From a virus: a stretch of 64,000 nt of DNA. The position numbers were made by a program, and so were the translations under genes. Location of the stretch: the IMG/VR virus record IMGVR_UViG_3300011116_000922, positions 83,411 to 147,410 of that record. One strand, given 5' to 3'. Shown in pieces: positions 1 to 64,000 of the stretch (positions are counted from its first letter, which is position 1; each line of letters opens with the position of its first letter). The notes below the pieces were generated by a model. That model was not told the DNA's origin, ran no database searches, and saw only the letters and a program-made list of their open reading frames with translations.

Positions 1-1
1 A

Positions 2-187
2 GTAACCAAACTACTGCTTGATCGTATAAGTCAGATGCCTGTGCTGACCCGTGTGGAAGCAGCGTCCATGTCACAGATGTTTTCGTTTTGGAATGAGATT
101 CAAGACACCCTTATTTGTGCTGCTGAAGAAATCAAGCGGCTAAATGCAAAAATAGCAGAACTGGAATCACAGAATGGCGGAAAGTGA
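2..187 (+). CDS. C-terminal part of a hypothetical protein (partial)
   Basis: An open frame enters from the left edge and stops at TGA 185-187. About 61 residues are visible. They read as a helical, charged segment ending in a coiled-coil-like stretch (EEIKRLNAKIAELESQNGGK). The stop overlaps the ATG of the thyX gene at 174 by 14 nt, suggesting one transcription unit. The start lies outside the window and no family is recognised. Confidence 0.6.
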   Translation, partial: VTKLLLDRISQMPVLTRVEAASMSQMFSFWNEIQDTLICAAEEIKRLNAKIAELESQNGGK

Positions 188-902
188 AAAGGCATTCGTG
201 CCTGTACTCAATTGCGGTTTTGTTGAATATGTTTCGCACATGGGTGATGATCTCACCGTTGTAAACGCTGCCCGCGTTTCCTTTAACAAGGAAAGCAAGT
301 GGGAAGGCGACTACATGGATTCGGAATTGAAGTTCCACGAAAAGCACATGGATCCACGGGACGAGAAACTGATCGCGTACCTTGCCAAGCACAAGCACTG
401 GACTCCGTTCGCGCATCCACAGATCACCCTGCGGATCAAGGCTCCCATCTTTGTCCGCACCCAACTTTTCAAGCACAAAGTTGGAATGGTCGAAAATGAA
501 GTGTCCCGGCGTTATGTCAAGGACACCCCACAGTTCTACAACCCCGAGTGGAGAGCCGCACCCACAGACGGAGCCAAGCAGGGCAGCAGCGATTTCATTC
601 GTGGCGAGATCACGCACGAACTGGACGAGATGTACATGGGCGTGATAAAGCAAGCAGAGTATGTGTACGATCAACTGATTCTGCGTGGCGTTGCTCCCGA
701 GCAAGCCCGAAGCGTTCTGCCGCAAGGCACATACACCGAGTGGTGGTGGACGGGTTCGCTTTCGGCTTTTGCCCGGATCTACGCACAGCGGATTGATGCC
801 CATGCCCAATGGGAAGTGCAGCAGTACGCAGGAGCAATCTCGGAAATCATTGCTCCGCTGTTTCCGCACTCTTGGAAGGCACTAACTGGTCGTCCTACAT
901 AA
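174..902 (+). CDS. thyX: FAD-dependent thymidylate synthase ThyX
   Basis: A 242-residue flavin-dependent thymidylate synthase, normal length for the family. ThyX methylates dUMP to dTMP using methylene-tetrahydrofolate, FAD and NADPH, and so supplies dTTP for phage replication. The signature region is visible at about residues 95-114: RTQLFKHKVGMVENEVSRRY, where the usual RHRxxS core is replaced by KHKVGM but the downstream NExSRRY part is intact. The C-terminal RSVLPQGTY and the late Arg/Trp-rich helix also fit. The start at 174 overlaps the preceding gene. The fibre gene follows 4 nt after the stop. With the RNR gene at 5.9 kb it forms the nucleotide-metabolism set of this window. Confidence 0.93.
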   Translation: MAESEKAFVPVLNCGFVEYVSHMGDDLTVVNAARVSFNKESKWEGDYMDSELKFHEKHMDPRDEKLIAYLAKHKHWTPFAHPQITLRIKAPIFVRTQLFKHKVGMVENEVSRRYVKDTPQFYNPEWRAAPTDGAKQGSSDFIRGEITHELDEMYMGVIKQAEYVYDQLILRGVAPEQARSVLPQGTYTEWWWTGSLSAFARIYAQRIDAHAQWEVQQYAGAISEIIAPLFPHSWKALTGRPT

Positions 903-906
903 AGGG

Positions 907-3132
907 ATGGAACAGTTTAAGCGTTTTTCAACCCCTAAAGCCGTCCCATCGGCTTCTAAGCCCCTACCGTTTTCGGAGGGGCATTATGGGTTTGGATCCC
1001 GTTTTGCGCTGACCCATCGGATCAAAGGCACGGAATACGCGGTTGGGGATGTGTTTACATATATTCCCGAAGGCGAATCGCGCCGCCACGATCCTTATAT
1101 TTTGAAAATTGGCGAAGGCATTGGGGAAACTTGTTTTCTTGACCCCCACGGTAGAGCAGTGATTCTGTCCGCTGATGTCAGCGTGGTCAACACTATTTTT
1201 GAATACCGGGAAACACCACCACAGACGGTGGTGCTGTCAGAGGGTGAGGAGTACACTCCCCCTCCTGCGCCTCCGGTGTTTATTACGGAAGGTGAATTCA
1301 AGCAATTCCGCAAGGGTTTGGCTACAGTTCTTTCCGAAATTGCTGCTATTGCTCCCGACAAGGGAGAGCGCGGTGATCGGGGAGAGCGCGGCGAACGCGG
1401 CGAGAAGGGTGATCCGGGCGAACCCGGAGCGCAGGGGGTTCCCGGTGAAACGGGACAACCGGGCATTCAGGGTGAACAGGGCGAAAAAGGAGAACCCGGA
1501 GAACGGGGAGAAAAAGGAGAACGCGGTGACAAAGGCGAAAACGGCGAAAAAGGCAATCAAGGCGAACCGGGAGAGCATGGAAGACCGGGTGAGAAGGGTG
1601 ATAGAGGAGAAGTGGGCCCTCGCGGTGAACGCGGTGAGAAGGGTGATCGCGGCAATCCGGGGCGTGATGGGCTTCCGGGCAAGCCCGGAGCAGACGGCAA
1701 AGACGGCAAGCCCGGTGCGAAAGGCGAGAAGGGCGACCGGGGCGAAAAAGGCGAACGGGGGCTAAAGGGAGAACCCGGTGCCGCAGGAACAAAAGGCGAC
1801 AAGGGAGATCCGGGGGAGCAGGGCGAACCCGGACTCCTTTCCGCCAAGTTCCCGTTGGTGTACAACGCGGAAGACAAGTCTGTTTCCATTGACGAAGAAC
1901 GCCTTGACAAGATTCTGAAGAAGATCATGGGCGGTGGCAAGGTTTCGCCGCAGGACATGGGCTGGCTTGCTTCCACAGGTGGCGGCGGCAAGGTGGCTGT
2001 GTACCACAATGGGGTGAAAATCACACCCGATGTGCGTGGCATAAACTTCACTGGCTCGGGTGTGGCTTCCGTCACCAAAGAAAACGGGGTGGGCGGCAAA
2101 CTCATCGTGAACATTCAGGGAGGCGGTGGAAGCGGTGTCACTGGTCCCACTGGTCCCACTGGTTCTGCGGGTGCAACGGGTGCAGGCGGTGCGCTTGGAT
2201 ACTGGGGATCGTTTTGGGATACAGGCAAAAAAACCGTAGTAAGCACCACTACTGCTTACGGCATCACATTCAACAACAGTGACCCGCAGAACAATGGTGT
2301 AACGGTGGTTGACGGCAGCAAGATCACCTTCCAAAGCACAGGAGTGTACAACCTACAGTTCTCTGCACAGGTTTTCAATACCGAGAACAACCAAGAACAC
2401 GAAGCCACATTCTGGCTGAAGAAAAACGGAAACAACATTCCCGATACTGCGGGTACCATAACAGTAATAGGAAAGCATTCAGATATCACTGGCGCAGCAC
2501 TGCCGTCTTGGAACTGGATGCTGCCACTGAACGCAAACGATTATGTTGAATTGTATTGGCACACCAATTCAACGAATGTGCTGCTTGGCACACTTCCCGA
2601 AGGCACATCCCCTGTGCATTCGGTGTCTCCTGCGGTCATATTCACTGCACAACAGGTCATGTACACGCAAGTTGGTCCCACAGGACCGACTGGTCCCACA
2701 GGAGCCACCCCCACGGACTATGTGTCTTCCGCTAACGGCTTGACGGGTGCGATTGAGTTTCGGGGTGGTAGAGGAATCACACACACCACTGGCAGCAATG
2801 GTATATCTTTTGGCATTGACTACATTAAGGGTGGCACAACTTTTACAGCCATAGCAAATGTTCCTTCCTCGGGATATCAAGCAGGAACAGACTTGATGCT
2901 GTTCCAAGACAAGAACGGGACAAATCCGCCGTATCTTACAAACATTTCAAACTTCTTGGGTTACTTTCTTCCGTACACGAAAACAATCAGTACTGTTGAT
3001 ATTGCCCCACTAACAACTAATAGTTTTCTTATGTCTTCAAGCGGAGGATCTGAAGGCGGTGTCACATTTTCTGATATGGTGGCACTTATTTCAACAAATC
3101 TGACCATTGTGGACGGTGGAACCTACACCTAA
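907..3132 (+). CDS. Collagen-like fibre protein with a C1q/BclA-like globular domain
   Basis: A 741-residue protein, probably a virion fibre. Residues 1-150 form a non-repetitive head, followed by a long Gly-X-Y collagen-like region (about residues 150-310, mostly GEKGDRG/GEPGEQG types, highly charged). A linker, a short GPTGPTGSAGATG stretch, and a beta-rich domain (about 430-585) resembling C1q/TNF-like or BclA jelly rolls come next (ITFQSTGVYNLQFSAQV). A second GPTGPTGPTG spacer leads to a final domain with the NGLTGAIEF motif shared with the next gene. Collagen-like phage fibres trimerise. The ATG at 907 has only a weak GGG upstream. Its role in adsorption is inferred. Confidence 0.85.
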   Translation: MEQFKRFSTPKAVPSASKPLPFSEGHYGFGSRFALTHRIKGTEYAVGDVFTYIPEGESRRHDPYILKIGEGIGETCFLDPHGRAVILSADVSVVNTIFEYRETPPQTVVLSEGEEYTPPPAPPVFITEGEFKQFRKGLATVLSEIAAIAPDKGERGDRGERGERGEKGDPGEPGAQGVPGETGQPGIQGEQGEKGEPGERGEKGERGDKGENGEKGNQGEPGEHGRPGEKGDRGEVGPRGERGEKGDRGNPGRDGLPGKPGADGKDGKPGAKGEKGDRGEKGERGLKGEPGAAGTKGDKGDPGEQGEPGLLSAKFPLVYNAEDKSVSIDEERLDKILKKIMGGGKVSPQDMGWLASTGGGGKVAVYHNGVKITPDVRGINFTGSGVASVTKENGVGGKLIVNIQGGGGSGVTGPTGPTGSAGATGAGGALGYWGSFWDTGKKTVVSTTTAYGITFNNSDPQNNGVTVVDGSKITFQSTGVYNLQFSAQVFNTENNQEHEATFWLKKNGNNIPDTAGTITVIGKHSDITGAALPSWNWMLPLNANDYVELYWHTNSTNVLLGTLPEGTSPVHSVSPAVIFTAQQVMYTQVGPTGPTGPTGATPTDYVSSANGLTGAIEFRGGRGITHTTGSNGISFGIDYIKGGTTFTAIANVPSSGYQAGTDLMLFQDKNGTNPPYLTNISNFLGYFLPYTKTISTVDIAPLTTNSFLMSSSGGSEGGVTFSDMVALISTNLTIVDGGTYT

Positions 3133-3135
3133 ATA
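3129..3135 (+). promoter_or_regulatory. T4-type late promoter core CTAAATA
   Basis: CTAAATA overlaps the stop of the collagen-like fibre gene, 26 nt upstream of the next fibre ATG at 3161. The same core stands at a similar distance before many virion-type genes in this window, on both strands. Confidence 0.55.
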
Positions 3136-3160
3136 CTGTACGCACTATTAGGACACAACT

Positions 3161-5152
3161 ATGGCAACACAGATCACATTCCGCCGAGGCTCGTCCTTCC
3201 CCACCGCAGGATCGGGAATCACCTTGGCAGAACCAGTATTTGAAACCACGCTGCACACCTTCCATATCGGCTTGGGGTACGGTATAACGGCAGAGTGGGT
3301 TGGTGCGCCCATCAGCGGATTGAGCGCAGACATTGCCGCAGGCATTACCTACAAGATTCCCACAGCCGCAGCGGTAAAGAACTATATCAACGGGCTGTGT
3401 TTCGGCAACACTGGTGGTGGAGCAGTTTCTTCTGTTTCAGGATCGGGAAACGGAGTATTGGTTTCTCCCACCACAGGTGCGGTTGTGGTATCCAATACTG
3501 GTGTCCACTCATTCAACGGATTGACGGGCGCAGTACAAGGTGTGTCGGCTGCTGTGGCAGGAACAGGAATATCGGTTAGCGGAGCCACTGGTTCTGTCAC
3601 TATTACAAACATAGGTGTTCAGTCCTTCAACGGGCGCACAGGTGCAGTCACAGGCGCATCACTGGGTGCAAACACTTTCACTGGTTTGCAGACCATGACT
3701 TTGGGCATCAGTGCTGCGGGTGGCATGACTCTTGCAGGTACGCTGAACACTACTGGTGATATCAAGTTCAACGGAACCGCTGCCAAGAGCATTACAACCA
3801 CACAGGCTCCCCTCACCATCAAGGGAGTGACAAGTAGTGGTATTTCTGTGTCTGGTTACAATGCTATTGTGCTTGGTGTTCAAACGACTGATCCATTAAA
3901 ACTATGGTCTGCTAGTGGTGTAGTTGATATTAATTCCGATACGGCAACTGCTTTTAGCACAAGTATTAAACTCAATACAAACGATGGTAATTTCGAGCCA
4001 CTTACAGCATCTGTAACCATTCAGCCTAGCACCTATTTCACCGCAGACAGAACCCTGAACATACAGGACGCTTCAGGCACGATTGCGCTGACAAACCAGT
4101 TGATGGGGACAGTGAACGGCTCCACCGCTGCAACCACTGCTGTTACTTCGTTCAATGGACTCACGGGAGCCGTGGGCGGTGTATGTGCTGCACAAGCCAA
4201 CACCTTTACCGCACTACAGACATTCAACAGCGGAATCTCCGCTGCGGGTGGAATTACATTTGGAGCCACTGCTGCTTTCTCCAACAGCGCAGTGTTTGCA
4301 AACGCAGAGTACATTCGGAATACCACGAACGGTCAACTTGACCTCATGCCTGCTCCTGCGGGATCAACGGCATTCGGAATTTATTTTGACATGACATCGT
4401 GGAGTTACGGTGTCATCATGGGCACTATCCGCACATCCGATGGACTCAAGAACACGGGCGGAAACTTCCGATTCGATGCTCCGCTGACAATCAACAACGA
4501 CACATTCTTCCAGTTGGGTTCTGACGGACAGTACAGATTCCAAAGAACATCCACTGGAAACGATACCGCACAGTTTGGTGCGTACTGCGACGGCGTGAAC
4601 AACAGCGGTGCGTATGCGATTGTTGGATTCGGATCGGAAGGTACTGCAAACCGCAGTCCTGCAACCAAGCACAGTAATCCCAACCTGTACATCTACGCCA
4701 ACGGCAACGCAAGCGCAAACGATTTCGTGCGATTTGAGCATGATCGCACAAACGCGAACATCGTAAGCGGCGGAACAAGCGGAATTTTTGTTCAGCCCGG
4801 AAACGGAATCGTTGGTGTCAGTGGTGGTGTTTCTGCTGACGCTTTCATGTTGGCTGGCGGGGGCATCAGGACACTCACCGGAACCACATACACTTTCCTT
4901 GCAACTGACAACGGAAAAGTGATAACCATGAACAACGCCAGTGGCATAACTGCAACGGTTCCTTCAGGACTTCCTGTGGGGTACAGCGTGACCGTGATTC
5001 AACTTGGTGCTGGTCAGGTCGGCTTTACTGCTGCTTCCGGTGTTACTCTCAACTCGTATACATCGCTGAGAAAGATCGCTGGACAGCACGGTTCTGCGTC
5101 AGTTGTTTCGTACAGCAGCAATGTGTTCAATCTAGCAGGAAATCTGGCATGA
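3161..5152 (+). CDS. Large tail-fibre protein with NGLTGAV repeats
   Basis: A 663-residue Gly/Ser/Thr-rich, low-charge protein typical of phage fibres. It contains several copies of SFNGLTGAV or SFNGRTGAV (near residues 118, 148 and 330), a motif also found in the 907 and 40334 products, which suggests a shared fibre repeat. The C-terminus (GTTYTFLATDNGKVI, then a beta-rich segment ending FNLAGNLA) is the common tail-fibre tip domain. SD-like AGGACA lies before the ATG, with a late-promoter core at 3129. The stop overlaps the ATG of the next gene (ATGA). Host-receptor binding is inferred from family and context. Confidence 0.82.
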   Translation: MATQITFRRGSSFPTAGSGITLAEPVFETTLHTFHIGLGYGITAEWVGAPISGLSADIAAGITYKIPTAAAVKNYINGLCFGNTGGGAVSSVSGSGNGVLVSPTTGAVVVSNTGVHSFNGLTGAVQGVSAAVAGTGISVSGATGSVTITNIGVQSFNGRTGAVTGASLGANTFTGLQTMTLGISAAGGMTLAGTLNTTGDIKFNGTAAKSITTTQAPLTIKGVTSSGISVSGYNAIVLGVQTTDPLKLWSASGVVDINSDTATAFSTSIKLNTNDGNFEPLTASVTIQPSTYFTADRTLNIQDASGTIALTNQLMGTVNGSTAATTAVTSFNGLTGAVGGVCAAQANTFTALQTFNSGISAAGGITFGATAAFSNSAVFANAEYIRNTTNGQLDLMPAPAGSTAFGIYFDMTSWSYGVIMGTIRTSDGLKNTGGNFRFDAPLTINNDTFFQLGSDGQYRFQRTSTGNDTAQFGAYCDGVNNSGAYAIVGFGSEGTANRSPATKHSNPNLYIYANGNASANDFVRFEHDRTNANIVSGGTSGIFVQPGNGIVGVSGGVSADAFMLAGGGIRTLTGTTYTFLATDNGKVITMNNASGITATVPSGLPVGYSVTVIQLGAGQVGFTAASGVTLNSYTSLRKIAGQHGSASVVSYSSNVFNLAGNLA

Positions 5153-5589
5153 GACATTTAATTGGTCTTCGTGGTCACGCCAACACCATCATCAGTACAA
5201 CCGATGTAACACCAAATGCCGTGAATTGGTCAAACGTTGGATTCTCGGAAATGTTGGGGGCTTTCACCTATAGCGAAAGACAGATCACGGGAATAAACAC
5301 AACAATAACTGTAAAAGTTGACTACAACATGGCTGAAGGTGATCTGTACTACTATGTGAGCAGCACAGCAGGAGCAATTGGCAGCGGAGATTTCGATATC
5401 TTTCTTGGACCGTATGACACGGTTGCACAATACATTTCGTCGGGAACCACATTCACGGTTTCAAACAACCAGTATGTCACATTCGGGGCAGACGGTTTTG
5501 GTAGCACGGTTAATCCGTGGGTAACAGTAACAAATGTAAGCGATTCCAACACCACTCTTGACACCTTCGGATTGTTCTATTCCCTCTAA
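5149..5589 (+). CDS. Small fibre-associated or fibre-tip protein
   Basis: A 146-residue protein starting inside the stop of the large fibre gene (ATGA overlap), so translation is probably coupled. It is beta-rich with many Thr, Ser and Asn, has no signal peptide and has no recognised catalytic motif. Position and composition suggest an adhesin tip, a fibre chaperone or a short accessory fibre. No family is recognised. Confidence 0.7.
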   Translation: MRHLIGLRGHANTIISTTDVTPNAVNWSNVGFSEMLGAFTYSERQITGINTTITVKVDYNMAEGDLYYYVSSTAGAIGSGDFDIFLGPYDTVAQYISSGTTFTVSNNQYVTFGADGFGSTVNPWVTVTNVSDSNTTLDTFGLFYSL

Positions 5590-5597
5590 TACATAAA

Positions 5598-5837
5598 ATG
5601 ACAGAAACACCAGAACAAAGAACCGAACGCCACCTGTCCGTGATGCAATCACATGCTGATTCCATCAACACCATAGTTTCCGCACAACAAAAAGACGAAG
5701 AAAAAATACAATCCGTGCAGTGTTCAATTCGTGTGCTTGGAATCATGTTGAAACGAAATTACATACAGAACTGTGGCACAGACTTGACAGGGTTCCACGC
5801 TGCGGTGACAGCAGGAACAGATTTTTTAACTGCATAA
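5598..5837 (+). CDS. Hypothetical small protein at the end of the fibre operon
   Basis: 79 residues, hydrophilic. The N-terminal half looks helical (TPEQRTERHLSVMQSHADSI) and the C-terminus ends in FHAAVTAGTDFLTA. It begins 8 nt after the fibre-tip gene with no obvious Shine-Dalgarno, so it is probably read by coupling. A terminator hairpin follows 26 nt after its stop. Function unknown. It could be a small virion or fibre-assembly protein. Confidence 0.6.
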   Translation: MTETPEQRTERHLSVMQSHADSINTIVSAQQKDEEKIQSVQCSIRVLGIMLKRNYIQNCGTDLTGFHAAVTAGTDFLTA

Positions 5838-5862
5838 CCCAAATACTGTTTTCAATACTTTA

Positions 5863-5883
5863 GGGGGGCGAAAGCCCCCCTTT
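5863..5883 (+). terminator. Rho-independent terminator after the fibre operon
   Basis: A GGGGGGC stem (5863-5869), GAAA loop and GCCCCCC, followed by TTT. It closes the fibre operon before the RNR gene. Confidence 0.85.
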
Positions 5884-5932
5884 ATGTTATGATTCGCTCT
5901 ACATACTCTACCTAATAACCAAGGAGTTACAC

Positions 5933-7855
5933 ATGAAGCAACTGCCAACACTCTATCAATCTTTCATCCATCTTTCACGCTACAGTCGTTGGCTTGATTC
6001 TGAAATGCGGCGCGAGACTTGGGAGGAAACGGTTGACCGTTACTTCCGTTTCTTTGACGAGCATTTTGCCGACAAGGGCGTGAAGATAAATAAGGCAGTC
6101 CGTGAAGAACTTCGTGAAGCAGTCCTGAATCTTGAAGTCATGCCGTCCATGCGGTCGCTGATGACCGCAGGGGAAGCCCTCAAGCGTGACAACACCGCTG
6201 GTTACAACTGCTCCTATGTTGCGGTCAACAAGGTTCGCGCATTTGATGAGATCCTGTATGTTCTCATGTGCGGAACAGGTGTAGGCTTTAGCGTGGAGAG
6301 GCAGTATGTTGAAAAACTTCCTACAATTGCTGAAGAGTTTACGCACAGCGATACACTTATTGTGGTCAAGGACTCCAAAGAAGGTTGGGCAAAAGCCTAC
6401 CGAGAACTGGTGTCCCTACTTATTGGAGGTCAAATCCCCCGATGGGACTTGTCTCACATTCGTCCTCTTGGTGCGCGCCTCAAGACTTTCGGTGGACGCG
6501 CAAGTGGACCGCAGCCACTGGAAGACCTCTTCCGATTTACCGTCAGTACTTTTAAGAAGAGTGCTGGTCGCAAACTCACCTCTATTGAATGCCACGACAT
6601 TATCTGTAAGATTGCAGAGATTGTCGTTGTCGGTGGAGTCCGTAGATCGGCTCTTATCTCGCTTTCCAATCTCACGGACGAACGGATGCGTGATGCTAAG
6701 GTGGGACAGTGGTGGTTGGAAAATCCACAACGGGCACTAGCCAACAACTCTGTTGCCTTCAAGGAGAAGCCCGAGATCGGCACATTCATGGAGGAGTGGG
6801 TTTCGCTGTACAAGTCCAAGAGCGGTGAGCGTGGACTGTTCAACCGCGAAGCGTGTCAGAAGACCGTGGAGAAACTGGGCGACCGCCGTGATCCTTCATA
6901 CGAGTTCGGCACAAACCCCTGCTCCGAGATCATTCTGCGCGACAAGGAGTTCTGCAATCTGAGCGAAGTCATTGTTCGCGCAGACGACACGCCTGATACC
7001 CTGAAGCGCAAGACTCGCCTTGCTGCAATTCTTGGTACTTGGCAGGCTTCTCTCACGAACTTCCCGTACCTCAGCAGTGAGTGGCGGAAGAATTGTGAAG
7101 AAGAGTGCTTGCTTGGTGTTTCGCTCACAGGCATTCTTGACAACAAACTGATGCGTACACAGGGCGACAATCTGAATGTGCTGCTTGAAACGCTGAAGGC
7201 GGATGCGGTTGCGGTCAACAAGGAGTGGGCAAAGCGGATTGGCATCAACCCCGCAGCGGCTATTACTTGCGTGAAGCCAAGCGGCACGGTGTCGCAGTTG
7301 ACTGATGCGGCTAGCGGCATCCACGCCCGTCACTCGGAGTACTACATTCGCACTGTTCGTGCAGACCGCAAAGACCCCATGTGTCAGTTTATGATTGACA
7401 AGGGCTTCCCTGCGGAGCCGTGTGTCATGCGCCCCGACCACACAATGGTGTTCTCGTTCCCGCAGAAGGCTGTGGGATCGGTGACGCGCAACGACATGAC
7501 GGCTATTGAACACCTTGAGTTGTGGCTTACCTATCAGCGTCACTGGTGCGAACACAAGCCAAGCATCACCGTGACGGTCAAGGAGCATGAGTGGATGGCG
7601 GTGGGTGCGTGGGTGTACGCGCACTTTGACGAGATCAGCGGCATTTCGTTCCTGCCGCACTCTGACCACACCTATCAGCAGGCTCCGTATCAGGACTGCA
7701 CAGCGGAGCAGTACGAAGCCGCTGCGGCTAAACTGCCACAGTCCATTGATTGGAGCAAGTTGACCCAGTACGAGAAGGAAGACACCACCAAGGGTACGCA
7801 GACCTTTGCGTGCAGTGCGGGTGTCTGCGAGGTCGTGGACTTGACTTCACAGTAA
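5933..7855 (+). CDS. nrdJ: Adenosylcobalamin-dependent (class II) ribonucleoside-triphosphate reductase
   Basis: A 640-residue monomeric class II RNR (Lactobacillus leichmannii RTPR type), which makes deoxynucleotides with a B12-generated thiyl radical. Residues seen: Cys93 in NTAGYNCSY and Cys341 in KEFCNLSE as the active-site redox pair; Cys330 and Glu332 in TNPCSEI as thiyl and acid/base residues, with the 11-residue spacing of the L. leichmannii enzyme; and a C-terminal CSAGVC shuttle pair (CX4C). It is shorter than the roughly 740-residue bacterial enzyme. AAGGAG precedes the ATG, and terminators flank the gene, so it is monocistronic. It needs host cobalamin. Confidence 0.93.
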   Translation: MKQLPTLYQSFIHLSRYSRWLDSEMRRETWEETVDRYFRFFDEHFADKGVKINKAVREELREAVLNLEVMPSMRSLMTAGEALKRDNTAGYNCSYVAVNKVRAFDEILYVLMCGTGVGFSVERQYVEKLPTIAEEFTHSDTLIVVKDSKEGWAKAYRELVSLLIGGQIPRWDLSHIRPLGARLKTFGGRASGPQPLEDLFRFTVSTFKKSAGRKLTSIECHDIICKIAEIVVVGGVRRSALISLSNLTDERMRDAKVGQWWLENPQRALANNSVAFKEKPEIGTFMEEWVSLYKSKSGERGLFNREACQKTVEKLGDRRDPSYEFGTNPCSEIILRDKEFCNLSEVIVRADDTPDTLKRKTRLAAILGTWQASLTNFPYLSSEWRKNCEEECLLGVSLTGILDNKLMRTQGDNLNVLLETLKADAVAVNKEWAKRIGINPAAAITCVKPSGTVSQLTDAASGIHARHSEYYIRTVRADRKDPMCQFMIDKGFPAEPCVMRPDHTMVFSFPQKAVGSVTRNDMTAIEHLELWLTYQRHWCEHKPSITVTVKEHEWMAVGAWVYAHFDEISGISFLPHSDHTYQQAPYQDCTAEQYEAAAAKLPQSIDWSKLTQYEKEDTTKGTQTFACSAGVCEVVDLTSQ

Positions 7856-7878
7856 TTCACCGCGCCATCCAGTATGAG

Positions 7879-7908
7879 CAGCCCCCGTAACTGGGGGCTG
7901 TTTCATTT
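7879..7908 (+). terminator. Rho-independent terminator after nrdJ
   Basis: CAGCCCCC (7879-7886), a 6-nt loop, GGGGGCTG (7893-7900), then TTTCATTT. Confidence 0.85.
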
Positions 7909-7953
7909 AAGAAAATGAGAATTTTTATATCGTAAACTGGTCTAGATATTTGT

Positions 7954-8721
7954 ATGAAGAGAGGTGTAGTAAATTCTCTTCTCGCGGCTCTAGCACTCGT
8001 CTTGCTGCAAGCCTGTGTTACAGATATCGCTCCCTCTGCGCCTAAGAGCGCACCCCCGCCGAAGAGCGGGGTGACTGAACCAAAGCGAGAAGCCCCCGTG
8101 GAGACTCAACTCTTCATGCGGGGCTTCTCGCCTTTGGACGATGCCGCAGATCCTGCGGTTGGACACTTGGAGGGTGAAGAAGGAAACACAATTGGCAGCG
8201 CGGTTCTTGTTACCCCAACTGAAATACTCACAGCGGGACACTGCGTGGAAGACGGCTCTGCTGTGTGGTTTGTGACACAGGGCGAGTGCCACCGCATTTC
8301 CAAATATACCCTGCATCCACGCTACAAAATAGGCGAAACGGTGTTCTGTGATCTTGCCGTGGCACACCTAGAAAAGCCCTGCGCTGCCCCCACAATGCCT
8401 TTGGTGGGCAAGGAATACCAATACGAGCGTGGACAGCCTTTAAGCGTAATAGGATACGGTGGAGGCATCCGGCGACACAGCAACCCCGGCGTATTTTTTT
8501 ACTTTGGAACCATAATAGAAGATCCAACCGTATTCAAATTCCTGCCCATTCGTGGCACGATTTGGTTTGGTGATTCCGGTGGAGCGGTGGTAGACGCAGA
8601 CGGAAATCTGATTGGCATTGTGGCATCATTCGCAATAGTAAACGGACAACTATACGAAAACTCTGCCACTCGCCTTGACTTGTTCCGGGATTGGATACTG
8701 GAGGAAATAGGATGCAATTAA
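7954..8721 (+). CDS. Trypsin-like serine protease lipoprotein
   Basis: A 255-residue secreted protease. The N-terminus is a lipoprotein signal: MKR, a hydrophobic core, then lipobox LLQAC with Cys21. A Pro/Lys-rich linker follows. The chymotrypsin/trypsin-fold catalytic triad is readable: His96 in LTAGHC, Asp133 in FCDLAVAHL, Ser208 in FGDSGG. It should therefore be an active S1-family-like peptidase anchored to a membrane facing the periplasm or outside. The gene stands alone between terminators, with a tiny membrane ORF overlapping its stop. Possible roles are cleavage of host envelope proteins, superinfection exclusion or lysis. None is shown by the sequence. Confidence 0.88.
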   Translation: MKRGVVNSLLAALALVLLQACVTDIAPSAPKSAPPPKSGVTEPKREAPVETQLFMRGFSPLDDAADPAVGHLEGEEGNTIGSAVLVTPTEILTAGHCVEDGSAVWFVTQGECHRISKYTLHPRYKIGETVFCDLAVAHLEKPCAAPTMPLVGKEYQYERGQPLSVIGYGGGIRRHSNPGVFFYFGTIIEDPTVFKFLPIRGTIWFGDSGGAVVDADGNLIGIVASFAIVNGQLYENSATRLDLFRDWILEEIGCN

Positions 8722-8798
8722 CCAAGACACAACGCGCCCTAATTGGTGCTTGCAGTTTTCTTGTGGGCATCCTGTTGGGAAGACTGCTCCACATATGA
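8712..8798 (+). CDS. Tiny single-pass membrane peptide
   Basis: A 28-residue reading frame whose ATG lies inside the end of the protease gene (10-nt overlap, GGAGGAAATAG just upstream). It has basic residues first, then a hydrophobic segment (LIGACSFLVGILLGRLL). Overlap and ribosome-site position suggest coupling to the protease. Its small size leaves real doubt. Confidence 0.45.
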   Translation: MQLTKTQRALIGACSFLVGILLGRLLHI

Positions 8799-8820
8799 AA
8801 AGACCCCCGAAAGGGGGTCT
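8797..8820 (-). terminator. Terminator for the minus-strand coiled-coil gene
   Basis: Stem AGACCCCC/GGGGGTCT (8801-8808, 8813-8820) with a GAAA loop. On the minus strand it is followed by TTTT, directly after the stop at 8824. It may also work on the plus strand for the protease unit. Confidence 0.75.
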
Positions 8821-8823
8821 TGC

Positions 8824-9006
8824 TCACGATACCGTGGATGATACGGGTTCTGCTGTCTGTTCTGCCAACTGCTTTTGCAGTTCTGCCTTTTCCTTTAGTG
8901 CAATCTGAAGGCGGGCTTCTGCCAAGATGTTGGCAGTGGTCAGATCGTGAACCTTCTTCTCAAGAAGAGGAATCAGCACGGTTTCGTTGTAGTTTTCTTC
9001 GCTCAT
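8824..9006 (-). CDS. Small coiled-coil protein
   Basis: 60 residues, helical and charged (IPLLEKKVHDLTTANILAE, then LKEKAELQKQLAEQ), a likely coiled coil. The start at 9006 has a strong AGGAGG and sits 20 nt downstream of a perfect TATAAATA late promoter, which decides this start over longer readings of the same frame. A terminator follows. Probably a small late or virion-associated protein. No family is recognised. Confidence 0.7.
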   Translation of the reverse strand: MSEENYNETVLIPLLEKKVHDLTTANILAEARLQIALKEKAELQKQLAEQTAEPVSSTVS

Positions 9007-9025
9007 ATTGAGTCCTCCTGTACCG

Positions 9026-9033
9026 TATTTATA
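9026..9033 (-). promoter_or_regulatory. T4-type late promoter TATAAATA
   Basis: A perfect TATAAATA on the minus strand, 20 nt before the ATG at 9006. Confidence 0.7.
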
Positions 9034-9054
9034 ACCCATGCCATACATACTTGT

Positions 9055-9627
9055 ATGGTTATAGCAGGAATTGATTATTCTCTTTGCGGTCCTGCAATAT
9101 GCTTGTTTCGTGCAAACGCAACAGGAGTTTTTTCGTACAGCGGTTGCTCCTTCTATTTCCTGACAGACAACAAGCGGCAAAGCGAGATCCGCACCCTGAA
9201 TATTTTTGGAGAGCGGTTGAGTGATTGGGACAGCGACCAACACCGCTACGAAACCATTGCTGATTGGGCACTGGACATTGTGATGGGCTGCACCCATGTA
9301 GCCCTTGAAGGGTATGCGTATTCTGCAAGCGGACGGGTGTTCAATATCGCAGAAAACACGGGCATACTCAAATATAAACTGTACCAGTTGGGAATACCTG
9401 TCACTATCATTCCGCCTACCGAAGTAAAAAAGTATGCCACCACCAAGGGCAATGCAGACAAGAATGCCATGTACTCTGCGTGGACACACGAAACAGGAGT
9501 GGATTTAAAAACACTCTTGACACCGAAGCGTCAAGAGTGCGTTAGTCCTGTTGCGGATATTGTGGATTCGTACTATATTTGCAAGAAGATGTACGACACA
9601 CTGCGTCCCGGAATAGAAGACGATTAA
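9055..9627 (+). CDS. RuvC-like crossover junction endonuclease
   Basis: 190 residues with an RNase H-fold start (MVIAGIDYSLCGPAI; Asp7 as the first metal ligand), a second acidic site in HVALEGYAYSASGRVFNIAE, and an Asp near the C-terminus (VADIVDSYY). This pattern is known from RuvC-like nucleases of T4-like marine phages. It probably resolves branched DNA during replication, recombination or packaging. The ATG at 9055 is chosen because the homology begins there; the frame is open further upstream but across the divergent promoter region. No strong Shine-Dalgarno is seen. It is convergent with the lipoprotein gene, overlapping by 4 nt. Confidence 0.82.
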   Translation: MVIAGIDYSLCGPAICLFRANATGVFSYSGCSFYFLTDNKRQSEIRTLNIFGERLSDWDSDQHRYETIADWALDIVMGCTHVALEGYAYSASGRVFNIAENTGILKYKLYQLGIPVTIIPPTEVKKYATTKGNADKNAMYSAWTHETGVDLKTLLTPKRQECVSPVADIVDSYYICKKMYDTLRPGIEDD

Positions 9628-9929
9628 ACTGTTGGAGCAGGGGGCTGAGTGTCTGTAGCCTTGGGCTTCTCTGTTTCGCTGTCTGTCTTGTCGTCAAGGT
9701 GCAGGGGCTTGTTGATGAATTCCTTCCAAACCCACGCAAGAATCATCAACAGGATGGGCACATACCACAGCACCCATCCCCAGTTTTGACCAATCTTGTC
9801 GCCGTTCAGAATGTCGTGCTTGAGTTTCAGCATGACAGGGCTATCTGATGTGGTGTCAGGAACAATAGCGGGTGCGGTGTTGCACGCTGCGAGGCAGAGA
9901 AGAGACAGGGTGTATGCTAGTTTACGCAT
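9624..9929 (-). CDS. Lipoprotein with an internal transmembrane segment; spanin candidate
   Basis: 101 residues. A lipoprotein signal (SLLCLAAC, lipobox Cys16) is followed by a short polar region, a Trp-rich transmembrane helix (about residues 51-70) and a charged Pro-rich C-terminal tail. Lipid anchor plus TM helix in one chain recalls unimolecular spanins, but the part between the anchors is only about 30 residues, short for spanning the periplasm. AAGGAGA precedes the ATG. It lies directly downstream of a holin-like gene, supporting a lysis role. An alternative is a small inner-membrane lipoprotein. Confidence 0.65.
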   Translation of the reverse strand: MRKLAYTLSLLCLAACNTAPAIVPDTTSDSPVMLKLKHDILNGDKIGQNWGWVLWYVPILLMILAWVWKEFINKPLHLDDKTDSETEKPKATDTQPPAPTV

Positions 9930-9938
9930 GGCTTCTCC

Positions 9939-10376
9939 TTAAGACTTGTTGGAAGCAGCGGCTGAACCAAAGTAGAATCCTACGATGCTCACCAAGATTT
10001 GACGAGTTTCAGACGCAAACAGGAAGCCGTTGATCTCCACGAAATACTTGCGGGTGGACTGCGGGATAAGCCCAAACAGTCCCTCGGGCGTGGTTGCGTC
10101 CACTTCCACGAAAGTGGGCAGACCAAAGAACGGCAGGATGAAGGGAGCCATCAAGGTGGCAAACAGCACAGACAGTACGATGAGTTGGCGAATGCCCTTG
10201 CCTGTGTCCAGTGGGACTCGCAGGGCGGCTTTGTCCTGATTCTCGGTGGTCTGCTTGTTTGCCGCTATGAGGCGTTCAAAGATTTCCTTCTGATCCTGAC
10301 TCTTTTGAGCCATGTATCGAAACAGGAATCCTGTAGCCGCGCCACCAACCAAAGAAATAAGTTCGGAACTAATCAT
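9939..10376 (-). CDS. Holin-like protein with three membrane segments
   Basis: 145 residues. A hydrophobic N-terminus (ISLVGGAATGFLFRYMA), a charged amphipathic stretch, a second hydrophobic segment (about 64-87) and a third near the C-terminus (about 121-140). This layout and the N-terminal sequence resemble the three-TM holin family found in gene transfer agents and phages. A late promoter core (10412-10418) lies 36 nt upstream and AAGGAAG precedes the start. With the lipoprotein gene it forms a likely lysis pair. No endolysin is seen in the window. Confidence 0.65.
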   Translation of the reverse strand: MISSELISLVGGAATGFLFRYMAQKSQDQKEIFERLIAANKQTTENQDKAALRVPLDTGKGIRQLIVLSVLFATLMAPFILPFFGLPTFVEVDATTPEGLFGLIPQSTRKYFVEINGFLFASETRQILVSIVGFYFGSAAASNKS

Positions 10377-10411
10377 TCACGCCACTTCCTTTCTGAAACG
10401 GTGTACACTAT

Positions 10412-10418
10412 TATTTAG
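10412..10418 (-). promoter_or_regulatory. T4-type late promoter core CTAAATA
   Basis: Minus-strand CTAAATA 36 nt before the holin-like start, overlapping the stop of the gene before it. Confidence 0.55.
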
Positions 10419-10597
10419 GTTTTGGGAAGTCTACGGCGGCGAATATTTGTTTTAGTGAGTTTGTTCTTGGCAGGGACGGGAGGAAAGTCACTTCCAAGCC
10501 CTGCGATTTTCTGATTGCCAACAGTGTTGGTGGGTGCGCTTGTGGGCAAACCACCGTCTTGTTCCATGAACGCAGCGAACCGCTTTAGTTTGCCCAT
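10415..10597 (-). CDS. Small basic protein with a targeting-like N-terminus
   Basis: 60 residues with a strong AAGGAGG before the ATG. The N-terminus MGKLKRFAAFMEQDGG resembles, with an offset of three residues, the F-x-x-[FY]-[LM]-x-[EQ] head-targeting pattern seen in the downstream block. The C-terminus is Arg/Lys-rich (TKTNIRRRRLPKT). It may be a small capsid-internal protein. Function unknown. Confidence 0.55.
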   Translation of the reverse strand: MGKLKRFAAFMEQDGGLPTSAPTNTVGNQKIAGLGSDFPPVPAKNKLTKTNIRRRRLPKT

Positions 10598-10606
10598 AAA
10601 CCCTCC

Positions 10607-10990
10607 TTAAAGGCTCCGTAGAGCCTCCGCTAGCCTTCCGTCTAGCGGAATGGCATCCATGTCCTTTTCGTCCAATACCATGCCCTCTCCTATGTAGTTC
10701 AAAAATAGGAGTGTCGTCTTTAAAGCCGGATACAGAGGTTCGTCTAGTTTAAAAAATAACAGACGCGAGGCTACACGGGGCGTAAACACATTACCCAAAA
10801 TGGTAAGGTGATTCAGCAACAAGATGGGTCGGATCTTGCCGCTGCGGTTGTATTTTTTAAGAAGCCGCTTTACATATTTGATGCGGTTCAGGTCTTCCTG
10901 AAACTCACGCATACCCTCACACTGGGGATTGGTGTATTCTCCCATTGCATATAACAAGAAATTGTCGCGGTTGAGTTTCTTAAAGTCCAT
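10607..10990 (-). CDS. Conserved T4-like phage protein (DUF7207-like)
   Basis: 127 residues. The pattern NFLLYAMGEYTNPQCEGMREF, then EDLNRIKYVKRLLKKY, then a C-terminal helix pair with LLFFKLDEPLYPALKTTLLFLNYI, matches a protein I recall as conserved in marine T4-like phages (DUF7207). Its role is unknown. No clear Shine-Dalgarno precedes the ATG, and the upstream gene ends 18 nt before it. Assignment is by recall of the pattern, not by search. Confidence 0.65.
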   Translation of the reverse strand: MDFKKLNRDNFLLYAMGEYTNPQCEGMREFQEDLNRIKYVKRLLKKYNRSGKIRPILLLNHLTILGNVFTPRVASRLLFFKLDEPLYPALKTTLLFLNYIGEGMVLDEKDMDAIPLDGRLAEALRSL

Positions 10991-11008
10991 GACGAAGAGG
11001 GGTTGTTT

Positions 11009-11194
11009 TCAGCGTTCCCGTTGCGCGTTCTTTTTCTTGAATTTGTTTTGCTTTTGCTTGGGAGTCAAATCAGTATCTGTAATTTGCGTTCCGGGAATGG
11101 GATCCTGCAATTGCGATCCTTGACCAATGAAAATGCCTTCCGACACTGATTGGTCGTAATTACTTTTGCGAAAATATTCGCAGAAGCCCTTCAT
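11009..11194 (-). CDS. Small protein with a capsid-targeting-like N-terminus
   Basis: 61 residues starting MKGFCEYFRKS, similar to the head-targeting pattern of the genes at 24-29 kb but lacking the final Glu. The C-terminal third is strongly basic (TPKQKQNKFKKKNAQ). The ATG at 11194 shares its A with the TGA of the upstream 719-residue gene (TGATG), so translation is coupled. It may be packaged with DNA. Function unknown. Confidence 0.6.
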   Translation of the reverse strand: MKGFCEYFRKSNYDQSVSEGIFIGQGSQLQDPIPGTQITDTDLTPKQKQNKFKKKNAQRER

Positions 11195-13353
11195 CACCAA
11201 CGCATTCCGTGCTTGTCAAGCATACGCTTGATGGACTTTTGCTTTCCGATTTCGGTTCTTGCGCCTGCGTGTGGATCAGCCTTTGGCGCGGGCTTCTTTG
11301 CCTTGGCAGCGGCTTCTTCCTTGACCGCAGCGATGGGACGAGCCGCACCAATCTTCTTGCCCCCCTCCACCTTTTGGGTCAGGATGCTCTTCTTGGGCTT
11401 GCTGCGAACCGCGTCACGGTTTGCCATGAGTTTGTCCAAGCGGGGAGTCCACGCCTTGAACTTCTTGCCTTCCTCCACAGTCTCTTCCTTCACGGTCTTC
11501 TTTTTGGCACGAAGCAGGGCAAAGTCCTGTGCGTCCAGTTTCTTGTTCTTGTTGACATCCAGTTTCTTTTGACCGCCAACAAGTTCTTCCTGTACACCCA
11601 TAGCCCGCTTGATGCCCTTCACGGCATTGGCTTGCTGCTTGCCTGTCAGAAGATTGCGGTATCTATCAAGTCCAGTAGTCATGCGTTGCAGTTGTGAACC
11701 GCGCTTGGCAACATATGCGTCCTTTGTTGCCTTGCTCAACTCGTCAATCTGCTCTGCTTCTTCCTTGACAGACTTCTTGGCTTTGGAAACGCGGTACAGG
11801 GTATCGCCTTCGCCGTGCTGAACGCTTACCTTCTTGCCGCTTGCACGAATGGCATTCAAGTCGGCTTTGGTCTTCTTGAGAGACTTCCACTCTTCCTTCA
11901 CGATCTTGTGGTGAGGAACGGTGATGCTGCTGTACTCGCCAACATCAACCACATAGCCGCCACCGTGCTGCGCTGCCTTGCTGCTGCCACCGTTGTCGTG
12001 GCGCACGATCTTGCCCTTCACCATCTTGCCCTTGTGGGGAACCTTGACGGTATCTCCCACTTTGTGCATTTCCTCAATTGCCTCAATCTCTTCCTTCACT
12101 TCAGCGCGACTGCCACGCTTCACCAGTTTGCCACCGCGACCGTAGGTGCGGGGCGAATCATATTCCTTGCGATCTTGTGCCAACAGAGCATTCACCTTTT
12201 TTTCAGTCTTATCAAGACGCTTTTCTGCTGCTTTTGCCTTCTTGTAAGAAGGGGAATTCATTTTGGTGGTGTAAGCGCGATCAGCACGGTCGTCTTGCTT
12301 GGCAATCTTGCGCTCCATTTCTTTCTGACGGGAAGCGGTCTGTGCCATCTCGTCCAGTTCTGCTTCTTCCTTTACAGGCTTCGTGGCAGGCTTGCCCATG
12401 CCCGGACGAATGGTTGCCAACTGATCCTTGGTCAACTTCTTCTTGGCTTCGTCCAGTTCGGTTTCTTCCTTCTGCATCTTCTTGTTGTGCAGTTTCCAAG
12501 CGGTAGCATACATGACGCTCTTGCCACGCTTGCCGTACTGCTTGGTGAACGAAGCCTTGGTCTTCTTGGAGCCTGTCATCTTCTCCATGTCGGGAGGCGA
12601 CACTTCATCCAACTGCTCGGTTTCTTCGTACATGGAAGGCTTTTCGCTCTTGCTCTTCTTCTTTTCAGCCTTCTTCTCTTCTTCGCTGTCGTGGCTGTAC
12701 ACACCCATCTTCTTGTCTTCGTCCACCTGCTCTACTTCTTCTGCCACAACAGGAGCAGCGGGAGCGAGTTTCGCGCTCACCACATACAGCGAATCGGGAT
12801 TCAGTTCCACATCAATGTGGAGATTGAGTTCGGTGTAGCCACCTGTTGGGTTAGCCTTGCCGTCAAAGCGAATCTGTCCGGTCAGCGCATCGTAACCGTC
12901 AACGCGACCAAACTGCTTGACAGTGATGTCATACGAGCCAACGCCTTGCAGGAGCATTCCCGGTCGCCAATCAAAGTCCAGTTGCACAACATTCAGGCGA
13001 ACCTTCATCTTGAGCAGGGCTTCGTTGGGATCAAGGTAGGTGGCACGGGAAATGGTGGACAGCATGGCATTCACGCCGTTGAGCGCACCCGCAGAGTGAA
13101 TGTGGTGCAGACCTGCGCCGTCCTTGTGAGCGGAGCGGTTGCCGTATCCGGTAAGAACTTCCGAGTACTCGCTCTCGTTGAGGGTGCTGCGGAACGCCTT
13201 GAACGACTTGTTTTCGTGTTGCATATGTTTTGCCTTTGAAATTTCAATTGCAGCGAGTTGCTTGGCTGCTTTTTCCTTGGAAGGATGAGTTCCCAATACT
13301 TTGGTTCCGCTCTTGTCGGTGACTACGAATTTGTTGCCGCGCTTCTGTATCAT
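11194..13353 (-). CDS. Large modular protein with EE-x-IDE linker repeats; candidate internal head protein
   Basis: 719 residues built from modules joined by acidic linkers (VKEEAELDEM, VKEEIEAIEE, VKEEAEQIDEL). The N-terminus (FVVTDKSGTKVLGTHPSK, then KQLAAIEISK) looks like a small phage domain. A beta-rich domain (about 60-200) precedes long Lys/Glu-rich helical modules. One, MAQTASRQKEMERK followed by a basic coil, recurs in the 29879 product; another reads KVGDTVKVPHKGKMVKGK. Such linker repeats occur in marine T4-like phages. Short [LI]-x-E sites would suit prohead protease cleavage. Location in the virion head or core is inference. Confidence 0.65.
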   Translation of the reverse strand: MIQKRGNKFVVTDKSGTKVLGTHPSKEKAAKQLAAIEISKAKHMQHENKSFKAFRSTLNESEYSEVLTGYGNRSAHKDGAGLHHIHSAGALNGVNAMLSTISRATYLDPNEALLKMKVRLNVVQLDFDWRPGMLLQGVGSYDITVKQFGRVDGYDALTGQIRFDGKANPTGGYTELNLHIDVELNPDSLYVVSAKLAPAAPVVAEEVEQVDEDKKMGVYSHDSEEEKKAEKKKSKSEKPSMYEETEQLDEVSPPDMEKMTGSKKTKASFTKQYGKRGKSVMYATAWKLHNKKMQKEETELDEAKKKLTKDQLATIRPGMGKPATKPVKEEAELDEMAQTASRQKEMERKIAKQDDRADRAYTTKMNSPSYKKAKAAEKRLDKTEKKVNALLAQDRKEYDSPRTYGRGGKLVKRGSRAEVKEEIEAIEEMHKVGDTVKVPHKGKMVKGKIVRHDNGGSSKAAQHGGGYVVDVGEYSSITVPHHKIVKEEWKSLKKTKADLNAIRASGKKVSVQHGEGDTLYRVSKAKKSVKEEAEQIDELSKATKDAYVAKRGSQLQRMTTGLDRYRNLLTGKQQANAVKGIKRAMGVQEELVGGQKKLDVNKNKKLDAQDFALLRAKKKTVKEETVEEGKKFKAWTPRLDKLMANRDAVRSKPKKSILTQKVEGGKKIGAARPIAAVKEEAAAKAKKPAPKADPHAGARTEIGKQKSIKRMLDKHGMRW

Positions 13354-13356
13354 GGT

Positions 13357-14370
13357 TTAGTCCGATGTGGTTTCAGAACGATAGTCTGCATCGGATGCTC
13401 TCTTGCTGCCACTGCCAGACTTCTTGCGCCGATCTGCTGCCCACGACATCTTGCCGCTCTTGGTGTCCTGACGAGCCAGTGGATTGGTGGAGCCACGCGC
13501 AGGAGGAACAGGCTTCTTGATTTCCGCAGCGTGTGCTGCGTAATCGGCTTTGGCTTTCTTTAGTTTGGCTTGAGCCGGGGAACCTTCCCACGCTTCTTCA
13601 ATATCCGAGCGCATTTGGAAGAACGACTTGCCTTCGCTCACACTCTTCCATCCGCCGCCCTTGGAGTTGTACCACTTGACTGCCCATCCGTTGGCATAAG
13701 CCGAAGGGTACACATCAAACTTGCTCTTGGCAGCAGCCTTGGCTTGCGACCACAGGCTTGGATTGGTGGGCTTGTTGGCTTCAAGAATTTCTTGAGCGGT
13801 TTCGTCAAGTCCAACCAGTGCAATGCTTTCAGCGCAGGCATAGTCAAAAGACTCTTCGATGTTTGCGGCATCACCCATCGTGCGCTTGAATGCGTTGAAC
13901 AGGGTAGGGTTGCCTGTGATCTTCTTGACCATTGAATCCAACAGGTCAATCATCATTTCGCGGTACACCTTGCCCACAGCCATCTTTTTCATGTTGCTCT
14001 TGGACGAGAAAGCCTTACGAGCAGCAGTCACCTTTTCCTTGTCAACCAATCCACTGCGGAACAGCACATTGGCTCGGCTGGTTTCAACGCTCTCACCAAT
14101 CTTCTGTGTGCTGCCTGCGTACATATCCGCATCGTCTTTGATGCCCTTTTCGTGGCTCAAGGTGGCACGGACAGCGTTGTACACGGTGCGATTGTTCAGG
14201 ATTGTGTCAACCACATCCACTAGGAGTTCCTGCATCACGGTGCGGTACGCGGGACTCTTGGCGTATCGCTCGGGGTCTTGCATCATGGTGATGACGCGGC
14301 GCATATTGTTTTTCGACACTAGACCCAAGCGGAGCAGTGTCTGTAGTTTGGACTTGATAGCAGTATCCAT
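13357..14370 (-). CDS. DUF5872-containing protein with an internal duplication
   Basis: 337 residues. Residues 11-68 (LLRLGLVSKNNMRR to VYNAVRATL) and about 103-165 (LFRSGLVDKEKVTA to LFNAFKRTM) are two diverged copies of one helical unit. From about residue 205 comes SLWSQAKAAAKSKFDVYPSA followed by YANGWAVKWY, the DUF5872 signature. The C-terminus is basic with a disordered tail. A late promoter core (14403-14409) and AAAGGAATC precede the start. It is probably a virion protein. The function of DUF5872 is not known to me. Confidence 0.75.
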   Translation of the reverse strand: MDTAIKSKLQTLLRLGLVSKNNMRRVITMMQDPERYAKSPAYRTVMQELLVDVVDTILNNRTVYNAVRATLSHEKGIKDDADMYAGSTQKIGESVETSRANVLFRSGLVDKEKVTAARKAFSSKSNMKKMAVGKVYREMMIDLLDSMVKKITGNPTLFNAFKRTMGDAANIEESFDYACAESIALVGLDETAQEILEANKPTNPSLWSQAKAAAKSKFDVYPSAYANGWAVKWYNSKGGGWKSVSEGKSFFQMRSDIEEAWEGSPAQAKLKKAKADYAAHAAEIKKPVPPARGSTNPLARQDTKSGKMSWAADRRKKSGSGSKRASDADYRSETTSD

Positions 14371-14402
14371 GCGGTTGATTCCTTTAAGAAGGCTCTTTTC
14401 TT

Positions 14403-14409
14403 TATTTAG
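14403..14409 (-). promoter_or_regulatory. T4-type late promoter core CTAAATA
   Basis: Minus-strand CTAAATA 32 nt upstream of the DUF5872 gene start at 14370. Confidence 0.6.
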
Positions 14410-14426
14410 ACCGTGAAATATTGCCG

Positions 14427-15710
14427 TCAGGTCATGCGAACAGGACCGTAAACTGTCCTGCCGTTGTTGATTCGATAGATTGCGGTCTTGCCGTTTTTCA
14501 GGGTCACATAGATTTCTTCACCGTACCGGATAGCCGATACCGCGTCATTTGCAAATATTTGATACGGTTGGCTGCATCGACCAATATAAAAATACACTCT
14601 TCCGCCCTTGACTGCCACCCATGTGTTTTCGGCATTGTTTTGCGGGGTGCGTGGGCACGATGCGTCTTCACCCAAAGACTTGTGGCTTACCACCACTGGC
14701 TTGTTGCCCTTGCCGCTCTTGGAGGCTTTGGATTCGGCTCTGCGCTTTTGGGACACAGCAGCCTTGCGTTCCTTGGGAGTCATCTCGCCAACGGTTTCGG
14801 GGGTCTTGCCCACCTTGTGCAGCGGACGGCACTTGGGGTACGCGCCGCCTTCGCTTGCGCTTTTGCGACCACACGGCGGATACTCTCCGGTCTTGGGGTC
14901 TTTCTTGCCGCCAATGTTTACCCACTTCTGCTTGAACCAATCGCCCAAGTCTTCGTCAATCTTGCACGGCGGCGTGGGGAACTGGGTGTTGTGCTTGGAG
15001 AATCCTCCCGTTTGACCGGGGGTGGGAGGTCTGCGCTTTTTCTTGTCGCTTTCAAGAATGTTCTTGGCAGCGGCGGTATACAATTCGCTGAAGTCCATTT
15101 CTTCCTTCATGCTGCCGCGCATTCCGCGCTTGATGTCATCAAACAGCCGCTTGGTGTCGTCCTTCTTTACTTCGCGGGGCATTCCACTTGCAAATGCCTT
15201 CATATCGTTTTGAGCAACGGCTTCGCGCATCTTGCTTGCGCTCATGCCTCTCACGCCCGATGCATTGGCATCGCGCTTTCCTGCCATGATGAAATCGTAC
15301 TTTTTGAGTTTGAGCCGTTTCTTTGGATCAGGATGCTTCATCAATTTCTTGATTACGCTGTCATCGTAATCCTCGCTGCGGTCTTCTCCCCCCACAAACA
15401 CAACATGATCGTAGCCCTGATCTGCCAAATAGTAAATCAAGTCAAACGGTGTGCGGATGGTGTCCGCATTCAGGAAATTAACTCCCGGAAAAAGGCGTTT
15501 CAACCAATAGTATTTACGAGATGGCGACAGTGGATTCTTTTTGGGATCCTGACTGCGACTGAAACCAATCGCGTGTTCGGCTCCCATCTTTCTCGCTGTG
15601 TCAACCACCTTGTCGAACAAGAGTTGGTGCCCTGAAGTTGGTGGCTGAAAACGACCGAAAGCAACTACGATAGTTTTGCTTCGTCGTGGATCTTTTAAAG
15701 ATTTAGCCAC
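14427..15710 (-). CDS. NadM-like nucleotidyltransferase fused to a DUF5872-like domain
   Basis: 427 residues. Residues 12-30 (TIVVAFGRFQPPTSGHQLLF) hold the HxGH-type motif (here TSGH) of cytidylyltransferase-fold enzymes. MSASKMREA about 150 residues on is the ISSTxIR-like motif, so an NMN adenylyltransferase or similar NMP transfer is likely. The middle (LGDWFKQKWVNIGG, then PPCGRKS and PKCRPLHKVG) resembles a DUF5872-type basic domain common in phages. The C-terminus is a small beta domain. The start is GTG at 15710 with GGGAGGTGATC upstream. Late-gene context suggests a packaged enzyme, as with T4 Alt, by inference. Confidence 0.75.
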   Translation of the reverse strand: MAKSLKDPRRSKTIVVAFGRFQPPTSGHQLLFDKVVDTARKMGAEHAIGFSRSQDPKKNPLSPSRKYYWLKRLFPGVNFLNADTIRTPFDLIYYLADQGYDHVVFVGGEDRSEDYDDSVIKKLMKHPDPKKRLKLKKYDFIMAGKRDANASGVRGMSASKMREAVAQNDMKAFASGMPREVKKDDTKRLFDDIKRGMRGSMKEEMDFSELYTAAAKNILESDKKKRRPPTPGQTGGFSKHNTQFPTPPCKIDEDLGDWFKQKWVNIGGKKDPKTGEYPPCGRKSASEGGAYPKCRPLHKVGKTPETVGEMTPKERKAAVSQKRRAESKASKSGKGNKPVVVSHKSLGEDASCPRTPQNNAENTWVAVKGGRVYFYIGRCSQPYQIFANDAVSAIRYGEEIYVTLKNGKTAIYRINNGRTVYGPVRMT

Positions 15711-15752
15711 TTTGGATCACCTCCCGCAATGCACTTCAAATGCACCAACTCT

Positions 15753-16970
15753 TTACTGTTTCCACGCCTTGGACAGCGTGAAATTTGCCTTTGAGAATTC
15801 GATGCGATCAACCAATTTGACTGCATCGTTACTCATACGATCTATTGCAACGAATCCTTCGGGAACCGTTGCCACATACTTGTCGCCCTTCTGCACAAAA
15901 GTACCAAACTCCGTGGTCAAGGCAGACAGTTTTGCTAGTACATGCTTCTTCAGCATGGCTACACGATTATGTAGGGCAAACAACCGATTGATTTGGTTGC
16001 GGTTGTTGCGGATGTAATCCAGTGTAGGCGTGGGAGTTTTAGCGGGAACTTTTGATTTGCGCGCTTTGCGCTTTGCGTCAATCTTTGCAGAGATGAACGC
16101 AATAAGTTCGTTGGTGTCTCCCAACTCCCGTCCTGCACGGATGATTCCGTTAAAGTAAGTCTTGATTTCTGCTACCAGTGCGGTGTTCTTGGCAACCGCA
16201 TTCATGGCAGACTTTAGTGCAATTCCGTCTTTGATGATTCCATCAATTTGTGAATTGATGTGGGCAATATCCGTGGCACTAAACAAGCCATTACCCTTGG
16301 AGAAACGGTAGGTGGCATTGTCGAACCACACCTTGCGGCTCTTTGCCAATCCTGAAAGGTCGGGATTGAACTGGACAACTTTCAGGTCAGCAATGCTCTT
16401 GCCACCGTATTCCGTGTGGAACACAATTCCAATATCCGCAGCAGTGATTCGCGCACCCAAATCGGACTTGGGATCAACAGCGTACTTGATGGTGTTGGGT
16501 TGGAAAGTAATGTACCGCTTGCCGTCAATGGTTTCACGCTTGAGCGAATCCTTGTCGAACAGCAGATCGCCTTGCAGCACGGTGCTGATCCGCAAGGACT
16601 TGAAATACTTGAGAGCCAGTTTGAGTTTGGCATTCAAGCCTTCTGCCGGATGGTTGCGGTCAATGTCGGCTTCGGTGTAGTTCACCTTGGGTGTCACATT
16701 GAACACGCTCTTGGTGCCCACGAAGAACTTGCCGTTGTTTGGATCGGTTCCCACGATGATTGCGGGTGCGCCGTCCCACTTCACGGAAATATCATACGGC
16801 ACGGTGTCGTTGCCGTGCAGCGACTGCACCACACCGCGCAGGGAATTCATGGACTTGGAAAAACCCACAAACCCGTGATTGAATATTTCGTCCTCCAAAT
16901 GCTCCAAGTGGACATTTTTGCCACCTGTGCTTTGCAGGGATTCCGCCAAGAAGGGAATAAATGAGTTCAT
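15753..16970 (-). CDS. KxDG nucleotidyltransferase (RNA/DNA ligase-like, DUF6267-like) with head-targeting N-terminus
   Basis: 405 residues from ATG 16970. Ligase-superfamily motifs are readable: motif I VKWDGAPAI (Lys64, Asp66, Gly67), a later LQGDLLF, GIVFHTEY, then PEGFVAID and KLVDRIEFS near the C-terminus as motif IV and V equivalents. This fits phage DUF6267-type proteins and RNA ligases that adenylate a lysine. The N-terminus MNSFIPFLAES matches the capsid-targeting pattern with a LAE cleavage site. A late promoter core lies 15 nt upstream. If packaged, it could act on host RNA or DNA right after injection (inference). The longer in-frame start is less likely. Confidence 0.75.
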   Translation of the reverse strand: MNSFIPFLAESLQSTGGKNVHLEHLEDEIFNHGFVGFSKSMNSLRGVVQSLHGNDTVPYDISVKWDGAPAIIVGTDPNNGKFFVGTKSVFNVTPKVNYTEADIDRNHPAEGLNAKLKLALKYFKSLRISTVLQGDLLFDKDSLKRETIDGKRYITFQPNTIKYAVDPKSDLGARITAADIGIVFHTEYGGKSIADLKVVQFNPDLSGLAKSRKVWFDNATYRFSKGNGLFSATDIAHINSQIDGIIKDGIALKSAMNAVAKNTALVAEIKTYFNGIIRAGRELGDTNELIAFISAKIDAKRKARKSKVPAKTPTPTLDYIRNNRNQINRLFALHNRVAMLKKHVLAKLSALTTEFGTFVQKGDKYVATVPEGFVAIDRMSNDAVKLVDRIEFSKANFTLSKAWKQ

Positions 16971-16984
16971 GGGTTTCACCCCAT

Positions 16985-16991
16985 TATTTAG
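16985..16991 (-). promoter_or_regulatory. T4-type late promoter core CTAAATA
   Basis: Minus-strand CTAAATA 15 nt before the ligase-like gene start, overlapping the end of the upstream exonuclease gene. Confidence 0.6.
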
Positions 16992-17653
16992 ACTACGGAA
17001 ACCTGTTCGGACTTCCAAAGTGCAATGGCATCAGCCAGTGGCTCCACCCAATCCATAGTCTTGGCTTCGAATACTTGACATTCGCCCGTGTTGCTTACAC
17101 CAATAATGATGGTGATATTGTCCACGCGCTGCCCTGTCAGGTCTTGCCACATGAGCGCATACGCTGCTCCCTGAGTAAAATAATCAGAGATAGCGTCTTC
17201 ACTTTTTGGATTTTTTGAAGTCTTGAAGTCCACCACAGATAGTACACCGTTGTACTCCGCAATACAATCTGTGCGCCCCGCCAATCCAACCTTTTTCGAC
17301 CACAGCGCAACTTCAATTGCGCGGATGTTGTCGATGCAGTCGATGTGCGGCTGCATGGTATTGAAAATATCCAATTCTTCCGTGCCCTTGGCTTCTTGCA
17401 GGGTGGTTTCGAATCGGTTTTGCAGGTAGTCTTCAATTATGGAGTGAACCTTCGTGCCGCGAGACAGGACCCTCTTGGATTCTTCGGGATTGTCGCGCCG
17501 CCACTTGGCAAAGAAAGCACGCTTTGCCCATCCGGTCACGGTGGTAACAGAAGGAAAAACACCATGAGGTGTTGCGTAACGCCTTGATCCGTTTTCTTCA
17601 ATTGTATTGATTTCACCCGTGATGTTCACGAACGCATGATGAAAAGTTTTCAT
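16988..17653 (-). CDS. PD-(D/E)XK exonuclease (MGME1/Cas4/RecB-like)
   Basis: 221 residues with the nuclease core LAGRTDCIAEYNGVLSVVDF and KTSK (Asp, then Asp-Lys-Thr) at about 125-150, preceded by a Glu-containing helix. A SVTTVTGW motif near the N-terminus and HSIIEDYL in the first third are typical of MGME1-like phage exonucleases, which degrade or trim DNA ends during recombination. The ATG at 17653 lies 3 nt after the small gene upstream. It is probably involved in DNA metabolism rather than structure. Confidence 0.85.
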   Translation of the reverse strand: MKTFHHAFVNITGEINTIEENGSRRYATPHGVFPSVTTVTGWAKRAFFAKWRRDNPEESKRVLSRGTKVHSIIEDYLQNRFETTLQEAKGTEELDIFNTMQPHIDCIDNIRAIEVALWSKKVGLAGRTDCIAEYNGVLSVVDFKTSKNPKSEDAISDYFTQGAAYALMWQDLTGQRVDNITIIIGVSNTGECQVFEAKTMDWVEPLADAIALWKSEQVSVV

Positions 17654-17656
17654 GTA

Positions 17657-17824
17657 TTACTCTTTGTCTGTGGGCTTTTCGTCCACAATCTGTACATCCT
17701 TGGCAGGCGTTGCCTTGGGCGTGATTGCTGTTTGGTTCCGTTCAAGCCACTTCTTTGCAGCGGCGAATTCGGGCTTCTGCTGTTGCTGTTGCATCCACAG
17801 TAGCATGTCTCTCATGTTTGCCAT
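17657..17824 (-). CDS. Small Gln-rich helical protein
   Basis: 55 residues. ATG at 17824 with GAAGGAGAACACT upstream, and a stop just before the exonuclease gene. The sequence begins MANMRDMLLWMQQQQQ, continues with a KKWLERNQTA helix, and ends acidic (VDEKPTDKE). The good ribosome site and tight spacing support a real gene. Function unknown. Confidence 0.6.
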   Translation of the reverse strand: MANMRDMLLWMQQQQQKPEFAAAKKWLERNQTAITPKATPAKDVQIVDEKPTDKE

Positions 17825-17879
17825 AGTGTTCTCCTTCTAGTATGTAGGTTGCCGACTTGAAATATTTTACACTAACTGG

Positions 17880-18704
17880 TTACTTTCCTTCATTCAAATG
17901 GTTCAGGCACTCTTCATATGTTTCAAGTAGTGCCTGCGATGTACTAATGTAATCAGCGGCTCCACTGGTGAATGCTTCTGTTATTGCTTTTGTGAATTTG
18001 TTTCCAGTTCCGAAAAGCACAATGGACGGCAGGCATATCCCCACCATTGCCTCATGCAAATATGAAATCTTGTTGTCAAAAGAAACCGAGCCGTTCTTTT
18101 GCTGATCTTCAATCCGGCACAGAACCTGTTCAAAGGCTTCGCGGTGTGATCCGGTCGCGGATAGATTTTCATTTGCCCGATCAATAATGGATCGCGTTGC
18201 CTTGACACACGCACACTGAACACTGTAGTCGCATTCTTCCTTTACGGAAAGGAATTCCAAAGGCTTCATGTGCTTTCGCAGTTGGGCTAGAATGGTGTAG
18301 CGATTGAAGAATTGCAGATCCTCTTCCAGTGATCGAACGAATGAGTACTCGCTCATGGCTTCTGCAAGCGACCACAGGCGACCGAACGGCTTTCCCGCAT
18401 TGAAGGGCAGGGTGTACAGCGATTCTTCTTTTTGTGTGGAGTGCCTGCACACGCTGCCTATCCACGGTGAATATCGGAGTTCTGCATTTCCTGTTCGCAA
18501 CCACACAACAGGCGATTCGTACCGCTCAATCAGGCTGTTTGCCAATGCAAGCAGGAGCCGAGCGTCACTGGGTGACTCCTCAACAATGCGTAGCGTGAGT
18601 GGATGTGATGTGGAATCGGAAACGGTGAATGTCACGACCGCTTCCGCGTTTTTGTCCATTACAGAAATACGACCACCGTTTTCGGTGCGTTCACATTGAA
18701 TCAT
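17880..18704 (-). CDS. Hypothetical protein, 274 residues
   Basis: A soluble mixed alpha/beta protein with no signal or TM segment. Its ATG at 18704 has CAGGAGA upstream and lies 19 nt after an ATAAATA late-type core. The first third is beta-rich, and the rest helical with scattered Cys residues (CDYSVQCACVKA). It could be a baseplate, head or assembly protein. I do not recognise a family. Confidence 0.7.
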   Translation of the reverse strand: MIQCERTENGGRISVMDKNAEAVVTFTVSDSTSHPLTLRIVEESPSDARLLLALANSLIERYESPVVWLRTGNAELRYSPWIGSVCRHSTQKEESLYTLPFNAGKPFGRLWSLAEAMSEYSFVRSLEEDLQFFNRYTILAQLRKHMKPLEFLSVKEECDYSVQCACVKATRSIIDRANENLSATGSHREAFEQVLCRIEDQQKNGSVSFDNKISYLHEAMVGICLPSIVLFGTGNKFTKAITEAFTSGAADYISTSQALLETYEECLNHLNEGK

Positions 18705-18721
18705 TGTGTAGTCTCCTGTTG

Positions 18722-19264
18722 TTATTTATGCTTGCGTGGGCGCAAGCCAAACGACAGCCGTTTACGCATGGAGATTTTACGCCGCCGCTTGGAAACATTC
18801 CGCTTGGAACGAGCCTTCCGAGCAGAACGCTTTGAGCGGAGTTTTAGTTTACGCAACTGCGAACCGGGACGGCGCACACAGATGCGTGCCCCCTTTTTCA
18901 TCATGCCCGGACCACACTTGAAGATGATTCGCTTCTTGCCCTTGCGAACCACGATCTTGCGCCGTGCGGCGGCTTCGTTAATCATCTGTGTTTCCACTTC
19001 CACAGACTCTTCAATCTCTTCGTCTTCATCAATCTCTACATCAATCTCTGCTTCTTCAACAGGATCAAGAATAGAGATTACGCCGTCTTCGCCTTCTTCC
19101 CATTCGATACCTTCTTCTTCAAGATATTCGATGACTTGTTCGCGGCTAAAGTTGGGCATATCCAAAACGATCTTGGTTTCGGTGAGTTCAGCATCAAACT
19201 CTTCAGAAAACAGTCTCTGAAGGGAATTGAAAGCGTGGTCGCGCAAGTCTTTAAAGTCTTTCAT
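18722..19264 (-). CDS. Acidic-to-basic protein with a CGPGMMKKGARICV motif
   Basis: 180 residues from ATG 19264. The N-terminal half is acidic (VEEAEIDVEIDEDEEIEESV), the C-terminal half extremely basic. The junction carries KRIIFKCGPGMMKKGARICV, a two-cysteine motif I recall from many phage proteins of unknown role, followed by a long Arg/Lys/Ser tail. The acid/base split recalls core or scaffold proteins that bind DNA after processing. The start is 2 nt after the upstream stop; longer in-frame starts would overlap that gene. An ATAAATA core at 18723-18729 lies inside its 3' end, serving the next gene. Confidence 0.7.
   Translation of the reverse strand: MKDFKDLRDHAFNSLQRLFSEEFDAELTETKIVLDMPNFSREQVIEYLEEEGIEWEEGEDGVISILDPVEEAEIDVEIDEDEEIEESVEVETQMINEAAARRKIVVRKGKKRIIFKCGPGMMKKGARICVRRPGSQLRKLKLRSKRSARKARSKRNVSKRRRKISMRKRLSFGLRPRKHK
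18723..18729 (-). promoter_or_regulatory. T4-type late promoter core ATAAATA
   Basis: Minus-strand ATAAATA overlapping the 3' end of the gene above, 19 nt before the 18704 start. Confidence 0.5.
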
Positions 19265-19265
19265 T

Positions 19266-21200
19266 TTAGGCATCCCATATGTAATCGTTTCCGCGATCCA
19301 GTACAATCTTACGAGTCTTCTTGTCTAGCACCTGAAGTCCGGTTCCTGCGGGGTTGAGTACAACCACGCGACCGCTAACGGTTTCGTAGAATTCAACACC
19401 CATCTTGCGAACCTTTTTCACCTTGAGGGTGTAGTCTTTTCCGTTCTTCGTGCCGTAGATTTCGAATGTCGTTCCAACAGGATGGCTGTCGATTTCCGAC
19501 ATGAGTTGGGTTGCCAGTTTTACCGCGGTGTTTGCATCCAAGCCGACCATCTTGGATTTCTTCTTGGACTCAGGCTTGGAAATCAAATTACCACGGGCAT
19601 CTGTTTTGCGAGGCTTCAGGGGCTTATTCGAACCCACATAACGGTTGGGATCGTCTTGATCCACTCCGTAATTAATTGTTCCCATTTGAGGATTGCGGTC
19701 GCGCTTGATCTTGATGGCTTCAAGCAGCGATTCTACCAAGCGATTGCGCGAATTTCCAAACATATAGAATCCCTCTGTTTTCGTTTTTTCGTTTTTTGCT
19801 TCAGGCTTCTTCTCGGGGATGGTTTCACCACCGCGAGTCTGACTCAATAGCCCGATATCCTTTTGGAACTTATTAGAGAAGTCGATGATCTCGTCAACAG
19901 GAACAGGCTTGCCGCCCTTGGTGATGGTGCGAGTCTTCATGGTGGTGTTTGCGCCGCCACCGTTGGCAATGTCCACCGCACACTGTGCTGCCCAACGGTG
20001 GTGACCGTCAATCACATAACCGTCACTCACATAGATGGGTTCAAGCAGACGAGCGGCTTGCTTGGCGTAAGTCTCGTCTTCTTGTGCAGCAAGCAGTGTT
20101 CCGTACATTCCCGCAACCTTCTCGCCCTTCAACTGACCCTGAATGGGCTTCAGTGATGTCACAGGAACTTCCTGTTCTTCAATGGTGTAGCCCGCTGCTT
20201 CAAGAGCCTCGCGGTACTGCTTTTCCATGTTGACTTCGCTCTTCAGATCATCAGGAGTGACCTGATCGGGAGAAGTGTAACCCTTTCCTGCCATGAGTGC
20301 CTTGAAAGCAGGAGTGTCCTTGCGGCTTGAATCCACTTGCGAAGAAAACTGCGGCATACGGTCGCGGGGAATGCCCTTGGACACGCCGCTCTTTGTCTTG
20401 GGATCAAAGCAAAACCCAACATCAGCAAAAGCCTGTGAACACAACTCAAAGTCATACGCTTTTTCTCCACGCATAGCCGAAAGCGCAGCGTGGTTCAGTT
20501 CGTCCACGAACATACGCTCTTTCTTTGGATCACCAAAGACCGATTCCTTTGTGTCGCGTGGTCCAGCAAACTTCTTGGCTTTGATAGCCGCTGCCACGAT
20601 ATTTGCTTTACGCATATCGCGCTTGGTCTTGGCTGCGGCTGTAGCCTTGGGGTCTTCTTTGAACTCCGGGTCAAACTCGGTTTGTGGATTTTCTGCGCCA
20701 ACATCAGGATGCTCATCCTTGGCTTGTGGCTCTACCTTGGCTTGCGCTGCACCCGCTTGGCTACCTTGCGGTTGTGCTTGATACTGCGTATTAGCGGGAA
20801 CCGCTTGCGCTTTTTGGGTGGACTGTCCTGCTCCGGGTTGTCCTGCTGTTGCGGGTTTTCCTGCATTCGGTTGTGCGGCTCCCTGTGGTTGAGGATTCTT
20901 TTCGTTTCCGTCCTTGTCCAATTCCACTTCCTGCGATGTGTCCATTTTGCTGTGGTCTACACCGCTTGCAGGTCCTGTTCCTGCTGCCCATGACTTGGCT
21001 TTCTTCTCGTCATCAAAGCCGTAGTCCTTTTCGCCGTCTTTGTTCATGGCACCAAAGCGACCACTGGCAGTTTTCCACACTTCACCGGGCTTGTGACGGC
21101 TAGGCTTGGCAGGAGTCTGTGCAGGAGCCGATGGCTTCGGGGCTGCTGTGGCTTGAACTTCAAAAATAATGCTGCGTAGGCTTTTGTATTCTTCGCTCAT
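19266..21200 (-). CDS. ParB/sulfiredoxin-fold protein with HKPGxVWKT module, probable head protein
   Basis: 644 residues. The N-terminus (SLRSIIFEVQ) holds an IFE-V site like a head-protease site. Next comes a module RHKPGEVWKTASGRFGAM, also found in the 57365 product. A disordered Gln/Ala/Pro linker follows. From about residue 330, a ParB/Srx-fold domain shows VTSLKPIQGQLKGEKVAGM and IDGHHRWAAQ, the usual nucleotide/phosphate-binding box. Later FGNSRNRLVESLLEAI looks like a second processing region. The C-terminus is a beta domain. The start overlaps the upstream stop (ATGA). Any catalytic role (nuclease or kinase-like) is inference. Confidence 0.68.
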   Translation of the reverse strand: MSEEYKSLRSIIFEVQATAAPKPSAPAQTPAKPSRHKPGEVWKTASGRFGAMNKDGEKDYGFDDEKKAKSWAAGTGPASGVDHSKMDTSQEVELDKDGNEKNPQPQGAAQPNAGKPATAGQPGAGQSTQKAQAVPANTQYQAQPQGSQAGAAQAKVEPQAKDEHPDVGAENPQTEFDPEFKEDPKATAAAKTKRDMRKANIVAAAIKAKKFAGPRDTKESVFGDPKKERMFVDELNHAALSAMRGEKAYDFELCSQAFADVGFCFDPKTKSGVSKGIPRDRMPQFSSQVDSSRKDTPAFKALMAGKGYTSPDQVTPDDLKSEVNMEKQYREALEAAGYTIEEQEVPVTSLKPIQGQLKGEKVAGMYGTLLAAQEDETYAKQAARLLEPIYVSDGYVIDGHHRWAAQCAVDIANGGGANTTMKTRTITKGGKPVPVDEIIDFSNKFQKDIGLLSQTRGGETIPEKKPEAKNEKTKTEGFYMFGNSRNRLVESLLEAIKIKRDRNPQMGTINYGVDQDDPNRYVGSNKPLKPRKTDARGNLISKPESKKKSKMVGLDANTAVKLATQLMSEIDSHPVGTTFEIYGTKNGKDYTLKVKKVRKMGVEFYETVSGRVVVLNPAGTGLQVLDKKTRKIVLDRGNDYIWDA

Positions 21201-21676
21201 ACCCCGAAACTCCGTGTAAGTGTGGTGATCTTGTCGATTTGGGCTTGCAGTTTCTCTGTGCGTTTGGGCCAGTGAATATATTCTTTCTGCGGGTTCTTCA
21301 TCAAATTAGTTAGAAGGGGCAGAATGAGTGCTTCCACCTCTGCCATCTTGACTTTGCACTCGTCACGCATGGCATTGGTTCTGTCCTCAATCTCGTTAAG
21401 AACGGAAGACAGGCTTTCGCCCTGTTGCTGAAGGGATGCATTCAGTTCCCCCAGTTCCATGTTCAGCACCCGATCAATCTTTTCCTCCACCCGAGCAACT
21501 TGAGCGGATGAAGCAGGCTTGATTGCGGCAATCTTTACCTCAAGGTCTGCCAGTTTAGCCGCGATTGCCGAAACTGCATCAGCCGAAACCACTGGTTGCG
21601 GCTGCACCGGAGCAGAGATGTGGAGTTCTTCCTCATCTACTGCGGTGAAGCCGAAATCAAAAGTGGTGTCTGCCAT
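21197..21676 (-). CDS. Conserved coiled-coil phage protein
   Basis: 159 residues. The acidic N-terminus (FDFGFTAVDEEEL) is followed by a long helical region and ends NPQKEYIHWPKRTEKLQAQI. The FDFGFTAVDE and YIHWPxRTEK patterns recur, as I recall, in T4-like marine phages. It lies between virion-type genes, with a start only 6 nt after the SGNH-protein stop and no strong Shine-Dalgarno. It could be a chaperone, scaffold or neck-associated protein. Function unknown. Confidence 0.65.
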   Translation of the reverse strand: MADTTFDFGFTAVDEEELHISAPVQPQPVVSADAVSAIAAKLADLEVKIAAIKPASSAQVARVEEKIDRVLNMELGELNASLQQQGESLSSVLNEIEDRTNAMRDECKVKMAEVEALILPLLTNLMKNPQKEYIHWPKRTEKLQAQIDKITTLTRSFGV

Positions 21677-21682
21677 ATGATA

Positions 21683-23608
21683 TTATGAGATTGGCGGTGT
21701 GTATCTGAGACATCGTTTAACGAGCAGTTCTCCGAGGTACGAATATCCTCCGGTTATTCCCGCTCCATCCAAGTGAGCCGGGAAGTCTCCAACAGTTCCA
21801 CTGGCTGTTTGATAGAAATTGCGGTTTCCATTGAACGCATTTCCTAAACTCAATCCGCCGTAGGTGGTTCCGAAAGATCCGGTACCCAATTTTGTAATAT
21901 CTACAAATAGCACATTTGAATACGAGGACAAAGCAGAATAATCCGGTAGAGTTTCTGAATAATTTTTACCAACAACCCTCAATGAATCCATGTTTCCGTC
22001 ATCAGGATTTGTGGGGTGAGTTACCGATATAATAAATGCCAAATCATTTTCCGGGTATCCTAGAGTGTCCCAATTTGTTTTATACGAGTCAACGAGAATT
22101 TTTACTTGTATTGGAAAATTAGTAGCCGCTTGGGTTTCCGTGGTTCCCGGAGTACCACCAACATCGTTGATTCCGCTATTCAACCACACAATAACATTAC
22201 CGCTTCCGCCTGCCTCAATCTGGCGTTCTCGTATTTCTTGAAGAATAGTCTTCATTCCGCTATTGTTGTAACCAACAGGGTCTGTTCTTCCAAACTTGAC
22301 CGCTTCTTTTGCAATTCCTTCAGTTGTATAACCACTCAAGCATATCATGGGCTGAATTGCCCAACCTTTTTTGTTGCAGTGAACGGATTCAACAAACACA
22401 CAAACTGGCCCCAGAGTATGATAATTCGGAACAGTAACTTGTCCAAACGCACTTTGATTTTGATTCCACTGATATGAAAGAGACACACCAACACGATTTG
22501 CATCAGCGGGCCATGTTAGTTTACTTACGGTTTTTGCTGTTACGCCATTTAATCCTGCCCAAGCACTGAATGTCCTTCCACGATCCGTTGTACCAGTGCA
22601 TGGTGGATAAACAGTGGCTCCTACTTGATAGGGGTTTCCACCGGGCTGTCCCCAAACATAAGGAGAAATGCCTGATGCTGCACTATATCCAATTCCGGTT
22701 GACAATCCACCCATCCACAACACCAAACAAGAGGTTGATGCACCTGTTCCGGGAAGAAGAGAGTGGACTACGCGATAGGTTAAAGCATTTCTGCTGTCTA
22801 TTCCACTTCCTCGTACATCAGCATCGCTTGGATTAAATTCGTGTATGTTTGCGTATTCGTTGTACATATAAGTTGCACCGGGTTTCGGCAACCATGCACA
22901 CGCAGACAAATAAATATTTGCTCCTGATCCTCGGTCGTATGCAAATCCAACATCCATTCCCGTAAAATCCATGAAAGATCGAACATCAGCAGGAGCATCC
23001 CGCAAATCTGCAAATGTATTTCCAGAACCGTCTACATTCACTCTTGGCATAACATTATCGTTTCTCCACCAAGCCGAAGTAAAAGCAGCACCACCAAGCG
23101 GCAGAGAAATGCCACTGGCATACAGCGGTGTTGCGTACATTCCCGAGCAACAACCACGAATCAAACCACGGGCAAGACCTAATACCCAACCTGCGCCAGC
23201 GGGAGAACTGGTATTAGAATCACCAGTAACAATAAAGTCTACGCTATCGGTTCCTGCCTTTAGTTTTGCCAACATAGCAAGAGCAGCAGGAGAACCATAC
23301 AATCCGGTCGGCAATGCCGATGGAATATATGTTTGTGCAATCAACTGGTCTTGCGTTGCAGCCGTGGTTCCAAGGGCAGTATTAATAACAGTAAAACTCA
23401 AAGCACTGGCATTTTCCCTACCAAGGCTGTCCAAAGCAACCTTTTTGCCCGCGATCCGATTCACTAGCACACTGACAGGAATACCCGCGCTTGCACCCGC
23501 CCCAAGTGTCACACCTGTGAACAAGCCATTTCCGAACTTCTGTGCCATTCGGGTTGCAACGCGAGACAGCCGATCCTGCAATGAACGCTTATCATTTGGT
23601 AAAGCCAT
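21683..23608 (-). CDS. SGNH/GDSL-hydrolase-like virion protein
   Basis: 641 residues. The first 120 residues look like a virion attachment segment (LQDRLSRVATRMAQKFGNG). From about 125 an SGNH-type fold is suggested by FIVTGDSNT (Ser131 as nucleophile candidate), VWLNSGINDVGG (the Asn-Asp block) and a C-terminal FPAHLDGAG with the catalytic His candidate. Such domains in phage virions remove acyl or acetyl groups from host surface polysaccharides. Base composition is more AT-rich than its neighbours, suggesting separate acquisition. AGGGGATC precedes the ATG. Confidence 0.72.
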   Translation of the reverse strand: MALPNDKRSLQDRLSRVATRMAQKFGNGLFTGVTLGAGASAGIPVSVLVNRIAGKKVALDSLGRENASALSFTVINTALGTTAATQDQLIAQTYIPSALPTGLYGSPAALAMLAKLKAGTDSVDFIVTGDSNTSSPAGAGWVLGLARGLIRGCCSGMYATPLYASGISLPLGGAAFTSAWWRNDNVMPRVNVDGSGNTFADLRDAPADVRSFMDFTGMDVGFAYDRGSGANIYLSACAWLPKPGATYMYNEYANIHEFNPSDADVRGSGIDSRNALTYRVVHSLLPGTGASTSCLVLWMGGLSTGIGYSAASGISPYVWGQPGGNPYQVGATVYPPCTGTTDRGRTFSAWAGLNGVTAKTVSKLTWPADANRVGVSLSYQWNQNQSAFGQVTVPNYHTLGPVCVFVESVHCNKKGWAIQPMICLSGYTTEGIAKEAVKFGRTDPVGYNNSGMKTILQEIRERQIEAGGSGNVIVWLNSGINDVGGTPGTTETQAATNFPIQVKILVDSYKTNWDTLGYPENDLAFIISVTHPTNPDDGNMDSLRVVGKNYSETLPDYSALSSYSNVLFVDITKLGTGSFGTTYGGLSLGNAFNGNRNFYQTASGTVGDFPAHLDGAGITGGYSYLGELLVKRCLRYTPPIS

Positions 23609-23628
23609 ATGATCCCCTGATTGGATTT

Positions 23629-24342
23629 TTAGTTAACCGACCAAGTGTGTCCGCCGCCACTAGTGGAGTTAAAGTAAATGGTTGCGGTGTAGCCCGAAAC
23701 CGTGTAGTTCTCGAAAGTTGCGCCTGCGATGCCACGGGTTCCGCGAGTCACTCCCACAACTTCAATGCTGAACCCGGTTCCCGCAGCCTTTGCGAATGGC
23801 GAAGCGTAACCAAGTGGAACTCCTGTGTTTGTGAGTCGGGCTGCGCCACCACCAGTAACACCCACTGTGAGGTATTCTCCGGGATTGAACACAATTCTGT
23901 CCAAATATGTCAGCGTGATTCCGGCTGCGCCACCGTTCAGGTTGACTTGGAAATCTCCCGCAGAAAGCGCGGTGCCAAGAGTGTATCCACTGTAAGTGAA
24001 CACATCGAAATCCGCTCCGCTGCGGACAAACTTGGGCATATAGATGCCAAGGGTCTGTCCTTCAAATGCTCCAATATTGATTCCGCTGGCAGCAGTTTCA
24101 CCACGGGGATTCTGCAAAGACGATGTGAGCGCAAGTGAAACAGGCGCGGTTCCGAAAGGAGGGAACCCCTTACCAGTGGTTACTCCGGTGATTCCGAAGC
24201 CCAGTTTCTTTGCCTGACGCTCAAATGCCACTGCGCCAGTGCGTCCGGTCGAGTTTACGCCGTGTGAGGCATACAAGTGACCAAGAATGTTTCCAAGTTT
24301 GTTTGCTCTTGCCAGTTCGGCTGATCCTGCGGTAAATGCCAT
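23629..24342 (-). CDS. Structural protein, Gly/Thr-rich
   Basis: 237 residues, beta-rich, low charge, no signal peptide. The N-terminus MAFTAGSAELARANKLGNIL is helical, the remainder reads like a virion surface or decoration protein, and it ends GGGHTWSVN. AAAGGAT lies before the ATG and an ATAAATA late core at 24380-24386. It is in one unit with the SGNH-like gene downstream, so it may be its virion anchor. No family is recognised. Confidence 0.7.
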   Translation of the reverse strand: MAFTAGSAELARANKLGNILGHLYASHGVNSTGRTGAVAFERQAKKLGFGITGVTTGKGFPPFGTAPVSLALTSSLQNPRGETAASGINIGAFEGQTLGIYMPKFVRSGADFDVFTYSGYTLGTALSAGDFQVNLNGGAAGITLTYLDRIVFNPGEYLTVGVTGGGAARLTNTGVPLGYASPFAKAAGTGFSIEVVGVTRGTRGIAGATFENYTVSGYTATIYFNSTSGGGHTWSVN

Positions 24343-24379
24343 TGGTATATCCTTTCGATGGGGGGATGGCTTGTCTCTT

Positions 24380-24386
24380 TATTTAT
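24380..24386 (-). promoter_or_regulatory. T4-type late promoter core ATAAATA
   Basis: Minus-strand ATAAATA 37 nt before the structural gene start at 24342. Confidence 0.5.
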
Positions 24387-24420
24387 TCATTTGCAAAGTG
24401 CCACGCACCAAACTAATATT

Positions 24421-24900
24421 TCATTTCATCAGTTTAGCCGTGGTCACGGTGCGCTGATTTTCCACACTGGAAAAACGGTTTGTTACATTAGTTCCCACAA
24501 TCTTGTAGCCGAACTCCTTGCCGAATCGCTTCATCATGGCACTGTAGACAGCATCGCGCTTGCCTTCGCTTGTCTTTGACACCATGTCCAGTTCCTTCGG
24601 CAGTTCACCCCGTGCTTCCATGTGGTCTTTCAGGAACAGGCGCACTGCCTCCACCACCGTAGCCAGTATGCGATACGGCTTGCCTGCGTGTGTGAGGTCG
24701 TGTGAGCCGTCAAGCGTAAAGTTGATTTCCCATCCACTCACCTTGATCTTGCTGATGTCAATGTTCAGGTACTGACCGTTTTCGGTCTGTGCCTGATAGG
24801 TGACTTCAATAGTGGTGGGACCGTAACCAATCCGCTTCATTTCGCGCACAGGCAACGGACGGTCAAATACTTCAGTAAGGTAGGAGCGGAAGTCTATCAT
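24421..24900 (-). CDS. Predicted internal head protein with capsid-targeting N-terminus
   Basis: 159 residues, last gene of a six-gene overlapping operon. It begins MIDFRSYLTEVF, matching the shared head-targeting pattern with LTE as a prohead-protease-type site. The rest is a mixed alpha/beta domain with no catalytic motif that I recognise. Its start overlaps the preceding stop by 4 nt (ATGA). Packaging in the capsid is inferred from the N-terminus. Confidence 0.72.
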   Translation of the reverse strand: MIDFRSYLTEVFDRPLPVREMKRIGYGPTTIEVTYQAQTENGQYLNIDISKIKVSGWEINFTLDGSHDLTHAGKPYRILATVVEAVRLFLKDHMEARGELPKELDMVSKTSEGKRDAVYSAMMKRFGKEFGYKIVGTNVTNRFSSVENQRTVTTAKLMK

Positions 24901-25595
24901 TGCATATCCTTGAATGGATCGTGGGATTTGTCAAACCACACAATCGCGGGTGCTGCCATTTCTCCACGCCCAAACGCCAAGTCGTAAACCTTTCCACCTG
25001 CTGCGGTGGCGGCTTTACGAGCCAGTGCCTTGTAGATGCGACCACGCGCAGGATTTGCGTCTTTCTTTGTGCCAATCAAAACGCCTCGGGGTTTCACTTC
25101 ATCAACGAATTTCTTTGTAGCGTCCACTACCGTGCCAAGGATTGCTGCTGCTTCTCCTGCACCAAGCCAGTTCAGGTCTTCGTCTGATCCTATATCAAAC
25201 GAGTGCCAGTAGTATTGGCTGTAATCGTGGATTTTAGAACCAACAGGACGCGGACGGGGCGGCATACGGCGTAGTTCCGTGAGTTGGCGTTCAAAGCCCA
25301 ATTCCCAAATGTTTTTAGTGTCCAACAAATTATAGAACAGCGAAAACTCTTCGTATCCTTCAACCCAACCGCTGCTGATTTCCGTGAAGTCCACAGAATA
25401 GGTGTACACCGTTGGCTCAATCCCGTTTACATAGTTGGCTTCCACCCAATCGTCCAGTTGCTTTCCGAATCTCGGAACAGGATACAAGCGACCGCGCTTC
25501 TCCTGCACAATGAAAGTGTAGGTGTCGCGGGACATCCGTTCCAATTGGAACTTTTTGTCAAACAGTTCGGTCAGATATGAACGGAATGTGTTCAT
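24897..25595 (-). CDS. Predicted internal head protein with capsid-targeting N-terminus
   Basis: 232 residues beginning MNTFRSYLTELF, nearly identical over 12 residues to the start of the next gene's product (MIDFRSYLTEVF), while the bodies differ. The mature part contains RFGKQLDDWVEANYV, ends WFDKSHDPFKDMQ and has no signal peptide. Start and stop overlap both neighbours by 4 nt. The function after injection or inside the capsid is unknown. Confidence 0.72.
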   Translation of the reverse strand: MNTFRSYLTELFDKKFQLERMSRDTYTFIVQEKRGRLYPVPRFGKQLDDWVEANYVNGIEPTVYTYSVDFTEISSGWVEGYEEFSLFYNLLDTKNIWELGFERQLTELRRMPPRPRPVGSKIHDYSQYYWHSFDIGSDEDLNWLGAGEAAAILGTVVDATKKFVDEVKPRGVLIGTKKDANPARGRIYKALARKAATAAGGKVYDLAFGRGEMAAPAIVWFDKSHDPFKDMQ

Positions 25596-26332
25596 ACGGC
25601 TTTACGCTTCACCTTTCCGTGCAGTTGACGGGAGAAGGTTTCGGAGCGGTAGTCCACAGCCTTGTCGGAGTATGTGGTGTAGCCGCCCTTTACCCACGAA
25701 TCAGCGTAGGTCATCTGATTTCCGCCTGTCATCTGCGACAACTTCAAACCCGTGACTTCAACGGTGTCGCCCAAGCGAATGGGCGGCAAGCCTTCCTTGC
25801 GATCCGCTGTGCCAATGTAGCCCATGAGCATCCAGCCTTCATCAGTCTGAATGCGAACACGCCACCGCCACACGCTCATCTTTGCGTCATACGCTTTCTG
25901 ACCGGGAGTATCCACACGCGGACTATTACTCTTCCCTTCACGCTCTCCAATGCGGAAGCGCGTCATTCTGTATTTCTTTGTCTTCACGGGAACATCAAAC
26001 ACAGGAACCAACTGCACAATCTTGCCGCTGATGCTGAACGGCATCCGAAAGTACTCGGGCTTGGGCTTGGCTGTGTCGCCGTGTTCTGTGCCTTCGCGCA
26101 CTGCCTTGCCGAATGCGGCACTGGCATTGAACGGTTTGGACAGGTCAAGCACTTGCACACGGAATGAATGCCATCCGTCCTTGGCAGCGAGTGCCTTTAC
26201 GCGCTCCACATCCGCTTCGCTCTTGGCTTGGGTGTACAGAATCTTTTCGTGGATGCGATCACGCTTGCCGCGAGGCAGTCCCCACAGCACCCATTCCTTG
26301 GCTTCAGTGAGATAATTGCTAAACCCTTTCAT
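25592..26332 (-). CDS. Predicted internal head protein with capsid-targeting N-terminus
   Basis: 246 residues beginning MKGFSNYLTEAKEW (LTE-A cleavage candidate). The N-terminal part (LWGLPRGKRDRIHEKILYTQ) reads like a small alpha/beta domain. The C-terminal part has a beta-barrel-like stretch with GDTVEVTGLKLSQMTGG, suggestive of an OB-like or SH3-like nucleic-acid-binding fold. That reading is tentative. Four-nucleotide overlaps occur at both ends. Confidence 0.7.
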   Translation of the reverse strand: MKGFSNYLTEAKEWVLWGLPRGKRDRIHEKILYTQAKSEADVERVKALAAKDGWHSFRVQVLDLSKPFNASAAFGKAVREGTEHGDTAKPKPEYFRMPFSISGKIVQLVPVFDVPVKTKKYRMTRFRIGEREGKSNSPRVDTPGQKAYDAKMSVWRWRVRIQTDEGWMLMGYIGTADRKEGLPPIRLGDTVEVTGLKLSQMTGGNQMTYADSWVKGGYTTYSDKAVDYRSETFSRQLHGKVKRKAV

Positions 26333-26898
26333 ATCGCGCCCTCCACATCCATGTCTACCACTGTGTAGCCGGGGAACATACGCGCAAGGTTGTTTGCCAC
26401 GCGGTTCTTGCCCCGCTGAAGCGCACGATCACGCAGCAGATTATCGCCTGTAGACGCAGAGATGAGTGAAACGGTTTTGCGGAAACGGTCAACGCGACCT
26501 TGGTAATCAGGCATACCGTTCTTGTTGGCGGATCGTTCAGCCGCAACATTGTATTCAGGAATATCGTTGTGTATCACATTCGCGGTTTCGTGTGGAGGAA
26601 TTTCCCAGACAATGATTTTTCCACTGTCCCACCACCACAGCAGGGGCAAGTACTGGCGCAGAGTCTTTGCATCGCTTGTGGGCGGCAGTCCCCACTTCTC
26701 AAGCCAACGGGCATTGGGATTGTCGTGACCAGTGGAATCATATGCTGCGTACACCTTGCCGTCATAGGTGGTTTCGTCACGCAACCGCTTCAGCGTTTTC
26801 GCTGCGGTGGTTTTGTAGCCCCGTGGCTTTCGTGCGCCTGCCACGGCTTTTGTTGATGCGATCACTGCTTCGTGAAGATGTGCGCGGAATGACTTCAT
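26329..26898 (-). CDS. Predicted internal head protein with capsid-targeting N-terminus
   Basis: 189 residues from ATG 26898. The shared start MKSFRAHLHEA, with LHE-A as the cleavage candidate, decides this start over an in-frame one 12 codons earlier that would overlap the upstream gene. The mature protein is Trp/Tyr-containing and basic (KAVAGARKPRGYKTTAAKTL) and ends in an acidic strand. No family is recognised. The upstream stop lies 1 nt before the ATG. Confidence 0.7.
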   Translation of the reverse strand: MKSFRAHLHEAVIASTKAVAGARKPRGYKTTAAKTLKRLRDETTYDGKVYAAYDSTGHDNPNARWLEKWGLPPTSDAKTLRQYLPLLWWWDSGKIIVWEIPPHETANVIHNDIPEYNVAAERSANKNGMPDYQGRVDRFRKTVSLISASTGDNLLRDRALQRGKNRVANNLARMFPGYTVVDMDVEGAI

Positions 26899-26899
26899 T

Positions 26900-28069
26900 T
26901 TAGATCCAAGTGTAAGACATTTGAACTGGTTCAATTCCCAAGAACTCCATGAATGCAGAGAATCCTGCGCTCAAGAGTCCTGCAAAGAAATCAACGATTT
27001 TGCGGACAGCGGACACCAAGATGTCCCATCCGCGCCCAATTGCGGTTTTTGCTGCCGCGTACCAATCGCTTAAGCCTTCATTCAAGTGATTGCGGATTTC
27101 AGTGTATCGGGCTTCGTCAAGTGGCTTTCCGCCCGAGAAGTCGATTCGCGCAGCAATGCCGCGTGAGCCACCGCCGCTTGCGCTGCTCTTGCGACCACGA
27201 TCACGCAGCGAAAACTTGAAGTGCGGCAAAGTGTTGCGGATGAATTCATCTGCATTGGCAAACTTCACCGTGCCGTTGTCGAACCACTCAAGGAAATGCG
27301 AGGCAATAAAGTCGGGCTTGTTGAAGCGGCGTTCGCCTGTTGCGAATTCACGCAGCAGTGCAACACGGTTCTCGGGCTTGTTCATAAACTCGCTCATCTC
27401 AAGCGTGAGCCGTTCCTTGATGCCCAATACGCTCAGAAACTTGTTCATTTGCGCTATTTCGGCTTTGGTGGGCGTGACTGCTCCGCTCTTGAATCCGGTC
27501 ACGCGAGACAGCAGTGCATCGAATCCGTCTTCGCCGTACATTTTCTCGTACCGCTTGCGCGTAGCCTTGTACACTGCTTCATTGCCTGTTTCAAGAATGA
27601 TCTGCGAAATTGCCCGTGCAATGGGTGCGCCGCGACCACCATTAAACACTGCGTTAAGCACTGCGTATATTTCGTTGGTCTGTGCAGACGCGATTTGTGC
27701 GTTCACGCCGTACTTCACGGAGCAGCGGTACTTGTCACCCGTGGTGATGAACACCACATCGGTCTTGGGTTCGCCGCTCTTCACGCTCTTTCCTGTGCCG
27801 CCGCTTGTGTACGCAAGTGTGAGTGCTTCGCGTGGAGCCTTTCCTGCCATGCGGAAAGCCAATCGCGGCTTGCCGTCCATGTGTACCAACATACTGTTTA
27901 CACAGCCACGCGCAACGGCTTCTGCGGCTTTGCTTTGGTACTTCAGCGCAGCACCGCGATCCGCACCTTCGGATGAAGCGTCATTGAACGCTTTCACCAA
28001 GTCACCTTCGAATTTTGTGGTGTTGATTTTAGCCGTGGCTTCGGAAAGATATGAAACGAATCGCTTCAC
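26900..28069 (-). CDS. Large predicted internal head protein; GTG start
   Basis: 389 residues if started at GTG 28069, giving MKRFVSYLSEAT, which restores the head-targeting pattern exactly. This GTG overlaps the upstream stop as GTGA, as the other operon genes do with ATGA, and GGAG lies 8 nt upstream. An ATG five codons earlier is possible. The body is helical and basic (RKRYEKMYGEDGFDALLS), with a Lys/Arg/Gly-rich middle and a C-terminal amphipathic or membrane-active helix (WDILVSAVRKIVDFFAGLL). That helix could interact with membranes during injection (inference). Confidence 0.72.
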   Translation of the reverse strand: MKRFVSYLSEATAKINTTKFEGDLVKAFNDASSEGADRGAALKYQSKAAEAVARGCVNSMLVHMDGKPRLAFRMAGKAPREALTLAYTSGGTGKSVKSGEPKTDVVFITTGDKYRCSVKYGVNAQIASAQTNEIYAVLNAVFNGGRGAPIARAISQIILETGNEAVYKATRKRYEKMYGEDGFDALLSRVTGFKSGAVTPTKAEIAQMNKFLSVLGIKERLTLEMSEFMNKPENRVALLREFATGERRFNKPDFIASHFLEWFDNGTVKFANADEFIRNTLPHFKFSLRDRGRKSSASGGGSRGIAARIDFSGGKPLDEARYTEIRNHLNEGLSDWYAAAKTAIGRGWDILVSAVRKIVDFFAGLLSAGFSAFMEFLGIEPVQMSYTWI

Positions 28070-28830
28070 GATATGGTTCTCCATTCTTTTGGATTGTACC
28101 GATTGAAATGCGATGATAATGGTTTCAGTCCAACGCGCTCCACCACGACCACCTCAAAGTTGCCACCGCTTTCGCTGATCTCGCGCAAGGCTGCACGAAT
28201 GGACTCTGCGTTGGTGCCTTCCAGTGACGGTGAGTTCTGTGGAGTTCCCGAGTACACTTTGAGCCACCCGCGCTGATACGCAAGCATCTGCACACTGTGC
28301 GACAAGTCAATGTCTTCCTTCAGGATTGCCTTCTTGATTTCTTCTGCCGTCCACGGATGCTCCGCACCGTCATTTCCGTAGCGCGGCAAGTTGTGTGTAT
28401 TGCGGCGATCCGCTTCTGCTTGCAGACCCTGTTCCAGTTCGGTATTTGAAATGCCGAACTTGGCAGGAGACTTCACGATTTGCGTGACATGGTAACCGTC
28501 TTTGGCATGGAGGAAGGTGAACCACTGCTTGGTGGGATGCCACCACCCCGCTCGTTGGGTATATCCCGTGCCGCCCCACGGAAACGGATCGCGCTGTGGT
28601 GCGGATTTTTGTGCGCTCTTTTTCCGTTGTGAGTTTGCAAATGCCTTTGCTGCCACCCGTGCCATCATTGCGCCGTACTTCTTTTGCTGCCTGCGGTCAA
28701 ACATGATGTCTGCACGGCTACGGGCACTGGCAACTTCCGGTGGCGTGTACGCATTGGGATTGTCTAAAATCTCAAGTCGCTCACCAATGGCAAGCCGTGC
28801 CTCTTTTAGAAATGCAAAAATGTCTTTCAT
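28066..28830 (-). CDS. Predicted internal head protein, first gene of the targeting operon
   Basis: 254 residues beginning MKDIFAFLKEAR (LKE-A cleavage candidate). A basic N-terminal third (FDRRQQKKYGAMMARVAAKA) is followed by a Trp/Gly-rich segment (PWGGTGYTQRAGWWHPTKQW) and an alpha/beta C-terminal half. A late promoter core at 28855-28861 lies 24 nt upstream, so the six genes from here to 24421 probably form one late transcript. Function unknown. Confidence 0.72.
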   Translation of the reverse strand: MKDIFAFLKEARLAIGERLEILDNPNAYTPPEVASARSRADIMFDRRQQKKYGAMMARVAAKAFANSQRKKSAQKSAPQRDPFPWGGTGYTQRAGWWHPTKQWFTFLHAKDGYHVTQIVKSPAKFGISNTELEQGLQAEADRRNTHNLPRYGNDGAEHPWTAEEIKKAILKEDIDLSHSVQMLAYQRGWLKVYSGTPQNSPSLEGTNAESIRAALREISESGGNFEVVVVERVGLKPLSSHFNRYNPKEWRTIS

Positions 28831-28854
28831 GTCCGCAGACCCCCTGTATCAAAG

Positions 28855-28861
28855 TATTTAG
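28855..28861 (-). promoter_or_regulatory. T4-type late promoter core CTAAATA for the head-protein operon
   Basis: Minus-strand CTAAATA 24 nt upstream of the 28830 start. Probable promoter of the six overlapping genes 28830 to 24421. Confidence 0.6.
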
Positions 28862-28867
28862 CCCCAT

Positions 28868-29788
28868 TCAACTCCACGGGTCACCGGAGAACTTGATGGT
28901 GGATGCCAGTTTTTCGGATTCAAACTTGGCACGCATTTTCAGGATCTTCTTGCCACCCGCGCTCACGCCAATGCTTTCATTGCCCACCTTCTCAAGAGTG
29001 ATGGGCTTGGACATGATGGCACTCAATTTTTCGTTTTGCAGGGGATCGTCCACCTTGGCAGTAATCTTTCCGGGCTTGTCGCCCATGCCTGTCACCTTGA
29101 CATACGGCGGATACAGGTCATTGGAAGCGTCCAACCAGTTGCTCAAGATGTAGTCCCGCAGTGCGGCTTGGCTCATGCTGTTCAGTTTTTGGTACATGGT
29201 GTCGCGCACCTTGTGCAGCACAACCGATCCCATTTCCTGTGTCTGTGCCTGAACCTTGGGGGACTTGCGGATGGCATCCTTGCGTGCTTTGGAGTTCTCG
29301 GGCAAGTGGAACTTGCGGACAGCGGTGTTTACTGCTTCGGTCAGTACCGTGCCCAAGTCAATCTTGAGTGCGGCTTCCACCGTGCCCACGCCCGGATTCT
29401 TGAAGCCAATGTCACCCGACCCCGATGTGGATTTGGCAGACAGCCCAAGGAATCCGTCTGTTGGGCCCGAAGTAAACTGGATCAGAATGTCCGTGGGGTT
29501 CTTGCGCGAATCCACTTCCCGTCCCACTGCCCGTGCCAGTACCCCCGGTCGCGCAGTCCACCACACCTTTTTCACCGTGCCTGAATACTTGTGCTTTTTT
29601 GCCCACTGGAGGAATTCCTCCACCATGCGTTCGGCGCGTTCCACCTGAATAGCCGTCCGCACCGCACCAATCACTTTGGACTTGCGGTTGAACTGGGCTT
29701 TGGCTTCGGGATCCCACCACTTCTCTCCCGCAAGCAAATATCCCACATAAATTTCGTTTACATGTGCAAGGTCTGTGTTTGCAAGCAT
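28868..29788 (-). CDS. Hypothetical late protein, 306 residues
   Basis: The N-terminus LAHVNEIYVGYLLAGEKWW resembles, from memory, a type of protein found in marine T4-like phages, but I cannot name it. A soluble alpha/beta body has many Lys residues and a Gly/Ser turn region (LGLSAKSTSGSGDIGFKNP). It lacks the head-targeting start of its neighbours. A late promoter core lies 16 nt upstream and its own stop sits just before the next promoter. Probably a virion or assembly protein. Confidence 0.65.
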   Translation of the reverse strand: MLANTDLAHVNEIYVGYLLAGEKWWDPEAKAQFNRKSKVIGAVRTAIQVERAERMVEEFLQWAKKHKYSGTVKKVWWTARPGVLARAVGREVDSRKNPTDILIQFTSGPTDGFLGLSAKSTSGSGDIGFKNPGVGTVEAALKIDLGTVLTEAVNTAVRKFHLPENSKARKDAIRKSPKVQAQTQEMGSVVLHKVRDTMYQKLNSMSQAALRDYILSNWLDASNDLYPPYVKVTGMGDKPGKITAKVDDPLQNEKLSAIMSKPITLEKVGNESIGVSAGGKKILKMRAKFESEKLASTIKFSGDPWS

Positions 29789-29804
29789 AAAGCCTCCCTC
29801 CCGG

Positions 29805-29811
29805 TATTTAG
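29805..29811 (-). promoter_or_regulatory. T4-type late promoter core CTAAATA
   Basis: Minus-strand CTAAATA 16 nt before the 29788 start, immediately after the terminator of the upstream gene. Confidence 0.6.
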
Positions 29812-29814
29812 CAC

Positions 29815-29842
29815 CAAAAGAAAAGCCCCCAGTGCGGGGGCT
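29815..29842 (-). terminator. Terminator downstream of the MKPFTDP gene
   Basis: On the minus strand AGCCCCC, a 5-nt loop and GGGGGCT (29842-29824), then TTTTCTTTT. It separates the 29879 gene from the next late unit. Confidence 0.85.
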
Positions 29843-29878
29843 GATCGTTTGCCAAGGTGGACGGATGCATTAATCGTT

Positions 29879-30889
29879 TCAATACACGCCCCAACCGCGT
29901 AGTCGCTCTGCGTGGTAAGCGTCCCGCAACTTGGTTTCCGTGTTGCCCTTGGGTTTTCGCAGATTGCCTGCCGCTCCAACGGTCTTGCCCTTGTACCGTT
30001 TGGGGTCAATCTCCTTGCCGCCCTTGCCGTACAGTTTCTTGCTGCTCTTTTCACGCGCATTCTGATTGTCTAACTTTAGGTAATCACTGTCTATTTTTCG
30101 TATCCGCTTGGAGCCTTCGCCGTGCCCTGCTGCAAACGCCTTCTCCAAGGCACGGTCTTTCTTGATGTACGCCGCGTCCACCTTCTTGTTCATCTGTTTG
30201 GAACGCTCCGCGGTCTGTGCCATCTCATGCACCGTGCCTTCAGCCACTGGCGATTTGCCGTTTACAATTTGAGCAATTACATCGCCAATGTCAGTGCGGT
30301 TCTCGGGGGTACGAAAGGGAAATGGATCTGTGAATGGTTTCATGTGCGGTTCTCCTCTTGTCCAATTATATAGGCATTCACGGGATTCTCGGCTTGCGAC
30401 CACCGCTCCGCTCATGCACTGGTCACACGCTTCCGCAAAGGTTTTGCCCTTGCCGCTTAACCCGTTCTTGGCGGCTTGCAGCAGGTCTTCACCCCCCACG
30501 ATGCGCTCGTCCAATACCCCTTCGTCCACCGTGCTTCCCGCGCCCTTGGCACGGAGCAGACCACGAACAGTCGCCAGTTCTTCCGATGCCTTGCGGTCAC
30601 CCTTTAGCACTGCGGCTGCGTACTTTTTTTGCAGTTCACGCAACTGGGTAATGGACAACTTTTCCAATGCGGCACGGGAGTGGGATTCCTCCACCTTCTC
30701 CACCTTTTCGTACCGCTTGCCACTGGGCAGGGTAGACTTTTTTGTGGGAATGGGAGCAGAAGCCTTTTCTACTTTGGCGTAGCCCTTGTGTTTGGGCTGC
30801 TCACCACGGCTTGTGATCTCCGCAATGACTTCCCCAATGCTGCTGCGGGTTTCGGGATTACGGAAGGATGGATCTGTGAATGGTTTCAT
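29879..30889 (-). CDS. MKPFTDP-type modular protein with internal duplication and possible internal start
   Basis: 336 residues from ATG 30889, chosen for CAGGAGAAC upstream and a late promoter core at 30913. The start MKPFTDPSFRNPETRSSIGE recurs about 180 residues on as MKPFTDPFPFRTPENRTDIG. The second copy is preceded in the DNA by AGAGGAGAACCGCAC, a good ribosome site, with no stop between the copies. The gene may thus be an in-frame fusion of two tandem paralogues that also makes a shorter C-terminal product. The module EMAQTAERSKQMNKKVDAAY is shared with the 719-residue protein at 11194. Basic C-terminus; likely head-associated (inference). Confidence 0.7.
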   Translation of the reverse strand: MKPFTDPSFRNPETRSSIGEVIAEITSRGEQPKHKGYAKVEKASAPIPTKKSTLPSGKRYEKVEKVEESHSRAALEKLSITQLRELQKKYAAAVLKGDRKASEELATVRGLLRAKGAGSTVDEGVLDERIVGGEDLLQAAKNGLSGKGKTFAEACDQCMSGAVVASRESRECLYNWTRGEPHMKPFTDPFPFRTPENRTDIGDVIAQIVNGKSPVAEGTVHEMAQTAERSKQMNKKVDAAYIKKDRALEKAFAAGHGEGSKRIRKIDSDYLKLDNQNAREKSSKKLYGKGGKEIDPKRYKGKTVGAAGNLRKPKGNTETKLRDAYHAERLRGWGVY

Positions 30890-30912
30890 TGTTGGGTGTT
30901 CTCCTGTGGGAA

Positions 30913-30919
30913 TATTTAG
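30913..30919 (-). promoter_or_regulatory. T4-type late promoter core CTAAATA
   Basis: Minus-strand CTAAATA 24 nt before the 30889 start, overlapping the stop region of the gene upstream. Confidence 0.6.
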
Positions 30920-31260
30920 CGTTCCGCGTTCCGCAGTGGGCGCATCCACTCCGCATAGCCTCGGGCTTCCAGTACTGCGTACAGCCTACACGCAAGTTCC
31001 GCCCCTACTGGATACGGATCCCCCCACTCGTTCTGTAGAGCGTAGTACTCTTCGGGAATGCTGTGGGTGCGGCGTTCGTCCCCACCAATACGAATATGAC
31101 CCCCTGTACCGCTTTCGTCCGAGTCCACCGTGTTTACAATAATGCAGTAGTGTAGAGTAGAGGACAGGGAATAGAAAGAGAACCTGTACCAATCACCACC
31201 ACGGTGTAGTAGGTGGGAGGAGGTGTGTGTGGAGGTGTGTGGGCGAAAATGCTGTGTCAT
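30916..31260 (-). CDS. Hypothetical accessory protein
   Basis: 114 residues. The first 20 (His/Ser/Thr-rich) look non-coding-like, and no Shine-Dalgarno precedes the ATG, so the start may be further in. The C-terminal part (ELACRLYAVLEARGYAEWM) resembles the ARxxWxxLxxxGW motif of several accessory proteins at 37-47 kb. Function unknown. Confidence 0.45.
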   Translation of the reverse strand: MTQHFRPHTSTHTSSHLLHRGGDWYRFSFYSLSSTLHYCIIVNTVDSDESGTGGHIRIGGDERRTHSIPEEYYALQNEWGDPYPVGAELACRLYAVLEARGYAEWMRPLRNAER

Positions 31261-31401
31261 GGGCGTGGGTGGGAGAAAACCGCGTTATGAGCGTGTGGGC
31301 GGGGGGTGTGATTAATATTTGAGAATATTGGCACACTTTGCCCCACTTCCACCCACTTTGGGAAATGGTTGAATTAATATAGTTTGCCGTGCTACACCGT
31401 T

Positions 31402-31689
31402 TTATTGTGCGCCGTATTTTCTACCACGCAGGGACGCTGCTTGGTCTAGTTTTTCGTGGGTGGACTTGGGCTGACCGCGCTTAATTTTGTTCATCAATTT
31501 TTTGAAGTCACTGCCCGGTCCCTTCGTGGCATCCACGCCCATGACCGGAGGCGTGGTAAAAGCGCGGCGCACTTTGCGCTTGCCACACCCGCCACATTTT
31601 TCTTTCAGGGGAGCCTCGCGCTCGCTCACAGGGAGAATGCGCTCAAAGGGGTGTTGACACGCTTCACAACGGTACTCGTATACTGGCAT
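31402..31689 (-). CDS. FmdB-type zinc-ribbon protein
   Basis: 95 residues. The N-terminus MPVYEYRCEACQHPFE and a second pair KCGGCGKRKVRRAF give the CxxC-CxxC zinc ribbon of the FmdB/regulatory family. The C-terminus is basic. GGAGG lies before the ATG. Such small ribbons bind zinc and often contact nucleic acid or transcription machinery. The exact role is unknown. Confidence 0.8.
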   Translation of the reverse strand: MPVYEYRCEACQHPFERILPVSEREAPLKEKCGGCGKRKVRRAFTTPPVMGVDATKGPGSDFKKLMNKIKRGQPKSTHEKLDQAASLRGRKYGAQ

Positions 31690-31720
31690 AATAAAAATCC
31701 TCCGCTGTATGTAGGGAGGA

Positions 31721-32143
31721 TTACACCGTATCAGACTTGAGTTTCCGCAGATACACCCGCCGCTGCTCCTGTAGCAGTCTGCGTGGAATAGGAAGTTTAA
31801 ATTCGCGGCAGATGTCCAGTGCTTCGGCTTCCGTCTGCACCTCTAGGGTGTAGTAGTCCCGTTCACGCCAAATGGGATCGTCACGCATCCACTGGAGAAA
31901 GTGGGCGTACTCATGGGCTAGGGTGTACAGCCAATCCGAAGCCTTGCGACCACCAATGGCTACACGCAGTTCACCGGGGTGACCCTTGGAGTGCCACGGT
32001 TCAATGAAATAGCCTTGGCAGCGTTCGCCTCCTGCATTTACTTTATGGCTGTGTGCCAGTACAAAGCGCACATTGGTTTTGTGGCACTGGGAGCGGACGG
32101 TTTTAAGGAAGTGCTGTACGCGGGGATTCGTCAGGTATGCCAT
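31721..32143 (-). CDS. Small HExxH metallopeptidase-like protein
   Basis: 140 residues. TLAHEYAHFLQWM carries the HExxH zinc motif of ImmA/IrrE-like or SprT-like minimal peptidases, with an acidic residue further on (QTEAEALDICREF) as a possible third ligand. AGGAGG before the ATG. It is divergent from the VWA/HExxH gene at 32.3 kb. It could cleave a regulator. The substrate is unknown. Confidence 0.75.
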   Translation of the reverse strand: MAYLTNPRVQHFLKTVRSQCHKTNVRFVLAHSHKVNAGGERCQGYFIEPWHSKGHPGELRVAIGGRKASDWLYTLAHEYAHFLQWMRDDPIWRERDYYTLEVQTEAEALDICREFKLPIPRRLLQEQRRVYLRKLKSDTV

Positions 32144-32271
32144 GCGGGGATCCTCCTATGGTATATTGGTAGGATACCATGTAGATTTTGTAAGAAAAGC
32201 GTAACCCCTTTATTTTAAAGGACTTATGTGCAGTATTATTGGACATTAAATATTTAAATGCGGGAAAGGGC

Positions 32272-32300
32272 TTGCAAAGCCTGTAAATATAGGGTATTAT
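32272..32300 (+). promoter_or_regulatory. Sigma70-like promoter driving a leaderless start
   Basis: TTGCAA (32272-32277), 17 bp, TATTAT (32295-32300). The ATG at 32309 is only 8 nt after the -10 box. TTATTGGAC at 32236 resembles the TTATCGGAC element of two other promoters. Confidence 0.7.
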
Positions 32301-32308
32301 TTGGGTAT

Positions 32309-34618
32309 ATGAAGACTCTTTCCCCGACTGCCCCCATCGCACCTGTGACGGCCGTGAAGTCCGTGCTTGCGCGTCTGCTTGCCACCGAGAATATTTCGGT
32401 TGAGCATCAAGATGTGCCCACGGCTGCGTTTGACCTCAAGACCCGTACCCTTATTCTGCCCCGTTGGAAGGACATGAGCAACGCGCTGTACGATATGCTC
32501 GTCGGCCACGAGGTGAGCCATGCCCTCCACACGCCGCAGGACGGGTGGAAGACGGATGCCGATGCCCTTGCCGCCAAGCACGGCGTGGACGGTGGCGTGG
32601 CGCGTCAGTACCTGAATATTGCAGAAGACGCGCGTATTGAGCGCATGATCAAGGACAAGTTCCCCGGTCTGCGTTCGGACTTCTTCAAGGGCTACGGCGA
32701 ACTCCACGCCAAGAATTTCTTTGGTGTCACCGAAGCGCAGATGCCCTCGCTGGCCCTTGGCGACCGCGTGAACCTCCACTCCAAGTTGGGTCTGCATGTG
32801 GACGCGATTGTGCCGTTCACTGCGGACGAGGCCCTCATCCGCGATTTCGTGATGGGCGCACAGACTTGGGCAGACACCGTGGACGGTGCTGACCGTATGC
32901 TTGCGGTTGACGCTGCCAAGTGGAAGCAGAAGCAGGAGCCGCAGGAACGCGCACCCGAAGGGCAGTCTGCTCCGCAGGGCGACGAAACGGAAGACGGCGA
33001 AGACGCGCCCGGTGCTGACGGCGAAGACTCGCAGGGCAGCGAAGGCGAAGACAAGTCCGAGAGCGGTTCGGGCACCGAGGGTGGCGAAGACAATTCGCAG
33101 GGTCGCGCCAACGACAACCCCACCGAAACGCAGACGGGTGAAGACGATCACGGCGGTTCGGGTGGCGAGAAGTCCACCAAGAGCGACATGCCCGGCCCGA
33201 TCACGAACTCCTCCCTTGAGAACGCGCTCAAGAGTCTGAACGAAACCGCTAGCCGTGCCCCCAATGTGGTGCGCCTGAAGATGACCGCGCCCACGCTTGA
33301 TGTGGTTGTGCCCTTTGCTGATGTGCTGAAGGATCTCAACGAGATGGCTACCCGTGGCAAGTGGAACCCCGCGCCTGTGCGCGAGGCTGACTACAAGCGG
33401 GCTAGCAGCGCAATGGCTACCGCGTTCGACCGCCGCAAGTCTGCGGATATTTGGAAGCGCACCACTGTTGCCAAGACGGGTGCCATTGATCCGCTCCGCA
33501 TGACCCAGTACAAGTGGAATGAAGACATTTTCCGCCGTGGCACCCGCATTGCCGAAGGCAAGAACCACGGCATCGTGATTCTGCTTGACTGGAGCGGTTC
33601 GATGGGCAGCATCATGCAGCAGACCATTGGGCAGTTGATGATCCTCACGGACTTCTGCCGCATGGCAGGTGTGCCGTTCGAAGTGTACGCTTTCTGCGAC
33701 CGCCCGTACACCACGCTGCCGGAAGGCATGGATCAGTACAGCGACGAAGCGTACCGTCTGCGCGACAAGGAGTACAAGCGTTTCAACAGCAATGAACACA
33801 ACACCGCTTCTCCCACCTACATGCGTCTGCTGAACTTCCTGTCCAACCGCATGACTGCCGCGCAGTACGAGCGCATGAAGTCCCTGCTGTTCAACCACTG
33901 GAGCAGCATCGGCTACGATTCGCGCTACGGCATGGGCAGCACCCCCACTGCTGCTGCTCTGCACCACGCTTCTGCGGTGGTTGCGGAGTTCACGAAGCGC
34001 AATCGCATTCAGATCGCGCACACCATCGTGCTGACGGACGGCGATGCCACGGACGAGTACCGTGTGAACCGTGGCGGTGACGCGGTGCGCTCCACTTGGA
34101 CGCGGGACACGCACTGGGTGATTGAAGACCCTGCCACTGGCGCGTCCTATGACCTGTGGAACACGCAGTACCGTGACGCTGACGGCAAGACGCAGACCAT
34201 GCGCCGTGGCACCGTGAACTGGGAAGCCGCTGCTAACCGTTCGGTGTGCATTGCAATCGACGCTCTGCGCCGCCGCACTGGTTCCAAGGTTCACTGGATT
34301 GGTCTGTCTGCCAGTACGCGCAAGACTGCGCCGAGCGGCATGGGCGGTTTCGTGCCGTTCGAAGACTCCAACTGGGGGCGTGACGGGTTTGCCCGTGGCA
34401 GTGCGGAAGGTTGGGACACCGCGGTGATGGCAGCGTCCTGCCGTTTCGGTGGCGCGGGTAACAACTGGATCGAAAAGCAGTTGGAAGCAATGGACGACAA
34501 GATTGAAGGAGCCAAGACTAGCCGCACTCTCGTTAATGCAGTGGTGGACAAGCAGGCCATGACCAACTCGCTCCGGTCGCTTGCCACCATCATCGGTGAA
34601 TTCATCGCGGTGGCATAA
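32309..34618 (+). CDS. VWA-domain protein with an HExxH N-terminal domain (CobT/BatA-like partner of the MoxR ATPase)
   Basis: 769 residues. Residues 62-74 (DMLVGHEVSHALH) hold a zinc HEVSH motif. A long acidic disordered linker (EDGEDAPGADGEDSQGSEGE) follows. A von Willebrand A domain has the MIDAS motif LLDWSGSMGS and VLTDGDATDE. The combination is known for CobT-like and VWA-metallopeptidase proteins working with MoxR/CobS AAA+ ATPases, and the ATPase gene is the next one. The pair could remodel or metallate a protein target; cobaltochelatase activity is not proven. ATG 32309 has no Shine-Dalgarno and lies at a promoter (leaderless). The gene is GC-rich. Confidence 0.85.
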   Translation: MKTLSPTAPIAPVTAVKSVLARLLATENISVEHQDVPTAAFDLKTRTLILPRWKDMSNALYDMLVGHEVSHALHTPQDGWKTDADALAAKHGVDGGVARQYLNIAEDARIERMIKDKFPGLRSDFFKGYGELHAKNFFGVTEAQMPSLALGDRVNLHSKLGLHVDAIVPFTADEALIRDFVMGAQTWADTVDGADRMLAVDAAKWKQKQEPQERAPEGQSAPQGDETEDGEDAPGADGEDSQGSEGEDKSESGSGTEGGEDNSQGRANDNPTETQTGEDDHGGSGGEKSTKSDMPGPITNSSLENALKSLNETASRAPNVVRLKMTAPTLDVVVPFADVLKDLNEMATRGKWNPAPVREADYKRASSAMATAFDRRKSADIWKRTTVAKTGAIDPLRMTQYKWNEDIFRRGTRIAEGKNHGIVILLDWSGSMGSIMQQTIGQLMILTDFCRMAGVPFEVYAFCDRPYTTLPEGMDQYSDEAYRLRDKEYKRFNSNEHNTASPTYMRLLNFLSNRMTAAQYERMKSLLFNHWSSIGYDSRYGMGSTPTAAALHHASAVVAEFTKRNRIQIAHTIVLTDGDATDEYRVNRGGDAVRSTWTRDTHWVIEDPATGASYDLWNTQYRDADGKTQTMRRGTVNWEAAANRSVCIAIDALRRRTGSKVHWIGLSASTRKTAPSGMGGFVPFEDSNWGRDGFARGSAEGWDTAVMAASCRFGGAGNNWIEKQLEAMDDKIEGAKTSRTLVNAVVDKQAMTNSLRSLATIIGEFIAVA

Positions 34619-34630
34619 GAAAATACTCGC

Positions 34631-34686
34631 TGCCCCGGCAGGAAAACCCCAAAAATTACGCAAAAGGCGTAAATCCTGCCGGGGCA
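34631..34686. repeat. Forked inverted repeat after the VWA gene
   Basis: 13-bp perfect arms (34631-34643 and 34674-34686; TGCCCCGGCAGGA) enclose a smaller hairpin TTACGC/GCGTAA (34656-34661, 34667-34672). No T-run follows, so a classical terminator is doubtful. It may act as a 3'-end stabiliser, a processed RNA element or a factor-dependent terminator. Confidence 0.7.
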
Positions 34687-34703
34687 AGGGGTTAAGTCAG
34701 TAA

Positions 34704-34712
34704 TTATCGGAC
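34704..34712 (+). promoter_or_regulatory. TTATCGGAC upstream element
   Basis: TTATCGGAC, 18 nt before the -35 box of the AAA+ promoter. The same nonamer stands 17 nt before the -35 at 43526 and, inverted, twice at 61.0 kb. Candidate operator or UP-like element. Confidence 0.4.
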
Positions 34713-34730
34713 ACTTTTTCACGCAAAGCC

Positions 34731-34759
34731 TTGAAATACAGGCAAAAATACAGTAGAAT
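34731..34759 (+). promoter_or_regulatory. Sigma70-like promoter driving a leaderless start
   Basis: TTGAAA (34731-34736), 17 bp, TAGAAT (34754-34759). The ATG at 34767 follows after 7 nt. Confidence 0.65.
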
Positions 34760-34766
34760 AAACACC

Positions 34767-36110
34767 ATGAAGACCGCTTTCTCGCTTTCGTCCTCCCAGT
34801 TCGCCTTTATCGCTGCCGTCCGTCCGCACCTCGCGGCCTTCGGCATCACCGCGAAGACCACTTCCAACGGTCAGAGTGTTGGATTCTCGCCCCTGTTCCG
34901 TGCCGCGCACAAGGCGGGCTATTCGGCTGTTCCCGCGTGGTGCATGAGCGCGGATCGCAAGTGCGGTCGCGGCGTGTATGTGCTGCCGGAACTGTTTGCC
35001 GCTGACGGGGACATCACCGTGACCGAAGTGAAGCGTGGTCGCAAGCCCGGTTCCACTGCCGCGAAGGCAGAGAAGACCGCGAAGACCACTAGCGCGGTTC
35101 CGGCAGCACTCGCTGCTGCCGTTGTTGCTGCCGCGCCCACCACGCTGACGGCTTCCACCGTGTCCGGTGGCATTGCCGTGGGCACTGCCGCGTCCATGAT
35201 CCTGTCGCTCACGGACGGTGAGCGCGACACCTTCACGCCTGACCGCGATGCCAACTATGTGGCATGGGGTTTCCACAGCGAAATCGAAACCATTATCAAG
35301 TCCAAGGCATTCTGCCCCGTGTTCATCACTGGTATGTCGGGCAACGGCAAGACCACGATGGTGGAGCAGGTGTGTGCCAAGTTGAAGCGCGAGTGTGTGC
35401 GCGTCAACTTCACCGTGCAGACGGACGAAGACGAACTGCTTGGCGGCTTCCGCCTCATGGGCGGCGAAACCAAGTTCGTGCCCGGTCCCGTCCTTGTTGC
35501 AATGGAGCGCGGCGCGGTGCTGCTGCTTGACGAGGTGGATCTCGGTAGCCATGCCATCATGTGCTTGCAGTCCGTGCTTGAAGGCAAGGGCAAGTTCATT
35601 CCCAAGATCGGCAAGTATGTGCGTCCTGCTCCGGGCTTCACCATCGTGGCTACTGCCAACACGAAGGGCAAGGGCAGTGCGGACGGTCGATTCGCGGGTA
35701 CGAACCAGTTGAATGAGGCGTTCCTTGACCGCTTCCACTTCTGCTACGAGCAGGACTACGCTAGCGTGGCTGTTGAGAAGAAGATTCTCAAGAAGTACGC
35801 GGAGAGCGTGAGCGTGAACGATGACCAGTTCATCGAAAACCTTGTGAACTGGGCTGATCTCATCCGCAAGTCCTTCAAGCAGCAGATCGTGAACGAGATC
35901 ATCACCACGCGCCGTCTGCGTGACATCGTGTTCGCGTACTCCGTGTTCGGTGACAAGATGCAGAGCATCGACCGCTGCGTGGCGCGTTTCGATGAGGACA
36001 CGAAGTCCGCGTTCATGGAGTTCTACACGAAGGTGGATGCCACGGTGACCGCTGCCGCTGCTCCGGTTGATGCTCCGAAGAGCAACGATCCCAACGCTTG
36101 CCCGTTCTGA
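34767..36110 (+). CDS. MoxR/CobS-like AAA+ ATPase
   Basis: 447 residues. Walker A GMSGNGKT (189-196), Walker B VLLLDEVD (251-258), then TIVATANTKGKG (sensor 1) and a late Arg-containing helix (ITTRRLRDIVF) mark a MoxR/CobS-type ATPase. The first 100 residues form an extra domain (YSAVPAWCMSADRKCGRGVY, then RGRKPGS) that recurs as a stand-alone protein at 36517. MoxR ATPases act with VWA proteins such as the product of the gene upstream. ATG 34767 is chosen because an earlier in-frame start would lie upstream of the promoter. Leaderless. Function in the phage is unknown. Confidence 0.88.
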   Translation: MKTAFSLSSSQFAFIAAVRPHLAAFGITAKTTSNGQSVGFSPLFRAAHKAGYSAVPAWCMSADRKCGRGVYVLPELFAADGDITVTEVKRGRKPGSTAAKAEKTAKTTSAVPAALAAAVVAAAPTTLTASTVSGGIAVGTAASMILSLTDGERDTFTPDRDANYVAWGFHSEIETIIKSKAFCPVFITGMSGNGKTTMVEQVCAKLKRECVRVNFTVQTDEDELLGGFRLMGGETKFVPGPVLVAMERGAVLLLDEVDLGSHAIMCLQSVLEGKGKFIPKIGKYVRPAPGFTIVATANTKGKGSADGRFAGTNQLNEAFLDRFHFCYEQDYASVAVEKKILKKYAESVSVNDDQFIENLVNWADLIRKSFKQQIVNEIITTRRLRDIVFAYSVFGDKMQSIDRCVARFDEDTKSAFMEFYTKVDATVTAAAAPVDAPKSNDPNACPF

Positions 36111-36140
36111 TCCACACGCAACCCTACAGGAGAAACCCCA

Positions 36141-36479
36141 ATGATTAAGGGCATTACTGTCAAGTCTGACGAACACGAAAACTTCTTTAAGCGTTCCATT
36201 CTGCTGTTCCTGTCCAACGGCTACAAGGTTAGTGCCATCTACGGCACTGGCGCGTACTCGCAAACCATTAACAAGGATCGTCACGGCAAGACCGGACTGC
36301 TGCCCACGGAGCAGTACATGACCACCCCCGAAGCGTCCACCGTGGAAGTAGCCATCATCGACCCCAAGGGGGATTTCGTGCCGTTCAAGGAACACAATGA
36401 AGATGTTCGCGGCAACACGGATTTCGAAACGCTTCTGAAGATTGCAGCGTGGGCAGACGGTCTGCCGTACACTGCCTGA
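36141..36479 (+). CDS. Hypothetical protein in the MoxR-VWA operon
   Basis: 112 residues, alpha/beta, soluble (KRSILLFLSNGYKVSAIYGT). CAGGAGAAACCCC lies just before the ATG. It sits between the ATPase and its paralogous N-domain gene, so it probably belongs to the same transcription unit. No family is recognised. Confidence 0.7.
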   Translation: MIKGITVKSDEHENFFKRSILLFLSNGYKVSAIYGTGAYSQTINKDRHGKTGLLPTEQYMTTPEASTVEVAIIDPKGDFVPFKEHNEDVRGNTDFETLLKIAAWADGLPYTA

Positions 36480-36516
36480 TCCACTCACACACTCACACAC
36501 AAAGGAAACACTTTCA

Positions 36517-36888
36517 ATGACTACTGCCAACACCAACACCGTCCTCCTCGCCTCGTACACCCCCGGTCAGATCGCGTTCATCACTTGGCTTCAGAGCAAC
36601 CGCACGAAGATCACCGTGTTTGATGACTGCACCGTGAGCCGCAAGGAACTCCTCGCGCTGCTTCAGAGCGATTCGTCGTATGTGGCAGTCCCTGCGTGGA
36701 TTGCTGCGCCCAAGGCTCGGCGTTCGGGTCGCGGCAACTACCTGATCCCGGAGATCAACGCGGACATCACCACGCTCACGGTGAACACCAACAACCGTGG
36801 TCGCAAGGCAGGATCCCGCAACAAGAAGGGTCGCGTGGGCGCGGCTCCTGCGGCTCCTGCTCCGGCGGCTCCTGTCACCACTGCCTAA
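36517..36888 (+). CDS. Stand-alone paralogue of the MoxR ATPase N-terminal domain
   Basis: 123 residues from ATG 36517 (AAAGGAAAC upstream). It contains YVAVPAWIAAPKARRSGRGN followed by YLIPE, and RGRKAGSRNKKGR, aligning with residues about 52-100 of the ATPase (YSAVPAW, GRGVYVLPE, RGRKPGS). Both end in an Ala/Pro-rich stretch. It probably binds the same partner as the ATPase N-domain, or DNA given the basic RGRK tail. This is inference. It may compete with or regulate the ATPase. Confidence 0.75.
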   Translation: MTTANTNTVLLASYTPGQIAFITWLQSNRTKITVFDDCTVSRKELLALLQSDSSYVAVPAWIAAPKARRSGRGNYLIPEINADITTLTVNTNNRGRKAGSRNKKGRVGAAPAAPAPAAPVTTA

Positions 36889-36916
36889 TCACACTCCACC
36901 ACAAGGACTCCACACA

Positions 36917-37132
36917 ATGCTTGGAATGACCACCATCAAAATTCTCCGTGCCCGTGTAAACTGCCTTATGCACGAAAACGGCGTACTCCTCCGCGAGAAT
37001 GCCCGTCTGCGTCAGGCACTGGAAGTGTCGGGCAACACCGCACCGACCCGCACCGACCGCGACTACTCACTGGGTGGGCACGAATGGATTGACCCCGTGA
37101 GCGGCATCGACACTTGGAGCGGCGCAGACTAA
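36917..37132 (+). CDS. Small coiled-coil protein
   Basis: 71 residues from ATG 36917. A leucine-zipper-like stretch (LMHENGVLLRENARLRQALE) is followed by a polar C-terminus with Trp. AAGGACT upstream. It lies at the end of the MoxR-VWA operon, 9 nt before tRNA-Arg. Function unknown. Confidence 0.65.
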   Translation: MLGMTTIKILRARVNCLMHENGVLLRENARLRQALEVSGNTAPTRTDRDYSLGGHEWIDPVSGIDTWSGAD

Positions 37133-37141
37133 ACGCATTCT

Positions 37142-37215
37142 GTCCCTGTAACTCAGCCGGATAGAGTAGCGACCTTCTAAGTCGCAAGTCAGTGGTTCGA
37201 ATCCACTCAGGGACG
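37142..37215 (+). tRNA. tRNA-Arg (anticodon TCT)
   Basis: Acceptor GTCCCTG/CAGGGAC (37142-37148, 37208-37214) with discriminator G; anticodon stem GCGAC/GTCGC with loop CTTCTAA; T-arm with TTCGAAT. Reads AGA codons. CCA is not encoded. Confidence 0.93.
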
Positions 37216-37237
37216 CTAGAACAAAGGAATAAATTAA

Positions 37238-37402
37238 ATGCCACGAATTGCAGTGCTTGAATCCGACCTCCGTGACGACACCATTGACTGGAGCGAATTT
37301 GAGAATTCCATCCGTTCCGATGCCGACCCCCGCGAGATCCGCCGACCCGCCGAAGAGGACGAATGGGAAGACGAAGACGACAGTGACGACGACCGCCGCT
37401 AA
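37238..37402 (+). CDS. Small very acidic protein
   Basis: 54 residues between two tRNAs. AAAGGA lies about 10 nt before ATG 37238. The N-terminus is a short strand (MPRIAVLESDL), the C-terminus an Asp/Glu run (EEDEWEDEDDSDDDRR). Its stop overlaps a CTAAATA core placed 8 nt before tRNA-Leu. Could be a DNA-mimic-like inhibitor, purely by composition. Confidence 0.6.
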   Translation: MPRIAVLESDLRDDTIDWSEFENSIRSDADPREIRRPAEEDEWEDEDDSDDDRR

Positions 37403-37405
37403 ATA
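37399..37405 (+). promoter_or_regulatory. Possible late promoter core before tRNA-Leu
   Basis: CTAAATA ends 7 nt before the 5' end of tRNA-Leu, so transcription could begin almost at the mature tRNA end. Confidence 0.35.
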
Positions 37406-37412
37406 AACCCCC

Positions 37413-37485
37413 GGCACTGTAGCCCAATGGCAGAGGCATTCGACTCAAAATCGAAACAGTGTGGGTTCGACTCCCACCAGTGCTA
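37413..37485 (+). tRNA. tRNA-Leu-like (anticodon CAA) with a short variable loop
   Basis: Acceptor GGCACTG/CAGTGCT (37413-37419, 37478-37484), discriminator A; anticodon stem TTCGA/TCGAA with loop CTCAAAA giving CAA (Leu UUG); T-arm GTGGG/CCCAC. It is 73 nt long and lacks the long variable arm normal for bacterial tRNA-Leu. The anticodon assignment is therefore correct by position but unusual in structure. Confidence 0.75.
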
Positions 37486-37493
37486 CTAAAAAA

Positions 37494-37808
37494 ATGCCCA
37501 CTATGCAAAACGCCCAATTCCGCAATACCGTTTCGCAACACCGCTGCTCCCGCTATGCCATCCTCATGCAGCCCGGTAGTCACGGGCGCACCACCGTGAC
37601 TTTTTTCTATGATCCCCAACGCGCTTCCGTATTCGTGTGGTTGACTGCCAACACAGAGGACGGCTCACCGCTGTCCGTGGACGGTGGGCAGTACAGGCTA
37701 GAGCGCGATTGGCATATCTCACTGTTCACTGACAACGCTCGGCGCATATGGGCGGAACTGCTAGCGGGGGGATGGCGCGAGATTGCTGTGGGTAGCCTCG
37801 GCACATGA
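37494..37808 (+). CDS. Small accessory protein with ARxxWxxLxxxGW motif
   Basis: 104 residues from ATG 37494, 8 nt after tRNA-Leu, with no Shine-Dalgarno (an alternative start is the Met at 37503). A beta-rich middle (TVTFFYDPQRASVFVWLTAN) is followed by the C-terminal helix LFTDNARRIWAELLAGGWRE. That helix recurs in several proteins of the 37-47 kb region. Function unknown. Confidence 0.6.
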   Translation: MPTMQNAQFRNTVSQHRCSRYAILMQPGSHGRTTVTFFYDPQRASVFVWLTANTEDGSPLSVDGGQYRLERDWHISLFTDNARRIWAELLAGGWREIAVGSLGT

Positions 37809-37814
37809 TGCAGA

Positions 37815-37898
37815 CTAAATAAAATTGTAGCCGTGTGGGATTCGTCCCGTACATCGCTACCACGCCCCTGACCGCTACACGCTGTCAGGGGTTTTTTT
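37815..37898 (+). ncRNA. Candidate small late RNA ending in a strong terminator
   Basis: CTAAATA (37815-37821) is followed by a hairpin region (GTAGC near 37827 pairing with GCTAC near 37856, enclosing GGGA-TTCG-TCCC). A terminator follows with CCCCTGAC/GTCAGGGG (37865-37872, 37884-37891) and seven T. No ORF fits. It may be a small RNA or simply the 3' end of the upstream gene. Confidence 0.45.
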
Positions 37899-38430
37899 GT
37901 TTTTACAGGCAATTTGCGCGCCTCTACAGGGTGTGCGTACAGGCGTGGCGTACAGGTGTTCGGGGACCAGTGATTTTGGGGCCGGGGGTGGGTACGGTAG
38001 GGCCGCTAGCACAGCCCGGTCAATTTCGCGCAACGGAATTCAAAAATTTGGGACTCCGGTAAATGGCTCAAATAGATTTCAAATATTGGGACTCCAGCAA
38101 CCCCGTGCAGAGATTTCAAATATTGCCGGGGCATCCTAGCCACACCACAGCCCCCACACAACCCTGCCGCCGCACAGCCCCTCCCTAGCCTCTCTAGCCC
38201 CTCCCTAGCCCCATCCCCCAATACGCTTACAGGAATCCCTAAACGCTTACGCCGCCGTGCCCCCACACCAAAACAGTTTTCAAATATGGGGAGCAGCACA
38301 GGGGTTCAAAGCCTCCGGTGGACGCGGGCAGGACTGCATCTATTACCGCAGCCACCAGTAAAGTGGTTTAATAGGATTACTGTAGAGCGCATGAAACAGG
38401 GATTAAATATTGGAACGGGGGGTGGGGGTC
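37899..38430. repeat. 530-bp gene-free region with short degenerate repeats
   Basis: No convincing gene. It holds imperfect copies of TTCAAATATTGGGACTCC (near 38038, 38071, 38112 and 38277, plus TTAAATATTGG at 38403) and repeated CCCTCCCTAGCC tracts (38180-38215). Base composition is patchy, from G-rich to AT-rich. Similar AATATTGG words occur in other intergenic regions (31320, 48120). It could be a replication origin, a regulator-binding region or decayed sequence. Confidence 0.45.
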
Positions 38431-38458
38431 TTGCGCGGAGGCAGGGGTGTGCTATACT
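38431..38458 (+). promoter_or_regulatory. Sigma70-like promoter driving a leaderless start
   Basis: TTGCGC (38431-38436), 16 bp, TATACT (38453-38458). The ATG at 38465 follows after 6 nt. Confidence 0.65.
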
Positions 38459-38464
38459 AGGGGC

Positions 38465-38584
38465 ATGACACACTTTCTATTCCACTGGCTGATTCCTGTG
38501 CTTACTGCGGGAATCGGAATCCTCCTCGCTACCATTATTGCGTCTGTGGCATGGGACACCCTGTACGGACACGGCAAGAACTAA
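38465..38584 (+). CDS. Small single-pass membrane protein
   Basis: 39 residues: MTHFLFHW, then a hydrophobic helix (LIPVLTAGIGILLATIIASV) and a short polar tail. The ATG lies 6 nt after a TATACT box, so the mRNA should be leaderless. Early expression and membrane location suggest an envelope-acting peptide. Function unknown. Confidence 0.6.
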   Translation: MTHFLFHWLIPVLTAGIGILLATIIASVAWDTLYGHGKN

Positions 38585-38588
38585 AGCA

Positions 38589-38816
38589 ATGCCCAACCAC
38601 ACCACTACAACAGACTCCTCGCTGCGGGTTGAACTGCGATTGCGTGAAATGGCAGACAAGTGGCATGACGCAAATCGTGCAGTATACGAAATGTGCCGTG
38701 ACGCTGCGGAAGAGATTCGGGTGTTGCGTGTGGAGCGCAGGGCAGCGGAAGCCGCTGCTGCTCTTACACACTCGTATCCCTACGGCACGGGATGGGGCAA
38801 GGGCAAGGACGAATGA
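38589..38816 (+). CDS. Hypothetical helical protein
   Basis: 75 residues from ATG 38589, 4 nt after the membrane peptide. Mostly one charged helix (EEIRVLRVERRAAEAAAAL) with a Gly/Lys tail. The stop overlaps the next ATG (ATGA). Function unknown. Confidence 0.6.
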   Translation: MPNHTTTTDSSLRVELRLREMADKWHDANRAVYEMCRDAAEEIRVLRVERRAAEAAAALTHSYPYGTGWGKGKDE

Positions 38817-39226
38817 ACAGCACCGGAGACAAGCACTACACGGAATACCTGCTGATAGACAAGCACGCCTGTCAGTGGATTTTCCGCGTGTTTGAAACCG
38901 ATTGGGCAGATGTGCTTGTGCAGGTGTTACCGCAGGATGGGAGCAGCACTCCCCTTGTGTGGGCGCATCAGGTGCGGTACGCTCCGAATTTTCTAGCCCA
39001 GTTGCCGCCGGACACACGGCAAGCGGAAATGGCAAAGGCACACCTGTTTGAAAAGAAATATCGTGAGGTAACGGAGTTTGGGTACGACGACCCCTCAACA
39101 GGCTGGGCCGTGGCAGGAATTCGCATCCGGTTCAACCGGGACAACACCATGCGGTTGGGCAAGGGTGACGCACGGCGGCTGTGGGAGCGGATACGGCAAG
39201 ACTCCCCCCACACATCTAAAATATAA
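38813..39226 (+). CDS. Accessory protein with DARRLWERI motif
   Basis: 137 residues, start coupled to the preceding gene (ATGA). Alpha/beta, with a C-terminal LGKGDARRLWERIRQD helix similar to the ARxxW motif of other accessory proteins here. Last gene of this early unit. Function unknown. Confidence 0.65.
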   Translation: MNSTGDKHYTEYLLIDKHACQWIFRVFETDWADVLVQVLPQDGSSTPLVWAHQVRYAPNFLAQLPPDTRQAEMAKAHLFEKKYREVTEFGYDDPSTGWAVAGIRIRFNRDNTMRLGKGDARRLWERIRQDSPHTSKI

Positions 39227-39245
39227 AAATCACGAACGGTAGCCG

Positions 39246-39253
39246 TATAAATA
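39246..39253 (+). promoter_or_regulatory. T4-type late promoter TATAAATA
   Basis: Perfect TATAAATA, but no ORF follows. A structured segment and a terminator follow instead. Confidence 0.6.
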
Positions 39254-39259
39254 AGTGTG

Positions 39260-39376
39260 GTCCGGGCAGCGTAGACAGGAGCGAACACTGATTACGCTAT
39301 TCGTGCAAAGGAACTTCGCTACCTTTCGACCGTCATAGAGGGGGAGTCCCACGGGTAGGGACTCCCCCGCTTTTTT
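39260..39376 (+). ncRNA. Candidate late small RNA with terminator
   Basis: Between a TATAAATA promoter and a strong terminator. Hairpins: AGCGTA/TACGCT (39268-39273, 39293-39298), AAAGG/CCTTT (39307-39311, 39322-39326), and the terminator stem GGGGGAGTCCC/GGGACTCCCCC (39340-39350, 39358-39368) with TTTTTT. No ORF longer than 12 codons seen. An alternative is a long 3' UTR of the upstream gene. Confidence 0.5.
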
Positions 39377-39383
39377 ATTTGCA

Positions 39384-39728
39384 TCAGGTTTCATCGAAAA
39401 GGCCACCCGCGACCATAATTTCTGCAATTAGTGTGGCATCCAGTACGAGATCAAGATTTCCGTACTTGATGGGAAAGCCTGTGGGGCGATCACGCGAGGG
39501 CCACAGCGGCGGCACGGGTTCGGCTTTCACCGTGCCTGTGGCAATATCCACCTCAATGGGTGACACGCCTTCAATTCTCCAGTTGGGCACAGACTCCACC
39601 ACTGCGGATTGGATTTTTGCAGTGGTGCCCAAATCCGTGTCCGTGGTGGGTGCTGCTGCGGGGGTGTCGTTTAATTCGTTTGTACGGGCAGTGCGTTGTG
39701 CCTGAATAGCGTTCCAAGATAATGCCAT
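39384..39728 (-). CDS. Hypothetical virion-type protein
   Basis: 114 residues from ATG 39728 (GGGAGGAACCCT upstream), which decides against a longer in-frame start. An Ala/Thr-rich N-terminus (TPAAAPTTDTDLGTTAKIQ) precedes a beta-rich body with EGVSPIEVDIATGTVKAEP. It is divergent from the DUF6321 gene. Possibly structural. No family is recognised. Confidence 0.65.
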   Translation of the reverse strand: MALSWNAIQAQRTARTNELNDTPAAAPTTDTDLGTTAKIQSAVVESVPNWRIEGVSPIEVDIATGTVKAEPVPPLWPSRDRPTGFPIKYGNLDLVLDATLIAEIMVAGGLFDET

Positions 39729-39768
39729 AGGGTTCCTCCCCCATATGTAGGAGCATGGAATAAAAAAA

Positions 39769-39775
39769 CTAAATA
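39769..39775 (+). promoter_or_regulatory. T4-type late promoter core CTAAATA
   Basis: CTAAATA 17 nt upstream of ATG 39793. Confidence 0.6.
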
Positions 39776-39792
39776 GTGCTGGAGGACACCCC

Positions 39793-40332
39793 ATGCGATT
39801 TGAATCACAGAAATACCGCGCACTGAATGAAAGCATTTCCCGTATTGAAGAGGCTCCGGGCAGCGGAGTGGAAGGCGACTACGAAGGCGAGATGGCACGG
39901 GGTGAACTCAAGTCTGCCATTGCCAACGCACAGGAACTGCTTGAACTGCTTGGCGAAGACGACGAGATTGAAGCGTGGGTGCAGTCCAAGATCACCAAAG
40001 CCGCGGACTACATTTCCGCTGTTCGCAACTACATGGTGGGCAACACCATTGAGGAAGCCACCGCTGCATGGCAGCGCAGTGCAGGAAAGAACCCCGAGGG
40101 CGGCTTGAACCGCAAGGGCGTGGAATCGTACCGCCGTGAACACCCCGGCTCCAAATTGCAGACAGCGGTCACAACCAAACCAAGCAAACTCAAGCCCGGT
40201 TCCAAAAGCGCAAACCGCCGCAAGTCGTTCTGCTCACGCATGAAGGGCATGAAGGCTAAACTCACATCGGCTGAAACAGCGCGGGATCCTGATTCGCGCA
40301 TCAACAAGTCTCTGCGAAAGTGGAACTGCTGA
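39793..40332 (+). CDS. DUF6321-domain protein
   Basis: 179 residues. The N-terminal half is a helical module (YEGEMARGELKSAIANAQEL, then EAWVQSKITKAADYI) seen in many phage virion-related proteins. The C-terminal half carries AAWQRSAGKNPEGGLNRKGV, then TTKPSKLKPGSKSANRRKSF and RINKSLRKWNC, the DUF6321 signature, strongly basic. A late promoter core and GGAGGACACCCC precede the start. Probably a nucleic-acid-binding virion protein. The domain's function is unknown. Confidence 0.82.
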   Translation: MRFESQKYRALNESISRIEEAPGSGVEGDYEGEMARGELKSAIANAQELLELLGEDDEIEAWVQSKITKAADYISAVRNYMVGNTIEEATAAWQRSAGKNPEGGLNRKGVESYRREHPGSKLQTAVTTKPSKLKPGSKSANRRKSFCSRMKGMKAKLTSAETARDPDSRINKSLRKWNC

Positions 40333-40333
40333 A

Positions 40334-40597
40334 ATGGCTTCATCAACACCGCGTCCCGGACTCGCTGACCCAACAGGTCATGCCACACAGATAAACGCTG
40401 TTGCGGTAACCACCACCGACATCACCGCGATCAAGGAAGAATTGATTGTTGAAATTGGTGAACTGCCACTGCCTATTCAGGGCAGTGTGGTGACTTCATA
40501 CAACGGACTCACAGGTGCAGTGCAAGGCGTTTCCCAATTCAACGGTGCCACGGGCGCGGTGAGTTTCTTGGTGGACGGCGGCGAGTTTACCGCGTAA
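40334..40597 (+). CDS. Small fibre-like protein with NGLTGAV motif
   Basis: 87 residues, starting 1 nt after the DUF6321 stop. SYNGLTGAVQGVSQFNGATG followed by AVSF matches the repeat of the 3161 fibre protein (SFNGLTGAVQGVS). Probably a short virion or fibre-related protein. A terminator lies about 80 nt downstream. Confidence 0.7.
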   Translation: MASSTPRPGLADPTGHATQINAVAVTTTDITAIKEELIVEIGELPLPIQGSVVTSYNGLTGAVQGVSQFNGATGAVSFLVDGGEFTA

Positions 40598-40674
40598 ACT
40601 CCAAATTTTATATTCCGTAAAACCCTGTTCCTGCGGCGTGAGCGGGGGTACAGCAATAAAGTATGGGATTGATT

Positions 40675-40694
40675 GCCCCAACCATCGGGGCTTT
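40675..40694 (+). terminator. Terminator-like hairpin
   Basis: GCCCC (40675-40679), 7-nt loop, GGGGC (40687-40691), TTT. Ends the DUF6321 unit. Confidence 0.55.
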
Positions 40695-40709
40695 CCTCTA
40701 GATAAAGCA

Positions 40710-40731
40710 CCCTTCGCGTGAAGGGCTTTTT
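40710..40731 (+). terminator. Second hairpin with T-run before the porin-like gene
   Basis: CCCTTC/GAAGGG (40710-40715, 40720-40725) with TTTTT, only 20 nt before the ATG at 40750. It may attenuate expression of the porin-like gene. Confidence 0.6.
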
Positions 40732-40749
40732 CTTAAAGGAGAAGAACTG

Positions 40750-41499
40750 ATGAAGACTTTTATTGCAACGGCACTACTTGGAGCAGCGACTAGCGTAGCC
40801 TCTGCCCAAACCGTCCCTGCCACCACGGCACCCGCGACCGCTCCTGCTGTCATCAACAGCATCAGCGTAAACGAGAGCCTGACATTTTGGGGCAAGACCA
40901 ATGCTGACACGGTAGTGGAACTGGACTCCACCATCAAGGGCAAGATTTACGATCTGCTTGGTTGGCATATCACTGCTCCCGTGTACACGCAGGACTACAC
41001 TGGATACGGCGCACTTGATCTTGGCGCGGACTACGGCTTGGTTAAGGATGCCAAGTTCATTGGCTCCGTCACCAACTTCAACCTTGAAGGCGGCGCGTGG
41101 ATGCCCACGGGTTCCGCAGGTTACGGCACCGACAATGTGAATCCCCATGTTGGCTTTGACTACAACATGACTTGGGGTTCGATTGTGTACACCCAAACCT
41201 TTGACTTCCGTTGGGTTGGCTCGGTTGCGTATAGCCCCGTGTTCGGCAACTTCAACAACTACGGCGCGAATGCCGATTCGTTTGTTGCGTACAAGTGGGA
41301 CAACCTCTCGGTTGGTGTGGAACTCAACCAGTGGTACACCGATGGCGAGAATGTTGGTTACCTCGGCCCCAAGGCTGAATGGTCGGTTGCCAACAATGTA
41401 AACCTGAGTGCAGGAATCGGCATTCCTGTTTGGCAGGAAGTTAATTCCGCAAATGAGAATTCGTGGAATTTCACTGCTGGCGTTGGTATCAAGTTCTAA
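40750..41499 (+). CDS. Outer-membrane beta-barrel (porin-like) protein
   Basis: 249 residues. A Sec signal peptide (MKTFIATALLGAATSVASAQ) is followed by a Thr/Pro/Ala linker and alternating amphipathic strands rich in Gly, Tyr, Trp and Asn (FDYNMTWGSIVYTQTFDFRW). The chain ends in Phe (FTAGVGIKF), the usual assembly signal of outer-membrane barrels. GGAGAAGAACTG precedes the ATG. A phage-made outer-membrane protein could block receptors (superinfection exclusion) or change permeability. Both are inference. Confidence 0.75.
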   Translation: MKTFIATALLGAATSVASAQTVPATTAPATAPAVINSISVNESLTFWGKTNADTVVELDSTIKGKIYDLLGWHITAPVYTQDYTGYGALDLGADYGLVKDAKFIGSVTNFNLEGGAWMPTGSAGYGTDNVNPHVGFDYNMTWGSIVYTQTFDFRWVGSVAYSPVFGNFNNYGANADSFVAYKWDNLSVGVELNQWYTDGENVGYLGPKAEWSVANNVNLSAGIGIPVWQEVNSANENSWNFTAGVGIKF

Positions 41500-41520
41500 T
41501 TCATTTTAAAGAAGAAACAC

Positions 41521-41676
41521 ATGAGTACAAAGAATCATTGCCCCGTTACCGGATGCTTTTGTTGGAAGAACCCCCTGCACCTCGCAGGCTTCCTTGCCTT
41601 GCTCCCGTTTGCGGTCAAGGGCTTCGTTTGGGTTTGGGCTGCGGCTACGGCAGCAGTAAACAACCTCGTCAAGTAA
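41521..41676 (+). CDS. Small membrane peptide
   Basis: 51 residues, 21 nt after the porin-like gene. A Cys-containing N-terminus (NHCPVTGCFCWKNP) precedes two hydrophobic stretches (LAGFLALLPFAVKGFVWVWA). A terminator follows. Probably made with the porin-like protein. Function unknown. Confidence 0.6.
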   Translation: MSTKNHCPVTGCFCWKNPLHLAGFLALLPFAVKGFVWVWAAATAAVNNLVK

Positions 41677-41698
41677 TTGACGAAACCACTTTCGGAAG

Positions 41699-41724
41699 GG
41701 GAGGGCAGAAATGCCCTCCCTTTT
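41699..41724 (+). terminator. Rho-independent terminator
   Basis: GGGAGGGCA/TGCCCTCCC stem (41699-41707, 41712-41720), GAAA loop, TTTT. The stem-loop design resembles the terminator after the tmRNA. Confidence 0.9.
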
Positions 41725-41738
41725 CATTTGGAAAGAAA

Positions 41739-41783
41739 CAACCCCCTTGCGGGGGTTGTCGGGCTAGAGATGCTATCTCTAGC
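41739..41783. repeat. Two adjacent perfect hairpins
   Basis: CAACCCCC/GGGGGTTG (41739-41746, 41751-41758) and GCTAGAGAT/ATCTCTAGC (41763-41771, 41775-41783). No T-run after either. Possibly RNA structures or operator palindromes in a 330-bp gene-poor stretch. Confidence 0.55.
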
Positions 41784-41827
41784 GGGGCGGGGTGATCGCT
41801 ACCTTTTAAACTAATCAGGTAAGGATT

Positions 41828-41893
41828 ATGTATACAGGAAATACTTTTAGTTTTCCTGACTGGCTGGTTGTCTGGAAACACTTGTGGAATTAA
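41828..41893 (+). CDS. Possible 21-residue peptide
   Basis: ATG 41828 has TAAGGATT upstream. It encodes MYTGNTFSFPDWLVVWKHLW plus Asn. Aromatic and hydrophobic; could be a leader or toxic peptide. Support is only the ribosome site. Confidence 0.3.
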   Translation: MYTGNTFSFPDWLVVWKHLWN

Positions 41894-41971
41894 GGGCTTC
41901 CACTTAATCCCTTTAGTTCAAGTCCCGTCATATTTGTTTTGTTTATCCCGCAGAAAGTTTTGTGTCCCGGC

Positions 41972-41999
41972 TTGACACCGTGGCAGGGCATGGTATATT
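41972..41999 (+). promoter_or_regulatory. Sigma70-like promoter driving a leaderless start
   Basis: TTGACA (41972-41977), 16 bp, TATATT (41994-41999). ATG 42006 follows after 6 nt. Confidence 0.75.
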
Positions 42000-42005
42000 T
42001 TGTGT

Positions 42006-42632
42006 ATGGAACTTCTCAACGCTTGGATGTTGTACCGACCTGCAACCGACACCCGGTTGCCTGATTGCGTGTTCTTTGAACATGGCGCAGACGAGCGGTG
42101 GATGTGTGTGCAGTACCGTTCCGATGCGGACTACAAAACCGCTACTCGCGGTGCCGTGGGTCTGCCTGTGTGTCTTCTTCGCCGCAGCGTGGAATCCATG
42201 CGTGAGATTTGGACGCGATTCATTGATGACGGTTGGGTTCGTGTGGACGCTTGTACTCCGCAGGGCTGTTCGTTTGCTACTGCGGCAAAACACGCATTTG
42301 TTCACCGCAACAAGATTGCCACCGATCAGCACAGCGGTGTGGACGGTATGTTTGGAACACTGACCCGAGACAGCGACCTGTTCAGCGAGTTGTATTTCGC
42401 AAAGAAACTTCCCACCCCTGATGGATTCCACGCGGTCAAGGGAATGCCCTTGTATTCGTTCCTGCGTTCCCATCGTGGCATGTTCACCACTCCCCCGACT
42501 CCGCGCCCGGTTGCACTCCCCGATCCGGCACAGCAAATTGCAGAAATCTTCCGCCAAGCAATGGAAGAGGAGCGGGAGAAGTACGAGTCTGATTATTGGG
42601 GAAACAACACCAACTACGCCTTGGAGGCATAA
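42006..42632 (+). CDS. Accessory protein with MREIWxxFxxDGW motif
   Basis: 208 residues from ATG 42006. Alpha/beta. It contains RRSVESMREIWTRFIDDGWV, a version of the motif shared by several accessory proteins. A Pro-rich linker (TPPTPRPVALPDP) and a charged C-terminal helix follow. Leaderless transcript predicted. The stop overlaps the start of the receiver-like gene. Function unknown. Confidence 0.68.
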   Translation: MELLNAWMLYRPATDTRLPDCVFFEHGADERWMCVQYRSDADYKTATRGAVGLPVCLLRRSVESMREIWTRFIDDGWVRVDACTPQGCSFATAAKHAFVHRNKIATDQHSGVDGMFGTLTRDSDLFSELYFAKKLPTPDGFHAVKGMPLYSFLRSHRGMFTTPPTPRPVALPDPAQQIAEIFRQAMEEEREKYESDYWGNNTNYALEA

Positions 42633-43075
42633 TGTCAAAAACTCGCCGTGTACTTTTTGTGGATGATCTTCTGTATCGTTGGGACATTTTCAAGGGTCTG
42701 TATCAAGACCCCGAAACGGCTCATGTGGAATTCGTGTGGGCCAAGGATTACGACGAAGCCATTGCCCAACTGCAAAACGGAAAATGGGATGTGGTGTTCC
42801 TTGACCATGATCTAGAGGATCCAATGGAATACGATCTCAAGATGGGTTGGCGTGACGGCAGTGCCATTGTGGATTGGATTCGTGAACACACTCCACAAAT
42901 TGATTTTGCGGTTTGCCATTCCATGAATCCCGTGGGTCGGCAGCGCATGATGTCAGGTTTGGAGCGCAGTGGATACCCTGCACGATCCATTCCGTTTTAC
43001 GCTTTTGACCAATCTCTGCATCCATTGGTTTCAGGTGGGGACGGCTCCAACATTTCAAATAACGAAACCGATTGA
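42632..43075 (+). CDS. Receiver-like domain protein (cyclic-phosphate processing receiver type)
   Basis: 147 residues. VLFVDDLLYRW (acidic pair) and WDVVFLDHDLEDP match the phosphoacceptor region of receiver-fold proteins of the cREC type, which lack a partner kinase in many phages. The ATG overlaps the preceding TAA (TAATG) with GGAGG upstream. It may bind a cyclic phosphate nucleic-acid end or nucleotide by family analogy. Not shown here. Confidence 0.7.
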   Translation: MSKTRRVLFVDDLLYRWDIFKGLYQDPETAHVEFVWAKDYDEAIAQLQNGKWDVVFLDHDLEDPMEYDLKMGWRDGSAIVDWIREHTPQIDFAVCHSMNPVGRQRMMSGLERSGYPARSIPFYAFDQSLHPLVSGGDGSNISNNETD

Positions 43076-43100
43076 AATAAACAAAACCTGTTCTGCCCTA

Positions 43101-43128
43101 TTGACACACCCACAAAGTCTGCTACAAT
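43101..43128 (+). promoter_or_regulatory. Sigma70-like promoter driving a leaderless start
   Basis: TTGACA (43101-43106), 16 bp, TACAAT (43123-43128). ATG 43136 follows after 7 nt. Confidence 0.78.
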
Positions 43129-43135
43129 TACCCAC

Positions 43136-43405
43136 ATGACAAATCTACTCTTCGAAACCGCAAAGCAGTATCTTGGAACTGGCGCAATCGTTCGCTTGGT
43201 GTTCACCAAGAAGGATGGAACGGAACGAGTGCTAATCGGCACACGGAGTCTTGATCGGATTCCTGCTGAACTGCATCCAAAGGGGAGTGATGCGGAAAAG
43301 AAGAGTGATGCGTTCCCGGTTTACGATGTTGAGGCAGGGGGTTGGCGTTCCTTCAAGCCCGACACTCTAAAGGCAGTGGAACTGCTGCCTGAAGCCTCCG
43401 CGTAA
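43136..43405 (+). CDS. Small SH3/WYL-like protein (DUF2693-like)
   Basis: 89 residues. VRLVFTKKDGTERVLIGTRS, RIPAELHPKG, and FPVYDVEAGGWRSFKPDTLK follow the layout of a small phage beta-barrel family (DUF2693, WYL_2), thought to bind nucleic acid. Single gene between a leaderless promoter and a terminator. Assignment by recall. Confidence 0.72.
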   Translation: MTNLLFETAKQYLGTGAIVRLVFTKKDGTERVLIGTRSLDRIPAELHPKGSDAEKKSDAFPVYDVEAGGWRSFKPDTLKAVELLPEASA

Positions 43406-43463
43406 TCGGGACGCGCAACAATTCGGAAATGTGCCTGAAATATTCATATTTTTGGCACCCGCG

Positions 43464-43490
43464 AAAACCCCTGCTAAAACAGGGGTTTTT
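43464..43490 (+). terminator. Rho-independent terminator
   Basis: AAAACCCCTG/CAGGGGTTTT stem (43464-43473, 43480-43489) with a 6-nt loop, then TT-C. Confidence 0.85.
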
Positions 43491-43499
43491 CGTAAATAA

Positions 43500-43554
43500 T
43501 TATCGGACTTTATTTGCGTAGCCTCTTGACGGAAACCCCTGTTTCCAGTACAAT
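43500..43554 (+). promoter_or_regulatory. TTATCGGAC element plus sigma70-like leaderless promoter
   Basis: TTATCGGAC (43500-43508), then TTGACG (43526-43531), 17 bp, TACAAT (43549-43554). ATG 43563 follows after 8 nt. The layout matches the AAA+ ATPase promoter. Confidence 0.65.
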
Positions 43555-43562
43555 GGTGGTCT

Positions 43563-44369
43563 ATGGCAACTGCCTCAACTACCGCACCCATGCGCCGCTC
43601 CACCCGTTCGCCCATGTCCTACACGCCGTTCGTGCTGAACCCGTCCGCTCTCCCCTACGGTCTGTGGATCGACATCCCGTTCCGCAAGCGCGGCAGCACG
43701 GCTATCCGCTCCGAAGCCAAGGGTCGCGGTGCGCGTTTCTGCCCTGCTGCCAAGGGCAACATCAAGTGGTGGATGCCGCAGAACCGCCTGACAGCGGACA
43801 CCGTGGATTGGCTCAACAAGAACGAAATGATTCGCGGTGAGCGCAAGGCTCCGGTGTTCAACCCCAACGCCATGACGGTCGCGGACATCAACCTCGCGTA
43901 CCCGTTCCGTGTGTACCTTGCCGTGCCGTTCGTGGACAAGGATCACGCCAAGGGCATGAGCGCGAAGTTCTGCGGTGACGCGAAGCGGTGGTATTTCGAT
44001 GCCACCAGCATCACGCAGCAGCGGTTTGACGAGATGCTGCGTAGGCAGTGGGTGTTCTCGTTCCACGGTGTGCTGAAGAGCGACACCACGCACACCGCTA
44101 CGGGCGTGTACTTCTTTGCGGAAGACCTTGGTGGTGCGGTCGCAGTGAAGTCCGTCCCCGCGCCGTTCGTGCCGCAAGCGTGGACTTTCGTGAAGAACGG
44201 GATGTTCATCACGATGCACACCACCACAGACGGTTGCATCGTGCTGACCTCCGATAGCGAGAACTATGTGGACGGCATCTACACGAAGGACGAGGCGCGT
44301 GTCACTTGGAACGCGCTGGTCGCTGACGGGTGGGTGCTGTCGCAGACGCACGGAGGCAACAATGCCTGA
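43563..44369 (+). CDS. DUF5710-like repeat protein with ARxxWxxLxxxGW tail
   Basis: 268 residues. Two DUF5710-like units: about residues 33-75 (GLWIDIPFRKRGSTAIRSEA, then KWWMP) and about 115-150 (YLAVPFVDKDHAKGMSAKFC, then KRWYF). The C-terminal domain ends GIYTKDEARVTWNALVADGW, which recurs in the next gene and others. DUF5710 units occur in primase-like and mobile-element proteins, so nucleic-acid association is possible. First gene of a long overlapping accessory operon. Leaderless start. Confidence 0.72.
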   Translation: MATASTTAPMRRSTRSPMSYTPFVLNPSALPYGLWIDIPFRKRGSTAIRSEAKGRGARFCPAAKGNIKWWMPQNRLTADTVDWLNKNEMIRGERKAPVFNPNAMTVADINLAYPFRVYLAVPFVDKDHAKGMSAKFCGDAKRWYFDATSITQQRFDEMLRRQWVFSFHGVLKSDTTHTATGVYFFAEDLGGAVAVKSVPAPFVPQAWTFVKNGMFITMHTTTDGCIVLTSDSENYVDGIYTKDEARVTWNALVADGWVLSQTHGGNNA

Positions 44370-44580
44370 AGTGTTCACGCCACTGGAGTGGGTACTGGTG
44401 AACAAGGACATCCCGTCCGTGTTTGTCTCCATGATAAACACCGCAGACGACAAGATCATTATTCAGAGCAACGACACGCAGGAGTTGCCTGACATCCCGC
44501 CAAGCGGCATCTACTCCAAGGACGCGGCACGGCGGGCATGGGACAACCTGATGGGGTGGGGTTGGAAACGGGTCAAGTAA
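44362..44580 (+). CDS. Stand-alone copy of the accessory C-terminal domain
   Basis: 72 residues. The start overlaps the preceding stop, with GGAGG upstream. It ends SGIYSKDAARRAWDNLMGWG followed by WKRVK, a clear paralogue of the end of the preceding protein (GIYTKDEARVTWNALVADGW). It is that domain alone. Function unknown. Confidence 0.68.
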   Translation: MPEVFTPLEWVLVNKDIPSVFVSMINTADDKIIIQSNDTQELPDIPPSGIYSKDAARRAWDNLMGWGWKRVK

Positions 44581-44590
44581 ACAGAGGAGA

Positions 44591-44872
44591 ATGACAGAAA
44601 TGTGCAAATACGAACACTGTGACAGTTGCGGTTGCCGCGTTCACGCGAAGGCGCGTTGCGTGGTGAGATCCCTGCCGTGCGATGTGGCTTCCGCCAATGT
44701 GGGCGAGAGCGCGACCCTGTGCCGTCGTTGCTACGGCATCGTGTCGGGCAAGGACGCGCCTGTTTCGGATGACAACATGAACCCGTGCCGCTGCTGCGGC
44801 GAACCCGTTTACGACACCGACTACGACACCTGTGACGGCTGTGAGCCGACCGAGGAGAACACCAATGGGTAA
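44591..44872 (+). CDS. Double zinc-ribbon protein
   Basis: 93 residues with Cys pairs CDSCGC, CRRCYG, CRCCGE and CDGC, suggesting two zinc sites. AGAGGAG lies just before ATG 44591 (another Met three codons on is possible). The stop overlaps the next gene. It probably binds nucleic acid or a host protein. Role unknown. Confidence 0.68.
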   Translation: MTEMCKYEHCDSCGCRVHAKARCVVRSLPCDVASANVGESATLCRRCYGIVSGKDAPVSDDNMNPCRCCGEPVYDTDYDTCDGCEPTEENTNG

Positions 44873-45209
44873 GACCAAGACGAAGAAGAAGACCCCCGCC
44901 AAGCGCATGACGAAGATGGAGCGACGGTCGATTGAGGCACACAACACCAAGCCCGATTCCGTTGTCACCACCAACGGGTGGGGCGGTGAGGTGGGCGTGG
45001 AGGCAGGATTCAACCGTGTGGGCAAGCACGGTGAGCGAACCGCAACCATTGACGCTTACGACAATGGTTACGACCCCGATGACCCGATCCGTTTCGTGAG
45101 CCTGTCGTTCAACGATCCGTATTCGCTGCGTGAACTCGCAGACGCGCTGAATGCCGTTGCGGATTGGATGGACGAGGACAGACCCCAGTTTCCGAAGGAG
45201 CAGCGATGA
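44865..45209 (+). CDS. Hypothetical protein with basic N-terminus
   Basis: 114 residues from ATG 44865. A Lys/Thr-rich start (MGKTKTKKKTPAKRMTKMER) precedes a beta-rich middle and a C-terminal helix (YSLRELADALNAVADWMDED). GGAGAACACCA ribosome site. The stop overlaps the next ATG. Function unknown. Confidence 0.65.
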   Translation: MGKTKTKKKTPAKRMTKMERRSIEAHNTKPDSVVTTNGWGGEVGVEAGFNRVGKHGERTATIDAYDNGYDPDDPIRFVSLSFNDPYSLRELADALNAVADWMDEDRPQFPKEQR

Positions 45210-45391
45210 AGACCGCAAAAGAAATGGTTGCAGACGCACTCACCAACGCACTCCTCACTATGTGGCGGGAGAACCACCCATACGATGACCCCGAGGTTTA
45301 CACCGCTGACTTTCAGCGGATGTGCGAACGCCAGTTGTACTTCATCGTGAAAACGGGACTCAAGAAGAACAAGGAGAACATCAATGACTGA
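45206..45391 (+). CDS. Hypothetical helical protein
   Basis: 61 residues, start coupled to the preceding stop (ATGA) with AAGGAGCAGCG upstream. All helical (MKTAKEMVADALTNALLTMW). The end overlaps the next start by 8 nt. Function unknown. Confidence 0.62.
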   Translation: MKTAKEMVADALTNALLTMWRENHPYDDPEVYTADFQRMCERQLYFIVKTGLKKNKENIND

Positions 45392-45710
45392 CAACGAATT
45401 CATTCCCGCGTCCCTCCGTATTGGCGCGACTCCTGCTCCCCGTCCCGAAGTGCCCCTTGATGTGCTGCTGCGGGGCATCAACAGCAATTACGAGGAGTGG
45501 ATGACCAACAGTCCCCATTGGGATCGCAACGACACCCGTAATCTCATCATCAGCATGAAGGTTGCTCTTGAGCGACTACAGCAGGAGCGCGACGAGGCGC
45601 GGCGGCTTTACTGTAGGGCTGTTGAAGAAATTGAACATGGTATGACCAACGAGACTGAACGCATGGTTGCCGATTTTCTTGAATGGGACTGCTTCAAGGA
45701 AAATTCCTGA
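45384..45710 (+). CDS. Accessory protein with ERDEARRLYC / DCFKEN tail
   Basis: 108 residues. The C-terminal half (LQQERDEARRLYCRAVEEIE, then WDCFKENS) is shared with the 46023 product, showing recent duplication. The N-terminal half is unrelated. GGAGAACATCA lies upstream of the ATG. Function unknown. Confidence 0.65.
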   Translation: MTDNEFIPASLRIGATPAPRPEVPLDVLLRGINSNYEEWMTNSPHWDRNDTRNLIISMKVALERLQQERDEARRLYCRAVEEIEHGMTNETERMVADFLEWDCFKENS

Positions 45711-45808
45711 CGGATTTCCTGTCACGAACTACCGTCACAGACGGTGTATACAATGCAACCACATGGTGTGGGGGCAACAACAAGAAAGAGAAATTGAAAG
45801 GACTAATT

Positions 45809-46030
45809 ATGGCTACCAAGACCAAGAAAACTTCTACCCCAAACAATGTCAAATTGCTCAATCGTCTGTCAAGCATGACTGAAAAAATGGATATGCTTGC
45901 AAATGATGTAATGGACGGTCAGGTTTCGGCAGACGAAATCTACGACAGGCTTGACGGCATCAGAATCAACATTGAGTTGATCCATGACGCTCTCCATAAC
46001 AACATCAACAAGGAGAACACCAATGGATGA
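45809..46030 (+). CDS. Hypothetical small protein
   Basis: 73 residues from ATG 45809 (AAAGGAC upstream), which decides against a longer in-frame reading. Helical, with TEKMDMLANDVMDGQVSADE. The stop overlaps the next gene. It sits in a slightly AT-richer patch. Function unknown. Confidence 0.6.
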   Translation: MATKTKKTSTPNNVKLLNRLSSMTEKMDMLANDVMDGQVSADEIYDRLDGIRINIELIHDALHNNINKENTNG

Positions 46031-46283
46031 CGCAACGAAGGAAGACCTGTTGGCGATCCTGAATGAAAAACAGGAAGAGATTGAATGGCTCAAAGCGGAA
46101 CTTGATGAAGCAAACCACTGTCGGGAACTTTCCGATGCTGAATGTGTGACGCTCCGCAACGAGCGTGACGAGGCACGGCAGCGTTACTGCTTTGCGATGG
46201 CAGAGCATGGCGAGGAAGCCGAAGCACGGCAGAACGCAAAGGACGAGGGATGGGACTGCTTCAAGGAGAACACCGATGCCTGA
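46023..46283 (+). CDS. Accessory protein, paralogue of the 45384 product
   Basis: 86 residues. Coiled-coil N-terminus (LAILNEKQEEIEWLKAELDE), then LRNERDEARQRYCFAMAEHG and WDCFKENTDA, shared with the 45384 product. GGAGAACACCA ribosome site. Overlaps both neighbours. Function unknown. Confidence 0.65.
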   Translation: MDDATKEDLLAILNEKQEEIEWLKAELDEANHCRELSDAECVTLRNERDEARQRYCFAMAEHGEEAEARQNAKDEGWDCFKENTDA

Positions 46284-46425
46284 CTCCCACGACATTTGCA
46301 CGATACTCACAGTCTCATTCATCGGGATTGCCCTTTTGTTCTCTGTCTTGGCTTGCATGAAAAACAGAGAAACGGAACGATTGCTCAAGTCGATTAAAGA
46401 AAAGCAGAATCACAATGCCCGCTGA
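46276..46425 (+). CDS. Small membrane protein
   Basis: 49 residues. A polar start (MPDSHDIC), one hydrophobic helix (ILTVSFIGIALLFSVLACM) and a basic coiled tail (ERLLKSIKEKQNH). AAGGAGAACACCG lies before the ATG. Function unknown. Confidence 0.6.
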   Translation: MPDSHDICTILTVSFIGIALLFSVLACMKNRETERLLKSIKEKQNHNAR

Positions 46426-46747
46426 ATACGACACCAACCGAATGACCCCACGACAGCGCAAGTCTCTCAACCGCAGTAAACTGCTGCACGATCTTGTGAT
46501 CCCGTTTCTGATCGTGGGAATGGCAGCGTCCTTGTTTGCTGCCTACGGATGCAGACGGCACAACCCCAACAGTCCCGTGCCTAATGCCCATGTGACCAGT
46601 GGCAAATACCACCAATACATGGACTGCCGTGTTCTCAAGGCAGGCAACGGCAGCATTGAACTCATTACGCAGGACGGACAACACATCACCATTCAGGGAG
46701 AAGCCCAAGTGTATTGGTTCCCCGAAGAGCCAAAGGAGCCGCAGTGA
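46415..46747 (+). CDS. Membrane-anchored small beta-domain protein
   Basis: 110 residues. A basic N-terminus, a TM helix (LVIPFLIVGMAASLFAAYGC; the Cys could be a lipidation site but is not a clean lipobox), then a small beta domain (CRVLKAGNGSIELITQDGQH). The end overlaps the next GTG start. Probably periplasm-facing. Function unknown. Confidence 0.6.
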   Translation: MPAEYDTNRMTPRQRKSLNRSKLLHDLVIPFLIVGMAASLFAAYGCRRHNPNSPVPNAHVTSGKYHQYMDCRVLKAGNGSIELITQDGQHITIQGEAQVYWFPEEPKEPQ

Positions 46748-47046
46748 ACACCGCACACGCACTCTACCATCCCGCCGTGGACCACACCCTTGTTTTCCAC
46801 ATTGACCCCGTTCGCTACGAAGGCACGATTCGCTACTACTCTGGTCCGCTTGCGGTTCCCCACAAAGAAGTGCATCACACCTTTTCACTTTCAGAAATCA
46901 ACGGCACGGAACACAAGGGTGTGCGGTCAGGGCAGAACACCTTTTCGGTTCCCGTGCTGCGCGACATATGGAAGGCACTCGTAGTCTACCGTGAAGGTGG
47001 ATGGGTTGCCCACCCACTAAAGAACTACCCCACGCCCGTGAAGTAA
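46744..47046 (+). CDS. Accessory protein with RDIWKAL-GW motif; GTG start
   Basis: 100 residues. The GTG at 46744 overlaps the preceding TGA (GTGA) and has GGAGCC upstream, better than the earlier in-frame start. Beta-rich, ending FSVPVLRDIWKALVVYREGG then W, a variant of the shared accessory motif. Function unknown. Confidence 0.6.
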   Translation: MNTAHALYHPAVDHTLVFHIDPVRYEGTIRYYSGPLAVPHKEVHHTFSLSEINGTEHKGVRSGQNTFSVPVLRDIWKALVVYREGGWVAHPLKNYPTPVK

Positions 47047-47057
47047 AGGAAACACCG

Positions 47058-47390
47058 ATGCCCCAAATGCACAGACACCGAACGCTCCGTGAACACTTCA
47101 AACATCCACAGGACTTCAGGAGAATCCTCCGCAATCCGCAGATTGGAGTGGTCACCTTTGCGTGGGACGAGACTCCCGAGACTCCCAACAATCCCGATGT
47201 CGTGGTGTGCTTTCATCCGTATGGGGCAGAGCGAGACTTGCGTTTGCGTGTTGGAACCCTTGAGATCAGGCTTGCAGAAGACGATCCGCTCAGCATGGGC
47301 ATTGTGTTGGGACGGCGAGTGTGGGACACCATCGCAAACACGGATGGATGGAAACTTTGGACACCGCAAACAGAAACGGAAACGCCATGA
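47058..47390 (+). CDS. Accessory protein with GRRVWDTIANTDGW motif
   Basis: 110 residues from ATG 47058 (AAAGGAAACACCG upstream). Alpha/beta. Ends LGRRVWDTIANTDGWKLW, a member of the shared motif family. The stop overlaps the next ATG. Function unknown. Confidence 0.62.
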   Translation: MPQMHRHRTLREHFKHPQDFRRILRNPQIGVVTFAWDETPETPNNPDVVVCFHPYGAERDLRLRVGTLEIRLAEDDPLSMGIVLGRRVWDTIANTDGWKLWTPQTETETP

Positions 47391-47527
47391 ACATCAGAGC
47401 AGGAAAGTTCGTCCACGATGCGCTGCGCGAAGGGCAGCGTCTGCGCCCCAAGACATGGGGCAAGAAGGATCGCTGTCCCCGCAAGGCACGGCGTGATGCC
47501 AAGCGCGAGGTGCGCGAAGCCGTTTGA
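47387..47527 (+). CDS. Small basic protein
   Basis: 46 residues, Arg/Lys-rich throughout (LREGQRLRPKTWGKKDRCPR). The start is coupled (ATGA). Last gene before a terminator. Could bind nucleic acid. No family is recognised. Confidence 0.55.
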   Translation: MNIRAGKFVHDALREGQRLRPKTWGKKDRCPRKARRDAKREVREAV

Positions 47528-47548
47528 AAAACTCAGTCACCCACCACA

Positions 47549-47574
47549 GCCGTCCCGCAGGGGGCGGCTTTTTT
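47549..47574 (+). terminator. Rho-independent terminator of the accessory operon
   Basis: GCCGTCCC (47549-47556), 4-nt loop, GGGGCGGC (47561-47568), six T. Confidence 0.85.
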
Positions 47575-47596
47575 CATAGATACTTTGGAGGTTGTG

Positions 47597-47920
47597 ATGC
47601 CTGATGAAGAAAAGGTCATCGGAATTGATTTCCTGAACACCGATGAAGGCGGCGGGATGTATGTCCTCTGCGAGTCACGGGACGGTGGAGAAAACTGGTC
47701 TGTGGTTGAGAATGGGCGGCGAATTGACGGGCTGTTGGAGCAAGCCAAAAGAATTTACCCCGAATCAATTCCAATGATTCTGCCGTTTCAAATACGCGAA
47801 ATGCTGCGGTACGAAATACTTGAAGAACGAGAACGACTACAGATCGAACGGCTAAAAAAGAAAGAAGTGCAGCCAATTCCTTCATGGTGGGAACGAATCC
47901 GCAAACGCTTTTGGAGGTAA
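47597..47920 (+). CDS. Hypothetical protein with helical basic tail
   Basis: 107 residues from ATG 47597 (TTGGAGG upstream). A small beta domain (VIGIDFLNTDEGGGMYVLCE) precedes a long charged helix (EILEERERLQIERLKKKEVQ) and an Arg/Trp tail. 5 nt before the next gene. Function unknown. Confidence 0.65.
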   Translation: MPDEEKVIGIDFLNTDEGGGMYVLCESRDGGENWSVVENGRRIDGLLEQAKRIYPESIPMILPFQIREMLRYEILEERERLQIERLKKKEVQPIPSWWERIRKRFWR

Positions 47921-47925
47921 GCACC

Positions 47926-48105
47926 ATGTCCAAGTACGAACCCGACAAGACACCAACTGAAGAACTGCTTGACGCATCTAAACGAGCAGTAGAAGACTAC
48001 GAAGCGTATTTGCTTGACAAGGTTGGTTGGCGTGAACTGGCACAGACCATGACCGCGCTGCGTAAGCAAATCGCTGCGTGGGAATCAAAAATGAAATCTC
48101 GTTGA
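47926..48105 (+). CDS. Hypothetical helical protein
   Basis: 59 residues from ATG 47926 (GGAGGTAAGCACC). Acidic then helical (ELAQTMTALRKQIAAWESKM). Function unknown. Confidence 0.6.
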   Translation: MSKYEPDKTPTEELLDASKRAVEDYEAYLLDKVGWRELAQTMTALRKQIAAWESKMKSR

Positions 48106-48135
48106 AATATAGACTTTAATATTGGGGTCTAATAT

Positions 48136-48184
48136 TTGACAGTATAAGTACTGTGTCCGGTATGAAGAATGATAGTATTCATAC
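48136..48184 (+). promoter_or_regulatory. Possible promoter with overlapping inverted-repeat operator
   Basis: TTGACA (48136-48141) with a weak -10 candidate (TATGAA, 19 bp away). The inverted repeat GTATGAA/TTCATAC (48160-48166, 48178-48184) covers the start region. It could be a repressor site for the gene at 48212. Confidence 0.35.
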
Positions 48185-48211
48185 TCTAACACACATTAAA
48201 CACCAATACAG

Positions 48212-48541
48212 ATGGATAAGAAAGACCCCTTTATCCCTCGTTCTTTCACCGTCCCATCCCCCACCGGACGGCAACGGATCTACACCACGCTGTCCCCCTG
48301 TCGCCTCCTGCTGACCGCTGACGCGGCAGTGCCGAGCCTGAACCGGGACAAGGGCATACTGATGAGCATTCAACTAGACGACTCTCCCCGCATCGCGGTA
48401 GGCTCTCATTTATTGCATTTAGGAATCCCTTTATTTGGAATGGTAACAGGTTTATTTCCCGTGCCATCGGTGGACGGCGTGTTCCGGGTAATCATAAATT
48501 ACCACCCACTGCCACAACCAAATATTCGGAAACCGCAATAA
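48212..48541 (+). CDS. Hypothetical protein
   Basis: 109 residues. No Shine-Dalgarno is seen before ATG 48212. Beta-rich with Pro and Leu (GSHLLHLGIPLFGMVTGLFP). It stands between the operator-like region and the next promoter. Coding is likely but the start is uncertain. No family is recognised. Confidence 0.45.
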   Translation: MDKKDPFIPRSFTVPSPTGRQRIYTTLSPCRLLLTADAAVPSLNRDKGILMSIQLDDSPRIAVGSHLLHLGIPLFGMVTGLFPVPSVDGVFRVIINYHPLPQPNIRKPQ

Positions 48542-48545
48542 GGTC

Positions 48546-48573
48546 TTGACTGCACCGGAGGGCATGGTAATAT
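48546..48573 (+). promoter_or_regulatory. Sigma70-like promoter driving a leaderless start
   Basis: TTGACT (48546-48551), 16 bp, TAATAT (48568-48573). ATG 48580 follows after 6 nt. The spacer end GGGCATGG is identical to that of the 41972 promoter. Confidence 0.7.
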
Positions 48574-48579
48574 ATGGGC

Positions 48580-48942
48580 ATGAAGACTCCTCCCATTTCA
48601 CACACTGTTGAATCCTCCCGATACGGGCAGCACCGTTGCGTGACTCGCGTTGCGCCCAATGCCATTGTGGTGGAAGGCCCAACAACATACACTCGCGGTG
48701 CAGTGGACGATGACGGCGTGGCTGAAATGGCAGACTTTGAAGGCGGCCCGTTCATCTCCCGTGGCATGAGTCTGCGGCTTGCCGTGGGCGATGCGCCGTG
48801 CTTTCCCCCTGACGGAATCGTGCGGAGCGCAAAGTGGATTGGTGCAGAGGAGTTTGGTACACTGATGGGCTTGAGCGAATCGTACTGGACAAAGGCACTG
48901 GACAAGCCCAACTACGGGTATTGTCTTGTGGAGTTTGTTTAA
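48580..48942 (+). CDS. Hypothetical early protein
   Basis: 120 residues from ATG 48580. Beta-rich N-terminal half (RCVTRVAPNAIVVEGPTTYT) and a Lys/Trp C-terminal helix. A leaderless transcript is predicted, so an early role is likely. Followed by the phosphoesterase gene after 18 nt. No family is recognised. Confidence 0.65.
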   Translation: MKTPPISHTVESSRYGQHRCVTRVAPNAIVVEGPTTYTRGAVDDDGVAEMADFEGGPFISRGMSLRLAVGDAPCFPPDGIVRSAKWIGAEEFGTLMGLSESYWTKALDKPNYGYCLVEFV

Positions 48943-48960
48943 ACCCCGGAGAAACCACCA

Positions 48961-49539
48961 ATGCCCAACACTTTTTTTATTGGCTGCACCCATTTTGGAC
49001 ACGAAGGCATCTATAAGTTTGTCCGTGCCAACGGCGAGAAAGTGCGCCCGTTCATCAACGCAGAAGAAGGCGATGCGTGTATTGAGCGCAACTGGAACTC
49101 CGTGGTGAGCAAGGGCGACAAGGTGTATGTGCTTGGCGATGTGGCAATCACCAACAAGGGGCTGAAGATTCTTGACCGCCTAAAGGGCAAAAAGATTCTT
49201 ATCAAGGGCAACCACGACAATCTGAAGCCCGGTGAGTATCTAAAGTACTTCAAGGACATTCGTGCGTACCACAAACTGGAAAACGAAGTACTGTCGCATA
49301 TTCCCATCCACCCCGGTTCGCTGTTCCGCCACAAGACCGGACGGTGGTGGCTGAACATCCACGCACACCTACACGCTGAAACGGTGCGCGTGATTGAGGG
49401 TATGTGGAGCGAAGACCCTGATAGTATTGACGGTCTGCGCCCGGAGGATGATCGGTATTTCTCTGTGTGCGTGGAGCGAATCGGATACTGTCCCATTTCA
49501 CTTGACCAAATCAGAAAGAAGGTTCGTGATGGAAAGTAA
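48961..49539 (+). CDS. Calcineurin-like metallophosphoesterase
   Basis: 192 residues. Metal-binding motifs in order: FIGCTHFGHEG, VLGDVAI, IKGNHDN, SHIPIHP and NIHAHLH, as in phage phosphoesterases. It hydrolyses a phosphomonoester or diester (nucleotide or nucleic acid). The substrate is unknown. GGAGAAACCACCA lies before the ATG. Confidence 0.88.
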   Translation: MPNTFFIGCTHFGHEGIYKFVRANGEKVRPFINAEEGDACIERNWNSVVSKGDKVYVLGDVAITNKGLKILDRLKGKKILIKGNHDNLKPGEYLKYFKDIRAYHKLENEVLSHIPIHPGSLFRHKTGRWWLNIHAHLHAETVRVIEGMWSEDPDSIDGLRPEDDRYFSVCVERIGYCPISLDQIRKKVRDGK

Positions 49540-49563
49540 CGGAATCGTAAAGGAGAACTCATA

Positions 49564-50010
49564 ATGGCAATTATTCCCACTACAGTTTTTTACGGCAGCG
49601 GCAATTACGAAGTTTCAACACAAGCCCAAGGCGGCGTGTATCAGAACATTGGGTACACTGCACCGCTGTCGTGGCACGGTGCGTTGAGCGCACCCACCCC
49701 CACGGGTGAAGCGGTTGCGCCACCCACCGTGGCATTGGCACTGCCACACAACTTGTTCACGGGCGAGAGCAGCGGCTTTTGGATTCACCGCGTGTTCTTG
49801 GACGGACACCTTGTGGGCACATTCACTTTCACGGATCAGCAGTTCTCCATTCCCATGCAGTGGGACACCGTGCAAAGCGTAGCCATGCCGTTTACGGGAA
49901 CTCCTGAACTTGAATGCGGTCGCGGAGGCTGTGACACGCCGTCACCGGGTGGTGCGGCTGTGCTGCTGCTGTCTGCGGTGTTTGCCCGTTCTCGCAACCG
50001 AAAGGCGTAA
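49564..50010 (+). CDS. Beta-rich protein with a PEP-CTERM-like tail
   Basis: 148 residues. The body is beta-rich. The last 22 residues (TPSPGGAAVLLLSAVFARSR, then NRKA) have the order P-x-P-G, hydrophobic helix, Arg cluster of PEP-CTERM-type exosortase signals. No clear Sec signal is present at the N-terminus, which argues against export by that route. The tail may instead be a simple membrane anchor. AAGGAGAACTCATA lies before the ATG. Confidence 0.62.
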   Translation: MAIIPTTVFYGSGNYEVSTQAQGGVYQNIGYTAPLSWHGALSAPTPTGEAVAPPTVALALPHNLFTGESSGFWIHRVFLDGHLVGTFTFTDQQFSIPMQWDTVQSVAMPFTGTPELECGRGGCDTPSPGGAAVLLLSAVFARSRNRKA

Positions 50011-50012
50011 TC

Positions 50013-50249
50013 GTGTTTCGACTCCACATCGACATTCCCCTGAATACGGATGAAGCCACAGCGGCAAAGATTTCCGAAACCGTGGTTGCCCATTTGAGGG
50101 ACACCCTTTCGGTGTGGATGCGCGAACAGGGAATAGGTGAAGTGAATTATCGTTTGGGTCACGATGAAGACAGGCAGAAGAGTAACTACCTGATCAAGAC
50201 CCCATCGGGTCATGTCGTGAACAAAAAGTCTCGGATTGAATTGGTTTAA
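50013..50249 (+). CDS. Hypothetical protein; GTG start
   Basis: 78 residues starting at GTG 50013, 2 nt after the preceding stop. Ferredoxin-like alternation (FRLHIDIPLN, ISETVVAHLRDTLSVWM). Ribosome site weak. Function unknown. Confidence 0.55.
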   Translation: MFRLHIDIPLNTDEATAAKISETVVAHLRDTLSVWMREQGIGEVNYRLGHDEDRQKSNYLIKTPSGHVVNKKSRIELV

Positions 50250-50264
50250 CAGAAAGGTATTGCT

Positions 50265-50480
50265 ATGGATCATTTGTTCTTTTTCGTGATGGGTATCGGA
50301 TTCACGCTTGCGCTTACTTCGCTTTTTATTGCGTTGAGCGAGGACTACTACAAGTGGTGCAGGAATCGTACACAGTCGGTGCTGCCCCCGTGTGTGGAAT
50401 TTCAAATTAGCAAGACCACAAAGCGCACTGCCAAGAAGGCAGTCAAGAAGGCACCCCGTAAGCCCATCAAGCGCAAGTAA
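50265..50480 (+). CDS. Membrane protein with Lys-rich tail
   Basis: 71 residues. An N-terminal TM helix (LFFFVMGIGFTLALTSLFIA) is followed by a cytoplasmic tail with KRTAKKAVKKAPRKPIKRK, which could bind nucleic acid at the membrane. AGAAAGG lies upstream of the ATG. Function unknown. Confidence 0.62.
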   Translation: MDHLFFFVMGIGFTLALTSLFIALSEDYYKWCRNRTQSVLPPCVEFQISKTTKRTAKKAVKKAPRKPIKRK

Positions 50481-50547
50481 TTGCTTAAGTTAAATGGTTT
50501 AATTCGCGTTTCCAAGAATCCGTATCAAAAATTCAAAAACGCGAGGT

Positions 50548-50588
50548 TTGCTCTAGTATCCGTGCCTATATGGGATATACTAGAGCAA
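50548..50588. repeat. 12-bp perfect inverted repeat upstream of tRNA-Ile
   Basis: TTGCTCTAGTAT/ATACTAGAGCAA (50548-50559, 50577-50588) with a 17-nt loop, 8 nt before tRNA-Ile. Possible RNA hairpin for processing, a terminator lacking T-run, or an operator. Confidence 0.6.
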
Positions 50589-50596
50589 GCCAACTT

Positions 50597-50667
50597 GGGC
50601 GGTGGGCGGACGGCTTCGCAGATCGGCTTATACCCGATTCATTCAGGATCGACACCTGAACCGCCTA
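50597..50667 (+). tRNA. tRNA-Ile (anticodon TAT)
   Basis: Acceptor GGGCGGT/ACCGCCT (50597-50603, 50660-50666), discriminator A; anticodon stem ATCGG/CCGAT with loop CTTATAC giving TAT; T-arm TCAGG/CCTGA. Reads the AUA codon, rare in GC-rich hosts. The D-arm has only 3 bp. Confidence 0.82.
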
Positions 50668-50681
50668 TTTGAAAGGACACT

Positions 50682-50948
50682 ATGGAAAACAGCAACAACA
50701 ACTTCAGCGACCAACACGCAGTGATCGACTATCTTGACAACGGGTTTTGGGGGCTGTGCATCACCTCCCGCGAAACTGCCCGTGCCGGAAGCGTGGACGA
50801 AATCATCGACACGGACGAAGACCTAAATAACCTTATCATCCGTTCCGTTCGTACTTGGGGCGTGGATCCCACGGAACTTTGGGTGAGTGAGTGTGCCCGT
50901 GAACTAGTTCATTACAACCTGAGCGGTTGTGCAGAAGTGGAGGATTGA
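50682..50948 (+). CDS. Hypothetical acidic protein
   Basis: 88 residues, GAAAGGACACT before the ATG. Acidic, alpha/beta (DYLDNGFWGLCITSRETARA). Function unknown. Confidence 0.62.
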   Translation: MENSNNNFSDQHAVIDYLDNGFWGLCITSRETARAGSVDEIIDTDEDLNNLIIRSVRTWGVDPTELWVSECARELVHYNLSGCAEVED

Positions 50949-50949
50949 A

Positions 50950-51156
50950 ATGGCTACGCCAAAGAAGACAACGGCAATTACGCTTGAGATGGCAGTGGGT
51001 GACGCAACCTTTCTGAAGATTGCGAAGATGGCTCACAACAACAACCTGACCTTTAACGAGCAGATCAACAAGATTGTGCAGGACGCAATCACTGCAATGG
51101 ACAAGCCCGCTCAACCGGGTGTGCCATTCGGTTTCTCTGCTCGTCCGCAAGTGTGA
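50950..51156 (+). CDS. Possible ribbon-helix-helix protein
   Basis: 68 residues from ATG 50950. A beta strand (KTTAITLEMAV) and two helices (FLKIAKMAHNNNLTFNEQIN, IVQDAITAM) fit the size and layout of Arc/MetJ-type DNA-binding proteins. This is tentative. It starts 1 nt after the preceding stop. Confidence 0.6.
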   Translation: MATPKKTTAITLEMAVGDATFLKIAKMAHNNNLTFNEQINKIVQDAITAMDKPAQPGVPFGFSARPQV

Positions 51157-51171
51157 TTACCCGGAGTAGTA

Positions 51172-51342
51172 CATGGGTGGTAAACATGATGCAGGAAAAG
51201 GTGACCAGTATCGTCCAGTGGATTGGAAAGTTTGGGACAAGAATTGGGAGGATATTTTCGGCAATGGCAAACACAAAAAGCAAAATCAAAAAGCCAAGCG
51301 AAAGCGAAATCGCAAAGCACACCCTCCTGCGGGTGATGCGTG
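51172..51342 (+). CDS. Small conserved phage protein (GKGDxxRPVDW type)
   Basis: 56 residues. MGGKHDAGKGDQYRPVDWKV, then NWEDIFGNGK and a very basic tail, fit a short protein type I have seen in many phages. CGGAGTAGTAC precedes ATG 51172. It overlaps the next gene in another frame by about 80 nt. Function unknown. Confidence 0.6.
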
Positions 51343-51611
51343 ATTGGAGCGAAGACGCTTACTCCGCAGGTTGGATGACGGGATTGGAAATTACCATTTG
51401 GGGTCTTGTGCAGAAGTGGAAGAAGGGCGACCCCAAGGTTGGTGAACTGGATGCGGCTATGTTCGACTACCTCCACGAAAAGGCAAAGGGATGGTGGGTG
51501 TGGGACGAAGAAGCAGAGCATCCGGTGTTCATTCCCAAGAAGACTTGGATCACCATGTACAAGGAATTGGAAAAGGCTCTAAAGGAGCAAGCCAATGACG
51601 CTTCCGCATGA
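51264..51611 (+). CDS. Hypothetical protein with WSEDAYSAGW motif
   Basis: 115 residues from ATG 51264 (GGGAGG 14 nt upstream). The core VMRDWSEDAYSAGWMTGLE recurs in phage proteins of unknown role, and the C-terminus is helical. The alternative start, Met at 51336, would remove the overlap with the preceding gene. The longer version is kept because its ribosome site is better. The next gene overlaps its stop. Confidence 0.6.
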   Translation: MANTKSKIKKPSESEIAKHTLLRVMRDWSEDAYSAGWMTGLEITIWGLVQKWKKGDPKVGELDAAMFDYLHEKAKGWWVWDEEAEHPVFIPKKTWITMYKELEKALKEQANDASA

Positions 51612-51843
51612 AGAACTACACGCACTGATTGCCACTCGGAATTTCCTGTACGATCTGCTTGATCCGCGGAAGACTCCGCGAGTGCCACGCAGCATCCGGC
51701 TCCGTGCGCGGCAAGTGTGCAAGCACTACCCGTTTGATGACAACATCAGACAGCGGTGGGAAGACAGCATCCGTGAGAGTGGTTGGGGCAGTGAATTGAA
51801 TAGATACACTGATACTGTTGACGGTGGATCGAAACGCGAATAG
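51595..51843 (+). CDS. Small phage protein (LDPRKTPRVPxxIR type)
   Basis: 82 residues. TRNFLYDLLDPRKTPRVPRS, then RARQVCKHYPFD, is a pattern known from small phage proteins. AAGGAGCAAGCCA lies upstream. Its last residues overlap the acceptor piece of the tmRNA gene, so the coding end doubles as RNA gene sequence. Confidence 0.62.
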   Translation: MTLPHEELHALIATRNFLYDLLDPRKTPRVPRSIRLRARQVCKHYPFDDNIRQRWEDSIRESGWGSELNRYTDTVDGGSKRE

Positions 51844-52130
51844 CACGGGGGTTCGAATCCCCCCGACTCCATTAGCCTAACCTGATTTCCACTGCGAGTT
51901 TTCAGGGACGGCGAATCAAGTCCTCTGTGCAGCGGGGCAATCCCCGGAGTGCTAGCCTCCGGGAAACGGGGTCGAACCGGAATCGACTAGCGCGGATTAG
52001 TGAAGCAAGAGGTATCCGGGGCGGGTTACAGAGCCTCGTTAAAAACCCTGTTGCAACCATAATTGCCAACAGAATGGCAATGGCGGCTTGAAGCCGTGGG
52101 GAAAGCCCTCCCGCATCTGAACGGGCAGGA
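51790..52130 (+). ncRNA. ssrA: Circularly permuted (two-piece) tmRNA
   Basis: tmRNA rescues stalled ribosomes and adds a degradation tag. The 3' acceptor part comes first: T-stem GGGGG/CCCCC with TTCGAAT (51847-51863), acceptor strand CGACTCC (51864-51870), discriminator A, then TTA instead of CCA. About 96 nt later, after a hairpin CCCGGAG/CTCCGGG (51943-51963), the 5' part starts with GGGGTCG (51968-51974), which pairs with CGACTCC (one GU). GAATCGAC follows, as in the D-loop region of known tmRNAs. Then GCCTCGTTAAAAA and the tag frame 52053-52091, GCA to TGA, encode ATIIANRMAMAA, close to the usual xALAA ending. ATTAGTG (51996) can pair with CACTGAT (51807). Outer limits are approximate. 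Confidence 0.85.
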
Positions 52131-52131
52131 C

Positions 52132-52160
52132 GGGACGGCAGAAATGCCGTCCCTTCTTTT
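52132..52160 (+). terminator. Terminator after the tmRNA
   Basis: GGGACGGCA/TGCCGTCCC stem (52132-52140, 52145-52153), GAAA loop, TTCTTTT. Confidence 0.9.
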
Positions 52161-52189
52161 ATACATACTTTGTAACCGGAGGAATCGGT

Positions 52190-52534
52190 ATGGCTCTTAC
52201 TAATACATTTTTTCAAATTGGGATGACTGAGCCGTATCAGTACGCGCAGTTGCGTGGGGTCACAACTAATTTCAATACTGCTCCTCCTCCCCATAAAGGG
52301 TTTGCAATCAATACGGGATCTACCACTAGTAATCAGCAGCAAACCGTGACTTTTGATTTGCTGTACCGAAACTCAAATGGTACTACCTTTACCAATCGCT
52401 TGACGATGCCCATCGGATCAACGACTTTTTTCCCCGTACAGATAAGCGGTATCAGCGCAAATCCTATTGATTTTTTAGATCCAACAACCGATCCCGCAGG
52501 ATTGAACGCACACCTTGTATACTACTATTCCTAA
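52190..52534 (+). CDS. Tandem-array protein 1, virion-type beta protein
   Basis: 114 residues. Beta-rich, Thr/Asn/Phe-rich, no charge clusters. GGAGGAATCGGT lies upstream. It shares general layout with the four MD[IL]Y proteins that follow (a central V-x-F-D or L-F-T-Y strand, a Phe-Pro-hydrophobic strand near the end, then G-I-S). Its stop overlaps the next ATG. Probably a decoration, fibre or fibre-tip protein. Base composition is AT-richer than the neighbours. Confidence 0.62.
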   Translation: MALTNTFFQIGMTEPYQYAQLRGVTTNFNTAPPPHKGFAINTGSTTSNQQQTVTFDLLYRNSNGTTFTNRLTMPIGSTTFFPVQISGISANPIDFLDPTTDPAGLNAHLVYYYS

Positions 52535-52794
52535 TGGACATCTACCATAAATTTACTCCGTATACATCGGCGGGTGCTAACACTCCCGGTATCACCTTTC
52601 CTCCTAATATGCGAAGCCTTGTTGTCTCTAATAATGTAGGAACAGTAAATGTTGATCTGTTTACATATGGTCCCACTGGCGGAACTCAAAGCAATAGGAT
52701 ATGTTTATCCACTGGCACTTATGTTCTTCCGTTTCAACTTTGGGGAATATCGTCTGGATTTAATGGATCGCTCAATTATCTCATAGGGTATTAA
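52534..52794 (+). CDS. Tandem-array protein 2 (MDIY family)
   Basis: 86 residues, start overlapping the preceding stop (TAATG). MDIYHKFTPYTSAG, then SLVVSNNVGTVNVDLFTYGP, and YVLPFQLWGISSG near the end. The TYGPTGGTQS and FQLWGISS segments align with the 53095 product. Function unknown, probably virion. Confidence 0.65.
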   Translation: MDIYHKFTPYTSAGANTPGITFPPNMRSLVVSNNVGTVNVDLFTYGPTGGTQSNRICLSTGTYVLPFQLWGISSGFNGSLNYLIGY

Positions 52795-52798
52795 CCAC

Positions 52799-53095
52799 AT
52801 GGATATTTACCGCGCACAACGACAGTTTCGATCCACTGCAAGCGATATTGCAGGAACCGCTGCGCCAACCGATAATTGGGCACACCCAACAAAGGGTGCT
52901 ATGATTTACGGTTTGAGCAACAGTAGTGGTGGTGGAACTGGTGTTTCTCTGCACTTAAAAGGCGCAACAACTGGACTAACATTTTCTTTTCTTGCCATAG
53001 TACCACCCGGAACAATGTTGATTCTTCCGTTTAATGTATTTGGTTCAAGTAGTTCCCAAACTGTGTCTAACCGAGGAATAGTGGGGCTGTATTAA
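52799..53095 (+). CDS. Tandem-array protein 3 (MDIY family)
   Basis: 98 residues. MDIYRAQRQFRSTAS start, IYGLSNSSGGGTGVSLHLKG, then MLILPFNVFGSSS. The same order of elements as its neighbours, with low identity, indicates old tandem duplication. The stop overlaps the next ATG. Function unknown. Confidence 0.65.
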   Translation: MDIYRAQRQFRSTASDIAGTAAPTDNWAHPTKGAMIYGLSNSSGGGTGVSLHLKGATTGLTFSFLAIVPPGTMLILPFNVFGSSSSQTVSNRGIVGLY

Positions 53096-53340
53096 TGGAT
53101 ATCTACAGACGATTTGAAAAGGCTACAACCAATGTGCCGCTGAATACAAAAAATCGCGGAGTTGTTGTATCAAATATGTCAGGCAGCAATGTAATTTATC
53201 AGTTGTTTACTTATGGAGCAACCGGAGCAACATATTCTACTACTATGGTTGCAACCAGTACTAGCACCTATTTCTTCCCTATAAGAACATGGGGAGTGTC
53301 TTTTGATTCTGCTAATATTTCTGCGTTTGGAGCATTCTAA
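53095..53340 (+). CDS. Tandem-array protein 4 (MDIY family)
   Basis: 81 residues. MDIYRRFEKATTNVPL, GVVVSNMSGSNVIYQLFTYG, TSTYFFPIRTWGVSF. Clearly related to protein 2 (LVVSNN, LFTYGPTG, FQLWGISS). Overlaps both neighbours by 1 nt. Function unknown. Confidence 0.65.
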   Translation: MDIYRRFEKATTNVPLNTKNRGVVVSNMSGSNVIYQLFTYGATGATYSTTMVATSTSTYFFPIRTWGVSFDSANISAFGAF

Positions 53341-53615
53341 TGGATTTATATCGAACAGCATCTCCGGTTGTTTCAGCAGGTACTCCGGTTTATTTTAAAC
53401 CGCAAACAAATGGTGGTGTGCTTGGGGCATTATCGGCAGGAAATGGAAATGCGTGGTTTGATGTGGTTCATGTAACAAATTCAAGCGGCGCAACCGCGTG
53501 GTTTCGGTATAGGGCTAGAACGGGATTTGAACCATTGTGTCCTCATTTAATTGTTCCTGTTGTATCCGCAGGAATAAGTTCCGGTGGTGCTTTTAATTTT
53601 TTGTTGTTGAATTAA
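53340..53615 (+). CDS. Tandem-array protein 5 (MDLY variant)
   Basis: 91 residues. MDLYRTASPVVSAG, HVTNSSGATAWFRYRART, then CPHLIVPVVSAGISSGG. Last of the array. Followed by the next early promoter. Function unknown. Confidence 0.62.
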   Translation: MDLYRTASPVVSAGTPVYFKPQTNGGVLGALSAGNGNAWFDVVHVTNSSGATAWFRYRARTGFEPLCPHLIVPVVSAGISSGGAFNFLLLN

Positions 53616-53628
53616 ATATGCTATGGGC

Positions 53629-53656
53629 TTGACACTCTTGGCACACACGCTATACT
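53629..53656 (+). promoter_or_regulatory. Sigma70-like promoter driving a leaderless start
   Basis: TTGACA (53629-53634), 16 bp, TATACT (53651-53656). ATG 53663 follows after 6 nt. Confidence 0.8.
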
Positions 53657-53662
53657 GTGTGC

Positions 53663-53863
53663 ATGGCAAAGCGAGTTTTAGACCCCATCGACATTGAAGC
53701 CGAGCGGCAGGGCGCAGCAGTAGCCCGTGGACGGCAGCAGCAGTGCAAGCCGTTTGGCTTCAATAAGCGTACTCACAAGGAACGAAAGGCACGGCTAGAC
53801 GGTGAATTCCGTCAGCAGTGTCGTGTTGTGAAGAGCAGCCTTTTCATCATGGAGACAAGATAA
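53663..53863 (+). CDS. Small basic early protein
   Basis: 66 residues from ATG 53663. Helical, Arg/Lys/Gln-rich (AAVARGRQQQCKPFGFNKRT). Leaderless. Its stop shares a nucleotide with the zinc-finger gene's ATG (TAATG). It may bind nucleic acid. Function unknown. Confidence 0.65.
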   Translation: MAKRVLDPIDIEAERQGAAVARGRQQQCKPFGFNKRTHKERKARLDGEFRQQCRVVKSSLFIMETR

Positions 53864-54078
53864 TGCCTCGTACTTGCGACTGTTGTGATACGGTCATTCC
53901 GTCTGCGCGTCTTGAAGCACTTCCTGACACCACGACCTGTGTGCGTTGCTCACAGGCAACCACCTTTGTTGGATTCATGGATTGGTCGCACAAGACTGCA
54001 CCGGAACTGGTCATGGTTGACAGTGCCGATTCAGAGAATCTGCGCCGTGCGCGGCGCATCAGTGAACGAGCGCGTTAA
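53863..54078 (+). CDS. DksA/TraR-like C4 zinc-finger protein
   Basis: 71 residues. CDCCDTVIPSARLEALPDTT followed by TCVRCSQA has the four-Cys finger and the xPxARLEALP signature of the TraR/DksA family, which binds the RNA polymerase secondary channel. It lacks the long coiled coil, as phage TraR-like proteins may. Co-transcribed with the small basic protein. Transcription control is inferred. Confidence 0.78.
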   Translation: MPRTCDCCDTVIPSARLEALPDTTTCVRCSQATTFVGFMDWSHKTAPELVMVDSADSENLRRARRISERAR

Positions 54079-54593
54079 ATTAGATTGTCCAATTCCCAAT
54101 GGCAATTTGGACACAGATAAACTATGTTATCTCTATTATTGATGATGGAGACTTTAGTGTTGTCTGTGAATGACTGTATTGATTTTTTGTGACAAAGTTC
54201 GGTGTGTTTGGAGTAGCCACATTTTTCACAAGACGATGACTTCCATCCATAAAAATCAGACAGTCTTTTTCCGTATTGACGAATCTTCTCGTACCGATGC
54301 TTTGAGGCATACGATGTGGATTCAGCAACCAACTCACCTTTGGTCTTATTTCCAAATGCAGCGATCATGCTTTCTTGCCAGCATTTTTTACAACGAGATA
54401 TTCCTTTCTCTTTTATTGAAGGAGAAGGGAAGCAATATTTGCCGCAAGACGCGCAGACATTTTGGGGTTCGACAGATCGTTTTGGAAACTCAATATTGTT
54501 GTATGATGCTGCACAGGATCGGTCGCAAAATTTGGGATTGTCTGTTTTCTTCCCGCAAAATAAACACTTCTTGTTGCAATGTTTGCGCGGCAT
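54075..54593 (-). CDS. HNH homing endonuclease with zinc ribbons
   Basis: 172 residues from ATG 54593, opposite to all neighbours. CLFCGKKTDNPKFCDRSC and CASCGKYCF ribbons are followed by CEKCGYSKHTELCHKKSIQS and YLCPNCHWELDN, an HNH nuclease of homing type. The frame is open further upstream but runs across tRNA-Gly, so this start is chosen. The gene is clearly AT-richer than its surroundings. It lies between a zinc-finger gene and a tRNA, as mobile endonuclease genes often do. Confidence 0.8.
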   Translation of the reverse strand: MPRKHCNKKCLFCGKKTDNPKFCDRSCAASYNNIEFPKRSVEPQNVCASCGKYCFPSPSIKEKGISRCKKCWQESMIAAFGNKTKGELVAESTSYASKHRYEKIRQYGKRLSDFYGWKSSSCEKCGYSKHTELCHKKSIQSFTDNTKVSIINNRDNIVYLCPNCHWELDNLI

Positions 54594-54613
54594 GGTATGA
54601 TTGCTCCGTGCTT

Positions 54614-54684
54614 GTGGGTATGATGTAACGGTAACATTCCACTCTTCCAAAGTGGCTTTGCGGGTTCGAATCCCGCTACTCACA
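54614..54684 (+). tRNA. tRNA-Gly (anticodon TCC)
   Basis: Acceptor GTGGGTA/TACTCAC (54614-54620, 54677-54683), discriminator A; anticodon stem CCACT/AGTGG with loop CTTCCAA; T-arm GCGGG/CCCGC. Reads GGA. Confidence 0.92.
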
Positions 54685-54701
54685 CTTATTTAGTATTTGA
54701 C

Positions 54702-54727
54702 GGGAGTTCGATTCTCCCAACCCGCAT
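54702..54727 (+). pseudogene. tRNA 3'-half remnant
   Basis: A T-arm (GGGAG-TTCGATT-CTCCC) followed by AACCCGC-A, the 3' part of a tRNA, lies 18 nt after tRNA-Gly with no own 5' half. The complementary GCGGGTT occurs only inside the T-arm of tRNA-Gly (54660). Probably left by recombination between tRNA genes. Confidence 0.55.
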
Positions 54728-54744
54728 TGTGAAAGGAGATTGAT

Positions 54745-55014
54745 GTGAATACAAACGAACCGTGTCCCTGCGACAAGGATTGCCGCGAACAGCACACTGC
54801 ACACCAACAGAAACTATTGGATCAACTTTTCATTCTTGGAAAGGAGTGCCATGCGTGGCGCGAGGTCAGTGACCGATTTCCTCCCGCACATATGCTGAAA
54901 TATATGCGCGAAACCGATGCGTGTGGTTGGGGAGACAGTATGCGTAAGGGCGTATTGGGATTCCCGACCGGAATGACTTTTTGGCAACGCCTCAAGTATT
55001 TGTTCCGGGGATAA
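54745..55014 (+). CDS. Hypothetical protein; GTG start
   Basis: 89 residues starting at GTG 54745 with AAAGGAGATTGAT upstream. A Cys-containing N-terminus (MNTNEPCPCDKDCREQ), helical middle (LDQLFILGKECHAWREV) and a basic aromatic C-terminus. Function unknown. Confidence 0.6.
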   Translation: MNTNEPCPCDKDCREQHTAHQQKLLDQLFILGKECHAWREVSDRFPPAHMLKYMRETDACGWGDSMRKGVLGFPTGMTFWQRLKYLFRG

Positions 55015-55015
55015 T

Positions 55016-55294
55016 ATGAAAAAGCCTGTACGCAAAAAGACAAACCCCAAGCCCCTTTGGATCTACGAACACCACGGAGTGAAATATCCCGTCAGTGCAG
55101 AAAAAACAAAACAGATGTTTGACATGTTGCACGATGAGGTATTGATTTGCGGCAACCAAAGTGTTACTATGTTCCTGTTCGACATGATGGAATCATTCAG
55201 GGACGACAAAGACCTGAATGCCATGTGGAAGAAGCGTCATCCGTGGATGTACCGCAAGACCCCCAGTAAAAAGGCTCGTAATGGAAAGCACTAA
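55016..55294 (+). CDS. Hypothetical basic protein
   Basis: 92 residues, 1 nt after the preceding stop (GGGGATAAT ribosome site). Basic start (MKKPVRKKTNPKPLWI), helical core and a basic tail. Overlaps the next gene by 14 nt. Function unknown. Confidence 0.6.
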   Translation: MKKPVRKKTNPKPLWIYEHHGVKYPVSAEKTKQMFDMLHDEVLICGNQSVTMFLFDMMESFRDDKDLNAMWKKRHPWMYRKTPSKKARNGKH

Positions 55295-55499
55295 AACCAA
55301 CATCAAGACACAGATCGTAAACAACCCCCACCGTGGCGGATCACCGTGTGTAGCCATCTTTGGTGTGGACACACGCGAAGCAGTTGATTCGTATACTGCT
55401 GATGAAATGAACGAACTCATTGACATGATGGAGAAGGCAATTGCCGATCTCCGCGCCGCGCAAATTCTAGACGGGAATCTGCCCACTCTGTTTGACTGA
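55281..55499 (+). CDS. Hypothetical small alpha/beta protein
   Basis: 72 residues from ATG 55281. SPCVAIFGVDTREAVDSYTA and a helix NELIDMMEKAIADLRAAQIL. Ends 10 nt before tRNA-Lys. Function unknown. Confidence 0.62.
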   Translation: MESTKTNIKTQIVNNPHRGGSPCVAIFGVDTREAVDSYTADEMNELIDMMEKAIADLRAAQILDGNLPTLFD

Positions 55500-55509
55500 A
55501 TAAATACTT

Positions 55510-55582
55510 GCCTTCGTAGCGCAATTGGCAGCGCAGTTGACTTTTAATCAATTGGTTGTGGGTTCGACTCCCACCGGGGGCA
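55510..55582 (+). tRNA. tRNA-Lys (anticodon TTT)
   Basis: Acceptor GCCTTCG/CGGGGGC (55510-55516, 55575-55581; two GU pairs), discriminator A; loop CTTTTAA; T-arm GTGGG/CCCAC. Reads AAA/AAG. Confidence 0.92.
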
Positions 55583-55600
55583 CTAATAAAGGAATCTAAA

Positions 55601-56038
55601 ATGGCAAAGAAGAACACAAAGAAGCCTGTCAGCAAACGCAACAAGACCACTGCTGCTCCCAAGACCCGTAAGCCTCGCGCACAGAAGCCCGAGGTTGTGG
55701 TCACCACCGAACCTGCTATCACCACGGTTTACCCGGAAGTGAATGCTGTTGAGATCCCGAGCGATCCGCAGGTGGTTTTGGAGGTTGCGTCAACCGTGCC
55801 TCCCGCTCCCATTGAGGTCGAATATACTAAAGTAAATACGAATGTTTTTGATTCTGCTTGGGAATGGATTACTTTCAAGTTGGACGATGCCAAGGTCTTT
55901 TGGAAGAAGACCGACCGAATTGCAGCAATTCGTGATTTTGCGTTCACCCATCCGCTAATTTTTGGAATTGGGTTTGCCGCTGTGGTGGGTGCAGTTGCTT
56001 TGGGCGCGGCTGTGGCTTTCCGATATTTGAGATGGTGA
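55601..56038 (+). CDS. C-terminally anchored membrane protein with basic N-terminus
   Basis: 145 residues from ATG 55601 (AAGGAATC upstream). Lys/Thr/Pro-rich N-terminus (MAKKNTKKPVSKRNKTTAAP), a linker, then a C-terminal TM helix (LIFGIGFAAVVGAVALGAAV) with short tail. Tail-anchored. Function unknown. Confidence 0.65.
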   Translation: MAKKNTKKPVSKRNKTTAAPKTRKPRAQKPEVVVTTEPAITTVYPEVNAVEIPSDPQVVLEVASTVPPAPIEVEYTKVNTNVFDSAWEWITFKLDDAKVFWKKTDRIAAIRDFAFTHPLIFGIGFAAVVGAVALGAAVAFRYLRW

Positions 56039-56072
56039 TCCAAAACAAATAATAGAAAATCGACCGTAGGGG

Positions 56073-56100
56073 TTGACATACACCGTAGACCTGCTACAAT
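56073..56100 (+). promoter_or_regulatory. Sigma70-like promoter with leader
   Basis: TTGACA (56073-56078), 16 bp, TACAAT (56095-56100). The gene starts about 75 nt downstream at 56181 with a Shine-Dalgarno, so this promoter is not leaderless. Confidence 0.75.
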
Positions 56101-56180
56101 TAGGACATCGAAACGCGGAATGATGGTTGAGCCGCCATCCGAAGCGTAAACCTATGAGGCTCACATTTGGAGACTTTGCT

Positions 56181-56438
56181 ATGAAGAATCGTAAGAACTA
56201 CACCGTTACCGTGACTGTCGCCCTTTACGAGAACAGCACGGACGGCAAGTTTGATGCGTTTGCCCGCCGCATCAGCGGCACCAACATCATGCTGAAGAAT
56301 GCCCGTGACGAGGGTGATGACACCCGTTCGTACACCTTCGGCTGCACCGAGCAGGGCGTTGCCATCCTGCTCTCGCGTTGGAGCAAGCGTCTTGGCAGCG
56401 GCATGGCTGATGCGTCTGTCAGCGTCAACAACGCCTAA
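56181..56438 (+). CDS. Hypothetical early protein
   Basis: 85 residues from ATG 56181, chosen for TTGGAGAC 8 nt upstream (an earlier in-frame Met at 56154 lacks one). Ferredoxin-like alternation (NYTVTVTVALYENSTDGKFD, YTFGCTEQGVAILLSRWSKR). Strong promoter upstream, GC-rich hairpin downstream. Function unknown. Confidence 0.65.
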   Translation: MKNRKNYTVTVTVALYENSTDGKFDAFARRISGTNIMLKNARDEGDDTRSYTFGCTEQGVAILLSRWSKRLGSGMADASVSVNNA

Positions 56439-56462
56439 TCCGCGTAGTTGATCGTGGTCTAG

Positions 56463-56489
56463 GGGGTGGGAGCATCGCGCTCCCGCCCC
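56463..56489 (+). terminator. GC-rich hairpin, possible terminator or 3'-end stabiliser
   Basis: GGGGTGGGAGC/GCTCCCGCCCC (56463-56473, 56479-56489), 5-nt loop. Only a weak T-run follows. Confidence 0.5.
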
Positions 56490-56526
56490 TTGGGTGTTTC
56501 TGTAACTTCCATACAAGGAGAATTGC

Positions 56527-56883
56527 ATGATCTATTTGAATACGCGCAACAAGGCTTCTGTTTTCAGTGCATACGCTCTTTTGAGCGTGATCGGTTTTGG
56601 TGGACTGTGGTTTGGTGCAAAGGGCGGGGAAAGCCTGTCTGCCACCGAGTCGTTCCTTGCTTTCTACGGGTTCCTGTCCACCACCGTAGTTTTCTATATG
56701 CTTGCAGGGCAGAAGGCATCGCTTGAGCATCTGACGGATGTCGTTACCGATGAGGCAAGCGACCGCAGTCGGGAGATCGAAGCGGTGTATCGTCATATTT
56801 CTGCTGAAGTTGATGCGGTTCGTGATATTGTCGATGACTGCGACAAGTCTACGAAGGATTGCTGCAACAAGGCTGCTTTCTAA
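56527..56883 (+). CDS. Two-TM membrane protein with coiled-coil tail
   Basis: 118 residues, CAAGGAGAATTGC before the ATG. Two hydrophobic segments (ASVFSAYALLSVIGFGGLWF, LAFYGFLSTTVVFYMLAG), then a charged helical tail (EIEAVYRHISAEVDAVRDIV) with paired Cys. Could be a holin-like or inner-membrane sensor-like protein. No family is recognised. Confidence 0.62.
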   Translation: MIYLNTRNKASVFSAYALLSVIGFGGLWFGAKGGESLSATESFLAFYGFLSTTVVFYMLAGQKASLEHLTDVVTDEASDRSREIEAVYRHISAEVDAVRDIVDDCDKSTKDCCNKAAF

Positions 56884-56895
56884 AGCAGCACCCCG

Positions 56896-56938
56896 AGGTA
56901 GCAATGGTTACAGGGGGGTTCGATTCCCCCCGCTACTT
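56896..56938 (+). other. tRNA-like acceptor/T-arm minihelix
   Basis: AGGTAGC (56896-56902) pairs with GCTACTT (56932-56938). Directly before that, GGGGGG-TTCGATT-CCCCCC forms a T-arm. Only a 10-nt connector replaces the D and anticodon arms. It may be a deletion remnant of a tRNA or a functional minihelix or processing signal. Confidence 0.5.
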
Positions 56939-56946
56939 TTTTCACT

Positions 56947-57390
56947 ATGAACGCGAAGCGCATTCAAAGATTGTTGGAAACGGCTTATCCGCTGTGCTTG
57001 AACATCAAGCGGCAGAAAAAGCACATTTCCTTCATTCTCCGTAAGGGCAGAATCGTTGCCGTTGGGCAGAATCGGTTCAAGACCCATCCGAAGGCAAAGG
57101 AAAAGGGATACATGTTCGAAGAAATGCACTCCGAATTGGATGCATTTTTGAAATTGGACGCTCCTGAACGCGATTTGGTGCTGTTCAATGTGCGATTTAA
57201 CAGTTTGGGCAAGATGCGGATGGCGCGACCGTGTGAACGGTGTATGCCGTGGTGCTATGGGGCCTTTTCGGAGATTTGGTACACCACCGATCAGGGTGTC
57301 ATGCTGCACGGCAACACTCTTTTTCCGCTAAATATAGTGAAACCCCGACAGGAGATCACTACCGATGAAGAAATTTTCTCAATATCTTGA
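56947..57390 (+). CDS. Cytidine/deoxycytidylate-deaminase-fold protein
   Basis: 147 residues. The zinc site of the deaminase superfamily is readable: His61-Ser-Glu63 in EEMHSELDAF and PCERCMPWC (Cys96, Cys99). The proton-shuttle Glu is present, so deamination of a nucleotide or nucleic-acid base is possible; the substrate is unknown. The 3' end overlaps the late promoter and first codons of the next gene by 26 nt. No strong Shine-Dalgarno, and the start lies 10 nt after the tRNA-like minihelix. Confidence 0.78.
   Translation: MNAKRIQRLLETAYPLCLNIKRQKKHISFILRKGRIVAVGQNRFKTHPKAKEKGYMFEEMHSELDAFLKLDAPERDLVLFNVRFNSLGKMRMARPCERCMPWCYGAFSEIWYTTDQGVMLHGNTLFPLNIVKPRQEITTDEEIFSIS
57328..57334 (+). 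promoter_or_regulatory. T4-type late promoter core CTAAATA
   Basis: CTAAATA inside the deaminase gene, 30 nt before ATG 57365. Confidence 0.55.
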
Positions 57391-58219
57391 CCAAAAGGGT
57401 CTAAATGAATGGGTTGCACGGAAAGATGTGCAGGAAGTACCCCTCATTGAGTCCAAACTGTCCCGCGTGTTCCAGTATGTGGAAGACGATGAGAAGGACT
57501 TTGGCATTGTGTCTGCATTTCGTGGCGAAAATTCGCGTGAGCAGAACAAGAAACTCCACGAAGAACTAAAAAAGCGCATTCGTGACATGGGTTACGGCTA
57601 TATTGAACTCAAGGGTGGCTACCAAGAAGAAAGTGGTGTCGTTGAAGAGTTGAGTGTACTCATTCCCAACATCAAGAAGTCTGAAATTGTGCAGTTGGGA
57701 CGGCATTACGGTCAGCATTCCGTGATGTACAAGAACAACGAGGATTTCTACTATATCGGAACCAATGAATCTGCCGGAATAGGCAAGGTTCTCATGCGTT
57801 TCAAGAAGGGCGAAGGACAAAACAATCTTGAACTTGCCAAGCACAAGGTCGTACAGTTCTTTTCGCAGTTGCGTAAGGGCGCACACAAGGGCAAGAAGTT
57901 TGTATTCAATGTAAAGGACGAGCCGGAATCCACTGGTGGAGAAGAAAAGTCCGGCGAATCTGCTGCTGCGGCACACAAGCACAAGCCCGGTGATGTATGG
58001 AAGACCTCTAGTGGTCTGTTTGGCGGCATGGACAGCGAAGGCAACTACGAGTATTTCGAAGATCAGGAAGCCGCGCAGCGTTATGCCAAGAAGCATCGCA
58101 AGGGGTACAAGATCCAAGAACGGGAAGAGTGGAATTTTGCCAAGGCAGCGTACCTACGCCGTGGCGAAGACCCCAAGTGGATAACAATTTTTGAGGATTC
58201 TTCAGACGAACTCTCCTAA
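57365..58219 (+). CDS. Late protein with DUF3293-like domain and HKPGxVWKT module
   Basis: 284 residues. Starts MKKFSQYLDQKG, close to the head-targeting pattern but with Gln for Glu. About residues 40-170 (FGIVSAFRGENSREQNKKLH, GYIELKGGY, EELSVLIPN) resemble a DUF3293-like domain. The C-terminal module (HKHKPGDVWKTSSGLFGGMD) matches the N-terminal module of the 19266 head-type protein. GGAGATCACTACCG precedes the ATG. Virion location is inferred from late promoter and shared module. Confidence 0.7.
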   Translation: MKKFSQYLDQKGLNEWVARKDVQEVPLIESKLSRVFQYVEDDEKDFGIVSAFRGENSREQNKKLHEELKKRIRDMGYGYIELKGGYQEESGVVEELSVLIPNIKKSEIVQLGRHYGQHSVMYKNNEDFYYIGTNESAGIGKVLMRFKKGEGQNNLELAKHKVVQFFSQLRKGAHKGKKFVFNVKDEPESTGGEEKSGESAAAAHKHKPGDVWKTSSGLFGGMDSEGNYEYFEDQEAAQRYAKKHRKGYKIQEREEWNFAKAAYLRRGEDPKWITIFEDSSDELS

Positions 58220-58222
58220 ATA
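58216..58222 (+). promoter_or_regulatory. T4-type late promoter core CTAAATA
   Basis: CTAAATA 12 nt before ATG 58235, overlapping the preceding stop. Confidence 0.5.
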
Positions 58223-58234
58223 GTCAAGGAGCAA

Positions 58235-58360
58235 ATGTCAAAAAATCCACAAACTCATAGGGAAAAACTAAAGTCTTTCCTTCTGAAGAATGCTGTTTCT
58301 AAAATTAGAAGCGGTAAACGGAACGGTGGGTCGAAATCAAATAATCGAAAATCTCGTTGA
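58235..58360 (+). CDS. Small basic late protein
   Basis: 41 residues. CAAGGAGCAA precedes the ATG. Lys/Arg/Ser/Asn-rich (REKLKSFLLKNAVSKIRSGK). Late core just upstream. It could be a small DNA-binding or packaged peptide. Function unknown. Confidence 0.55.
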   Translation: MSKNPQTHREKLKSFLLKNAVSKIRSGKRNGGSKSNNRKSR

Positions 58361-58364
58361 CCTC

Positions 58365-58392
58365 TTGACACTCCCCTAGATTCTGCTATCAT
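58365..58392 (+). promoter_or_regulatory. Sigma70-like promoter
   Basis: TTGACA (58365-58370), 16 bp, TATCAT (58387-58392), 22 nt before ATG 58415, with GAAAGGA between. Confidence 0.75.
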
Positions 58393-58414
58393 TATCTGTG
58401 AAAGGACTTGATCC

Positions 58415-58825
58415 ATGACTCTGAAGACTCTCTCACTCTCTACCGTTCTTACTGCCACAGCACTCCTCACCGCACCCGCTGCTGCCCAATACGGCGGCAG
58501 TTCTATCGGCGTGAACTTTGGTGGTGCGTACAGCAAGACCACGGTCACTGGCCCTAACGGCAAGTCGGCTAGCATCAGCAACACTTCTATCGGCGGCAGT
58601 ATTGGAATGAATGCTGCAAGCGGATACGGTTACGGTGGTGGCTACGGCTACGGTGGCGGATACGGTTACGGCGTTTACGGCGGTTGTGAGCCGTGTGTGC
58701 CTGTGTACTCCCCGTTCACCCGCTGCTACGGCGCACCGTACTATCCCGCTGTTGTGATGCCGTACTACGGTGGATGCGCGGTGCCTGTGTACCCCGTGTG
58801 TGGTGGTCAGTTCATTGTTCGCTAA
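58415..58825 (+). CDS. Exported Gly/Tyr-rich protein
   Basis: 136 residues. Sec signal peptide MTLKTLSLSTVLTATALLTA followed by PAAAQ, then a beta-like segment and a (GYGGGYG)n stretch, ending in a Cys/Pro/Tyr-rich region (CEPCVPVYSPFTRCYG). Strong sigma70-like promoter, so likely early. Exported to the periplasm or surface. Function unknown; could coat, bind or crosslink envelope components (inference). Confidence 0.72.
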   Translation: MTLKTLSLSTVLTATALLTAPAAAQYGGSSIGVNFGGAYSKTTVTGPNGKSASISNTSIGGSIGMNAASGYGYGGGYGYGGGYGYGVYGGCEPCVPVYSPFTRCYGAPYYPAVVMPYYGGCAVPVYPVCGGQFIVR

Positions 58826-58846
58826 TTGAAACCCGGAGAAACACCA

Positions 58847-59146
58847 ATGCGTTTCGCTGCACTCGTTGTCACTGCTGTCTCGCTTTCCACTTTCGGTTGT
58901 GCCACTGAAACCAATATCACGCGCACCGTGCATCACGCCAATGGTTCCACGGAAGTGTACGAGAACAAGAGCAAGGGCTACAACTACAATCCCAACTTCA
59001 CCGGAACGGCTGAACAGTCCGTTCACATCCGCGACTACGGTTACGGATACGGTGGCTACGGAATGTACGGTGGCATGGGATACGGTGGTATCCCTGTTGC
59101 TCCAGTTGTTCCCAACTACGGTCAGTACGGATACCCGTTCCGTTAA
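58847..59146 (+). CDS. Gly/Tyr-rich lipoprotein
   Basis: 99 residues from ATG 58847 (CCGGAGAAACACCA upstream). Lipoprotein signal ending STFGC, a polar segment (ITRTVHHANGSTEVYENKSK), then DYGYGYGGYGMYGGMGYGG. Similar composition to the preceding exported protein. The two probably act together at the envelope. Confidence 0.7.
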   Translation: MRFAALVVTAVSLSTFGCATETNITRTVHHANGSTEVYENKSKGYNYNPNFTGTAEQSVHIRDYGYGYGGYGMYGGMGYGGIPVAPVVPNYGQYGYPFR

Positions 59147-59153
59147 TTGCACT

Positions 59154-59226
59154 GGGCCTATCGTCTAGTGGTCAAGGATAGGGGCCTTTCAAGCCCTTGA
59201 CCGGGGTTCGAATCCCCGTAGGCTCA
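59154..59226 (+). tRNA. tRNA-Glu (anticodon TTC)
   Basis: Acceptor GGGCCTA/TAGGCTC (59154-59160, 59219-59225), discriminator A; loop CTTTCAA; T-arm CGGGG/CCCCG. Confidence 0.93.
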
Positions 59227-59484
59227 CTAAAGGATGCTTCGATGATTAATTAAACTCACTTATATTGTTAATTGCCCATCCCTTTCTGCACCTATGTACA
59301 AGGTCGGCTGATCCCCACTAGACGCAGAATAAAACCAACGGTACTCGTATCCTGTTAAGGTACGAGATATGCGCGGAACGCAAGAGAAGATTGGGCTTCT
59401 TGCGGCGGTGACTTCAGAGTACCGTGGCACATTGCACTCATCTGAAATGGTTGGGCGGCTCCATTCAAAAGCCGCCGCTTTTTT
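59227..59484 (+). ncRNA. Gene-free region with hairpins and a terminator; candidate RNA
   Basis: No ORF with a ribosome site. It has a hairpin CTCGTA/TACGAG (near 59345-59368) and a terminator GGCGGCT/AGCCGCC (59454-59460, 59470-59476) followed by seven T. Possibly a small RNA or a long 3' trailer after tRNA-Glu. Confidence 0.4.
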
Positions 59485-59485
59485 T

Positions 59486-59577
59486 GCGTAGTCAGCGTCA
59501 GGCTGCTAGGGTCACCTACTTGCAAGGGGTGATCTGATACAGAGCAATAGAGGTGCAAGTCCTTCGCTACGCTTTTT
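59486..59577 (+). ncRNA. Candidate structured RNA closed by GCGTAGT/GCTACGC
   Basis: GCGTAGT (59486-59492) pairs with GCTACGC (59566-59572), enclosing a hairpin GGTCACC/GGTGATC and a T-arm-like AGAGG-TGCAAGT-CCTT. A TTTTT tract follows and tRNA-Ser begins at once. It is tRNA-sized, but no valid anticodon arm is seen. Confidence 0.4.
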
Positions 59578-59666
59578 GGACAGGTGGCAGAGTGGTCGAA
59601 TGCGGCGGTTTGCTAAATCGCTGAAGGCATAAATGTCTTCCGAAGGTTCGAATCCTTCCTTGTCCG
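59578..59666 (+). tRNA. tRNA-Ser (anticodon GCT)
   Basis: Acceptor GGACAGG/CTTGTCC (59578-59584, 59659-59665), discriminator G; anticodon stem GCGGT/ATCGC with loop TTGCTAA; long variable arm (GAAGGCATAAATGTCTTC); T-arm GAAGG/CCTTC. Confidence 0.93.
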
Positions 59667-59671
59667 CTTTT

Positions 59672-59743
59672 TGACTCGTAGCACAACGGTAGTGCAATCC
59701 GCTGTTAACGGATCGGTTGAAGGTTCGAATCCTTCCGAGTCAG
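59672..59743 (+). tRNA. tRNA-Asn (anticodon GTT)
   Basis: Acceptor TGACTCG/CGAGTCA (59672-59678, 59736-59742), discriminator G; anticodon stem ATCCG/CGGAT with loop CTGTTAA. Confidence 0.93.
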
Positions 59744-59744
59744 T

Positions 59745-59815
59745 TCGCCCGTGGTGTAACGGTAGCACCGGAGATTTTGGTCCTCCTTGTCTTGGTTCGA
59801 ATCCAAGCGGGTGAA
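59745..59815 (+). tRNA. tRNA-Gln (anticodon TTG)
   Basis: Acceptor TCGCCCG/CGGGTGA (59745-59751, 59808-59814), discriminator A; loop TTTTGGT within GGAGA/CCTCC (last pair A-C mismatched); T-arm CTTGG/CCAAG. Confidence 0.85.
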
Positions 59816-59842
59816 ATATTCTATATCAGACTACTACTCTGT

Positions 59843-59849
59843 CTAAATA
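59843..59849 (+). promoter_or_regulatory. T4-type late promoter core CTAAATA
   Basis: CTAAATA 20 nt before ATG 59870. Confidence 0.5.
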
Positions 59850-59869
59850 GAGATACGGAGGAACATAGT

Positions 59870-60262
59870 ATGTCTATTTTTTCGAATACAAAAAACCCAA
59901 AACATCAAGGAATGATTGGTGAATCTAGAGCAATCTATGAATACACCAAAATGGGAATGGTAGTTTCTAAACCCATCATGGAATGTGACTATGATCTATT
60001 AGTAGATGATGGATCATCTATAAGAAAAGTTCAAGTTAAAACAACGACACAATCATCAAGAAAAACATCTTGCCCAATTTGCAATTTGCGCGTCATGGGA
60101 GGAAACCAATCTTTCACTACAGAAAAGAAAAGAAGTATGGAAGATTGGGATATTCTTTTTGTCATGTCTGATGATGGAAACTGTTGGTCGATTCCATCTT
60201 CCGAGTTTGACGCAACAACTGCTTTGACATTAACCGAGAAGTTTGATAGGTTTAAACTGTAA
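59870..60262 (+). CDS. PD-(D/E)XK endonuclease (group I intron/homing type)
   Basis: 130 residues from ATG 59870 (GGAGGAACATAGT). IGESRAIYEYTKMGMVVSKP, CDYDLLVDDGS, VQVKTTT and a Cys pair (CPICN) fit the small PD-(D/E)XK family that includes intron endonucleases such as I-Ssp6803I (Glu, Asp, Gln/Lys active site). AT-rich compared with neighbours. It sits inside the tRNA cluster, a typical target site for such enzymes. Probably selfish. No intron is seen in the flanking tRNAs. Confidence 0.75.
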   Translation: MSIFSNTKNPKHQGMIGESRAIYEYTKMGMVVSKPIMECDYDLLVDDGSSIRKVQVKTTTQSSRKTSCPICNLRVMGGNQSFTTEKKRSMEDWDILFVMSDDGNCWSIPSSEFDATTALTLTEKFDRFKL

Positions 60263-60292
60263 AGAACCTGTTCAAGCCTCCGCTCCCATTTT

Positions 60293-60363
60293 GCCCCCAT
60301 AGTATAGTGGTAATACCCTTGACTTGTAATCAAGAGACATCAGTTCGATTCTGATTGGGGGCT
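60293..60363 (+). tRNA. tRNA-Thr (anticodon TGT)
   Basis: Acceptor GCCCCCA/TGGGGGC (60293-60299, 60356-60362), discriminator T; anticodon stem CTTGA/TCAAG with loop CTTGTAA. Confidence 0.92.
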
Positions 60364-60406
60364 TTGTTAACAAATAGTTCAAGCATTTCGCGGATGAACA
60401 TAGGGT

Positions 60407-60604
60407 ATGGAAACACTAGCACTTACTCTCTACGGAATCGGGGCAGTAGCCTCTCTCACAGCGGCTGCGCTAAAAATTCACGCACACGGATACGCCAAGG
60501 GTTACGAAGCCGGAAAGAAGTACGGCTTTGCTGACGGATTGAATCGGGCACGGATAAACCATTCAAAGCAAGCCCCCCGCAAGCGGGAGGCAGTGGGAGT
60601 ATAA
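60407..60604 (+). CDS. Small membrane protein with basic tail
   Basis: 65 residues. An N-terminal TM helix (LALTLYGIGAVASLTAAAL), then a soluble part (YAKGYEAGKKYGFADGLNRA). Its stop overlaps a TATAAATA promoter. Function unknown. Confidence 0.6.
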   Translation: METLALTLYGIGAVASLTAAALKIHAHGYAKGYEAGKKYGFADGLNRARINHSKQAPRKREAVGV

Positions 60605-60607
60605 ATA
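60600..60607 (+). promoter_or_regulatory. T4-type late promoter TATAAATA
   Basis: Perfect TATAAATA, 18 nt before ATG 60626. Confidence 0.75.
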
Positions 60608-60625
60608 TACTCTACGGAGGCTCAT

Positions 60626-61000
60626 ATGGTTATTCCTGAACTGCTTGGTCTACAAAATCAAATCCGCGTCCTGCACTGGCAAACCTCGTCCTATGCCGAA
60701 CACAAGGCATTGGGCAAGTGCTATGAAGCCCTTGATCCGCTTGTAGACCAGTTTGTGGAAACCTATTTCGGAATCCACGGACGACACACTGCTGTTGCGG
60801 CAGAAGAGTCCACCCGTGCCCCTCTTGAAATTCAAGACTACGGAGACATCAGTCCTGCTGAAGTGATTGATGACGGCATCGCGTACCTGACCAAAGAAAT
60901 CGAACAGTATTTGGAAGACACCGATACCGATCTGCTCAACATTCGGGACGAGATGCTGTCGGTGCTGAAACAGACGCGCTACCTGCTCTCCCTCAAATAA
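60626..61000 (+). CDS. DUF5856 (Dps/ferritin-like) protein
   Basis: 124 residues. LLGLQNQIRVLHWQTSSYAE, KCYEALDPLVDQFVETYFGI and a C-terminal helix pair match the phage DUF5856 type, a four-helix ferritin/Dps-like fold (His and Glu at metal-site-like positions). GGAGGCTCAT precedes the ATG and a perfect late promoter stands upstream. It may be a virion or DNA-protecting protein. Function not proven. Confidence 0.8.
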   Translation: MVIPELLGLQNQIRVLHWQTSSYAEHKALGKCYEALDPLVDQFVETYFGIHGRHTAVAAEESTRAPLEIQDYGDISPAEVIDDGIAYLTKEIEQYLEDTDTDLLNIRDEMLSVLKQTRYLLSLK

Positions 61001-61001
61001 A

Positions 61002-61024
61002 GTCCGATAACCGTAGTCCGATAA
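61002..61024 (-). promoter_or_regulatory. Two direct copies of GTCCGATAA (inverse of TTATCGGAC)
   Basis: GTCCGATAA at 61002-61010 and 61016-61024. The inverse nonamer precedes two leaderless promoters at 34.7 and 43.5 kb. Candidate regulator sites upstream of the gp33-gp32 region. Confidence 0.4.
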
Positions 61025-61123
61025 CTACCCCCGTTTGCAGCGTCCTGTGGGGGGTTTTCGACCCTGCGGAGCCGCCTAGAATGCCCTACGGCGCGTCCGG
61101 TGGCCCAAGTGGGGTCATGGCAC

Positions 61124-61160
61124 GGTTTAGGCCCGGAATGCCCTAAAACCTGCCTAAACC
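61124..61160. repeat. Inverted repeat upstream of gp33
   Basis: GGTTTAGGC/GCCTAAACC (61124-61132, 61152-61160) with a 19-nt loop, in a 200-bp gene-free stretch before the gp33 promoter. TGCCCTA is also repeated nearby. Function unknown. Confidence 0.5.
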
Positions 61161-61190
61161 CCGCCAAAGGCAAATCTCAATTTTTCAGCC

Positions 61191-61218
61191 TTGACACGCA
61201 GTTTTTGCCGTGTATCCT
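61191..61218 (+). promoter_or_regulatory. Sigma70-like promoter of the gp33 gene
   Basis: TTGACA (61191-61196), 16 bp, TATCCT (61213-61218). The first ATG (61228) is 9 nt downstream. Confidence 0.75.
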
Positions 61219-61227
61219 ACCTGTTCG

Positions 61228-61263
61228 ATGCGTGAATGCCACGCACCTACATACAACACATGA
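61228..61263 (+). CDS. Possible 11-codon leader peptide before gp33
   Basis: ATG 61228 encodes MRECHAPTYNT, ending 14 nt before the gp33 ATG. Placed right at the transcription start, so it could be translated leaderless and affect gp33 expression. Confidence 0.3.
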   Translation: MRECHAPTYNT

Positions 61264-61277
61264 GCGAGAGGCTACAC

Positions 61278-61493
61278 ATGGAAGTAAACAACGCACGATT
61301 TCCTAAAGAAGTAGAAGACCACGCAAAACGCTACAGCGTTTCATATATTGATTCTGTGATTGCGGTTTGCGAACGGTACGGAATCGAACCCCAAGTTGCA
61401 GCCAAATTTTTGAACAAGCCAATTATTGAAAAGATTCGGGCTGAAGGACAAGACCTGAATCTGCTGCCAAAAAAGGCAAAACTTCCCGTTTGA
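61278..61493 (+). CDS. 33: gp33-like late promoter transcription coactivator
   Basis: 71 residues from ATG 61278 (GAGAGG upstream; an in-frame ATG at 61260 is possible). FPKEVEDHAKRYSVSYIDSV, CERYGIEPQVAAKFLNKPI, EKIRAEGQDLNLLPK and the LPV end follow the T4/cyanophage gp33 pattern. T4 gp33 binds the RNA polymerase beta flap and links it to the sliding clamp for transcription from TATAAATA promoters. This agrees with those promoters in the window. Next to gp32. Confidence 0.78.
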   Translation: MEVNNARFPKEVEDHAKRYSVSYIDSVIAVCERYGIEPQVAAKFLNKPIIEKIRAEGQDLNLLPKKAKLPV

Positions 61494-61496
61494 ATC

Positions 61497-61524
61497 TTGA
61501 CATAACACAGGGGTTGGCTATACT
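61497..61524 (+). promoter_or_regulatory. Sigma70-like promoter of gp32
   Basis: TTGACA (61497-61502), 16 bp, TATACT (61519-61524). Leader of about 70 nt with AAGGAGATACGC before ATG 61600. Confidence 0.8.
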
Positions 61525-61599
61525 AGCCTACATAACTGTGTCTGATCTTTTCGTCACACACATCAACACACACGGTACATCAAGTACAAGGAGATACGC

Positions 61600-62553
61600 A
61601 TGAGTTTCAAGGACATGAAGAATCGTTCCAATTCGCCCACTTCGTATCAGTCGCTTTCGGCTGAAATGGAGAAACTGAACAAGCGTTCAGAGTCCTACAA
61701 GGACGACCGATTTTGGAAGCCCACTCTAGACAAGACTTCGAACGGCTACGCGGTGATTCGCTTTCTTCCGTCTGTTGATGGAGAGGATCTGCCGTGGGCA
61801 CGGGTTTGGAATCACGGTTTCCGTGGTCCGGGTGGTTGGTACATCGAAAACTCGCTCACCACCATTGGTCTAAAGGATCCGGTTTCAGAACTAAATTCCC
61901 AGTTGTGGGCTAGCGGATCGGATGACGACAAGAAGATTGCGCGTGATCGTAAGCGCAGACTCTCGTATGTCAGCAACATTCTTGTTGTCAGCGACCCCAA
62001 GAACCCGGCAAACGAGGGCAAGGTGTTCCTGTTCCGATACGGCAAGAAGATTTTTGAGAAGATTCAGGAAGCAATGAATCCTCAATATCAGGACGAGAAG
62101 CCCATGAACCCCTTTGACTTTTGGGGTGGGGCTGAGTTCAAGTTAAAGATTCGTCAGGTGGACGGCTATGTAAACTACGACCGTAGTGAGTTTGCAGAAT
62201 CGGCTGCTCTTCTTGGTGGCGATGACAAGGCTCTAGAGGAACTGTGGAAGAAGCAGTATGCCCTCAAGGAGTTCACCGACCCCAAGAACTTCAAGTCATA
62301 TGATGAGTTGAAGACGCGGTTGCACGAAGTTCTCGGTGGAGACATTCGCGCTTCCGTAAACGAGTCTGCTGTGAAGGGTGGTGCTGAAACCGCTTCTTTT
62401 GATGATGATGACTCTGCTCCCGCCCGCCCTGTGCGGAAGTCAGCGGTGGCTGACGCTCCCGCTCCCAAGCGTGAGGTCAAGCGGGCTGTGGAGTCCGATG
62501 ACGAAACAGAGGACGCTCTGTCGTACTTTGAGAAGTTGGCTGGCGACGAGTAA
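61600..62553 (+). CDS. 32: gp32 single-stranded DNA-binding protein
   Basis: 317 residues. The N-terminal LAST-like region (KRSESYKDDRFWKPTLDK) is followed by the core typical of T4-like gp32: YAVIRFLPSVDGEDLPWARV, GPGGWYIENSLTTIGLKDPV, SYVSNILVVSDPKNPANEGK, MNPFDFWGGAEFKLKI. The C-terminal tail is acidic (ESDDETEDALSYFEKL), for protein contacts. It coats ssDNA in replication, recombination and repair. The zinc ligands of T4 gp32 are not evident, as in marine relatives. Own strong promoter and terminator. Confidence 0.95.
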   Translation: MSFKDMKNRSNSPTSYQSLSAEMEKLNKRSESYKDDRFWKPTLDKTSNGYAVIRFLPSVDGEDLPWARVWNHGFRGPGGWYIENSLTTIGLKDPVSELNSQLWASGSDDDKKIARDRKRRLSYVSNILVVSDPKNPANEGKVFLFRYGKKIFEKIQEAMNPQYQDEKPMNPFDFWGGAEFKLKIRQVDGYVNYDRSEFAESAALLGGDDKALEELWKKQYALKEFTDPKNFKSYDELKTRLHEVLGGDIRASVNESAVKGGAETASFDDDDSAPARPVRKSAVADAPAPKREVKRAVESDDETEDALSYFEKLAGDE

Positions 62554-62578
62554 GCCAACCCCCATCACAGCAAGAGAG

Positions 62579-62606
62579 AGGCACACTTCGGTGTGCCTTT
62601 TTCTTT
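62579..62606 (+). terminator. Rho-independent terminator after gp32
   Basis: AGGCACAC (62579-62586), TTCG, GTGTGCCT (62591-62598), then TTTTCTTT. Confidence 0.92.
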
Positions 62607-64000
62607 AGGGCATTGTTGCCCGTTCAGCGGCTTTCAGTGTAGGATCGTTGTTGCGAACCCCGCTGTTGCCGCTGTTGTTGTTGACAGTGGTGTTGTTATT
62701 GGTTGTGTTTGGAGCAATAATCATCCCGTTTCCGGGAGTCTTTGCAGTATTTTCCCATCCAACCATTTCGCTCCACTTCAAATCATCTTTTGCTTGATTT
62801 AGATTGTTGACCATATTGGCGGACTGATTGTTTACCGATGGAACTATGGTAGCAGTTGGAGCATTTGGAGCAACAATTCCTTTGGTTGCGCCCGGATCTA
62901 GTTCAATGATTTTTTTGCGGATAGCGATTGTGTCAGCCCCTACTCCATTTTTCGCTTCGTATTCATTCAGGGCACGAATTGCGTCTTTACCAGTAAAACC
63001 GTTTCCGGGAGTTGCAACAAGCAAGGGAAGCATTCTTGGATCTTTTGCTGCCGCATTCTTGTAAGTAGACGAATTCTGTTGTGCTTTTATTCTTTGGTCT
63101 GCTTCTTTTCCTTGGCGTTCAATATAATTTTGTTTTGCTTCGTCAAATCCAATTAGCGTTCCGAAACCGCGATCACCTTCCAAATAGTCGGTGTAATCGG
63201 TTCCGAATACAGCATCTACTCCTCGCAAAATCAAATCCGCAGCACCCAATCCCAAAAGGCTTCCCGCTGTTATTGCTGAAGTAAAAGATGTTGTCACGGC
63301 AATCATCAGTTCTCCGACTAGAATTCCTAGTATTCTTGCCACCATAGGCAACCATCTCAATTCGATGAACGGAATAAGCACCGCTGCCCACAACCATTTA
63401 AATCCTTTGCTCAATGACCCGATGATGCCACCTGCTCCTGCCCCTGCTGCTCCAGCGACCGCACCGCTTTCTGCATCACCTAATAGTTTGCTAAAACCCA
63501 ATGCTTCCATTAGGCTTTTAGACTCGGGTTTTCCTTTCCCGCTTCCTCCACCCATCAATGCCTTGAGTTTAGCGAAGAGTCCGTTCTTGGAATTTTCGGC
63601 TTCTCTGCGTGCTTCTTCGTTTCTCAGTTCTTCTTCTGCGGGATCGTACCGATCTATCATCACTTTCTTGATGTCGATCACATTTGCAAGCATCTTTTTG
63701 CTGTTTTCTTTTTGTTCTCGGGCTTCTGCCGGATCGAAACGATTCATCAGGAATTGCTTCATGTCAACCACATTTGCAAGAATTTCACCAAGGGTGATGA
63801 CTACTTGTCCTGACATTTGCACTACCGTAGATCCACCGGGAATCGGTGGCTCTGCTGTGACTGTTATTGTTGTCACGGTAGATCCACCGGGAATCGGTGG
63901 CTGTGTTGCCCCTATGGATTCACCGGGAATCGGTGGCTGTGTTGCCACGGTAGATCCACCGGGAATCGGTGGCTGTGTTGCCCCTATGGATTCACCGGGA
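62605..64000 (-). CDS. Membrane/structural protein with N-terminal 12-residue repeats (partial)
   Basis: At least 465 residues; the frame stays open to the window edge, so the start is missing (the GTG at 63948 is inside the repeats). The N-terminal part is ATQPPIPGxSxx repeats. Next come two related helical units (LANVVDMKQFLMNRFDPAEA, LANVIDIKKVMIDRYDPAEE), a Gly/Ala-rich hydrophobic middle with probable membrane helices (ELRWLPMVARILGILVGELM), and an Asn-rich C-terminus (NTTNNNTTVNNNSGNSG). It could be a tape-measure-like, pilot or injected protein. No family is recognised. Confidence 0.62.
   Translation of the reverse strand, partial: PGESIGATQPPIPGGSTVATQPPIPGESIGATQPPIPGGSTVTTITVTAEPPIPGGSTVVQMSGQVVITLGEILANVVDMKQFLMNRFDPAEAREQKENSKKMLANVIDIKKVMIDRYDPAEEELRNEEARREAENSKNGLFAKLKALMGGGSGKGKPESKSLMEALGFSKLLGDAESGAVAGAAGAGAGGIIGSLSKGFKWLWAAVLIPFIELRWLPMVARILGILVGELMIAVTTSFTSAITAGSLLGLGAADLILRGVDAVFGTDYTDYLEGDRGFGTLIGFDEAKQNYIERQGKEADQRIKAQQNSSTYKNAAAKDPRMLPLLVATPGNGFTGKDAIRALNEYEAKNGVGADTIAIRKKIIELDPGATKGIVAPNAPTATIVPSVNNQSANMVNNLNQAKDDLKWSEMVGWENTAKTPGNGMIIAPNTTNNNTTVNNNSGNSGVRNNDPTLKAAERATMP
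63826..64000 (-). repeat. 36-bp tandem repeats at the window end
   Basis: Units of 36 bp encode ATQPPIPGESIG and ATQPPIPGGSTV alternately. At least four near-identical copies, plus a diverged one (AEPPIPGGSTVV), run to position 64000 and probably beyond. In-frame, Pro-rich, likely an extended linker that can change copy number. Confidence 0.85.

Follow-up and report, generated by a model that had tools for sequence, protein, structure and literature searches.

The virus DNA analysed here carries a circularly permuted tmRNA gene, which is most probably a functional ssrA gene of a T4-like (Kyanoviridae-related) phage and would serve, late in infection, for trans-translation with the SmpB protein of the host, with a benefit to the phage that includes the recycling of ribosomes. 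The window, that is the whole stretch of 64,000 nucleotides under study, corresponds to bases 83411-147410 of an IMG/VR virus record of 147,410 bases, and the gene was located at 51.8-52.1 kb of it by both ARAGORN and the Rfam model RF04321. The unusual feature of this gene is that its resume codon lies inside a hairpin, a point absent from an earlier note on the same DNA.

Anatomy and covariation of the permuted gene

ARAGORN called positions 51780-52182 (+) a permuted tmRNA with the tag ANRMAMAA. The permuted model RF04321 (tmRNA_permuted) matched 51811-52091 over its complete length (model positions 1-213) with 66.8 bits (E 1.1e-10 for the window), above its curated cut-off of 47 bits. The standard tmRNA model RF00023 gave two weak fragments only (25 and 20 bits, below 47) and these were in swapped order, as expected since the gene is permuted. 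The features of the gene are as follows.

51595-51843 (+): ORF of 82 aa (from the ORF list), its last 11 codons lying within the acceptor piece
51800-51806 (+): ATAGATA (TAGATA), candidate degenerate core of a T4-type late promoter; relatives carry (N)ATAAATA here
51811-51871 (+): acceptor piece (tRNA-like 3' domain and P2 5' strand), encoded first (RF04321, ARAGORN)
51847-51863 (+): T arm, GGGGG-TTCGAAT-CCCCC
51864-51870 (+): acceptor 3' strand CGACTCC, in which T51868 is U70 of G3-U70
51871 (+): discriminator A; CCA is not encoded
51872-51967 (+): intervening segment of 96 nt, presumed to be removed at processing into two pieces
51968-51974 (+): acceptor 5' strand GGGGTCG, with which the coding piece begins
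52012-52016 (+): P2 3' strand GTATC, paired to GATAC in the acceptor piece (51811-51815)
52017-52054 (+): pk1, with stem 1 CGGGGC/GCCTCG and stem 2 GTTACAG/CTGTTGC (6/7 pairs)
52062-52081 (+): tag hairpin (helix m-like) ATTGCCA-ACAGAA-TGGCAAT, with the whole resume codon inside (covariation, MFE of the window hairpin)
52065-52091 (+): tag frame from GCC to TGA, ANRMAMAA (ARAGORN, Rfam alignment, conservation)
52083-52097 (+): helix 5 GCGGC-TTGAA-GCCGT, stop codon in the loop (100% of cells paired)
52098-52126 (+): pk2, GGG/CCC and GCCC/GGGC; compensatory changes at each of the 5 pairs of stem 2
52132-52161 (+): intrinsic terminator (52132-52153: -20.4 kcal/mol, z -6.7)

As the gene is permuted, the acceptor piece is encoded first. 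The earlier note had read the locus from its letters as a phage-borne, permuted, two-piece tmRNA to be checked with the Rfam tmRNA models, and the ARAGORN call and the full-length RF04321 match agree with that reading, the division into two pieces being probable. It had also described an acceptor 3' strand lying about 96 nt ahead of a pairing GGGGTCG, and here the two strands pair at 7/7 positions, G3-U70 (the identity pair of alanyl-tRNA synthetase) included. The pairing is kept in related phages, as the note had asked: among 99 relatives we found 16 variants of the acceptor stem, with compensatory changes at positions 4-7, and all seven pairs were formed in 96. G3-U70 was kept in 98/99 and the discriminator A in 99/99. 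The terminator that the note had placed after the tag frame was recovered, and so was the overlap of the acceptor piece with the end of an ORF, the 82-aa frame running 33 nt into this piece; its product had no match in PHROG or Pfam. The tRNAs of the window phage likewise lack an encoded CCA. The intervening segment is presumably excised, by analogy with other permuted tmRNAs. Its length varies among relatives (commonly 5-6, 71-74 or 95-99 nt), and in some of them, e.g. L022, L024 and L038, it measures merely 5-13 nt, leaving little space for a removable spacer.

The other helices were scored as well, the mRNA-like domain being examined in 88 distinct sequences; all these counts come from kindred phages and do not represent independent events. 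Covariation is also seen in P2, the helix between the two pieces (GGTAT/ATACC, GATAT/ATATC, GACAT/ATGTC, AATGC/GCATT), which had at least four of its five pairs in 94 of the 97 sequences scored. In this scoring the window and two others were mis-extracted; the window is one of the three failures, although its true pair, GATAC/GTATC, is perfect. Over the mRNA-like domains of the 88 relatives, 88.2% of cells were paired (compare with at most 52% in slid controls), and changes on both sides of a pair were seen in 224 cells, against a mean of 64 after shuffling. Pairs changed on both sides occurred in pk1 stem 1 (compensatory at 5/6 pairs), in pk2 stem 2, in the tag hairpin and, at a single pair and in 13 sequences, in helix 5; pk1 stem 2 was recognised by inspection of the alignment. 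The acceptor stem, P2, pk1, helix 5 and pk2 thus all covary, and the pseudoknots that flank the tag of a permuted tmRNA are found on both sides of this one.

Several features were noted around the gene. Directly after the tmRNA, five small ORFs follow in tandem (52190-53615, +), at least three of them mutually related (phmmer E 1e-5 to 3e-13); those tested had no Pfam or PHROG match. At 59490-59576 (+), an element of some 85 nt resembles a tRNA but was recognised by neither ARAGORN nor Rfam; it has an acceptor-like stem GCGTAG/CTACGC and a loop ACTTGCA exactly complementary to a T-loop-like TGCAAGT. Its motif is carried by 24 viral stretches; elements of this type head tRNA clusters in relatives and stand directly upstream of the tmRNA in L207, L209, L212, L214 and L123. 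Further away, at 7954-8721 (+), this T4-like phage encodes a trypsin-like peptidase (PF13365) whose start resembles that of a lipoprotein.

The tag and the helix over its resume codon

Both Rfam models and ARAGORN placed the resume codon at GCC 52065, and the tag is consequently ANRMAMAA, of 8 aa. The earlier note had drawn a short frame from GCA to TGA, encoding ATIIANRMAMAA. The MAMAA end of that tag stands and its start does not: the GCA in question, 12 nt upstream of GCC 52065, belongs to pk1 stem 2, and it is missing from some relatives, L010 and L059 among them, and out of frame in others, such as L032 with a spacing of 13 nt, so that ATIIANRMAMAA was rejected. In all 88 distinct relatives the tag is exactly 8 aa long and ends in AA. 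The suggestion that this tag might be sorted differently from that of the host found no support either, since alphaproteobacterial tags with comparable ends exist; one alphaproteobacterial tmRNA that we found encodes ANDNRAPVAMAA, of the AMAA type, and another tag ends in RMAA. MAMAA as an unusual sorting signal was therefore rejected.

We then consider the structure in which the resume codon is embedded. The longest local hairpin overlaps this codon in 88/88 distinct relatives, and in relatives with AAPMRMAA tags, in which codon 5 is for Arg instead of Ala, the tag hairpin keeps its stem in another register. Under the same scoring, two or three of the three resume-codon bases were paired in 57/59 distinct phage segments, whereas none or one was paired in 26/28 alphaproteobacterial permuted tmRNAs (tags of 10-13 aa), the comparison on the bacterial side covering alphaproteobacteria. 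A helix "m" near the resume codon had been modelled for Caulobacter and E. coli and called weakly supported (PMC1168896); in the present lineage, a helix over the resume codon has strong comparative support. The resume region of E. coli is usually described as single-stranded (PMC4236655), which counts against reading our gene as a functional tmRNA, and the tag hairpin could slow resumption, a further point against that reading. The hairpin may have a regulatory role; with this comparative support, it can be put to the test whether the resume codon usually stays concealed before a ribosome comes.

Distribution of the lineage and a putative late promoter

The phage that carries the gene has a gp32-like protein whose closest matches are those of cyanophages (54% identity) and a portal protein closest to that of Pelagibacter phage Mosig (54% identity), which indicates a T4-like phage related to Kyanoviridae. 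No integrase was found on the 147-kb record, and SmpB was found neither on this record nor on 25 records of related phages, mostly fragments. An exact match to 22 bases of the T arm and acceptor occurred in 43 viral stretches, mostly permuted tmRNAs by ARAGORN, a motif just after the tag occurred in at least 119, and the IMG/VR contigs hold at least 88 distinct relatives. When this last motif, an exact one from the mRNA-like domain, was searched in genomes of 84,980 bacterial and archaeal species, 14 stretches were obtained, none called tmRNA. We also searched with R1, a covariance model for this domain, which gives the window 116 bits: it detected none of the tmRNAs of alphaproteobacteria, Melnitz or pelagiphages, and over 399 Pseudomonadota genomes it gave two matches of about 22 bits, neither called tmRNA by ARAGORN. 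A bacterial source was rejected on these searches, which suggest that the lineage is confined to phages as far as tested. With blastn, the window tmRNA had no match in 50,697 phage records, a set from which records very near the window were possibly excluded, and the tmRNA of a relative gave T-arm matches of at most 33 nt only; close relatives among cultured phages were thus rejected as well. Phage permuted tmRNAs had earlier been reported as scattered curiosities; the present lineage is spread widely among uncultivated T4-like phages and has an architecture of its own.

The T4 late promoter reads TATAAAT, with the core TAAATA (PMC3037559). Of 73 distinct relatives, 41 had TAAATA upstream of the tmRNA, -46 to -48 from its T-stem, and 12 more were within one mismatch of it; the other 188 upstream positions together held 16 occurrences. 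The remaining 20 relatives had at least two mismatches, six of them with a recognised tRNA close upstream. The site of the window, TAGATA, is one mismatch from TAAATA, and Melnitz carries TATAAATA at the same offset from its T-stem. No sigma-70 promoter was found near the gene. This position-locked motif probably acts as a promoter, and the usual T4 spacing would place the transcription start at the P2 strand, which we take to be the mature 5' end. Judged from the motif, the phage tmRNA would be expressed late; the motif predicts the timing of RNA synthesis, in contrast to the early promoter that was proposed in the description of Melnitz (PMC9004378). Elsewhere in the window, late-promoter-like (N)TAAATA cores also stand a few bases before the 5' ends of tRNA-Lys and tRNA-Leu (at 55499-55510 and 37398-37413), TAAATA/ATAAATA being at the same place as the tmRNA core in relatives.

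Proposed function and comparison with known systems

In the reading that we favour, a transcript would be made from the late-type promoter, starting probably at or near the P2 strand, and would be cut by the tRNA-processing enzymes of the host into the acceptor and coding pieces, held together by the acceptor and P2 helices. The host CCA-adding enzyme, alanyl-tRNA synthetase (via G3-U70), SmpB and EF-Tu would then use this RNA on ribosomes stalled on broken mRNA; the tag hairpin would melt, translation would resume at GCC, ANRMAMAA would be added as an SsrA-type degron with a C-terminal AA, and release would take place at the UGA within helix 5. Late in infection, when much mRNA is being degraded, the phage would gain from the recycling of ribosomes and the removal of truncated proteins. 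A more specific scheme, which we put forward tentatively, is that this phage-restricted lineage gates trans-translation: the resume codon would be held in a stem until this is melted by S1, by the ribosome or by some factor of the phage, the stem would largely dictate the tag, and the late promoter would directly set the 5' end of an RNA made late.

The burial of the resume codon in a hairpin would also suit an RNA that never tags anything, its tRNA-like domain binding host SmpB or stalled ribosomes and blocking host trans-translation whatever the tag. Mycobacteriophage DS6A offers a precedent, with a tmRNA reduced to the tRNA-like part and thought to inhibit the host tmRNA (PMC4131195, PMC11915505). 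Such a decoy needs no tag frame, helix 5, pk1 or pk2, and the window lineage keeps the 8-aa frame in 88/88 relatives, its terminal AA, helix 5 with the stop codon, and both pseudoknots, with compensatory changes; we thus consider a decoy unlikely. For Melnitz, Buchholz 2022 proposed that specific proteins are tagged early in infection and degraded to supply amino acids (PMC9004378). The same role is very improbable here: the promoter motif of the relatives is of the late type, and Melnitz has TATAAATA at that offset. Moreover, we know of no selective targeting by tmRNA, which also counts against this role.

That the gene is a captured host ssrA or a fragment left at an integration site, with no current function, seems hardly credible. 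tmRNA genes are indeed common attachment sites of phages (PMC11915505), but the gene is full-length and sits amid a T4-like gene set, its helices covary across numerous diverged phages, and the bacterial genomes searched yielded no tmRNA with a matching mRNA-like domain. That neither integrase nor SmpB was found on the record speaks against an integration scar and in favour of host SmpB being used, and a prophage or att-site origin was rejected since no integrase was found. Altogether, these data favour a functional phage ssrA gene expressed late.

Permuted tmRNAs of phages have been published, namely that of Melnitz together with 53 phage tmRNAs of probable two-piece structure (PMC9004378), and the tmRNA database has entries for 79 tmRNAs from bacteriophages (PMC11915505); our gene therefore belongs to a known kind. 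Its lineage is set apart, by mRNA-like domain and tag, from the tmRNAs with which we compared it. The gene resembles those of Melnitz (MZ577097), Mosig (MT647606) and HTVC008M (NC_020484) in being a permuted tmRNA of a T4-like, Kyanoviridae-related phage. The HTVC008M gene (L053; 145161-145370, 90.6 bits, tag ANFNEYALAA) is unannotated in its GenBank record, and the tmRNAs of Melnitz and HTVC008M lie upstream of a gp33-like late-transcription gene. The tags of the three are longer or otherwise built (ANDNYVPVDYALAA, ANFNEYALAA, GEDNFALAA) than ANRMAMAA, their genes encode the CCA that the window gene lacks, and they score 91-113 bits on RF04321 (compare with 66.8). R1 does not find them, and with its different tag the window gene falls outside the Melnitz/pelagimyophage subgroup.

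The one-piece ssrA genes of mycobacteriophage Bxz1 and Bacillus phage G are phage-borne too but not permuted (PMC4131195). The Caulobacter-type alphaproteobacterial tmRNA has the same permuted order, with pk1, tag, helix 5 and a small pseudoknot after the stop, and some alphaproteobacterial tags end in AMAA or RMAA, like the AMAA end of the window tag. In contrast, alphaproteobacterial tags are of 10-13 aa with a mostly unpaired resume codon, those over the RF04321 cut-off score 115-166 bits, and their mRNA-like domain is not found by R1; with its 8-aa tag and paired resume codon, the phage gene does not belong to this alphaproteobacterial type, which is marked by an AND-type tag of 10-13 aa and a mostly unpaired resume codon.
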